Positions 1 to 30,408 of a stretch of DNA of 30,408 nucleotides are shown here, in pieces. The stretch is from positions 1-30,408 of IMG/VR virus record IMGVR_UViG_3300030294_000566; one strand, 5' to 3'. This stretch comes from a virus. The notes below the pieces were generated by a model. That model was not told the DNA's origin and did not search any database. It was given only the letters and a program-made list of their open reading frames with translations. The position numbers and the translations under genes are program-made. Each line of letters begins with the position of its first letter. Position 1 is the first letter of the stretch.

Positions 1-495
1 ATTATATTGTCCGTCATCTCCATTGTAACATTCAAATGCAACACAATCAAAATCAAAATCTTTCATTATTGAATATACTTTTTCTCCTAATTTTTTAGGT
101 ACACATTGTTCTATTTTCAAAAATTTAAATAATCTAAGTAATTTTTCATGTAAATTAACATTATCATAATCAGATCCGTCATATTTTTTTCTTGATTTTG
201 AACTGGCATATCCATTATCAAAATATTGCATATGTCCGCCATTACAAACTTGTCCATTATAACTACCAAGAAGAATACAAAAATAAGGTAATAATCCAAA
301 TTTCGTTTTTATAATTTCTAAAAAATTATCATATCCAATTTTTGGTGTGAAATGTTTATATGAAACATCTATTATACCAGAAAACACATCGCCTTCAGAA
401 AAAAACTTATTCTTTAACAATAGATTTTTTAATTCGTTTTCATTTTCGAATAAAATAGTAAAATCATTATCTTCATACATTTTAACATGTTTCAT
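1..495 (-). CDS. DMP19/DUF4375-like protein, cut by left edge
   Basis: The reading frame starts at the ATG complementary to 493-495 and is open to base 1, giving 165 codons with the C-terminus missing. The start lies 1 nt after the stop of the upstream minus-strand gene, so it is the last visible gene of a minus-strand operon. Residues 85-92 read NGGHMQYF, preceded by NGQVC and followed by DNGY. This resembles the NGGFxQYF core of DMP19 (DUF4375) proteins, a family of unclear function that includes a proposed DNA-mimic protein. The N-terminus MKHVKMYED loosely resembles the M-x-x-x-K-x-F-E start of its neighbours. The family call rests on that one motif. The alternative is an unrelated small phage protein. 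Confidence 0.65.
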   Translation of the reverse strand, partial: MKHVKMYEDNDFTILFENENELKNLLLKNKFFSEGDVFSGIIDVSYKHFTPKIGYDNFLEIIKTKFGLLPYFCILLGSYNGQVCNGGHMQYFDNGYASSKSRKKYDGSDYDNVNLHEKLLRLFKFLKIEQCVPKKLGEKVYSIMKDFDFDCVAFECYNGDDGQYN

Positions 496-496
496 A

Positions 497-1006
497 TTAT
501 AAATTAAATTTTTTAACTGAATTATCAAATTCTTCTTTTTTCAAATAATCTTTATATTGTTCTGGATATTTAATAGCTATTCTATTAATATCATAATCAG
601 TCAAAAAATCAAAAGGTTTATGCCCTTGTATATTTTTACAATATAATGACGATCCAGCAGATAATAATACAAACATTGATGCTAAGTCACTATTTATTGC
701 TGACCTCATCAACGGAGTATCACCGTTATCATTTTTAGCTTCTAAATTAGCACCAACTTCTATAAGTTTATAAATTAAGTCATGATAGCATAAAGTAGCA
801 GCATAAGTCAAAGGAGTCTGTCCATTTTTAGATTTAATATTTGGATATGCTCCTTTATCCAATAAATTTATCATTTTTATTGCGGGCTCCATACTTCTTG
901 TATCTCGTGATTTTTCATCAACAATTTTCATTAATTCTGATGTTGCTTCAATTTTTCTAATCTCATCATCAGAATAATCTTCAAATATTTTAAAGTTGAT
1001 TATCAT
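497..1006 (-). CDS. Ankyrin-repeat protein with N-terminal FKIFE motif
   Basis: This 169-aa protein has about three ankyrin-type repeats in its middle and C-terminal part: NGQTPLTYAA at about residue 62, NGDTPLMRSAI at about 95, and QGHKPFDFL at about 128. Ankyrin repeats bind protein partners, and the partner here is unknown. It begins MIINFKIFEDY and ends VKKFNL; both ends are shared with the next two genes on this strand. The start overlaps the stop of the 1003-1314 gene by 4 nt, so the two are translationally coupled. I-F-E at residues 7-9 fits the I/L-x-E site cut by T4-type prohead proteases, so an internal capsid protein is possible (inference). No enzymatic motif is seen. Confidence 0.85.
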   Translation of the reverse strand: MIINFKIFEDYSDDEIRKIEATSELMKIVDEKSRDTRSMEPAIKMINLLDKGAYPNIKSKNGQTPLTYAATLCYHDLIYKLIEVGANLEAKNDNGDTPLMRSAINSDLASMFVLLSAGSSLYCKNIQGHKPFDFLTDYDINRIAIKYPEQYKDYLKKEEFDNSVKKFNL

Positions 1007-1314
1007 AAATTGAATTTATTTGTTTTAATTATATATTCCAATTCTTCTTTATTTTTTGACCAATATTTTATTTCATCTAATGTCATATTTCTTTCACCGT
1101 TTGAAAAATATACACCTAAATCTTTTGGTGTATCTTCATAATATATAGCATAATGATATTCAATGTCATAATTATACTTAATATATTTACCTATATTATT
1201 TGAGGTAAAATACGTAACCTCAGACGTAGAATCATCTTCATTACATATCACAAAATCTCCAATTTCTGGTTTACCTACATTAATTGTTTCAAATAGTTTA
1301 AAGTTAGTTATCAT
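1003..1314 (-). CDS. Small protein with FKLFE N-terminus and GDxVxC domain
   Basis: This 103-aa protein starts MITNFKLFET and ends KTNKFNL. The body has IGDFVICNEDD near residue 18 and NIGKYIKY near residue 40, a pattern like the small beta-rich GDKxYC proteins encoded at 5717-6259 and 14400-14877. It may therefore be an SH3-like fold joined to the shared N-terminal motif. The first 27 bases of the gene are identical to the first 27 of the neighbouring gene at 1311-1676. It overlaps the genes on both sides by 4 nt. Function is not recognised. L-F-E at residues 7-9 could be a prohead-protease site. Confidence 0.82.
   Translation of the reverse strand: MITNFKLFETINVGKPEIGDFVICNEDDSTSEVTYFTSNNIGKYIKYNYDIEYHYAIYYEDTPKDLGVYFSNGERNMTLDEIKYWSKNKEELEYIIKTNKFNL
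1288..1314 (-). repeat. 27-bp identical gene-start repeat, copy 1
   Basis: The 27 bases encoding MITNFKLFE at the start of the 1003-1314 gene are identical base for base to 1650-1676. A third, diverged copy (MIINFKIFE) starts the 497-1006 gene. Synonymous positions are identical too, which points to recent duplication or gene conversion rather than protein-level constraint alone. Confidence 0.9.
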
Positions 1315-1676
1315 ATATTAAATTTGGTAATATTTTTTTTAAATTCAATGTCATCATAGTATTTATGAATTTCTTCTGGAGTACATTCTAATTTACCCAT
1401 ATATATAGTATATTCATCACTTTCTGATGTTGGATACCAATACCATGTATATGAGTCTTCTTGTTCTGAATCTTTTACTAATGAAATAGTTTCAAAATTA
1501 GTATTAGTATCTTTAGTTGAAAACACTTTATTCTGACGAAGCCTTAACCAATCTTTAATTACTCTATCTGACATTCCAATTTTTTTCAATGACAAATAAA
1601 AATCTGGCATTTTTACTGGTATATTCCAAACTAATTTTTTATCATAATCTTCAAATAGTTTAAAGTTAGTTATCAT
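1311..1676 (-). CDS. Small protein with FKLFE N-terminus
   Basis: This 121-aa protein is the first gene of the leftward operon. It starts MITNFKLFEDYDKK and ends NITKFNI. The middle is polar and aromatic-rich (SYTWYWYPTSESDEY) and matches no family I know. Its TGA stop overlaps the ATG of the next gene, and the last codons (KFNI) coincide with the A/T-rich stretch just before that start. The tail may therefore partly reflect the neighbour's translation-initiation sequence. L-F-E at residues 7-9 is a possible protease site. Confidence 0.82.
   Translation of the reverse strand: MITNFKLFEDYDKKLVWNIPVKMPDFYLSLKKIGMSDRVIKDWLRLRQNKVFSTKDTNTNFETISLVKDSEQEDSYTWYWYPTSESDEYTIYMGKLECTPEEIHKYYDDIEFKKNITKFNI
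1650..1676 (-). repeat. 27-bp identical gene-start repeat, copy 2
   Basis: Identical to 1288-1314. It encodes MITNFKLFE at the start of the 1311-1676 gene. Confidence 0.9.
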
Positions 1677-1722
1677 GTAATTATATATAAAAAATATTTT
1701 TAGAAAATAAATATTAATATAT
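1677..1722. promoter_or_regulatory. Divergent intergenic region
   Basis: This 46-bp stretch, almost entirely A and T, separates the leftward 1311 operon from the rightward 1723 operon, so promoters for both directions should lie here or just inside the genes. I see no clear TTG/TAnnTTTG pair, and a phage-specific promoter type is possible. Confidence 0.4.
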
Positions 1723-2409
1723 ATGAATATGGAAAATTCTAACTTAACTAAGCAAGCGAAATCAGATATATTCTCTGAATTATATCCTATTATAAATTTT
1801 TATATAAATAAAGGTGCAACTCCTCAATCATTAAAAAAATATTACAGAAACTCAAAAAGGTTTAATGAAGTTTTAGAAGATATAAAAAACAAAGGTGCTA
1901 ATATAATAACAGATGATACTGAGTATAAGAATTTAGTGAGAAGCGTATTAAATGATATATTAGATGACTTAATAGCAAAAGATAAAGATGATGTATATAA
2001 AAATAAAAAACTAACACACATAAAAGAGTTTAATTCTTATGATTACAAAAATGAATCATTAGGATTAATAACATCTTTTGCAATTGGATTCTTTTTATAT
2101 AAATTTTTAAAATCAGTATTCATTTCTAATAATATCAAAAAAATAAGAAGCAAAACTTCAGAATTCAATAAATTATTAGTTTTAAATATACTAGATGAAT
2201 TAAAGAAATTAGATAAAATTCCAATAATAGACTTGAATGATAGATTTTTTATAAGATTTAGTTTAAATAACATAGATTTTAGTATTAGATTATTAAAAAA
2301 TGAAAAAATGTTAAATATTTCTTATACATCAAATGGAGGTGACACTAGTGGAGAACTTAAATTATCAGATGAACAATACAAAGATTTCCTAAAAATAATA
2401 AATAAATAA
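1723..2409 (+). CDS. Predicted single-span membrane protein, unknown function
   Basis: This 228-aa protein begins MNMENSNLTKQ. An alternative ATG two codons in (MENSN) is equally possible. Residues 1-110 are charged and helical. Around residues 113-135 there is one hydrophobic stretch (GLITSFAIGFFLYKFLKSVF) that reads as a transmembrane helix. Just before it lies LTHIKEFNSYDYKNESLG, which resembles the FK-x-FE motif at the N-termini of neighbouring small proteins. Residues 136-228 form a mixed, probably beta-containing domain. It is the first gene of a rightward cluster with very short spacers. Family not recognised. Confidence 0.8.
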   Translation: MNMENSNLTKQAKSDIFSELYPIINFYINKGATPQSLKKYYRNSKRFNEVLEDIKNKGANIITDDTEYKNLVRSVLNDILDDLIAKDKDDVYKNKKLTHIKEFNSYDYKNESLGLITSFAIGFFLYKFLKSVFISNNIKKIRSKTSEFNKLLVLNILDELKKLDKIPIIDLNDRFFIRFSLNNIDFSIRLLKNEKMLNISYTSNGGDTSGELKLSDEQYKDFLKIINK

Positions 2410-2410
2410 A

Positions 2411-2644
2411 ATGAAAAATGTTAGAGAATATAGTACAACAAATGAAAATATTACTCAGGAAGAAGAATATTCAATCAATGGCAGTGGATTATTCAACTGG
2501 AATTCTGATTTATCTAAAGAAGAAAAACTAAATATAATAAATTGGTTTAACAAATTGTCAACAAAAGAGAAAGAATATATAATGATACTTCGTGAAGAAG
2601 CACAGGCGGATGAAGCTGATAGTTATGCAGGTGAAGGTCTTTGA
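2411..2644 (+). CDS. Small acidic protein, unknown
   Basis: This 77-aa protein starts 1 nt after the previous stop. It begins MKNVREYSTTNENITQEEE and has a predicted helical core (LSKEEKLNIINWFNKLSTKE) and an acidic C-terminus ending in GEGL. It stops at a TGA. Membership of the tightly spaced rightward cluster supports it being real. No family recognised. Confidence 0.75.
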   Translation: MKNVREYSTTNENITQEEEYSINGSGLFNWNSDLSKEEKLNIINWFNKLSTKEKEYIMILREEAQADEADSYAGEGL

Positions 2645-2666
2645 TATAAAAAATAATTACACAAAA

Positions 2667-3203
2667 ATGATAAATGAAATAAATAGTATAAAAAAATTTA
2701 CAGAATGGTCTCCATTATATGAGTTTCAAATACCTAATGTAAAATTAGATGAATTTTTTTATAACATAAAATTAGCAACACCTAAATACACAAAAACTCT
2801 TGTTGATTATTTTAAAACATATGATCAATATATTGATTTAATGGACAAAAAGAAACATCAATATAAGATCAATGATATGTCAGGTGACATTTTAGGTACT
2901 GAAAAAGTAGTATTCAAATGTAGTATTTTTGATAAAGAAGATATTGAAAACATCAGAGAAAATTTAGTAACTTTTGCGTTATCAGAATTTTATTCAGATA
3001 TACCTGATTCATTAAATGTTTTTGGTATAATGATGAAACCATTGTCTTTTATTGATAAAGAAAAAGTCAAATATTCTTTTCAACAAACTATAACATTTGA
3101 TACAACATTAAATGTGATATCTACACTAGGTAATATGGTATATGACAATGAATTCAATGGTTATTATATTTGGACAGATAAAAAGAATAAATTAACAGAA
3201 TGA
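2667..3203 (+). CDS. Unknown 178-aa protein
   Basis: The frame is open from 2592, but I place the start at the ATG at 2667. That choice avoids a 53-nt overlap with the preceding gene and gives MINEINSIKKFTEWSP, in keeping with the F-x-E starts of its neighbours. The upstream extension (MKKHRRMKLIV) is the preceding gene read in another frame. The protein is mixed alpha/beta with no recognised catalytic motif. Its TGA stop overlaps the ATG of the next gene. Confidence 0.75.
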   Translation: MINEINSIKKFTEWSPLYEFQIPNVKLDEFFYNIKLATPKYTKTLVDYFKTYDQYIDLMDKKKHQYKINDMSGDILGTEKVVFKCSIFDKEDIENIRENLVTFALSEFYSDIPDSLNVFGIMMKPLSFIDKEKVKYSFQQTITFDTTLNVISTLGNMVYDNEFNGYYIWTDKKNKLTE

Positions 3204-3739
3204 TAATTAAAAGATTTATTCAGTTAAATGAAAGTACAATTCAGGAAGATAAATTATCTAAAATTGTAGATAGATATGATGAATTACTAGAATATACAAT
3301 TGAATATTTGAAAATATATGAGGAAATAGAAGATATAGTTAAAATAACTGATTTTTGGGATGGTAATATGATAGCATATACTGATAGCATAGAAAATGAA
3401 GAAGAATTTGAAATATCAAAAAATAGAATGATAGAATATAAGAAACATTTAAAGGAAAATGGAATAAATAATTATATAAAAATAATATCTGATAGAAATG
3501 ATACATTTGTATGGATCACTGAATATCTAAAATTTAATAATTTATGTAAAGATTCTGAATATGTTGATTTTTATACTTATACTGAAACTGGAAATGATGC
3601 ATTAGAAATAGGAATAACAGACAATGATGTATTCAATCGTAGCAGGGATTACACATTCAATAAAGATGAATATCAATTATTAATATATTTCATAAATGAC
3701 ATAGAATCTTATGACGCAACAAAAAAATTCAATATTTAA
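3200..3739 (+). CDS. Unknown 179-aa acidic protein with KFNI tail
   Basis: The protein begins MIIKRFIQLNESTIQED and ends ATKKFNI, so it shares the C-terminal tail of the leftward small genes and has an L-x-E (L-N-E) near residue 11 where they have L-F-E. The body is strongly acidic and helical with no recognised domain. It overlaps the previous gene by 4 nt and is followed after 2 nt by the next. It may belong to the same putative internal-protein set. Confidence 0.8.
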   Translation: MIIKRFIQLNESTIQEDKLSKIVDRYDELLEYTIEYLKIYEEIEDIVKITDFWDGNMIAYTDSIENEEEFEISKNRMIEYKKHLKENGINNYIKIISDRNDTFVWITEYLKFNNLCKDSEYVDFYTYTETGNDALEIGITDNDVFNRSRDYTFNKDEYQLLIYFINDIESYDATKKFNI

Positions 3740-3741
3740 CT

Positions 3742-3996
3742 ATGATAGAAAAAGATATGCAAATTAAAGAATTATATGATTTAAAACATATAAATGATAA
3801 TATTGAAAAAGGTTTTGATTATGAAGATGAATTAATGACAAAATCATTATCTAACTTAATGTTTCAAAATGAAACAACAAGCACATTTCTTGATAAACTT
3901 AAAAAATTATTAGTTTATACAATAGAATCTAACTTAATTGTACGTAATTTCTTCAATCCTACTGTTTCGAAATATTATAATAAACATAATAATTAA
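3742..3996 (+). CDS. Small helical protein, unknown
   Basis: This 84-aa, largely helical protein (MIEKDMQIKELYDL...) sits 2 nt after one gene and 2 nt before the next. No signal peptide, zinc site or known family is visible. Support comes from its place in the compact cluster. Confidence 0.7.
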   Translation: MIEKDMQIKELYDLKHINDNIEKGFDYEDELMTKSLSNLMFQNETTSTFLDKLKKLLVYTIESNLIVRNFFNPTVSKYYNKHNN

Positions 3997-3998
3997 AT

Positions 3999-4274
3999 AT
4001 GGAAATTAGAAAATTTGAAAAATTTGAAAATATAATTGACCCAGTTATATATGATCCTGAATATAAACTAATGAAAATTGATAAAAATGGAGATTCAGAA
4101 GAAATTGAACCTGATGCAAATCCATTTGATTTAGATGAAATTGTTAACTGTTATTTATGTATGAAAGGATATGACAATAATATGTGGATAAAAAAAGTAA
4201 CAGAAGAAATTGTAGACTTAAATGCAATACCTGAAATAAAAATACATCTATCATCAAAAAAATATAACTTATAA
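3999..4274 (+). CDS. Small protein with N-terminal F-E-K-F-E motif
   Basis: This 91-aa protein begins MEIRKFEKFENIID, a degenerate version of the FK-[LI]-FE start, and ends SSKKYNL, matching the KFNL tail of other genes here. The middle is acidic (DSEEIEPDANPFDLDE). It is the last gene before a 69-nt gap leading to the phosphatase-like gene. Function unknown. Confidence 0.75.
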   Translation: MEIRKFEKFENIIDPVIYDPEYKLMKIDKNGDSEEIEPDANPFDLDEIVNCYLCMKGYDNNMWIKKVTEEIVDLNAIPEIKIHLSSKKYNL

Positions 4275-4298
4275 TTTTTTTATTCAAAATATTATTTG

Positions 4299-4306
4299 TA
4301 TATTTG
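4299..4306 (+). promoter_or_regulatory. Possible -7 promoter box
   Basis: TATATTTG matches the Bacteroidota -7 consensus TAnnTTTG and lies 38 nt before the ATG at 4344. No TTG is seen 19-20 nt upstream, so this is a weak call. Confidence 0.35.
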
Positions 4307-4343
4307 TATTCATAATTATAATAACTCACTTAAAAGATATATA

Positions 4344-5198
4344 ATGAATACAAAAGTTGAAAATTCAAAACCTCAAAAGAAAAGTAAAATTAACGAAAAT
4401 ATATTCAAATATTATTCATTTGATATTGATGATAATTTACTGTATACAAACACAAAAATTATCATGGAACATTTAGTGAAAGATGAATGGATTGATGAAG
4501 AAGTAGATACCATAATGTTTTCTCAAGTTAGAAGTGCAGAAGGATGGAGATACAAACCAGGACAACTATCATTTTCAAATTTTAGAGATTGGGGCAAACT
4601 AAAAGATGAGACATTCATTGTTGATTTCAAAGATGCTGTAATGAATAAGAAATTTGCACCTTCTTGGACAACATTTCTTGAATGCATCATAAATGGTAAT
4701 ATATTCTCTATTGTAACATCGAGAGGACACTCACCAAAAAACATAAAGAAAGCTTTATATTGGCTTATATATGAATACGGGTTAGAAAATTTCAAAGATT
4801 TACAAATTGAAAATGTAGATAAAGATGTTGATTTTAAAACTCAAATGATTAATAATCTTTTGAAATACCACAAGATATTTGGTACTGAATCACATCAAGT
4901 AATTGATTACTATATTGAGTTATGTCCAATTTACACTGTTTCTTCTGATTATTTTATTGAAAAATATGGTATAATGTCAGTGGAAGATTCTAAAAAAGTT
5001 GCACTACAAGAATTTAATGTATTAGTTAATAAGTATGCAAACAATTTAGGTATAAATGTTGAATATGGTTTCTCTGATGATGATCCTAAGTTTGTCAAGG
5101 CTGCAATGGATCAATTCTTAGAATTAAGATTATCAACTAAAAATGTAACATATTCTGTATTTGATACTGGAGATAGAAGTGTTAAGAAAGTTATGTAA
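4344..5198 (+). CDS. HAD-superfamily phosphatase-like protein
   Basis: I start this gene at the ATG at 4344 (284 aa). The frame extends upstream only through a TTG inside the probable promoter. HAD motif I is FDIDDNLLYTNT with Asp27 and Asp29 as nucleophile and acid/base. Motif II is the serine or threonine in IVTSRGHSPKN, and the motif IV acids are in GFSDDDPKFVKAA. HAD enzymes of this layout hydrolyse phosphate esters through an aspartyl-phosphate. Plausible substrates are a nucleotide or a nucleic-acid 3' phosphate, but the sequence does not decide. The C-terminus ends in VKKVM. The next gene starts 2 nt later. Confidence 0.8.
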   Translation: MNTKVENSKPQKKSKINENIFKYYSFDIDDNLLYTNTKIIMEHLVKDEWIDEEVDTIMFSQVRSAEGWRYKPGQLSFSNFRDWGKLKDETFIVDFKDAVMNKKFAPSWTTFLECIINGNIFSIVTSRGHSPKNIKKALYWLIYEYGLENFKDLQIENVDKDVDFKTQMINNLLKYHKIFGTESHQVIDYYIELCPIYTVSSDYFIEKYGIMSVEDSKKVALQEFNVLVNKYANNLGINVEYGFSDDDPKFVKAAMDQFLELRLSTKNVTYSVFDTGDRSVKKVM

Positions 5199-5200
5199 TT

Positions 5201-5431
5201 ATGATATTGACAAATAAAGATAGAATTAAGTGGATTTCTGAAAATTTCAGTAGATACAAGAATATATCTGATGAATTTAATATATCTAATGAAGACATAA
5301 CGTTCTTAGATAAATTTGAATCTATCTACAATAAATTACACTCAAAGGAAATTAAAGAGTTTTATGAAAATTTCCCATTAGCTCATAGAGGAAGAACACA
5401 CAGAGAAATAAATAAATCATTGAATACATAA
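5201..5431 (+). CDS. Small unknown protein
   Basis: This 76-aa, mostly helical protein ends basic (LAHRGRTHREINKSLNT). It starts 2 nt after the HAD gene stop, so it is probably co-transcribed, and is followed directly by a strong terminator. No family recognised. Confidence 0.75.
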   Translation: MILTNKDRIKWISENFSRYKNISDEFNISNEDITFLDKFESIYNKLHSKEIKEFYENFPLAHRGRTHREINKSLNT

Positions 5432-5432
5432 C

Positions 5433-5466
5433 AAAAAAAACCAACATTATTAATGTTGGTTTTTTT
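5433..5466. terminator. Bidirectional intrinsic terminator
   Basis: The stem ACCAACATT (5440-5448) pairs with AATGTTGGT (5452-5460) across a 3-nt loop, flanked by A-run and T-run. It ends the rightward 1723-5431 cluster and can also terminate leftward transcripts of the small gene at 5486-5626. Confidence 0.9.
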
Positions 5467-5485
5467 ATATAAACTAATATTCAAA

Positions 5486-5626
5486 TTAGTTTTTGCTGTA
5501 AAATTCTCCCATTGTGATCAATTGAAAGCACTGAGTAGGTGTAATACCATTTTTCTCTGCATATTCAGCAATGTTCGATCCAGTAGAAATGTAGACATTG
5601 TAAAAAGAAATTAATTGTTCATTCAT
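5486..5626 (-). CDS. 46-aa small protein, unknown
   Basis: The protein begins MNEQLISFYNVYIS, contains AEYAEKNGITPTQCF, and ends EFYSKN. The segment around residues 17-37 looks like a small helix-turn-helix-type fold, but that is a weak inference. A well-formed promoter (TTTTG, 19 nt, TACCTTTG on the minus strand) lies about 40 nt upstream, and a terminator (5433-5466) lies just downstream. It therefore appears to be a single-gene transcription unit. Confidence 0.7.
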   Translation of the reverse strand: MNEQLISFYNVYISTGSNIAEYAEKNGITPTQCFQLITMGEFYSKN

Positions 5627-5664
5627 TTTTTTAATTTTTAGATTGTTTTATAATTAATTGAATA

Positions 5665-5696
5665 CAAAGGTACATAAAAAAATCTGAACTACAAAA
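5665..5696 (-). promoter_or_regulatory. Bacteroidota-type promoter for the 46-aa gene
   Basis: Read on the minus strand, TTTTG (complement of 5692-5696) is followed by 19 nt and then TACCTTTG (complement of 5665-5672). The -33 element sits inside the loop of the adjacent terminator hairpin. Confidence 0.7.
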
Positions 5697-5713
5697 GTAA
5701 TTCAGATTTTTTT
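5676..5713. terminator. Intrinsic terminator of the infC-pepF operon
   Basis: AAAAAAATCTGAA (5676-5688) pairs with TTCAGATTTTTTT (5701-5713) around a 12-nt loop. On the minus strand it follows the stop of the last operon gene (5717) at once. Its loop carries the -33 box of the next promoter. Confidence 0.85.
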
Positions 5714-5716
5714 ATG

Positions 5717-5980
5717 TTAAATGTTATGTTCTATATCAAATAGTTTTATTTTTCTCTCTTCCTTTATATTAATTAACCGAAACCAATTACGATATGATAG
5801 ATTATTTCTATCTACATATATAGTAAAACTAATAATTCTATCAACATCATCATGAATTAAAATTTTACCATAAGAATTATCTGTTTTAACTTCAATAATT
5901 TCATATATTTTGTGAATAGATAAATTTACTATACCGATATCATTGCGTTCACAATACAATTTATCTCCTGACCTCATCAT
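5717..5980 (-). CDS. Small GDKxYC-type protein (paralogue 1)
   Basis: This 87-aa protein begins MMRSGDKLYCERND, has a central HKIYEIIEV, then YRNWFRL and a basic C-terminal stretch ERKIKLFDI. It aligns by eye with the 5984-6259 product: GDKLYC, GK-x-YTV, SYKNWF, YRK-x-KL. Weaker matches are at 14400-14639 and 14641-14877. The pattern suggests a small beta-barrel (SH3- or KOW-like). The ligand is unknown. It is the last gene of the infC operon, 3 nt after its paralogue. Confidence 0.8.
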   Translation of the reverse strand: MMRSGDKLYCERNDIGIVNLSIHKIYEIIEVKTDNSYGKILIHDDVDRIISFTIYVDRNNLSYRNWFRLINIKEERKIKLFDIEHNI

Positions 5981-5983
5981 CTA

Positions 5984-6259
5984 TTAATATTGAACATTAT
6001 ATTCTATTTTTAATAATTTATTTTTTCTATATTCATTATTTTCTATGAACCAGTTTTTATATGATAATTCATTTTCATCTTGATCTATTGAGAAAAAAAT
6101 ATTTTCATCTTCGTCATCTTTTATAGTTAACCGACTATTGGTACTTATAATATGACCATATTCACGAATATCTGATACTGTGTACAACTTTCCTTCAGTT
6201 AGTTTTATCAAACTATAACTATTATCATGACAATATAATTTATCACCAACTTTTATCAT
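5984..6259 (-). CDS. Small GDKxYC-type protein (paralogue 2)
   Basis: This 91-aa protein begins MIKVGDKLYCHDNSYSL, has GKLYTVSDI near residue 23 and SYKNWFIENNEYRKNKLLKI near the end. It is clearly related to the product of 5717-5980, so the two arose by tandem duplication. Its ATG overlaps the TGA of pepF by 4 nt, which couples their translation. Function unknown. Confidence 0.82.
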   Translation of the reverse strand: MIKVGDKLYCHDNSYSLIKLTEGKLYTVSDIREYGHIISTNSRLTIKDDEDENIFFSIDQDENELSYKNWFIENNEYRKNKLLKIEYNVQY

Positions 6260-8055
6260 TTCAATAAAGACTTCAGTTCTTCTAAATATTCTGAGAATTG
6301 TTTGAATGCATCTTTATAACATTCTCCGTCAGTTAAATCAATACCAGCCTTTTTCAACAAATCTACAGGATAATCACTACCACCAGATTTCAATAATTCC
6401 ATATACTTATCAAGTTGTTCTTTATCTCCATTTAATATTCTTGTTGAAAGAATGACTGCAGAAATAAAACTAGTTGAATATTGGAACACATAAAAATCAT
6501 AATAGAAATGAGGAATACGTGACCATTCATTTGCATACATTTTATCAATCTTAATGATATTTTTATCTTCTCCATGATACTTTTTAAGTAACTCATAATA
6601 CTTATCATTCATCATTGATGCTGTTAGAACCTCATCATTTTCTACTGATTCATACATAAATTTCTCAAACTCCGCAAACATAGTTTGTCTAAATACGGTA
6701 GTCCTAAAATGTTCAATATAGTTATTCAACAAGAAAATTTTCAATTGTTTATCATCTGTTGTTGTCAACATATGATTGAGTAACAAAAGTTCATTTGTTG
6801 TTGATGCAATTTCAGCAATAAATGTTGAGTAACTTGCTTTATTATAAGGTTGGTTCGCATTACTCAGCACAGAATGTCCTGCGTGTCCTGCTTCATGAAG
6901 CATAGTTGAAACATCATCATATTTACCTTTATAATTCAATAAAATATAAGGATGAACATCATACACAGAGCCATTCATATAAGCACCAGTGTCTTTGAAT
7001 TGATTTGGATATATATCTATCCAACTTTCACTAATTGCTCTTTTCATAATATCTGTGTATTCTTCTCCAAGAATAGCAGTTGATTCAATAAGTAATTTCT
7101 TAGCATTATCATATGAATATTCATAATCAACATTATCAACTATAGGATTATATAAATCATAATAATTCAAATCTTCATAACCTAAAATATCTTTTCTTAA
7201 ATTAAGATAATCAAACATTTTATCAAGGTTATTAGAAACATTTTCAATCAATCCATCATAAATTGATATTGGAATATTTTCTGATGATAGAGACTGTTCT
7301 AAAGATGATTTATAATTTCTGATTTTGCTTCCTGTTGTTGAACTTTTTACAAATTTGAACATTAGTTTAGCTAGAGTATTCTTATATTCATCAAATGTTT
7401 TATAGAATGTATCATAAACTAATTTACGATCTTCTCTATTACTTGATTCTATTAAAACTCTATAATTTCTATCATCAACCAAAACTTCTTCTCCATTGGA
7501 TAATGTAACAGTTGAGTATTTTAACTCAGTATTTTTGAAAATTGTATATACATCATTTGACGTAGAAAAAACATCTGAGATTTTAGTGAGTAGTTCTTCT
7601 TCTATCTTTGATAAGATGTGACTCTTATTTTTTATTGTATCTTTGATATCAAAATGATAATTTTTCAAATCATCACAAGATAACATCATAGAAATTGTAT
7701 CATCATCAAAATTGATAATTTCATCTGTAATAAATGCACATTTTGAGCCTAACTTAACAGCAGCATCTTTTACTTTCTGAACTAATTTATCAGCATCTTC
7801 ATTATTTTGCTCTTGATCTAAATACATATTAGCATAACAATGAAGTTTTGTTATCATTTTTCGTACATCGCCCATCAAATCTAAGCAATTTTTTAATTCC
7901 TTTGGATCAGATAATTTACCATTAAATAATTGAATTTTTTCAGTAAAACCTTCAATTTTATCGCATTCACAATCAAAATCTTCTCTATTTTTGTAAATAT
8001 GAGTTAAATCCCATTTAAACTCAACTGAAATGTCTTTTCTTAATTTTGTTTCCAT
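6256..8055 (-). CDS. pepF: Oligoendopeptidase F (M3B zinc metallopeptidase)
   Basis: The 599 aa match the usual length of about 600 for oligoendopeptidase F. The zinc-binding motif HEAGH is at residues 387-391, in the context TMLHEAGHAGHS. The M3 features around it include VHPYILLNYKGKYDD upstream and PHFYYDFYVFQYSTSF downstream. The N-terminal helical half (LRKDISVEFKWDLTHIYKN) is also typical. The family cleaves short peptides in the cytoplasm, and no signal peptide is present. Here it is the third gene of an operon led by infC, 2 nt after the 8058 gene. A phage copy might recycle peptides or destroy a peptide signal or toxin, which is inference. Confidence 0.93.
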   Translation of the reverse strand: METKLRKDISVEFKWDLTHIYKNREDFDCECDKIEGFTEKIQLFNGKLSDPKELKNCLDLMGDVRKMITKLHCYANMYLDQEQNNEDADKLVQKVKDAAVKLGSKCAFITDEIINFDDDTISMMLSCDDLKNYHFDIKDTIKNKSHILSKIEEELLTKISDVFSTSNDVYTIFKNTELKYSTVTLSNGEEVLVDDRNYRVLIESSNREDRKLVYDTFYKTFDEYKNTLAKLMFKFVKSSTTGSKIRNYKSSLEQSLSSENIPISIYDGLIENVSNNLDKMFDYLNLRKDILGYEDLNYYDLYNPIVDNVDYEYSYDNAKKLLIESTAILGEEYTDIMKRAISESWIDIYPNQFKDTGAYMNGSVYDVHPYILLNYKGKYDDVSTMLHEAGHAGHSVLSNANQPYNKASYSTFIAEIASTTNELLLLNHMLTTTDDKQLKIFLLNNYIEHFRTTVFRQTMFAEFEKFMYESVENDEVLTASMMNDKYYELLKKYHGEDKNIIKIDKMYANEWSRIPHFYYDFYVFQYSTSFISAVILSTRILNGDKEQLDKYMELLKSGGSDYPVDLLKKAGIDLTDGECYKDAFKQFSEYLEELKSLLK

Positions 8056-8057
8056 TT

Positions 8058-8777
8058 TTAATTTATAAGTGTTTGTATTTTATCTGTTTGTGTTTGACTT
8101 TTCAGCCAATTATTTACCTTATTTCTATTTTTTATATTTTCTTTTAATTTTTCAATATCTATTTTAGAGTCTTCAATTTCTTTGACAAATCTACTTTTGT
8201 CTGTATTATATAAAGGCATAAGTTGATCATACAAATCTAATTGTGTATTATCTCCATTTTCTTTTGAAACTTTTTCTGACAGATTAAGACAAGATTCTAC
8301 AGTATCATTATTTTTATACCAAGTTTTATCTTTTATCCAATTTTTTGTATTGTCATCTAATTGATTTGGTATAAATTCAATTTCTTTCATATTAACTAAA
8401 TCAATCAGTTTTTGTTCATTGTCTTTTAGCCATTTAGCATAATTTTCCATGCTATGAACATCTTTTAATACCTTAGATATTTTAAGTCCAACTCCTAAAT
8501 CTTCAATTTCTAGATACATTCTCATAAAAATTAAAGCACCTGGATGATATGTTTCATCATCTTTAATGGCAAAATAACAACCTGCAGGTACAACCCATTC
8601 ATCAGATGGTAACATAGAATAATGTTTGATGTGAATATCTACTTTACCTTCTTCAATAAGCTCATCAACTAATCTCCCATACTCGGGAGATGCAACTCTA
8701 ATAATTGATAATGCTAAACCTTGTCCAGTTTCTTTTGTAAGTTTAATAATGCTATTAAGCATTTCATTTTTCTCCAT
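8058..8777 (-). CDS. Unknown 239-aa protein between infC and pepF
   Basis: The protein begins directly after the infC stop and ends 2 nt before pepF, so it is firmly within the operon. Residues 1-110 look alpha/beta (GQGLALSIIRVASPEYGRL, then PAGCYFAIKDDETYHPGAL). The C-terminal half is helical and charged (KEIEDSKIDIEKLKENIKN) and probably a coiled coil. I do not recognise the family and see no catalytic motif. The gene order suggests a link to translation or peptide turnover. Confidence 0.85.
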   Translation of the reverse strand: MEKNEMLNSIIKLTKETGQGLALSIIRVASPEYGRLVDELIEEGKVDIHIKHYSMLPSDEWVVPAGCYFAIKDDETYHPGALIFMRMYLEIEDLGVGLKISKVLKDVHSMENYAKWLKDNEQKLIDLVNMKEIEFIPNQLDDNTKNWIKDKTWYKNNDTVESCLNLSEKVSKENGDNTQLDLYDQLMPLYNTDKSRFVKEIEDSKIDIEKLKENIKNRNKVNNWLKSQTQTDKIQTLIN

Positions 8778-9305
8778 TTATTTTGTCTTTTTTGGTTTTA
8801 TAGTCATTTGCATTCTTTTACCTTCTAATTTTGGCATAGACTCTGCCATACCAATACCATCCAATGCTTCAACAAACTTCAATAGTTTAACTTTACCTTG
8901 ATCTTGATACACTATCTCTCTTCCTTTAAAAAACACTGATAGTAAAACTTTATTACCTTCAGATAAAAAGTTTTTTGCGTGAGTTAATTTAAAATTAAAA
9001 TCATGCTCATCAATATTAGGAGTCATTCTAATCTCTTTCAGCTCTGCTTGATTTTGTTTTTGAACTTTCTTTTGTTCTTTTTCTTTTTTCTTTTTGTCAT
9101 AAAGAAATTTTTCATAATCAACAATTTTACATATAGAAACGTTATCATTAGATGATATTTCAACTAAATCTAATTCCATTTCATCAGCAAGTCTAAGTGC
9201 CTTTCTAGTGTCTAATACACAATTTTCAACATTATCTCCAACTAATCTAACACTTTGATTTGTAATAAATCTATTGATTTTGTTTTTAATTTCTTGTTTA
9301 GCCAT
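8778..9305 (-). CDS. infC: Translation initiation factor IF-3
   Basis: The 175-aa product is full length (bacterial IF-3 is about 170-180 aa). The N-terminal domain reads VRLVGDNVENCVLDTRKALRL and ELDLVEISSNDNVSICKI, then DYEKFLYDKKKKEKEQKK as the start of the linker helix. The C-terminal domain has EIRMTPNIDEHDFNFKL and ends in basic KRMQMTIKPKKTK. IF-3 binds the 30S subunit, blocks premature 50S joining and checks the start codon. The start is ATG, unlike the AUU of E. coli infC, so that autoregulation is not expected. It is the first gene of the operon. No ribosomal protein genes (rpmI, rplT) follow, which argues against a host infC locus. Confidence 0.95.
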   Translation of the reverse strand: MAKQEIKNKINRFITNQSVRLVGDNVENCVLDTRKALRLADEMELDLVEISSNDNVSICKIVDYEKFLYDKKKKEKEQKKVQKQNQAELKEIRMTPNIDEHDFNFKLTHAKNFLSEGNKVLLSVFFKGREIVYQDQGKVKLLKFVEALDGIGMAESMPKLEGKRMQMTIKPKKTK

Positions 9306-9326
9306 TTATTTTATTATTTATTTGTG

Positions 9327-9358
9327 CAAATGTAATATTTTTATTTGTATATACCAAA
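9327..9358 (-). promoter_or_regulatory. Promoter of the infC operon
   Basis: On the minus strand TTTG (complement of 9355-9358) is followed by 20 nt and TACATTTG (complement of 9327-9334), matching the Bacteroidota consensus. The -7 box ends 21 nt before the infC ATG. Confidence 0.75.
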
Positions 9359-9374
9359 AATTTTTACAATATTT

Positions 9375-9413
9375 ATATATTACATAAATATTAAAAATAT
9401 TTATGTAATATAT
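9375..9413. terminator. AT-only 18-bp perfect inverted repeat, possible terminator
   Basis: Bases 9375-9392 and 9396-9413 are exact reverse complements around the loop AAA. The stem overlaps the stop codon (9391-9393) of the HD gene. It may end the primase/HD transcript or be a protein-binding palindrome just upstream of the infC promoter. The stem has only one G:C pair per side and no T-run beyond itself, so terminator function is uncertain. Confidence 0.5.
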
Positions 9414-10086
9414 TAAAATTTAATTTATTTTTATCTACTATATTAAGCATATAATAAAGTTGATTATTTTCTTTTGTGTTGAATAGCATTTCATTATCTT
9501 CTGTGTATTCTATCAATTTCCAAGCATCAATAATTAATTCTTCTCTTATTTCATCATATAAATGACAATTTGCAAAATTATCTTTTGGTCCTAAAAAACG
9601 AAGTTCACTTCTTCTAAAATTTTCAATCTCACCATGTCCACAGCAAGGTCTCATTATATCTAAAACATCAGAATCATAAACAATATTATGATTTATATCA
9701 TTTGTTAGATTCTTACTAATTAATGAAGATATGTATTTACATTTAGTTTCATCATAATCAGAATGATTATCATAATCAGAATCATTCATTAAATATTTGA
9801 AACAATTTTTTTGACTATCGTTTTCCCATACATCTATACCATTACCTTGCCTACCACTATCATGAAATGATACAGCATATCTTATTGCTTTAAAATCTAT
9901 ATCTTTACCTAATTCCTTTGTATAAAATCTTGACATAAATTCAGAAAAAACAATAGAACGTGAGATATGACGTCTTCCATGAATTCCATATTCATCAAAA
10001 CTATTTTCATGTTTCTTATAAATATTCAAAATTGAATTGTCAAATTCATTTAAAAAATCATTCCATTCATCAATATCATTTTTCAT
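9391..10086 (-). CDS. HD-domain phosphohydrolase
   Basis: This 231-aa protein has the HD metal site: His40 in IHGRRHISRS, His75-Asp76 in AVSFHDSGRQG, and a downstream Asp in VYDSDVLDIMRP. HD enzymes use divalent metals to hydrolyse phosphate esters, often nucleotides. The substrate is not evident here. Its ATG overlaps the primase stop by 4 nt, so it is translated from the primase transcript. That suggests a role in nucleotide or DNA metabolism during replication (inference). Confidence 0.85.
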   Translation of the reverse strand: MKNDIDEWNDFLNEFDNSILNIYKKHENSFDEYGIHGRRHISRSIVFSEFMSRFYTKELGKDIDFKAIRYAVSFHDSGRQGNGIDVWENDSQKNCFKYLMNDSDYDNHSDYDETKCKYISSLISKNLTNDINHNIVYDSDVLDIMRPCCGHGEIENFRRSELRFLGPKDNFANCHLYDEIREELIIDAWKLIEYTEDNEMLFNTKENNQLYYMLNIVDKNKLNFNILHKYF

Positions 10087-11300
10087 TTTTTATATTTGTT
10101 TTTATCATATGGTTTTTTACCAAACTTATCTGGTTTAGGATATAAAGTTTCATCTAAATATAATTTATCAAAAACATCATTTGAAAAATATTTTTGTAAA
10201 TTTATTTTTTTAAATTTTTCCATATCTTTTATTTCCTGTACCAATTTATTTAAATCTTTAATTTTAATTAAATATTTCTTAGCTACATATTTATCTTTTT
10301 TGTTTTTTAATAAATCTTCTACTAATTTTTGCCACAAAAAAACCTTATATCCTTGTTCTAAGAGAGTTTGAGATTTTCTGATACCAACATTATCTTGGTC
10401 TAAAAAGAATTGAATATCCAAGTCAGAATCAAATAAAAATGATAAGTCTGTATCAATACTATTCAACCCTATTGCTCCAATTGAATTACTATGTGAATTA
10501 CCATAATTCATAAACAATGAATCTAACATACCCTCAAATATTGTCACTGGTTCATTCCAATCAACATTTAATATATTGAAAAAATTAGAAAGCTTATTAT
10601 AAGATAACATTTCTAATTCATCTAATACTTCATCAGGATGTAAAATTGAATATACTTTTTCAAAATTAAAAATCTTAAAAAATCTTTTATCTCCAGGTTT
10701 CATGTTTCTAATTTGCATTCCTAACATTTTCTTACCTGACTTATTCAGCATAACAATACACTTCTCAGTCCATCTATCTGTTAACTTATAATCACACTCA
10801 TAAATATTTTCAAAATCTTCAATTAATCTATCATATTTCAAATATTGATAAGCTGCAGAATTAAATTGTATTGGTTTAAATTTTGAAATCTGATTTTCTG
10901 AATGTTCATTTACATAGTTTGAAAATTCATCTATATCAATCAATTTATTCAAATTCGAAGGAATATAAACATCTTTCTTCCTATCAAACTTCATGTGAGA
11001 ATCAGCAAAATCATACAATGCTTGTTTTTCTTCTAATCCTATTTCTACATTAAAGTCACGACACAAATGAGTAACACTTGCTCTACAATCTTCATTGAAG
11101 CAAACCATAAATGTAGGGTTATCCTTATATATATTTGCTCTTTTTGCGTTAGGATCTTTATGTGAATCTCCACATACTGGACATGCAAAATTTATTCTAT
11201 CATTATAATCTTTAATAATAAATTTACGGGGATCAGAATGAGCATTTTTTAATACTTCTGAAATCTTACTCTTTATATACTCAATGTCTATTTTTGCCAT
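10083..11300 (-). CDS. DNA primase with zinc finger and Toprim domain
   Basis: The 405-aa product has a CHC2-like zinc site (Cys40, Cys43, Cys67, Cys72, in FACPVCGDSHKD and FMVCFNEDC). A Toprim fold follows, with Glu256 in VTIFEGMLDSLF and Asp301/Asp303 in FFLDQDNVG. This arrangement and length suit T4 gp61-like phage primases, which make RNA primers on the lagging strand with a replicative helicase. The C-terminus is lysine-rich (KFGKKPYDKNKYKK). No helicase gene is in the window. It leads a two-gene unit with the HD protein. Confidence 0.88.
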   Translation of the reverse strand: MAKIDIEYIKSKISEVLKNAHSDPRKFIIKDYNDRINFACPVCGDSHKDPNAKRANIYKDNPTFMVCFNEDCRASVTHLCRDFNVEIGLEEKQALYDFADSHMKFDRKKDVYIPSNLNKLIDIDEFSNYVNEHSENQISKFKPIQFNSAAYQYLKYDRLIEDFENIYECDYKLTDRWTEKCIVMLNKSGKKMLGMQIRNMKPGDKRFFKIFNFEKVYSILHPDEVLDELEMLSYNKLSNFFNILNVDWNEPVTIFEGMLDSLFMNYGNSHSNSIGAIGLNSIDTDLSFLFDSDLDIQFFLDQDNVGIRKSQTLLEQGYKVFLWQKLVEDLLKNKKDKYVAKKYLIKIKDLNKLVQEIKDMEKFKKINLQKYFSNDVFDKLYLDETLYPKPDKFGKKPYDKNKYKK

Positions 11301-11349
11301 AATTCATGATATAAAAATCAAATAATAAAGTTTAATCAAATAAAAAATA

Positions 11350-11377
11350 AAAATCAGGTGACTAAACACCTGATTTT
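11350..11377. terminator. Intrinsic terminator
   Basis: AAAATCAGGTG (11350-11360) pairs with CACCTGATTTT (11367-11377) across a 6-nt loop. It lies about 100 nt downstream of the YopX-like gene on the minus strand and insulates the primase unit. The stretch 11378-11479 between them is A/T-rich with no gene visible. Confidence 0.8.
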
Positions 11378-11479
11378 CATGTATAATTATAAAAACATGC
11401 AAGATCATGATATATATACTATATATATTATATATAAATTGTTTTGTATGTGTCTATTAATCAATAGATTACTTATTAT

Positions 11480-11902
11480 TTATGATAGTAAGTTTAAGTC
11501 ATCTATTGTATTTCCTATTACTTCCATATCTCTTCTTGAATAATACCCATTTCCTAGTTTTTCATTGCTTAGTACTAGTGTTATGAAACTATCTTTTTCT
11601 GATATTTCAGATTTTTTTATTGTTTTTATTGGATTAATCCACCAACAGGTATTTTGTTGATTCCATTCAACTTTATAAATTATATTACCATCTGATAATA
11701 AATCATTTTCAAAAATATCAATGTTATTTTTATCAGTTATCCCAGTAAATTGACATACTGTTTCAGTAATAACTTTATATTGACTAATATATTTATTTAA
11801 ATGAATTCCTTCATTATCAGTACTAATACTAATTATAATACCAAATTGGTTCCAAAATACCCAACCGCCGTCTATTAATTTTACTTTAAAAACTGTTTTC
11901 AT
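11480..11902 (-). CDS. YopX-like phage protein
   Basis: This 140-aa protein contains ETVCQFTGITDKNNIDIFEND near residue 46, the hallmark of the YopX family (QFTGLxDKNGxxIYEGD), followed by YKVEWNQQNTCWWI. YopX-type proteins are common in phages and their function is unknown. Here the gene appears to be its own transcription unit, with a -7 box upstream (11932-11939) and a terminator downstream (11350-11377). Confidence 0.85.
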   Translation of the reverse strand: MKTVFKVKLIDGGWVFWNQFGIIISISTDNEGIHLNKYISQYKVITETVCQFTGITDKNNIDIFENDLLSDGNIIYKVEWNQQNTCWWINPIKTIKKSEISEKDSFITLVLSNEKLGNGYYSRRDMEVIGNTIDDLNLLS

Positions 11903-11931
11903 AAAATTATTTTTTTAATGATTATTTAATG

Positions 11932-11939
11932 CAAAGATA
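11932..11939 (-). promoter_or_regulatory. -7 promoter box for the YopX-like gene
   Basis: On the minus strand this reads TATCTTTG, an exact match to TAnnTTTG, about 30 nt before the ATG. A good -33 TTG at the right distance is not apparent. Confidence 0.5.
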
Positions 11940-11983
11940 GATAATTATATAAAGATACACTAATTATATTTGGTTAAATAAAT

Positions 11984-12013
11984 AAAAAAAGAGAGCACTT
12001 AGGCTCTCTTTTT
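11984..12013. terminator. Bidirectional intrinsic terminator
   Basis: GAGAGC (11991-11996) pairs with GCTCTC (12003-12008) around ACTTAG, extended by A7 on one side and T5 on the other. It follows the stop of the leftward 12024-12721 pair. Confidence 0.88.
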
Positions 12014-12023
12014 ATTAAAAAAT

Positions 12024-12410
12024 TTAAAAAGTTTCTAATAAATCTATCAAATCCTTTAATTTAATATACTCTATACCATAATTATCATAGTTACCGTAAT
12101 ATTCCCATTCATGTTTAGTTGTTGATATCAACAATTCTTCTACTGCTTTATATTGTAAATATGTCATACCTGGTGTTAATATTTCTAAAACCATATCAAG
12201 AACTTTGAATTTTGGTTTACCTTCTCCATCATATTCTTCAGGTTCATCATCATTCCAACAATTACCACCTTGCGCACCACCTTCAGACCAACGCATATAA
12301 ATTACTAATTCTTTAATGCCATCACATCCATATGGTTCTATGAATACTCCCTGATCGGATATTGTACATTCACTGTTTATTTTATCTATTTGTTCTTCCG
12401 TTAATTTCAT
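12024..12410 (-). CDS. Conserved phage-type protein, unknown function
   Basis: This 128-aa acidic protein has the distinctive segment YMRWSEGGAQGGNCWNDDEPE at about residues 38-58, followed by FKVLDMVLEILTPGMTYLQY and EWEYYGNYDNY. I recall this pattern from uncharacterised proteins in phages and mobile regions of Bacteroidota, which supports a real gene but gives no function. It overlaps the 12407-12721 gene by 4 nt and ends just before a terminator. Confidence 0.82.
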   Translation of the reverse strand: MKLTEEQIDKINSECTISDQGVFIEPYGCDGIKELVIYMRWSEGGAQGGNCWNDDEPEEYDGEGKPKFKVLDMVLEILTPGMTYLQYKAVEELLISTTKHEWEYYGNYDNYGIEYIKLKDLIDLLETF

Positions 12411-12721
12411 TGTATTTGTTTTAGTTTTTGTTTTCTTGTGTATTTTAAATATTGAGATTTATTTATAAATATTAAATCATCATATATAAGTCCATCTTCA
12501 TGTTTTACTTGTTTTATTCTTTCTATTATCATAAAATCTTTATCGTAATCTAAGTCATATATTTCATCAACTATTAAATTAGAATATTTTATTTTACCAA
12601 TTCTAATAGATACACTAAAAGTTCCTCTATTACTATTCGTATATGGTGTAAAATTTATAGGAATATCACCAATAGAGTGTAGCCATTGTTCATTGTTTAT
12701 TTCTTTAATTACTATTGACAT
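12407..12721 (-). CDS. Small unknown protein with YTRKQKL tail
   Basis: This 104-aa protein begins MSIVIKEINNEQWLHSIGD. Its basic C-terminus KYTRKQKLKQIQ resembles the EYRK-x-KLKKL tails of the GDK family at 14400-14877 and 5984-6259. It is the first gene of a two-gene leftward unit. A TATATTTG box (complement of 12742-12749) lies about 20 nt upstream without a clear -33 element. Confidence 0.78.
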   Translation of the reverse strand: MSIVIKEINNEQWLHSIGDIPINFTPYTNSNRGTFSVSIRIGKIKYSNLIVDEIYDLDYDKDFMIIERIKQVKHEDGLIYDDLIFINKSQYLKYTRKQKLKQIQ

Positions 12722-12789
12722 TTTGTTTTTAATTTGTATTACAAATATAATAAATTATATTCAAATAAAAAAATATTATCTCAATTTAT

Positions 12790-12820
12790 TTTGATATTAT
12801 AAAAATTAGTTATATCTTTG
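12790..12820 (+). promoter_or_regulatory. Bacteroidota-type promoter
   Basis: TTTG (12790-12793), a 19-nt spacer, then TATCTTTG (12813-12820), 20 nt before the ATG at 12841. It probably drives the long rightward cluster of small genes and pncA. Confidence 0.8.
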
Positions 12821-12840
12821 TACAAAAATAAATATAAAAT

Positions 12841-13179
12841 ATGGAAAATTATTTAGGTAAAGTAATAGATGCTGTAATAGTATCATCAGGAAGAAAAGTA
12901 AAAAAAGGTACCTATATTACATTTGAAACAAATGTCAATATAACAATAGGTAAGTATATTGATGTGATTTTTGATAATAAAACACATCACTTTGAAACAA
13001 AAGACATTTCTATTAAAGGTGAAAACTTGATTGTAGATGCTTGTGAAGTAGGCTATTATGCAACAAAATTTGATAATATGAAAGATTTTGATTTGAGAAA
13101 TCTAATTGGCTCTGAAGTTTCATTAGTCACTGATGATGAAAAAATTAAAAAGATAAATGAACAATCAGGTTGGTGTTAA
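12841..13179 (+). CDS. Unknown 112-aa protein
   Basis: The protein begins MENYLGKVIDAVIVSSGRKV and is rich in alternating hydrophobic and polar residues, suggesting a beta fold. It contains VTDDEKIKKINEQSGWC at the end. It is the first gene behind a clear promoter. No family recognised. Confidence 0.8.
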   Translation: MENYLGKVIDAVIVSSGRKVKKGTYITFETNVNITIGKYIDVIFDNKTHHFETKDISIKGENLIVDACEVGYYATKFDNMKDFDLRNLIGSEVSLVTDDEKIKKINEQSGWC

Positions 13180-13193
13180 AATATTAAAAAATT

Positions 13194-13367
13194 ATGGCAA
13201 AAAATATATTATTAGACGAAGAAGATTTTAAAAAACTCACAAAAGGTGAAGTAATTGAAAAAGATGGCATTAAAATAGCAATTCAAGATATTGGATATGC
13301 AAACATGATTGATATATTAGATGAAAATTATAATGATTATTTAGAACATATAAAAATACATTGGTAA
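13194..13367 (+). CDS. 57-aa small protein, unknown
   Basis: The protein begins MAKNILLDEEDFKKLTKGEV and ends EHIKIHW. The frame fills the gap between the 12841 and 13369 genes, with 14 nt before it and 1 nt after it, as expected of a real gene in this compact cluster. Residues 19-33 (GEVIEKDGIKIAIQD) look like a beta hairpin. Family not recognised. Confidence 0.75.
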   Translation: MAKNILLDEEDFKKLTKGEVIEKDGIKIAIQDIGYANMIDILDENYNDYLEHIKIHW

Positions 13368-13368
13368 A

Positions 13369-13707
13369 ATGAAATTAGAAAAATATCTTGAATATCGTAA
13401 AATATTTGAAACCAATTATAAAGAACAAATAAAAGTTGGTAAACATGACTTAGGTTTTGTTAATTTACATGATATAAAAAAAGATATTTCAAGATTTGAA
13501 GAATTTATATTTATTTATAGTTGTGATATTAATTCTTTATTTACAAATACTGTTAATTCAATAGACACAAGAAAAAGATTTTATGTAAAAAATAATATAC
13601 CAGCTATAAAAATAAGAATTGATTTTTCTAATACAAATTTAATTGACAAATGGCCAGAACATTTTGAAAAAGTAGAAGCATATTATAAACAAAAAATTAA
13701 AAAATAA
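13369..13707 (+). CDS. Small protein with KIFE motif near N-terminus
   Basis: This 112-aa protein begins MKLEKYLEYRKIFETNY. I-F-E at residues 12-14 matches the motif at the start of the 497-1676 gene products. The remainder is alpha/beta with a basic C-terminus (YYKQKIKK). It starts 1 nt after the preceding small gene and precedes pncA by 4 nt. Function unknown; a possible member of the putative internal-protein set. Confidence 0.78.
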   Translation: MKLEKYLEYRKIFETNYKEQIKVGKHDLGFVNLHDIKKDISRFEEFIFIYSCDINSLFTNTVNSIDTRKRFYVKNNIPAIKIRIDFSNTNLIDKWPEHFEKVEAYYKQKIKK

Positions 13708-13711
13708 CACA

Positions 13712-14389
13712 ATGTATAAAAAAATAACAGTATTTAAAAATTTGACAGCAAGCCACAATGTAGATCCTCAAAATGGATTTACTCCATTGTGTCCAGATGA
13801 GTTGCCTGTAATAGGTGGTAATGAAATTGTAGATGAATTGAATAAGCAAAATAATCTTGTGAAATATAAGACTGTATCTAAAGATATGCATCCTATTAAT
13901 TCAATTTGGATAGCTAATGATAGCCAACCTCAATTTTCACCAGTAGAAGGAGAAAATGTAGACATTGCTTGGAAATCTCATTGTATATCAGGTACATTTG
14001 GTTCTGAACTTATAGCAGGACTTCCTAAAATGTGTGAGTATGATTTCTTTGTTGCAAAAGGATTTGAACCAGATTTACATCCTTATTCAAGTTGTTATCA
14101 TGACTTAAATAAAAAAATATCAACAGGACTTATTGAATGGTATATAGCTAAACATATTGATACTGTTATTGTAGCAGGATTAGCTACAAACTACTGTGTA
14201 GGTTCAACAGTTGAAGATTTGCTTGATGCTGGTTTTGATGTCATTCTTAACCTTGGTGGCTGTCGAGGTATTGGCTCTGATGAAGATGTTAAAAACTATG
14301 TAGATTCTTTAGTTGAAAAATATAAAGTCAATAGTGTTGGTAGTAGGATTGTAGTTGTTAATTCTGCTGATGAAATTGAAGTAATTTAA
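13712..14389 (+). CDS. pncA: Nicotinamidase
   Basis: This 225-aa isochorismatase-fold hydrolase has the full nicotinamidase triad: Asp18 (NVDPQNGF), Lys116 (FVAKGFEPD) and Cys162 (ATNYCVGST). The metal-binding set Asp58-x-His60 (KDMHP) and His90 (WKSHC) is also present. The reaction is nicotinamide to nicotinate plus ammonia. With the phosphoribosyltransferase at 16418-17605 it makes nicotinate mononucleotide, so the two form the entry of the Preiss-Handler NAD salvage route. It is co-directional with a cluster of small genes behind the 12790 promoter. Length is normal and no residue is missing. Confidence 0.94.
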   Translation: MYKKITVFKNLTASHNVDPQNGFTPLCPDELPVIGGNEIVDELNKQNNLVKYKTVSKDMHPINSIWIANDSQPQFSPVEGENVDIAWKSHCISGTFGSELIAGLPKMCEYDFFVAKGFEPDLHPYSSCYHDLNKKISTGLIEWYIAKHIDTVIVAGLATNYCVGSTVEDLLDAGFDVILNLGGCRGIGSDEDVKNYVDSLVEKYKVNSVGSRIVVVNSADEIEVI

Positions 14390-14399
14390 GATTTAGATT

Positions 14400-14639
14400 G
14401 TGATAAAAAATCTAGCAAAAGCTGGAGATAAAGTTGTTTATATTGGTGAACTTTATCATCATGTGAATTGGTTGTTGACTAAAAATTCAATTTATATTGT
14501 GAAAGATATAAGCTGTATACGTAATAGTTCAGGATATTTATTATTTGGATTTGATATACCATTTAATTTCAATGAATTTAAAAAATTATCTGAATATAGA
14601 AAACTAAAACTTAAAAAACTAAAAAACTTAAAATTATAG
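14400..14639 (+). CDS. Small GDK-type protein with YRKxKL tail (paralogue 3)
   Basis: This 79-aa protein begins MIKNLAKAGDKVVYIGE and ends SEYRKLKLKKLKNLKL. It is a close relative of the next gene: GDxVxYxG near residue 9, FNEFKKLSEYRK at the end. It also resembles the 5717-6259 pair. A small beta-barrel with a basic helical tail is likely. Ligand unknown. It ends in TAG. Confidence 0.8.
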   Translation: MIKNLAKAGDKVVYIGELYHHVNWLLTKNSIYIVKDISCIRNSSGYLLFGFDIPFNFNEFKKLSEYRKLKLKKLKNLKL

Positions 14640-14640
14640 T

Positions 14641-14877
14641 ATGATATGCAAAAAAGGTGATAGAGTCATATATACTGGTTATGCTCCTGATAAAATAGTT
14701 TATGATGAATTAATTCTTGATTCAAATTATACAATAAAATATGTAAATCATCATCATGGTTATGATTTATATGTATTGGTTGGATTTGAAACATGTGTAC
14801 CATTTATGTCAGATGAATTTGAAACATTATCTGAATATAGAAAACGAAAACTTAAAAAACTAAATAATTTAAAATGA
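14641..14877 (+). CDS. Small GDK-type protein with YRKxKL tail (paralogue 4)
   Basis: This 78-aa protein begins MICKKGDRVIYTGYAPDK and ends SEYRKRKLKKLNNLK, nearly the same tail as the preceding gene 1 nt upstream, so this is a tandem duplication. It overlaps the next ATG by 4 nt. Confidence 0.8.
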   Translation: MICKKGDRVIYTGYAPDKIVYDELILDSNYTIKYVNHHHGYDLYVLVGFETCVPFMSDEFETLSEYRKRKLKKLNNLK

Positions 14878-15206
14878 TAGCATATAAATTAATGAAACAA
14901 AGAAAGAATGGTACTCTTGGTAGTTTGTTTATAAATGCTAAAGAAGTATATTCATTGAATGTTTGGATGAATGCTGAGTTTATACCTACAAATGGATTTG
15001 CTGAGAGATTTGGTTGGCATTGTTGTTTCACTCCAAGTGCGCCACACTTGAAAGAAAAACTATTAAGTGGCGAAATAAGAGTATGGGTAGAAGTTGAAGT
15101 TGAAGGTATAAAAACTTATGATAGACCTGAATCCCAAGGTGGAGCATGGATTCTTGCTGATAAAATGAAAATTAATCGTATCATAGATAAAAATGAACAT
15201 AGATAA
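14874..15206 (+). CDS. Conserved phage hypothetical protein
   Basis: This 110-aa protein begins MIAYKLMKQRKNGTLGSLFI, then NVWMNAEFIPTNGFAERFGWHCC, TPSAPHLKEKLLSG, and RPESQGGAWILADKMKI. I recognise this as a conserved protein of many phages without known function. The conserved GWHC and RPESQGGxW segments suggest a binding or catalytic pocket. It overlaps both neighbours. Confidence 0.85.
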   Translation: MIAYKLMKQRKNGTLGSLFINAKEVYSLNVWMNAEFIPTNGFAERFGWHCCFTPSAPHLKEKLLSGEIRVWVEVEVEGIKTYDRPESQGGAWILADKMKINRIIDKNEHR

Positions 15207-15450
15207 ATCTTTAGGATATTGGAATTTAGGAAATTGTAGTTATTTAGATGAACTTGCATATTATCTTTTTCTTAAAGATTATGATAATTGGCTTCACTCT
15301 TTAGGTTTTGAAGAACCAATAACACAATATGTATTCTGTATGCAACATTCATATGAAAAAAATACAGGACATATAGCACAATATTATAGTAAAGCTTTAT
15401 TAATAATAAGAAAAGAAAAATTAGAAAAAATAAATGAACAAATATTATAA
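15193..15450 (+). CDS. Small unknown protein
   Basis: This 85-aa aromatic-rich protein begins MNIDKSLGYWNLGNCSYLDE and ends IIRKEKLEKINEQIL. The RKEKLEK tail resembles that of the next gene. It overlaps both neighbours by about 15 nt, so they are probably coupled. No family recognised. Confidence 0.72.
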   Translation: MNIDKSLGYWNLGNCSYLDELAYYLFLKDYDNWLHSLGFEEPITQYVFCMQHSYEKNTGHIAQYYSKALLIIRKEKLEKINEQIL

Positions 15451-15742
15451 AAATTCAACAAGTGGTCATATTGTTTGTGAACAAATATTTAATTCAGAGA
15501 TTATCAAGAATATTCCAAATGAATATTATGATTTGTATATGCGTCCAATTGGTCGTGATTTTAATTTGCACGGATATGTGGAAATCAAACAGAAAAAATT
15601 TGATTTGTATAGGTGGAGATGGGAAGTAAGTGAATCAAATAGTTGGGTTGAAAAACCAGAAAAAACACTAATAGAAGTTAGAAAAGAAAAATTAGAAGAA
15701 CTTGATAAAATAAAAAATAAAAACTATGATTGGAATGTATAA
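15434..15742 (+). CDS. Small unknown protein with RKEKLEE tail
   Basis: This 102-aa protein begins MNKYYKNSTSGHIVCEQIF and carries EVRKEKLEELDKIKNKN near the end, like the preceding product. The middle is aromatic and basic (DLYRWRWEVSESNSWVEKPE). The 17-nt overlap with the preceding gene and about 17 nt with the CYTH gene indicate compact coupling. Function unknown. Confidence 0.72.
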   Translation: MNKYYKNSTSGHIVCEQIFNSEIIKNIPNEYYDLYMRPIGRDFNLHGYVEIKQKKFDLYRWRWEVSESNSWVEKPEKTLIEVRKEKLEELDKIKNKNYDWNV

Positions 15743-16349
15743 AGAAATATATGATTGTATGGATGGTAGATTGAAATATCTTGAAAGTCTAGAACAAACT
15801 GAAGAAATAAAAAATAGAATATATGAGATAACATTGTGTATTATTGATATTCAACAAAAAATTTTAAAACAAATGGATAGAAAGCCTATGCCACAAGAAA
15901 TTGAAAGAAAATTTCTTGTTAAAGGTGAATATAAATCATTAGCTGTTAATGAATATCATATTATTCAAGGATATATATCAGAAAATCCTTCTATTAGAAT
16001 TCGTATCAAAAGTGATAAAGCCTATATAACTATTAAAGGTAAACTTAATGAAACTGGTGTATCTCGTTATGAGTTTGAAAAAGAAATATTAGTTGATGAG
16101 GCAAAAGAGTTACTTCTATTGTGTAGAGATGGTAAAATTGATAAGACTCGTTATAATATTCAAGTTGGAAATCATATATTTGAAGTTGATGAATTTCATG
16201 GAGATAATGAAGGATTAACAATGGCTGAGGTTGAACTTCAAAGTGAAAATGAATCTTATGAAAAACCAGAATGGTTAGGAGAAGAAGTTACAAGTAATAA
16301 GAAATATTATAATTCTTATTTAAGTAAAAATCCATATTCAAAAAAATAA
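15726..16349 (+). CDS. CYTH-domain triphosphate tunnel protein
   Basis: The 207-aa product has an N-terminal helical stretch (residues 1-55) and then a CYTH domain opening with the signature Glu58-Ile-Glu60-Arg-Lys62 (EIERKFLV). Alternating charged strands follow: RIRIKSDKAYITIKG, YEFEKEI, FEVDEFHG and AEVEL. CYTH enzymes bind triphosphate-containing substrates in a metal-dependent tunnel. Known activities are inorganic triphosphatase, thiamine triphosphatase and class IV adenylate cyclase. The activity here cannot be read from sequence. The start could also be the ATG at 15735. Its position between pncA and pncB suggests, but does not show, a nucleotide role. Confidence 0.87.
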   Translation: MIGMYKEIYDCMDGRLKYLESLEQTEEIKNRIYEITLCIIDIQQKILKQMDRKPMPQEIERKFLVKGEYKSLAVNEYHIIQGYISENPSIRIRIKSDKAYITIKGKLNETGVSRYEFEKEILVDEAKELLLLCRDGKIDKTRYNIQVGNHIFEVDEFHGDNEGLTMAEVELQSENESYEKPEWLGEEVTSNKKYYNSYLSKNPYSKK

Positions 16350-16362
16350 AACTGATATTTTA

Positions 16363-16392
16363 TTGTATTTTGAAATAATAGTATTATCTTTG
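16363..16392 (+). promoter_or_regulatory. Promoter of pncB
   Basis: TTG (16363-16365), a 19-nt spacer, and TATCTTTG (16385-16392), 25 nt before the pncB ATG. pncB therefore has its own promoter in addition to any read-through. Confidence 0.75.
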
Positions 16393-16417
16393 TAAATAAT
16401 TTAAAAATTTAAAAATA

Positions 16418-17605
16418 ATGAAGCAAATTATCAAAAGTATCTTAGATACTGACATCTACAAGTTAAGTATGCAAAATTTTGTAATTCAGCACTACCCTGA
16501 TGTAGAATGTGAATATACATTTAGCAATCGTGATAAATCTATGATTTTTAATGATGAAGCATTCAAAATGATTAAAAAACAAATCAATATGATGTCTAAA
16601 TTGAAATTAACAGATGAAGAATATGACTTTTTAAAAGAAAAATTTAAATATCTACCAGTTTCTTATCGTCAATATTTAGCGGCTTACAGATTTAATCCTG
16701 AACAAGTTTATATTACTCATGAAAAAAATGGTGAACTAAATATTAATATTAGTGGTTTTTGGAGAGATACAATATTATGGGAAGTTCCATTGATGGCAAT
16801 TATATCTGAAGTGTACTTCAAAGTGATGGATAAAGATTGGAGTATGGATGGACAAATTGAATTGATTAATTCAAAAGGAAAAACATTAAGTGATGCTGGC
16901 GCATCATTAGCTGATTTTGGAACTCGCCGTAGGAGAGATTTCTCGGTTCAAGATATGGTTGTTAGAGAATTGAAAAAATATTCAGTATTTGTAGGCACAA
17001 GTAATCCGTATCTATCTATGAAACATGATGTTAGATGCGTAGGAACTTTGGCTCATGAAATTATTTCAGGTGTAGCAGCATTAGAAAGTTTGAATCATCC
17101 GAATAAAGTTGTTATGAAAAAATGGCAACAAACTTATAGTGGAGATTTGGGTACTATGCTTCCAGATACATTCGGTATTGATTCATTCTTAAAAGATTTC
17201 TCTTTGGAAGACTCAAAATTATGGGATGGTACACGCTGGGATTCAGGATCAGAATATACTTATACTGATAAAATGATTGCTCATTATAAAAAGTTAAATA
17301 TTGATCCAACTACTAAGATTATTGTATATAGCAATGGTTTAGATATTGATAGATCTTTAAAAATTGTTGACTATTGTAAAGGTAAAATACGTTGTTCAAT
17401 GGGAATTGGAACTTTTCTGACATCGGATTTTTCAAAAAAAAGTAATAAATGTGAAAAAAGTAAACCAATGAACATGGTAATTAAACTTACTAGTGCAAAT
17501 GGAATTCCTTGTGTTAAGTTATCAGATGATGCAATTAAGGCAATTGGTGATCCTACAATGGTTGAAACAATGAAATATATACATATTAATAATTATAAAA
17601 AATAA
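16418..17605 (+). CDS. pncB: Nicotinate phosphoribosyltransferase
   Basis: This 395-aa protein matches bacterial PncB in length (about 400). It begins with the family signature SILDTDIYKLSMQNFVIQHY and has TFSNRD, LADFGTRRRRDFSVQ and VGTSNPYLSMKHD. GTLAHEIISG places the expected phosphorylated histidine at His213, near the catalytic His219 of Salmonella PncB. It joins nicotinate and PRPP, with ATP hydrolysis, to form nicotinate mononucleotide. With PncA it supplies NAD precursors. No adenylyltransferase or NAD synthetase gene is visible in this window, so the host or another phage region must finish the pathway. It overlaps the convergent endonuclease gene by 13 nt. Confidence 0.95.
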   Translation: MKQIIKSILDTDIYKLSMQNFVIQHYPDVECEYTFSNRDKSMIFNDEAFKMIKKQINMMSKLKLTDEEYDFLKEKFKYLPVSYRQYLAAYRFNPEQVYITHEKNGELNINISGFWRDTILWEVPLMAIISEVYFKVMDKDWSMDGQIELINSKGKTLSDAGASLADFGTRRRRDFSVQDMVVRELKKYSVFVGTSNPYLSMKHDVRCVGTLAHEIISGVAALESLNHPNKVVMKKWQQTYSGDLGTMLPDTFGIDSFLKDFSLEDSKLWDGTRWDSGSEYTYTDKMIAHYKKLNIDPTTKIIVYSNGLDIDRSLKIVDYCKGKIRCSMGIGTFLTSDFSKKSNKCEKSKPMNMVIKLTSANGIPCVKLSDDAIKAIGDPTMVETMKYIHINNYKK

Positions 17606-18858
17606 CTATTTAGTATTTCTTCTATATTTTCATCATATCTAATTCGTATTAAACGAATATTGTTTTTTAAACAATATTCGTTTTTTATTTGATCATACAT
17701 TTGTCTTTTTATGAAATCTTTTTCACCTCCCCAATATTCAACAGATTCAAAATGCTGAATACCATCATATTCTATGCACATATTATAGTCTATTGAATAA
17801 AAATCAAATTTTAACTTTTTATTTTTATCTGATAAACATTTACTAAATGTTTTCTGTGTTATAAAAATTATATTATTTTTCAATAAAAATTGTCTAATAA
17901 TTCTTTCACCTTTACTTTCTTTACATATCGGGCATCCTTGTTTTTGTGCTGTATGACAATTAGGTATTTGTTCGAAAATGCCATGTATAGAACATATAAT
18001 TTTAACCTTTGTTTTGGAATTAACATAATTCACCAAACTGTAATTGTATTTATTTTCATGTATTTCCTTTGATTTAATTATAAATTCAGTTGTTGTTAAT
18101 TTGAATGTATTAAAACACCTTGCACATCCTTTACCATTTAAATGTTCATTTGGTTTTTGTTCAAATACCCCATGTTTTTTGCATATAATTTTAACTTTTG
18201 TTTTACTATCTTTATAATTAACTAAAGAATAATCATACTTATCTCCATGTGTAACCATAGATTTTTGTATAAATTCATCAATTTTTAATTTTTTATTTAA
18301 TGTGCAACATTCTTTACAACCATTACCACTTAAATGATTATATGGTAATTGTGTAAATTCACCGTGTTCAGGACATATTATAATTATTTTATTTAATGCA
18401 TTTGTATAATTAACTAAAGAATAGTCATATTTATTACCATGTATCTGTTTAGATTTTTCAATAAATACATATCTATCATTATAACTACATTTTGAACATT
18501 CATATCCTATAATATGACTATTTGCATTTTGTTCGAAAATGCCATGTTTTTCGCATATAATTTTAACTTTTGTTTTAGAATTAAAATAATTCACTAAACT
18601 GTAATTATATTTATTACCATGTATATTTTTTGATTTTTGTATAAATTCATCTTTAGATAATTTCTTATTACCACTACACTCTGAACAACCTTTTTTATCT
18701 AAATGACCATTCGGTTTTTGTTCAAATATGCCGTGTGTAGGACATATTATTTTCACCTTAGTATATGAATTTATATATTCAACTAATGAATAATCATATT
18801 TATCTTCATGTACATTTTTTGCTTTCTGTATAAATTCTTCTGTAGTTAATTTCTTCAT
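17593..18858 (-). CDS. Homing-type endonuclease with five zinc-binding repeats
   Basis: I start this at the ATG complementary to 18856-18858 (421 aa, MKKLTTEEFIQKAKNVH), 1 nt after the stop of the upstream small gene. Five repeats of about 60 residues share the pattern EFIQKS-x-IHGNKYDYSLVNY, KVKIIC-x-HGIFEQ, then C-x-x-C. They look like DUF723-type zinc modules that would bind DNA. The C-terminal domain has KFDFYSIDYNMCIEYDGIQHF, then RQMYDQIKNEYC and IRLIRIRYDE. This fits the Vsr/PD-(D/E)XK-like nuclease fold of EDxHD homing endonucleases. It lies between pncB and a small DNA-binding gene and is probably mobile. Confidence 0.88.
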   Translation of the reverse strand: MKKLTTEEFIQKAKNVHEDKYDYSLVEYINSYTKVKIICPTHGIFEQKPNGHLDKKGCSECSGNKKLSKDEFIQKSKNIHGNKYNYSLVNYFNSKTKVKIICEKHGIFEQNANSHIIGYECSKCSYNDRYVFIEKSKQIHGNKYDYSLVNYTNALNKIIIICPEHGEFTQLPYNHLSGNGCKECCTLNKKLKIDEFIQKSMVTHGDKYDYSLVNYKDSKTKVKIICKKHGVFEQKPNEHLNGKGCARCFNTFKLTTTEFIIKSKEIHENKYNYSLVNYVNSKTKVKIICSIHGIFEQIPNCHTAQKQGCPICKESKGERIIRQFLLKNNIIFITQKTFSKCLSDKNKKLKFDFYSIDYNMCIEYDGIQHFESVEYWGGEKDFIKRQMYDQIKNEYCLKNNIRLIRIRYDENIEEILNSYFL

Positions 18859-18859
18859 T

Positions 18860-19027
18860 TTACAATAATAATTTTTTAATTTCTTCATCATTAGTATTCT
18901 TCAATAAGTCCTGATATATAAGCCAATTTATATATTTAGATTTGTTACAGAATAAACGTTCAATTGCTTCATATATATTCTTATCTATTACAACTGTCAT
19001 AGATTTTTTTGTTACTTGTCTTTTCAT
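18860..19027 (-). CDS. 55-aa ribbon-helix-helix-type protein
   Basis: The protein begins MKRQVTKKSMTVVIDKNIYE and continues LFCNKSKYINWLIYQDLL. A short basic beta strand (TVVID) followed by two helices with NKSKYI between them is the ribbon-helix-helix layout of small DNA-binding repressors. The neighbour at 19151-19339 has the same NKSKYI-x-x-LI-x-x-DL segment. It is 1 nt upstream of the endonuclease start, so it may regulate that gene. It may instead be the antitoxin-like half of a pair, though no toxin is recognised. Confidence 0.75.
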   Translation of the reverse strand: MKRQVTKKSMTVVIDKNIYEAIERLFCNKSKYINWLIYQDLLKNTNDEEIKKLLL

Positions 19028-19150
19028 GTTATGTTCTTTATTTTATAGTATATATAAATATTTTAAAGTCAAAAACAATTATTTTACAATTATTTTAAAA
19101 ATATTTCAATCTTTTTTTGATTTTTACGATATAAAAATAAAAAATTATTT
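19028..19150. promoter_or_regulatory. Divergent control region between two RHH genes
   Basis: This 123-nt, almost pure A/T stretch separates two divergently transcribed ribbon-helix-helix genes. It should hold both promoters and, if the proteins are autoregulators, their operators. TATAAATA-like strings and several short inverted A/T runs are present, but I cannot name a specific operator. Confidence 0.4.
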
Positions 19151-19339
19151 ATGTCTAGGAAAAAACTATCAGATGATGAGAAAAAGAAAGAGTTTTCTGT
19201 TTCAGTGAATATATTACTCAATGAAAAATTAGAATCTTACTTAACTGAGAATGGTTACACAAATAAATCAAAGTATATTGAAAAACTTATAAAAGATGAT
19301 TTGATTAGTAGAGGTGAAAAATTTGAAGAAGAATTTTAA
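19151..19339 (+). CDS. 62-aa ribbon-helix-helix-type protein
   Basis: The protein begins MSRKKLSDDEKKKEFSVSVN, then ILLNEKLESYL and NKSKYIEKLIKDDLISRGE. The strand FSVSVN and two helices suit a MetJ/Arc/CopG-type DNA-binding dimer. It shares the NKSKYI motif with the divergent gene at 18860-19027, so the two are probable paralogues. Its acidic tail (EKFEEEF) differs. Probably a transcriptional repressor. Confidence 0.78.
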   Translation: MSRKKLSDDEKKKEFSVSVNILLNEKLESYLTENGYTNKSKYIEKLIKDDLISRGEKFEEEF

Positions 19340-19435
19340 ATAATTTTATTAAAAATATTTGCATATATGAAATAATTTTATTATTTTTATATAAAATTTA
19401 AAAACCTCACTTGTATAGGTTAAAGTTATTTATGT

Positions 19436-19867
19436 ATGAAAAATAATGATCAAATTAGATGTCCTAAGTGTGGATCAATACAATTATCAACAGAAAAAAA
19501 AGGATTTGGAGTTGGAAAAGCTGCTGCAGGTGCAGCATTAACAGGTGGTGTTGGTTTATTAGCAGGATTTATAGGTAGTAATAAAACTAAAATAACTTGC
19601 TTAAAATGTGGGAAAAAATTCAATCCTGGTGAAGGTATTAGTGGTGATCAAAAAACTTCAAATGAAAAAACCCTCGAAGGTATTGATTGGAATAGTAAAA
19701 GTAAAATTCCAATGATAGGTGTTATAATATTTATCATAGCATTAATATTTATTGTTATTTCATTTTTATCATTTTTGGTTGGTGATTTTTCATTTGCAGG
19801 TACAATGTTTTTGATTGGTTTAGGATTTGGGTTTGTTGATATTTTAATTGCATGTATATTTAGTTGA
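19436..19867 (+). CDS. Zinc-ribbon membrane protein
   Basis: This 143-aa protein has a split zinc ribbon, C9-x-x-C12 (RCPKCGS) and C55-x-x-C58 (TCLKCGK). The two halves flank a glycine-rich hydrophobic hairpin (GVGKAAAGAALTGGVGLLAG). Two predicted transmembrane helices follow at about residues 95-143. The arrangement is seen in widespread small proteins of unknown function, where the Gly-rich insert may itself contact membrane. It is followed closely by a terminator. Confidence 0.82.
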   Translation: MKNNDQIRCPKCGSIQLSTEKKGFGVGKAAAGAALTGGVGLLAGFIGSNKTKITCLKCGKKFNPGEGISGDQKTSNEKTLEGIDWNSKSKIPMIGVIIFIIALIFIVISFLSFLVGDFSFAGTMFLIGLGFGFVDILIACIFS

Positions 19868-19893
19868 TTTAATTACATATAATAATTTTTAGT

Positions 19894-19933
19894 AAAAAAA
19901 AGAGAATACATTAACTTGTATTCTCTTTTTTTT
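19894..19933. terminator. Strong bidirectional terminator
   Basis: AAAAAAAAGAGAATACA (19894-19910) pairs with TGTATTCTCTTTTTTTT (19917-19933) across a 6-nt loop. It ends the 19436 gene transcript and isolates the methyltransferase gene. Confidence 0.92.
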
Positions 19934-19970
19934 GTTAAACATAATAAGTTTTTATTTATATAAAAGATAG

Positions 19971-20000
19971 ATAAATATAAATATAAATATAAATATAAAT
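19971..20000 (+). repeat. Five tandem copies of ATAAAT abutting a start codon
   Basis: Five perfect copies of the hexamer ATAAAT occupy 19971-20000, and the methyltransferase ATG begins at 20001. The array forms the whole visible translation-initiation region of that gene. It also contains overlapping TATAAATA strings, which resemble T4-type late promoters. Confidence 0.92.
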
Positions 20001-20900
20001 ATGAATGATTTTTTGAATAAAATAATATGTGGTGATGCTGTTGATATAATGTCAAAAATGCCTGATAATAGTGTTGACCTTACAGTCACAAGTCCTCCAT
20101 ATGGTTCATTGCGAACATATAAAGGTGTTGTAAAAGATAAGAATGAGTTTGATGGTTATAGTTTTCCATTTATACCAATGGTAGAGGAATTATATAGAAT
20201 AACTAAAGATGGAGGAGTTGTTGTTTGGGTTATTGGTGATCAGATAGTTGATGGCTCTGAGAGTGGTGATTCTTTTAGACAAGCATTAAAATTTAAAGAA
20301 ATAGGATTTAATATTCATGATACAATGATATATCACAAGAATGGACCTGCATTTCCTGAATCTGGTAGATACTCTCAAGTATTCGAATATATGTTTATTT
20401 TTTCAAAGGGTAAACCTAAAACAGTCAACTTGTTTCGTGATAAAGAGAATCGTTGGGCTGGAAGCAAAAATTTTGGAACTCCTAGTGCTAGAACTAAAGA
20501 TGGTGAACTAAAAAAAAGTAAAAGTTTCACTGTTAGTAAATTAGGATATAGATATAATGTTTGGCATATAAATAATGGAGCAGGTTTCACCACAAAAGAT
20601 AAATTTGCATTTGCACATCCAGCAGCTTTTCCTGAGAGTTTAGCAGAGGATCATATTTTATCATGGAGTAATGAAGGAGATGTAGTATTAGATCCAATGG
20701 TAGGAAGTGGCACGGTTTGTAAAATGTCTAAGATGAATAATAGAAATTATATAGGGATTGATATTAATGAAGAATATGTTGATATATCAAATAAAAGAGT
20801 TGATGTTAAACCATACACAAAAGAATCACCCAATGAAAAATTAAAATTTATAATTAGCAGGGAAGAAATTTTAGCAAATAGAAAGAAAAAAGATAAATGA
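20001..20900 (+). CDS. DNA methyltransferase (N4-cytosine/N6-adenine class)
   Basis: The 299-aa protein has the catalytic motif IV TSPPYG at residues 30-35 and the S-adenosylmethionine-binding motif I DPMVGSGT at residues 231-238, followed by NYIGIDINEEYVDIS. Motif IV preceding motif I is the beta-class order. SPPY rather than DPPY favours N4-cytosine or a subset of N6-adenine enzymes. The target sequence cannot be read. No restriction enzyme gene is adjacent, so it is an orphan enzyme that may protect phage DNA or alter regulation. Its initiation region is a tandem hexamer repeat. It overlaps the next gene by 4 nt. Confidence 0.92.
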   Translation: MNDFLNKIICGDAVDIMSKMPDNSVDLTVTSPPYGSLRTYKGVVKDKNEFDGYSFPFIPMVEELYRITKDGGVVVWVIGDQIVDGSESGDSFRQALKFKEIGFNIHDTMIYHKNGPAFPESGRYSQVFEYMFIFSKGKPKTVNLFRDKENRWAGSKNFGTPSARTKDGELKKSKSFTVSKLGYRYNVWHINNGAGFTTKDKFAFAHPAAFPESLAEDHILSWSNEGDVVLDPMVGSGTVCKMSKMNNRNYIGIDINEEYVDISNKRVDVKPYTKESPNEKLKFIISREEILANRKKKDK

Positions 20901-21196
20901 TGAAATTTACAGAATTGGACTGGAAAGCATATCAAATATATTTGGATACTCCATCTGATTATACTAAAATGGATATTAGAGACTTTTTTAGTTTTGTTGA
21001 ATATAGAGGATATTATTATGATTTAGCAAAAAAGCAAATTAGAAAAATTAAATTGGAAACTATAGAATTAGAAGAATTAATTGAAGATTTAAAAAATCTT
21101 CGTACTTTTAGTGAATTAGAAAAGAATGAATCTAAATTAGTATCAATTATAATTAGATTAGAAAAATTAAATAAATTAAATAAACTAATGAAATAA
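20897..21196 (+). CDS. Small helical protein, unknown
   Basis: This 99-aa protein begins MMKFTELDWKAYQIYLDTPSD and becomes strongly helical and charged (KLETIELEELIEDLKNLR, then LEKLNKLNKLMK), probably a coiled coil. An alternative start is the second ATG. It is translationally coupled to the methyltransferase by a 4-nt overlap. Function unknown. Confidence 0.75.
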   Translation: MMKFTELDWKAYQIYLDTPSDYTKMDIRDFFSFVEYRGYYYDLAKKQIRKIKLETIELEELIEDLKNLRTFSELEKNESKLVSIIIRLEKLNKLNKLMK

Positions 21197-21213
21197 TATG
21201 GTATAAATGTAAT

Positions 21214-21903
21214 ATGGATTATAAAGATTTAGTATATATTGACATTGAAACTGCAGGGTTTTATCCAGATTTGTCATCTCTAAAAGAGAACGACATCAGA
21301 GGATATGACCTTTTTATGCGTAAAATAGAAAGAAAAAGTCCACAATTTTTAGATTGGAAAGAAGACCCAAATGATGTATATCTTAATAAATCACCTTTGA
21401 TTCCAGAGTTTGGTAGAGTAGTTTGTGTTTCCATGGCTCGAGTTACTAAAAATGATGAAATTAAAATGATGTCTGTATGTAATGAGGATGAAGAATATAT
21501 AATCAAACAAACACAGAAATCCCTAATGAATGTATCTAATAATTCTTTATTGGGATTGAGTGGTTTTTATATAAAAGGATTTGATATTCCATGGCTTAAT
21601 AGAAAAATGTTAAAATATGGTTATATAATTCCTAAAATAATTAAAACTCATAGTGTTAAACCATGGGAGATGAATGTTGCTGATTTAGCTGAAGTTTGGA
21701 AAAGTCTTGGTACATTAGAAATTGTTTCATTTGATGAAATGTTATACACATTAGGTATAGATAGTCCAAAAGATATTATGGCTGGTAAAGATGTACATAA
21801 ATATTTTTGGAAAACTAAAGAACTAGATAAAATTCAAACTTATTGTGAAGGAGATGTGATGGGTTGTATTAAAGCAGCAAAAAAAATCGTACATCTAATA
21901 TAA
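21214..21903 (+). CDS. DnaQ-like 3'-5' exonuclease
   Basis: This 229-aa protein opens with VYIDIETAG, giving the DEDD-type Asp10-x-Glu12. It then has GLSGFYIKGFDIPWLNRKML (the central motif with Asp) and TYCEGDVMGCIKAA with the C-terminal acid. These match RNase H-fold 3'-5' exonucleases related to the proofreading domain of family B polymerases. The usual Y/H-x-x-x-D motif seems to be represented by YCEGD. It could act in DNA proofreading or nucleic acid turnover. It stands alone rather than being fused to a polymerase. Confidence 0.88.
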   Translation: MDYKDLVYIDIETAGFYPDLSSLKENDIRGYDLFMRKIERKSPQFLDWKEDPNDVYLNKSPLIPEFGRVVCVSMARVTKNDEIKMMSVCNEDEEYIIKQTQKSLMNVSNNSLLGLSGFYIKGFDIPWLNRKMLKYGYIIPKIIKTHSVKPWEMNVADLAEVWKSLGTLEIVSFDEMLYTLGIDSPKDIMAGKDVHKYFWKTKELDKIQTYCEGDVMGCIKAAKKIVHLI

Positions 21904-21916
21904 AAAAAATTAAAAT

Positions 21917-22045
21917 ATGAAAACAAAAACAGATTTATTGATAGATACTCTTACTAATGATAGTGGTAGGCGTGTTTTTACTATAAATGAAACTAAACAA
22001 TTGATTAAAATTTCTCAATTAGAAGCTATTAATGATGAAGATTAA
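21917..22045 (+). CDS. 42-aa small protein, unknown
   Basis: The protein reads MKTKTDLLIDTLTNDSGRRV at its start and ends SQLEAINDED. It sits 13 nt after the exonuclease gene in the same direction, and codon use looks normal. Too short to classify. The 80 nt that follow (22046-22125) hold no gene I can support. Confidence 0.6.
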   Translation: MKTKTDLLIDTLTNDSGRRVFTINETKQLIKISQLEAINDED

Positions 22046-22125
22046 TTGAATAAAGAAATTCTAAAATAGAAACAAATATAAATAATATTATGAGTATATC
22101 ATATTATAAAAATTAAAAATAATAA

Positions 22126-23202
22126 ATGACAAAAATTATAACAAGTCCTGAAATATTTGAAGAAGAAAAAGGTAATAATGTGTGTGTTTTTTTGGGTGGA
22201 CCAATTCAAGGTGCTCCTAATTGGCAAAAAGAAATATGTGATGATTTATCAGGTTACAAAAATTTGGTAGTTACTAATCCAAGAAGAAAATCATTAGACA
22301 AATCAAAATTTAATTTTGATGAACAAGTAAAATGGGAAACTGAATATTTGAATGAATCAGATATTATTGTTTTTTGGCTTCCAAAAGAAGAAGAAAAAAT
22401 AGAAGGTAGAATGTATGGACAAACTACTAGATTTGAAGTGGGTGAATGGATAGCAAAATGTAGTAAAAAAATAATAATTGGAATTGATGATAATTTTCCA
22501 ATGAAAAGATATATTAAGAATAGACTTGAAAAAGATTATGGAGTTAAAATTCTTAATACTTATAATGAATTATTGAAAGAGGTTAAAAATAAAATAGATG
22601 TTCTATCTAATTCTAAACCAGATACATTCTTTACGTCTGATGATCACTTTGGTAGTAAAAGAACTCTTGAATTGTCTAAAAGACCTTTTGATTCAGTTGA
22701 AGAGATGGATCAATGTATGATAAATTGTTGGAATTCAGTAGTAAAACCTAATGATAATGTTTATAACTTGGGTGATTTTGGAGATTATTCAGTAATTAAT
22801 AAATTAAATGGTAATATATTCTTGATATTAGGTAATTATGAAATTGATGAGATGAATAAAGATTACAAAGGTGATTTTAAATCATTTAAAAAAATGTTGA
22901 TAGGTAAAGGATTTAAAAATGTTTATAATGACTTGATGATTTCAACAAATATTGATGAAGAAAAAGTTTTACCATTCAATGAATTTGATAAAAATGAGTA
23001 TTTATTCATGACACATGAGCCATTGAATGCTGATAAGAAATTTTTTACATTATTTGGTCATGCTCATTGTAGGCAAATGGTAAAAAGATATGGATTGGAT
23101 GTTGGTGTAGATGGACATCACTTCAGTCCAATAAATATGAAAGAAGTTTTATTTTATAAGGAGGCAATTGAAAAATTCTATGATGATAACGTTTTTGAAT
23201 AA
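22126..23202 (+). CDS. Deoxyribosyltransferase-like / metallophosphoesterase fusion
   Basis: The 358-aa product joins two domains. Residues 1-160 resemble the nucleoside 2-deoxyribosyltransferase fold, with CVFLGGPIQGAPNWQ, SDIIVFWLP and TRFEVGEW. Glu104 sits where the family's catalytic glutamate is expected. Residues 165-345 form a calcineurin-like phosphoesterase with Asp172-Asp-His174 (SDDHFG), LGDFGD, GNYE (236-239), MTHEP with His297, and GHAH (311-314). The usual GNH[DE] is GNYE, so the conserved histidine is Tyr238. Transferase-fold enzymes cleave N-glycosidic bonds of nucleosides, and the phosphoesterase would act on a phosphate. Sequential action on one nucleotide is an attractive inference. 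Confidence 0.88.
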   Translation: MTKIITSPEIFEEEKGNNVCVFLGGPIQGAPNWQKEICDDLSGYKNLVVTNPRRKSLDKSKFNFDEQVKWETEYLNESDIIVFWLPKEEEKIEGRMYGQTTRFEVGEWIAKCSKKIIIGIDDNFPMKRYIKNRLEKDYGVKILNTYNELLKEVKNKIDVLSNSKPDTFFTSDDHFGSKRTLELSKRPFDSVEEMDQCMINCWNSVVKPNDNVYNLGDFGDYSVINKLNGNIFLILGNYEIDEMNKDYKGDFKSFKKMLIGKGFKNVYNDLMISTNIDEEKVLPFNEFDKNEYLFMTHEPLNADKKFFTLFGHAHCRQMVKRYGLDVGVDGHHFSPINMKEVLFYKEAIEKFYDDNVFE

Positions 23203-23210
23203 TTAATAAT

Positions 23211-23579
23211 ATGGAAAATATAAATTTTGATTTTTTTAGTGAAGAATTTGATGAAAAAGAAATAGTAAAGATGAACATTTCAGATTATGTATCAAAAACA
23301 AAAAAAATTCTTTCAGATATACATGAAGAATACTCAAGTTGCTGGTTTAAAACTGAAGTGTCATCTTTAGATGTTGAAAAATGTTGTGATTGTGATAATT
23401 GTAAAGGTTCATGTATTATAGTAAAAGATGATAATGAATTTGAGTGTATTACAGATTATGAAGAAGGAATGTGTTGTATTCGTGAGTTTGATAATGAAAG
23501 ATTTTCACAATTCATGGAAGATGTTATGTTTAATGATGATTCAAATTTTTATGAGTTGTTAGAATCAGATGTTGAATAA
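23211..23579 (+). CDS. Acidic protein with cysteine cluster
   Basis: This 122-aa, strongly acidic protein has a compact cysteine cluster, CCDCDNCKGSC, at about residues 58-68, with further cysteines in YEEGMCCIREF. The cluster could bind zinc or an iron-sulfur centre. No known family is recognised. It lies between the fusion enzyme and the ASCH gene, with 2-8 nt spacers. Confidence 0.78.
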   Translation: MENINFDFFSEEFDEKEIVKMNISDYVSKTKKILSDIHEEYSSCWFKTEVSSLDVEKCCDCDNCKGSCIIVKDDNEFECITDYEEGMCCIREFDNERFSQFMEDVMFNDDSNFYELLESDVE

Positions 23580-23581
23580 TA

Positions 23582-23953
23582 ATGAAAGTAATTTCAATAA
23601 AACAACCATGGTCATATCTAATATGTTCAGGAATAAAAGATGTTGAAAATCGTAGTTGGAAAACTAATGTGAGAGGTAGAGTATTGATACATTCTTCAAA
23701 AAAAATATCAAAATCTATCATAAGTATAGAGCAAAAAAATCATATTTTATTTGATATAAATAAAAATATGAAATTTGGCTCAATAATTGGAAGTGTAGAA
23801 ATTGTTGATTGTATAAAAAATTCAAACTCAATTTGGGCTGAAGAAGGTATGTATCATTGGATATTAAAAAATCCAATATTATTTGATATTCCTATCGAAA
23901 ATATAAAAGGCAAATTAAATTTTTGGATTTATGATATTGATAATTTATATTAA
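23582..23953 (+). CDS. ASCH-domain protein
   Basis: This 123-aa protein begins MKVISIKQPWSYLICSGIKD, then VENRSWKTNVRGRVLIHSSK, a clear ASCH signature (SIKQPW..L..G.K..ENR.W.T..RG..LIH.S). ASCH domains have a PUA-like beta-barrel and are predicted to bind RNA or modified bases. Some related proteins are amidohydrolases or nucleases. The rest (GSIIGSVEIVDC, then WILKNPILF) also fits. The 2-nt spacer from the upstream gene indicates one transcript, and smpB follows behind its own promoter. Confidence 0.88.
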   Translation: MKVISIKQPWSYLICSGIKDVENRSWKTNVRGRVLIHSSKKISKSIISIEQKNHILFDINKNMKFGSIIGSVEIVDCIKNSNSIWAEEGMYHWILKNPILFDIPIENIKGKLNFWIYDIDNLY

Positions 23954-23970
23954 ATTCTATTAGTAATTTA

Positions 23971-24000
23971 TTGTATATTTAAAAAAATTGTGTATCTTTG
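23971..24000 (+). promoter_or_regulatory. Promoter of smpB
   Basis: TTG (23971-23973), a 19-nt spacer and TATCTTTG (23993-24000), 21 nt before the smpB ATG at 24022. It is one of the clearest promoters in the window. Confidence 0.82.
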
Positions 24001-24021
24001 TACAAAATAAATAACATTAAA

Positions 24022-24465
24022 ATGATAGTTAAAAATAAAAAAGCATCTTACGAATATGAATTACTTGATGATTTTGTGTCAGGTATTGTATTGGTTGGAA
24101 CAGAAATAAAATCAATAAGATTAGGTAAAGCATCAATTGCTGATAGTTATTGTGCATTTCAAGGAGATGAATTGTTTTTATTGAACTCACATATTGATGA
24201 ATATGAATTTGGTAATAGATATAATCATGAGCCAAGGAGACCAAGAAAACTTCTACTTAAAAAGAAAGAATTGTATAAAATTCGTAAAAAAGTAAAAGAA
24301 AAAGGTTTTACTATTATAGCAAAAAATATGTTCATAAACGATAAAGGACTTTGTAAAGTTACAATTTGTATTGCAAAAGGTAAAAATACATACAGTAAAA
24401 AAGAACATATCAAAGAAAGAGATATTAAAAGAGATACAGATAAAATATTAAAATCTTATAAATAA
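24022..24465 (+). CDS. smpB: SsrA-binding protein SmpB
   Basis: The start is the ATG at 24022, because the frame upstream runs into the promoter. The 147-aa product (E. coli SmpB is 160) begins MIVKNKKASYEYELLDDFVSG and has GTEIKSIRLGKASIADSYCAF, SHIDEYEF, NRYNHEPRRPRKLLLKKKEL and GLCKVTICIAKGKNTYSKKE. It ends in a basic tail, HIKERDIKRDTDKILKSYK. The OB-fold body and the tail that acts in the ribosomal A site and mRNA channel are both present. SmpB delivers tmRNA to stalled ribosomes. A phage gene could work with host tmRNA or with a phage RNA. Its TAA overlaps the next ATG by one base. Confidence 0.95.
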   Translation: MIVKNKKASYEYELLDDFVSGIVLVGTEIKSIRLGKASIADSYCAFQGDELFLLNSHIDEYEFGNRYNHEPRRPRKLLLKKKELYKIRKKVKEKGFTIIAKNMFINDKGLCKVTICIAKGKNTYSKKEHIKERDIKRDTDKILKSYK

Positions 24466-24758
24466 TGAAAATAATAAAAATATTAATAATTAGATTTGTG
24501 TTTGCTATAGTGATACTATCAATTCTAGTGTATTCTTTGTCAAAATTGGAGTATAAAAAAGATGTTTATATAATAAAATATGATACATATCAATATAATC
24601 CTTATACACATAAAAGGGATTTGGACAGAAAAGATTGTGAATTTACATTGAAAGGTTTATCAGATAAAGATGTATCAGATAAACTAATAGAAATGGAATA
24701 TTTAAATAATTTGTGTATATCTGATAGCGTTGCAATTAAAGAAATAATAAAATTCTAA
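24465..24758 (+). CDS. Small membrane-anchored protein
   Basis: The 97-aa protein has an N-terminal hydrophobic helix (residues 3-25, IIKILIIRFVFAIVILSILV) without a lipobox or obvious cleavage site, so it is probably an anchor. A soluble domain follows with YNPYTHKRDLDRKDCEFTL. It starts on the last base of smpB's stop and is co-transcribed with it. No family recognised. Confidence 0.78.
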   Translation: MKIIKILIIRFVFAIVILSILVYSLSKLEYKKDVYIIKYDTYQYNPYTHKRDLDRKDCEFTLKGLSDKDVSDKLIEMEYLNNLCISDSVAIKEIIKF

Positions 24759-24769
24759 TTTATATAAAT

Positions 24770-25216
24770 ATGATTAAAACAATCAATTTTGATAATTGCT
24801 TTACCACACCTAAAAATTATTCAAGAAAAGGTGTTATCTGTACTTGTATGTGTTCAGTTGAAGTTGATAGTGTAAGAACTGAAGTAAACTCAATTAAAGT
24901 TGTATATAGTGTAAATCCTACTGGAGGTAATTCAAAACCTCCTGTATCAAAAAATGGTAAATGGAAACAATATTGGAATAATAATTATTGCTACTGGGGT
25001 ACCTTCAATGAGATTGTAGAACTACCTTATATTTTTTCAAAGATGAAAAATGAAGATTATACTATAATAACATCATATTTCAAAAGAGATCATGTTTTGG
25101 TGCCATTTATAGTAAAAATAGTAATAAATAATTTAATTGAGTATAATATACTTAAATTACAAATTGATAGGAAAAATAAATTAGGTAAAATTCAAAACCA
25201 GTCTAATTATGAGTAA
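24770..25216 (+). CDS. Unknown 148-aa protein
   Basis: The protein begins MIKTINFDNCFTTPKNYSRK and has a beta-rich centre (VKVVYSVNPTGG, WKQYWNNNYCYWGTF) and a charged C-terminus. It lies in the smpB transcript and overlaps the HD gene by 8 nt. I see no catalytic motif and do not recognise the family. Confidence 0.78.
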   Translation: MIKTINFDNCFTTPKNYSRKGVICTCMCSVEVDSVRTEVNSIKVVYSVNPTGGNSKPPVSKNGKWKQYWNNNYCYWGTFNEIVELPYIFSKMKNEDYTIITSYFKRDHVLVPFIVKIVINNLIEYNILKLQIDRKNKLGKIQNQSNYE

Positions 25217-25754
25217 TTTAAAAGCATTAAAAGAAGTGTGTCTAGCACCTTATATTATGATAGCCACTGGTTTGATTGGTGTTAGTAGGAAAGCAGGAGG
25301 TAATCAATTTAGACATCAATTTGCTACACTTGGTATTCTAATTGATTATAAATATTGTGATGATCCAGTTTTATTAAAAGCATCAGTTTTGCATGATTTG
25401 GTTGAAGATTATAACGGTTCAGAAAGACTTGTTGAAATTCGAAATGTTGATAAAGATGGACCAGAGGTTGTGGATTTAATTTTAGAAGTTTCTAAGAGTA
25501 AAACTGAGACGAAAGAAGTATATCTTGAAAGATTATTAAAAAATGGATCAGATAGAGCAAAAATATTAAAATGTGCTGATAGAATTAGTAACCTTACTGA
25601 TTTACACTTAGATACACACACATCAGGTAAGATAGCACATTACCTAGATCAAACAGAAATATATATTTTACCAATGGCAAAAGAAGTTAATATTGATTTT
25701 GAAAAAGAATTAATTGACCTCATTAAACAACGTAGAAAATTATGTGAAAAATAA
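25209..25754 (+). CDS. SpoT/MESH1-like HD hydrolase
   Basis: The 181-aa product is a stand-alone HD domain with the RelA/SpoT hydrolase pattern: Arg35-His36 (FRHQFATLG), His62-Asp63 (ASVLHDLVEDY) with Glu66-Asp67, and Asp124 (KCADRISNLTDL). Small proteins of this type (SAH or MESH1-like) remove the 3' diphosphate from (p)ppGpp, and MESH1 can also act on NADPH. Sequence alone cannot assign the substrate. It is the fourth gene after the smpB promoter, so a link to translation stress is suggested by position. Confidence 0.85.
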   Translation: MSNLKALKEVCLAPYIMIATGLIGVSRKAGGNQFRHQFATLGILIDYKYCDDPVLLKASVLHDLVEDYNGSERLVEIRNVDKDGPEVVDLILEVSKSKTETKEVYLERLLKNGSDRAKILKCADRISNLTDLHLDTHTSGKIAHYLDQTEIYILPMAKEVNIDFEKELIDLIKQRRKLCEK

Positions 25755-25786
25755 TTAAAAAAATTTTTTATTTGATATGTTTTCGT

Positions 25787-25794
25787 TATCTTTG
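25787..25794 (+). promoter_or_regulatory. -7 promoter box
   Basis: TATCTTTG lies 23 nt before the ATG at 25818. A TTTG occurs only 12 nt upstream of it, which is too close for a -33 box, so this promoter is less certain than others. Confidence 0.5.
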
Positions 25795-25817
25795 TTGTAA
25801 ATAACAAATAAATAATT

Positions 25818-26186
25818 ATGAAACTAACAGCAGAAAATGTTCATGGCATTTTTAAAAAATGTCTATCTAATGATAGTGTTGATGTAAAAATTGTTGAAGG
25901 TGTGTTGACAAAAGCAAATTTTTGTATTAAGAAATTGGAAGAAAATAAATCAAACATATCTGATGTGCTAAATGATTTGTCTGATAATTTTAAACATGAT
26001 TTGGGTGGGGGTTGGTCATTCCTTAATATGTGTGAGGATAACAAGGGTGTTCAGTGGACAGATTTTCATGCTACTGTTGATGAATTAGTTTGCTTAGGTA
26101 TTGCTGTTGATAAAATGACTTATTTGATGCCAAGAGAATTATGGGATGCACTACCAGGTGGAATGCCTTACTTAGTAATAAATTAG
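25818..26186 (+). CDS. Conserved hypothetical protein (GGGWSFLN type)
   Basis: The 122-aa protein begins MKLTAENVHGIFKKCLSND and has HDLGGGWSFLNMCEDNKGVQW, DELVCLGIAVDKMTYLMPRE and ends WDALPGGMPYLVIN. I recognise this combination from a widespread family of phage and bacterial proteins of unknown function. The invariant GGGWSFLN and LPGGMPY segments suggest a functional site. It is first behind a new promoter box and is followed after 3 nt by the next gene. Confidence 0.85.
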   Translation: MKLTAENVHGIFKKCLSNDSVDVKIVEGVLTKANFCIKKLEENKSNISDVLNDLSDNFKHDLGGGWSFLNMCEDNKGVQWTDFHATVDELVCLGIAVDKMTYLMPRELWDALPGGMPYLVIN

Positions 26187-26189
26187 TAT

Positions 26190-26690
26190 ATGAAAGACTT
26201 TAAAATAAATAAAAAGAGCATCAACAAAAAAGATTGTTATGAAATTGTGATAACTTTCATGGAAGGTGATGCTGACGGGTATGAAAAAATAAATTTTGTC
26301 TTCGAAAAATCTAAATTAGAAGATATTAAATTTAAAAAATATGTATCTGATTTCATTGATTCTATTGATAACTGCGTAAATTTAGATAATAAAGGTAGAG
26401 TAGGTTTTTGTGATGCTGATGAAGCTGCAAAATGGTATGGTTATGGAAAAGATAGATGTGGACACAATTATGGCGGCGATATTAATTGGGGTAGATTTTG
26501 TGAATGTAGAACTGAATTAGATGAAGATTTTGATGAAGATTTTAAAGATTTAGTACCTTATCAAGAAGAAGATAACTTCTTTTCTTATTCTATTCCAACA
26601 TATTTTGATGGATTTTATACTTCATATGATAAAATTGATATGTATTACTATAATAGTGAAGGTATTAAATTTGATGTTGATATAGAATAA
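26190..26690 (+). CDS. Acidic unknown protein
   Basis: This 166-aa acidic, aromatic-rich protein begins MKDFKINKKSINKKDCYEIV. It contains AAKWYGYGKDRCGHNYGGDI, two cysteines and a histidine near residues 91-107, then TELDEDFDEDFKDL. No known domain. It is probably co-transcribed with the 25818 gene. Confidence 0.78.
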   Translation: MKDFKINKKSINKKDCYEIVITFMEGDADGYEKINFVFEKSKLEDIKFKKYVSDFIDSIDNCVNLDNKGRVGFCDADEAAKWYGYGKDRCGHNYGGDINWGRFCECRTELDEDFDEDFKDLVPYQEEDNFFSYSIPTYFDGFYTSYDKIDMYYYNSEGIKFDVDIE

Positions 26691-26714
26691 AAAATTGAAA
26701 TAATTTTATTAATG

Positions 26715-26746
26715 TTTGGTGGATTGAAAAAATAGTTGTACTTTTG
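26715..26746 (+). promoter_or_regulatory. Repeated promoter, copy 1
   Basis: TTTG (26715-26718), 20 nt, TACTTTTG (26739-26746). It lies inside a segment of about 50 nt (26699-26749) that recurs at 27167 and 27925 with near-identical sequence, and it drives the small lipoprotein gene. Confidence 0.82.
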
Positions 26747-26768
26747 TATTACAAATAAAAAATAAAAT

Positions 26769-26918
26769 ATGAAATCAAAAAAAGTATTGTTAGTTTTCGT
26801 TATTTCTGTATTATTTTGTAGTTGTTCATCAAAATATGGACTTTATAGTAGTAAAAATATACATAAGCCACATTATATGACAACATTGAATGTTGATTCA
26901 AACGGATTAGTAAAATAA
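26769..26918 (+). CDS. 49-aa predicted lipoprotein
   Basis: The protein starts MKSKKVLLVFVISVLFCSCS, a typical lipoprotein signal peptide: basic start, hydrophobic core, then SCSS. The acylated cysteine is most likely Cys19. The mature part is short (SSKYGLYSSKNIHKPHYMTT, then LNVDSNGLVK). Small lipoproteins of this kind could sit on the host inner or outer membrane and affect superinfection or lysis, but nothing proves it. It has its own strong promoter. Confidence 0.78.
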   Translation: MKSKKVLLVFVISVLFCSCSSKYGLYSSKNIHKPHYMTTLNVDSNGLVK

Positions 26919-27165
26919 ATAAATGTATTTAATATTATTAAAGGATCATGTGTAGAAAGAATTGATTACAAAGGAAAAGAAATTCATATAATGGTATATT
27001 TGTACATATAATAGAAATAAATGTAGAATAACCAGAGTAAAAAATAAAGAAAATTTGAAAGTTGGTGATATTCCATATGAAGATAATAGTGACATACTTG
27101 AAAATTTGTCTCTTACAATTATTAAAGATTTAGAAGAAAGAATGCTTGATCATTCACAAGATTAA
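26919..27165 (+). pseudogene. Frameshifted remnant of a small gene
   Basis: One frame encodes FNIIKGSCVERIDYKGKEIH and IMVYLYI, stopping at 27009-27011. A second frame takes over at about 27004 with TYNRNKCRITRVKNKENLKV and ends DLEERMLDHSQD at 27165. Joined with a single-base shift they give a plausible protein of about 80 residues. Neither half has a good start codon at its 5' end. A +1 programmed frameshift or a sequencing error is the alternative to decay. Confidence 0.45.
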
Positions 27166-27182
27166 AAATAATTCAATAAATG

Positions 27183-27214
27183 TTTGGTCGAATGAAAACT
27201 TTATTGTAATTTTA
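27183..27214 (+). promoter_or_regulatory. Repeated promoter, copy 2 (interrupted tRNA)
   Basis: TTTG (27183-27186), 20 nt, TAATTTTA (27207-27214). It is the same repeat as copies 1 and 3 but with two changes in the -7 box. It lies 18 nt before the interrupted tRNA-like gene. Confidence 0.65.
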
Positions 27215-27232
27215 CATACAAATTAAAAAGAT

Positions 27233-27419
27233 CGGTTGGTAGCTCAATAGGTAGAGCAGTTGGATTAGTCTATAGCTAATCGTATTAATAAGAAAAAATT
27301 TTAAAGAAGTAAGAAATTCAATACAATTAGCTAATGTTGAGAATGTCTGAAAATGAGAGATTAATATTGTTAATATCAAAACAGGCAAAAGATAGGGGGT
27401 TCGAATCCTTCCCAACTGA
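27233..27419 (+). tRNA. Interrupted tRNA-like gene (about 115-nt insert)
   Basis: Both ends are good tRNA. The acceptor stem CGGTTGG (27233-27239) pairs with CCAACTG (27412-27418, one G:U), with discriminator A at 27419. The D-arm is GCTC-AATAGGTA-GAGC (27242-27257). The T-arm is GGGGG-TTCGAAT-CCTTC (27395-27411, two G:U pairs). Between D-arm and T-arm there are 137 nt instead of about 22. The 5' part of an anticodon stem could be GTTGG (27259-27263), but no matching CCAAC lies before the T-arm. A local hairpin GATTAG-TCTATAG-CTAATC (27263-27281) would present a 7-nt loop with UAU in anticodon position but C at position 33. CCA is not encoded. The amino acid is undetermined. Confidence 0.6.
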
Positions 27420-27435
27420 CAACAAATTATAATAA

Positions 27436-27906
27436 ATGGGAAAATTGTTAGTCTTTAAAAATCATGAAGATTTTCCATTTGGAAATAAACTTCAAATCAG
27501 GATTAAAGAACCTATGGGAATAAAAGAATGTCCATATTTATATAGATGGACATTTATTATTTTCGGTTATACATTTAGATTGCATCATTGGCTTAGGTCA
27601 GATGATAGACGTTATTTCCATGATCATTCATGTGATTTAATATCAATAATAATAAAAGGTAATTACTTTAATGTAATACCAGATGAAAACGGAAATCCTG
27701 TTAAGTATTTAGCTAAAGCATGGAAACCACGTTTTATGAAAGCAGAACAAAGACATTACTTAGATATCCCAAAAGAAGGTGCATGGACAATTTTATTGTG
27801 TTCAAAACCATATCATAAATGGGGATTCTATGTGAATAACCACAAATGGAGACCATTAAGATATTTTCATAAGTTTGGAATTATTCAAACAGAAGATTAT
27901 CAGTAA
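27436..27906 (+). CDS. Cupin-like metal-binding protein
   Basis: This 156-aa protein has FRLHHWLRSDDRRYFHDHSCD at about residues 48-68, then LISIIIKGNYFNVIP, RFMKAEQRHYLDIP and WTILLCSKPYHKWGFY. The HDH pair followed by a later histidine, on a background of beta strands, is typical of a cupin jelly roll binding a metal. I recognise similar uncharacterised phage proteins. The substrate is unknown. It starts 16 nt after the interrupted tRNA and may share its promoter. Confidence 0.8.
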   Translation: MGKLLVFKNHEDFPFGNKLQIRIKEPMGIKECPYLYRWTFIIFGYTFRLHHWLRSDDRRYFHDHSCDLISIIIKGNYFNVIPDENGNPVKYLAKAWKPRFMKAEQRHYLDIPKEGAWTILLCSKPYHKWGFYVNNHKWRPLRYFHKFGIIQTEDYQ

Positions 27907-27940
27907 AATAATAATTATTTTAAAAATAATTCAATAAATG

Positions 27941-27972
27941 TTTGGTAGATTGAAAACTTTATTGTACTTTTG
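27941..27972 (+). promoter_or_regulatory. Repeated promoter, copy 3
   Basis: TTTG (27941-27944), 20 nt, TACTTTTG (27965-27972). It is nearly identical to copy 2 over about 45 nt (27925-27970). It drives a short unit ending at the terminator at 28207-28240. Confidence 0.82.
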
Positions 27973-28074
27973 TACTATCATATTAAAAGAAAAACAAAAA
28001 TAGAAAAAAATGACTTTTTTTCTATTATATATAACAAAGAATAAAAAACACAACAAGATAAAAATTTAGAAATC

Positions 28075-28182
28075 ATGAGATCAATAAGTAAACATAGTAG
28101 TTCATCAAAATCCTTTAAATTCTGGTTTAGAAAAACCGAGTTTGGAACAGATACTTCTTGCCTTATTGTAAATATAAGTTAA
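28075..28182 (+). CDS. Possible 35-aa small protein
   Basis: The frame encodes MRSISKHSSSSKSFKFWFRK and ends SCLIVNIS. It is the only frame of any length between a strong promoter (27941-27972) and a terminator (28207-28240). The leader of about 95 nt is long for this genome. The unit could equally make a small RNA. The rest of 27907-28252 holds only these control signals. Confidence 0.45.
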   Translation: MRSISKHSSSSKSFKFWFRKTEFGTDTSCLIVNIS

Positions 28183-28206
28183 CATTAATAAATGTAAAAG
28201 AAATAT

Positions 28207-28240
28207 AAAAATCCAAACTCAAAAAGTTTGGATTTTTTTT
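28207..28240. terminator. Intrinsic terminator
   Basis: AAAAATCCAAACT (28207-28219) pairs with AGTTTGGATTTTT (28225-28237) across a 5-nt loop and continues into a T-run. It lies just 12 nt before the next tRNA, so that tRNA needs read-through or its own start site. Confidence 0.9.
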
Positions 28241-28252
28241 GTTTTAAAAAAT

Positions 28253-28334
28253 GCTCCAATAGCAAAATTGGTAAGGCACCGCCCTTTTAAGGCGGGGACG
28301 AAAGTCATTCTGGGTTCGAGTCCCAGTTGGAGCA
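28253..28334 (+). tRNA. tRNA with UUU anticodon and long variable arm
   Basis: The acceptor GCTCCAA pairs with TTGGAGC (28327-28333), discriminator A. The anticodon stem CCGCC/GGCGG encloses CTTTTAA, placing UUU at 34-36 (28286-28288), which is lysine by the code. The T-arm is CTGGG-TTCGAGT-CCCAG. The variable region is 14 nt with a GAC-GAAA-GTC hairpin, a class II feature normally limited to Leu, Ser and Tyr tRNAs. The D-stem is weak (two or three pairs). CCA is not encoded. Identity is therefore ambiguous between Lys by anticodon and a class II tRNA by shape. Confidence 0.85.
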
Positions 28335-28411
28335 CAACATGAACTCATTATTTTTTAATCAAGTTTAAAGCTATTTTTTATATTTAATATATACATTAAA
28401 AATATTATAAT

Positions 28412-29392
28412 ATGAAAAAAGAATGGGATGAAAATGAAATTAAAATATTAAGTGAAAATTTGAATAAATCATATGAAGAATTATCTAAATTATTAAATAT
28501 ATCAAAAGATTCAATAAGAGGTAAAGTTAGAACTATTAATTCTGATAATAAATGTAAAAAAACATTATTTGAATATGTTAATTGGGTGGATGTTCAAAAT
28601 TATTATAATTTGAATAATATGTGGGATGATGTTCTTAAAAAATTTAATATAAATAATTCCACATTAAATAAAGCTGTTGAATCTAATTTATTTAAGACTA
28701 GAAGTAAAAGTGAATCATTTATAATATCAAGAAAAAAAACAAAAAGATACCATAGTGAAGAAGTAAAAAAGAAAATATCAATAAGTAGAACAAAATATTT
28801 AAAAGAACATCCAGAAAAAGTTCCTTATTTGTTAAATCATTATAGCAAAGGTCCAAGTTATCCTGAGAGATATTTTGATGAAATATTTAATGGTAAATTT
28901 GAATATGAAAAATATGTACAATCAAGTTTATATCATATAGATTTTTCTATAACTAATAAAAAAATAGCAATTGAAATAGATGGAGATCAACATTACTTAG
29001 ATAAAAAAATAGTAGAATCAGATATAAGAAAAAATAAATATTTGATATCTGATGGATGGGATATAATAAGAATAAAATGGAGTGATTATCAAAAAATGAC
29101 AAGAACAGAAAAAGAAAAATATATTACTGGGTTATTAGAATATATTAATAATTTATCTAATAATAAACCAATAATAGAATATAAAGATAACTATACTTAT
29201 TGTATAAATTGTGGAGAAAAAATATGGAAAACTTCTATTAGGTGTGTAAAGTGTGCACATTTATTACAAAGAAAGGTATTAGAAAGACCTTCTAAAGATG
29301 ATTTGATTTTGATGGTAAAAGAAACAAGTTTAGAATCTGTTGGTAGAAAGTATGGAGTTACTGGAAATTCTATTAAAAAATGGATTAAATAA
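28412..29392 (+). CDS. Homing endonuclease-like protein (Vsr/EDxHD-type)
   Basis: The 326-aa product has an N-terminal helix-turn-helix (MKKEWDENEIKILSENLNKS). A nuclease domain of PD-(D/E)XK/Vsr type follows, with Asp177 (HIDFSI), Glu188 in AIEIDGDQHY, and WDIIRIKWSDYQ. The C-terminus has a zinc ribbon (Cys264, Cys267, Cys278, Cys281) followed by a second helix-turn-helix (ESVGRKYGVTGNSIKKWIK). This combination is common in free-standing phage homing endonucleases, which cut related genomes and spread themselves. It sits between two tRNA genes, a frequent insertion setting. Confidence 0.88.
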   Translation: MKKEWDENEIKILSENLNKSYEELSKLLNISKDSIRGKVRTINSDNKCKKTLFEYVNWVDVQNYYNLNNMWDDVLKKFNINNSTLNKAVESNLFKTRSKSESFIISRKKTKRYHSEEVKKKISISRTKYLKEHPEKVPYLLNHYSKGPSYPERYFDEIFNGKFEYEKYVQSSLYHIDFSITNKKIAIEIDGDQHYLDKKIVESDIRKNKYLISDGWDIIRIKWSDYQKMTRTEKEKYITGLLEYINNLSNNKPIIEYKDNYTYCINCGEKIWKTSIRCVKCAHLLQRKVLERPSKDDLILMVKETSLESVGRKYGVTGNSIKKWIK

Positions 29393-29406
29393 AAAAATAA
29401 AATATT

Positions 29407-29465
29407 TGTCATAGTGAATGACAGTTATTCAGTTAGGCTGGACATAAAAATTATTCATCTGAATA
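29407..29465 (+). other. Possible structured RNA leader
   Basis: Two short stems occur in the 140-nt gap before the 29533 gene: TGTCAT/ATGACA (29407-29423) and TATTCAG/CTGAATA (29426-29465). The gap has no supported gene. It could be a 5' leader structure or a decayed tRNA. No riboswitch class is recognised. Confidence 0.3.
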
Positions 29466-29532
29466 GTGAGAAGCTATTATAAAAAAATAAATATAAAATC
29501 ATGGGGTAAAGTTAGATTTCGGCAGAAAGTTT

Positions 29533-29844
29533 ATGACACAAAGAGATGAAACAGGTAGATTCATTGTTAAGTCATTAAAAACAGGTAAAAGTTATTATGT
29601 GGAACCAATTGGTTCAAAACGTTCAGCAGATTGGGGTTCATATAATCCAAGTACAGGAAATATAGAACATAAAAAGGGATATGACAAATTTTCAGGTGCA
29701 ATATCAGAAGATGAAAGTCTAATCACAAAAGATAATGGATTTAATGATATTACTTATACAGGAATTGGTGTTTCACCATTCTCAGTGATTGATAAATTAG
29801 ATTCAGAATATGCAAAAAAATTAATACTTGAAAAAAACAAGTAA
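29533..29844 (+). CDS. Conserved phage hypothetical protein
   Basis: This 103-aa protein begins MTQRDETGRFIVKSLKTGKS, then YYVEPIGSKRSADWGSYNPS, HKKGYDKFSGAI and ends with GIGVSPFSVIDKLDSEYAK. I recognise the TxRDExGRFxV and ADWGS segments from uncharacterised proteins of many large phages. Function unknown. The stop lies 8 nt before tRNA-Phe, so tRNA and mRNA are probably cut from one transcript. Confidence 0.82.
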   Translation: MTQRDETGRFIVKSLKTGKSYYVEPIGSKRSADWGSYNPSTGNIEHKKGYDKFSGAISEDESLITKDNGFNDITYTGIGVSPFSVIDKLDSEYAKKLILEKNK

Positions 29845-29852
29845 TGGTATAA

Positions 29853-29927
29853 GGGTAAATCGTATAGGTGCTTATTGTACGTTGGTCTGAAAAACCAAAG
29901 GCTGGTGTTGAACTCACCGTTTACTCA
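29853..29927 (+). tRNA. tRNA-Phe (GAA)
   Basis: The full cloverleaf is present. The acceptor GGGTAAA pairs with TTTACTC (one G:U), discriminator A. The D-stem is GTAT/GTAC with an 11-nt loop. The anticodon stem TTGGT/ACCAA encloses CTGAAAA, giving GAA at 29889-29891. The variable loop is 4 nt and the T-arm is TGGTG-TTGAACT-CACCG. Length is 75 nt and CCA is not encoded. Position 9 is C, and the D-loop is unusual in placing GG near its start. Confidence 0.88.
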
Positions 29928-29942
29928 CTGAAATAGTATTTT

Positions 29943-29996
29943 AATGTAGTTTGAGACTATAGTATTTTTTTATATACTACAAAAAAAGACTACATT
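29943..29996 (+). promoter_or_regulatory. Hairpin ending at the HNH-type gene start
   Basis: An outer stem AATGTAGT (29943-29950) pairs with ACTACATT (29989-29996), whose last base abuts the ATG at 29997. An inner stem TAGTAT/ATACTA spans 29960-29979. Folding would bury the translation-initiation region. It follows tRNA-Phe, so it might also serve as a weak terminator or processing site. Confidence 0.55.
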
Positions 29997-30408
29997 ATGA
30001 AAAGTAAAAATTGGACAAAGGAAGAAGATAATTTATTAACTAATTATTATACCCTTTATGGTATAGATGAGTGTTTAAAAGTATTAGATAGAACAAAAAG
30101 ATCAATCCAATTAAGAAGGAAAAAATTAAATATTTTAGCAAATAATAATATTAAAGATAAATATCATAAAGAAAATTTAGAAAAAATTGTAGTTGAATCT
30201 AAAACATATTTAGAATGTCTTAAAAAATTAGGAATTAAAAATATGGGATCATCTTACAACACATTAAAAAAATATATAAAAAAATATAATATTAGTATAG
30301 AACATTTTGAAAATAATATTATAGATGTTATTCATAATAAAATTGATTTATCTAAAATATTAATTGAGAATTCAACATATAATACAACAATATTAAAAGA
30401 AAGACTTT
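29997..30408 (+). CDS. HNH-type homing endonuclease, N-terminal part
   Basis: The frame starts at ATG 29997 and runs off the right edge after 137 codons. It begins MKSKNWTKEEDNLLTNYYTL, a Myb/SANT-like helix-turn-helix with RTKRSIQLRRKKLNI. It then has SKTYLECLKKLGIKNMGSSY and NTLKKYIKKYNISIEHF, a segment often found before the HNH nuclease core in phage and viral homing endonucleases. The nuclease motif itself lies outside the window, so the call rests on these DNA-binding segments. A second LIENSTYNTTILKERL copy of that segment seems to begin at the edge. Confidence 0.75.
   Translation, partial: MKSKNWTKEEDNLLTNYYTLYGIDECLKVLDRTKRSIQLRRKKLNILANNNIKDKYHKENLEKIVVESKTYLECLKKLGIKNMGSSYNTLKKYIKKYNISIEHFENNIIDVIHNKIDLSKILIENSTYNTTILKERL

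Follow-up and report, generated by a model that had tools for sequence, protein, structure and literature searches.

tRNA-like RNA and cupin gene in the window

The window analysed here comprises positions 1 to 30,408 of the viral record IMGVR_UViG_3300030294_000566 (W; positions are those of the window, and L-numbers denote loci of relatives). Near its end lies a tRNA-like RNA, followed after 16 nt by a co-directional gene for a cupin. The cupin gene, absent from the earlier note on this DNA, is key to the context of the RNA. The features of the locus are as follows.

27183-27216, plus strand: promoter-like block, Bacteroidota-like (TTTG ... TTGTAATTTTA), of which 27183-27208 is repeated exactly in the window
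27233-27419, plus strand: tRNA-like RNA; acceptor, D and T arms tRNA-like, an insert parting the anticodon-stem strands
27233-27239, plus strand: 5' acceptor strand CGGTTGG (C1), pairing with 27412-27418 in the Rfam tRNA alignment; C1-G72 is a family signature
27242-27257, plus strand: D arm GCTC-aataggta-GAGC, from the Rfam tRNA alignment
27259-27263, plus strand: 5' strand GTTGG of the weak anticodon stem, from the family alignment
27264-27379, plus strand: 116-nt insert following position 31 and preceding position 34; every W-type relative has it
27263-27281, plus strand: first hairpin, GATTAG-loop-CTAATC; stem invariant and loop replaced among relatives
27380-27384, plus strand: positions 34-38 (AAC A G) with valine-type A35 and C36, from the T-arm and variable-loop register and the family triplet pattern; invariant in W-type relatives
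27385-27389, plus strand: 3' strand GCAAA of the anticodon stem, register set by the T arm, the variable loop and the family alignment
27395-27411, plus strand: T arm GGGGG-ttcgaat-CCTTC with G50-U64 and G51-U63 wobbles, from the sequence
27412-27419, plus strand: 3' acceptor strand CCAACTG and discriminator A73, from the sequence
27436-27906, plus strand: cupin gene, 156 aa, matching phrog_4786 'cysteine dioxygenase' (E 1.2e-23)

The Rfam tRNA model aligned over exactly 27233-27419, skipping the middle, which bears out the earlier proposal that acceptor, D and T arms pair across 187 nt. The score (26.4 bits, E 0.0019 in 401 bp) was beneath the Rfam cut-off of 29 bits, and at default settings neither ARAGORN nor Rfam detected the RNA. 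The 7-bp acceptor stem (CGGTTGG/CCAACTG) includes one G-U pair, T8 and A9 are present between the acceptor strand and the D arm, and the elbow elements (acceptor, D and T arms, TTC and GG) are all in place. With a scanner that demanded the acceptor, T arm and D arm and left the middle free, the background was only 0-0.4 hits per Mb, which excludes a chance occurrence of this RNA.

The anticodon arm is indeed discontinuous, as had been noticed from the sequence: GTTGG faces GCAAA across the insert, and only three pairs form (U28-A42, U29-A41 and G30-C40). An elongator-type 7-nt anticodon loop with U33 is absent, and 116 nt open the loop. Since the stem is weak, the assignment of positions 34-36 in W rests on the family and is the least certain of those made here. 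The hairpin described at 27263-27281 is present, and so is the repeated block above the RNA: its 27183-27208 portion recurs exactly at 27941-27966 (shuffles predict 0 such copies), and we infer that it functions as a promoter. The phage encodes SmpB, as had been stated (23998-24462, PF01668, E 7e-52). It also encodes a full-length translation initiation factor IF-3 (8781-9305).

A PDB sequence search using the cupin gave no significant match, and the 'cysteine dioxygenase' label is to be read as an annotation only, taken over from phrog_4786. An AlphaFold model (pLDDT 90) has a cupin fold; Foldseek against the PDB found similarity to HppE, oxalate decarboxylase and ergothioneine dioxygenase (E ~1e-5 to 1e-4, TM ~0.5). 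His62, His64 and His107 are invariant in an alignment of 56 sequences and form a predicted 3-His metal site.

Three near phage types (the window, L003 and L006) bear the same RNA. Its tRNA part is identical at 55/55 compared positions, while fourfold sites of the cupin differ at 12-19% (81-88% identity), indicating that the RNA gene is not decaying. The insert behind the first hairpin retains 86-94% identity, which is about the conservation of the fourfold sites and alone would not prove that the insert is functional. In the first hairpin, the stem is unchanged and the loop varies in length, with 7 nt in W, 6 nt in L006 and 17 nt in L003.

Linkage of the RNA to the cupin across phages

DNA similarity searches with the W locus and seven related RNAs of cultured phages gave no match because these RNAs diverge fast, and a protein route was therefore needed. 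Relatives were collected by cupin searches; most lie on metagenomic contigs, and counts cover the matches listed, up to 80 loci in one of the searches. Among these, an abnormal tRNA-like RNA was found within ~1.1 kb of nearly every cupin relative, in ~60 other phage lineages; the sole clear miss among the cupin relatives examined was L092, where the RNA was not found. The RNA usually lies directly upstream of the cupin, lies directly downstream in L037, L040, L052, L077 and L079, and is one gene away in L025, L026 and L039. Cultured phages with the linked RNA include Caulobacter, Brevundimonas and Rhizobium phages: two tandem copies each in Brevundimonas phage Bajun and Caulobacter phage CcrPW, those of CcrPW being insert-bearing and lying at ~251.2-251.7 kb; at least one in CcrColossus; and one in Rhizobium phage RHph_Y1_11, which shares sequence with the beginning of a CDS annotated as a methyltransferase. 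That CDS (EVC30_106, L044:3246-3965) starts inside the tRNA-like RNA, and the ~80 residues at its N terminus probably reflect a mis-annotation in which the RNA was translated. Between two and four tandem tRNA-like RNAs were also seen beside one cupin at L056:2600-2978, L067:2150-2620 and L086:2830-2990; in L056, two copies have G73 and an anticodon hairpin lengthened to a GCAA tetraloop.

Thirteen more distant phage cupins, from Mycobacterium, Gordonia, Pseudomonas, Marinobacter, Burkholderia and Paraburkholderia phages and Brevundimonas phage Fanboy, had no such RNA within 1.5-3 kb. In a tree of 76 cupins, a single branch parts the RNA-linked from the RNA-less set (SH-aLRT 99). The cupin was the only gene common to all 19 neighbourhoods compared. 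A small SAM methyltransferase-like gene lies directly before it in L026, L042, L043 and L044, and a RidA-like gene is found in L025 and L039; being present in only 4 and 2 of the 19 neighbourhoods, respectively, these are not core components.

Ordinary tRNAs are numerous in these phages and mostly clustered elsewhere. Genome-wide scans of CcrPW (308 kb) and of the L029 phage (317 kb) found no insert-bearing tRNA other than that beside the cupin, and we read the other long hits as chains of adjacent ordinary tRNAs. Near the module in L010, L011, L012 and L039 there are tRNAs with a CUA anticodon (called Pyl by ARAGORN), suggesting possible amber recoding in these phages.

Sequence signature and anticodon loop of the family

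We compared 52 cupin-linked RNAs with 96 other tRNAs from the same loci. C1-G72 was found in 41 of the cupin-linked RNAs and 7 of the others (Fisher p 3e-19), and G50-U64 in 35 and 8, respectively (p 8e-14), p-values that overstate independence since the lineages are mutually related. A73 was present in 47/52 as against 58/96. Among the cupin-linked RNAs, 33/52 had G3-C70 and 21/52 an encoded CCA.

In a parse blind to the triplet, A35 was found in 46/54 cupin-linked RNAs as against 20/64 controls. Where the same parse gave a 7-nt loop, position 33 was A or G in 8/10 members; in the controls it was U in 58/64 and C in 6/64. Assigning misparsed long members by eye raised A35 to 70/71, a curated count that is weaker than the blind one, and the following residue in this set was C in 48, A in 12 and U in 11. 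The triplet classes NAC, GAA and GAU track the cupin tree, with 10 changes compared to 31.7 in shuffles. Most relatives have NAC, and W itself would have AAC in the register taken from the family. Deviants exist: L031 and L071 retain U33, L039 has UUC, and L056 includes copies with G73.

Decoding incompetence takes one of several forms in the family: U33 is missing from the anticodon loop, this loop has 6, 8 or 9 nt, or a structured domain as long as ~200 nt is grafted into the anticodon, D or variable loop. Members without an insert in this loop include those with AUACAU (6 nt, L014), AUUUACAU (8 nt, L029), AGAACAU (7 nt with G33, L054) and CAGAUGA (7 nt with A33, L097 and L100). The structured domain is mostly in the anticodon loop; it is in the D loop in L029, L053 and L071 and in both loops in L028, and insert-bearing members often have an enlarged variable region. 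In 21 of the 33 inserts tested, an upper helix closes directly above the anticodon stem, so that ~5-8 nt are left over and the triplet lies on the 3' strand. The variable element is thus the anticodon loop on its 5' side, where 2 nt (positions 32-33) are normal and 1 to ~200 nt occur here; W fits this pattern in having AACAG ahead of the 3' stem strand, though its stem is weak. No universal insert motif was found, k-mers being at about the shuffle level except within subclasses, such as CATGACGATGG in rumen phages. In that rumen-phage subclass (L057, L059, L060, L063 and L064), the helix around CATGACGATGG is made of wholly different yet complementary sequences. Hairpin loops of the UAGCUA type appear similar in W, L025, L026, L058, L062 and others.

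We also observed inserts in other tRNAs of these phages. Ordinary tRNAs of rumen megaphages carry inserts of ~105 nt just after the anticodon (L058:3834-4013, L062:1395-1572, L062:1682-1857 and L065:2202-2376). These are an Arg (TCT) tRNA, a TCA tRNA and a Tyr (GTA) tRNA, scoring 50-55 Rfam bits; their inserts have a similar 5' motif, about TACGGAATTATCCACCGAAACGGAT, match no Rfam intron family, and could possibly be a separate class of very small tRNA introns. In L026, a phage that also has a cupin-linked RNA, a true group I intron (70 bits) lies within a tRNA-Asn gene (1766-1989).

Alternative explanations

An insert at the usual intron place, in a phage group whose rumen members have other tRNAs interrupted after position 36/37 by ~105 nt, their anticodon arms being otherwise intact, and in which the tRNA-Asn of L026 holds a group I intron, could be a small novel intron, self- or protein-spliced, that leaves a normal decoding tRNA-Val-like molecule after its removal. 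As the earlier note had said, the insert lacks a group I core: searches with RF00028 found nothing in W (E 10) or in L042-L044 (E 0.5), and the library used does detect the L026 intron. No Rfam intron model fits W or the Caulobacter-type RNAs, nor did any other Rfam family match either of them. Archaeal-type tRNA introns have a bulge-helix-bulge motif where the exons join and need a splicing endonuclease; in the relatives of W, no consistent junction was seen. In intron mode, ARAGORN gave each of three near-identical relatives a different anticodon and different cut points, and its splice solutions therefore conflict. Inserts also occur in the D loop of the four loci named above or in the variable region, and the upper helices put the triplet in an internal loop and not at an exon junction. 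Insert-free members, too, are without U33 or have a loop of 6, 8 or 9 nt, and because they are themselves decoding-incompetent, an intron of an unrecognised type, which the earlier note had listed among its options, is improbable. Decay of a tRNA, another of those options, or a chance arrangement would agree with the sub-threshold Rfam score and the weak anticodon stem. However, the tRNA part is invariant in three relatives whose cupin genes have diverged at fourfold sites, and the signature and cupin linkage are kept in dozens of lineages, so that we regard this reading as very improbable. Still less can be said for a tmRNA-like partner of the phage SmpB. The SmpB gene lies 2.8 kb upstream and the RNA is tRNA-like with an altered anticodon arm, but the D stem is intact, no tag frame is evident, in agreement with the first reading, and the Rfam tmRNA model (RF00023) had no match in W. 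SmpB is encoded in just 2/30 phage records with the module, and bona fide tmRNAs lie elsewhere in 7 of the records (G007, G009, G014, G019, G020, G023 and G025), which makes this partnership extremely unlikely.

Two further explanations accept the RNA as functional. It may act as a decoy that sequesters a host factor, either a synthetase or a nuclease with which a defence system attacks tRNAs, and the cupin would then contribute to counter-defence separately or as an auxiliary. That phages use tRNAs against anticodon nucleases is known, the RNA keeps a tRNA elbow and a hydrophobic-type triplet while decoding is lost, and fast-changing loop insertions would suit an arms race; a decoy alone, however, would not explain why the RNA is so strictly tied to a single clade of enzymes, or why C1-G72, A73 and G50-U64 recur so uniformly, and we consider it rather unlikely. 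Alternatively, the RNA could be a non-catalytic scaffold or regulator of the cupin, including punctuation for mRNA processing, that is never aminoacylated. The 16-nt spacing in W and the adjacency of RNA and cupin in both orders, mostly with the RNA upstream, are consistent with such a role. The conserved A35 and A73 and the encoded CCA point instead to charging, an ordinary tRNA would suffice as punctuation, and copies downstream of the cupin or separated from it by a gene do not fit punctuation; this explanation, too, seems unlikely. Of the regulatory tRNA-like RNA that the earlier note had entertained, the tRNA-like and non-ordinary character thus stands, and regulation is only one among the possible uses with the cupin.

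Proposed function

We conclude that the RNA very likely has a function, does not decode, and forms a two-part module together with the cupin. Somewhat better than even, in our judgement, is the fuller explanation set out below, in which a phage-encoded non-decoding tRNA-like RNA works with the adjacent cupin metalloenzyme. The module and the non-decoding design are well supported; the charging and the chemistry are what we infer from sequence features.

Since the grafted domain opens the anticodon loop, the W RNA should not read codons. Aminoacylation with a hydrophobic amino acid has, we estimate, about an even chance. In bacteria, the identity elements are A73, G3-C70, A35 and C36 for Val, A73, A35 and U36 for Ile, and A73, G34, A35 and A36 for Phe (PMC9976931). 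The family retains these elements but has lost the geometry for decoding. Because A73 and A35 with C36, U36 or A36 are among them, host ValRS may charge the W-type RNA, and IleRS or PheRS may charge those of sister clades. The host enzyme would be responsible, as no class I Val/Ile-type synthetase was found in 30 phage records. The C1-G72 pair counts against the Val reading, as it is an identity element for proline and not valine in bacteria; it may be read by the cupin or another factor.

Pairs 49-65, 50-64 and 51-63 of the T stem tune EF-Tu binding (PMC11231383; PMC4052509), and the unusual G50-U64 may therefore keep the RNA from EF-Tu. The opened loop together with this T stem would hold the charged RNA off the ribosome, and perhaps off EF-Tu, as a dedicated carrier or substrate for the cupin. 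The cupin could then alter the amino acid while it is attached to the tRNA, by oxidation or some other reaction, or could be regulated by the RNA; that it acts on the charged RNA we propose only tentatively. The most economical account would have a dedicated aminoacyl-tRNA pass to the cupin and not enter translation. Possible rather than probable is an undescribed phage aminoacyl-tRNA-dependent pathway, in which a decoding-dead mimic is charged by the host and its hydrophobic amino acid is modified by the dedicated cupin.

A search of open-access papers found no literature on such an RNA-cupin module, and the RNAs appear to form a widespread, undescribed family of phage-encoded tRNA look-alikes. 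They are unannotated in the regions examined of CcrPW, CcrColossus, Bajun and RHph_Y1_11, and the cupin is labelled hypothetical or 'cysteine dioxygenase'. The module is thus an RNA-protein system of large phages overlooked by annotation, and its RNAs would be naturally occurring mimics of tRNA in which recognition by a synthetase is uncoupled from decoding. Whether phages divert aminoacyl-tRNA to non-translational chemistry could readily be tested with it, at once in the cultured Caulobacter phages.

Comparison with known systems

Group I introns in tRNA genes share with the phage RNA an insert in the anticodon loop; the phage inserts, however, match no group I core, are too short, occur in other loops as well and have no consistent exons. 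A tRNA-like end that does not decode is also found in tmRNA, from which the phage RNA differs in its intact D stem, the lack of a tag frame and the lack of linkage to SmpB. Y RNA-like (YrlA) RNAs are likewise bacterial RNAs that mimic tRNA arms. Their partner is a Ro protein, whereas that of the phage RNA is a cupin, and YrlA scores were only sub-threshold (24.1 bits compared to 69 for one Caulobacter-type copy).

The valine-type tRNA-like structures of plant viruses (TLS-Val), such as that of TYMV, keep A35CAC38, are structurally heterogeneous, and in some cases carry large stem-loop insertions and can still be valylated (PMC9976931). The phage RNAs resemble them as viral tRNA mimics with a valine-type triplet, often A35CAU38 in place of A35CAC38, and in their great structural heterogeneity and large insertions. 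Unlike TLS-Val, which are pseudoknotted 3' ends of plant and insect virus RNA genomes, the phage RNA is a stand-alone gene in a DNA genome, with a separate 5' strand, a 7-bp acceptor stem, C1-G72 and an enzyme partner. In Staphylococcus aureus, non-proteinogenic tRNA-Gly for peptidoglycan is kept out of translation by T-stem changes that weaken EF-Tu binding (PMC4052509). The phage RNA is, similarly, a candidate dedicated tRNA with an unusual T stem (G50-U64, as counted above). The S. aureus tRNA-Gly serves peptidoglycan ligases (Fem) and departs from ordinary tRNA-Gly in the T stem and D loop, whereas the phage RNA has no intact anticodon loop and is partnered by a cupin.
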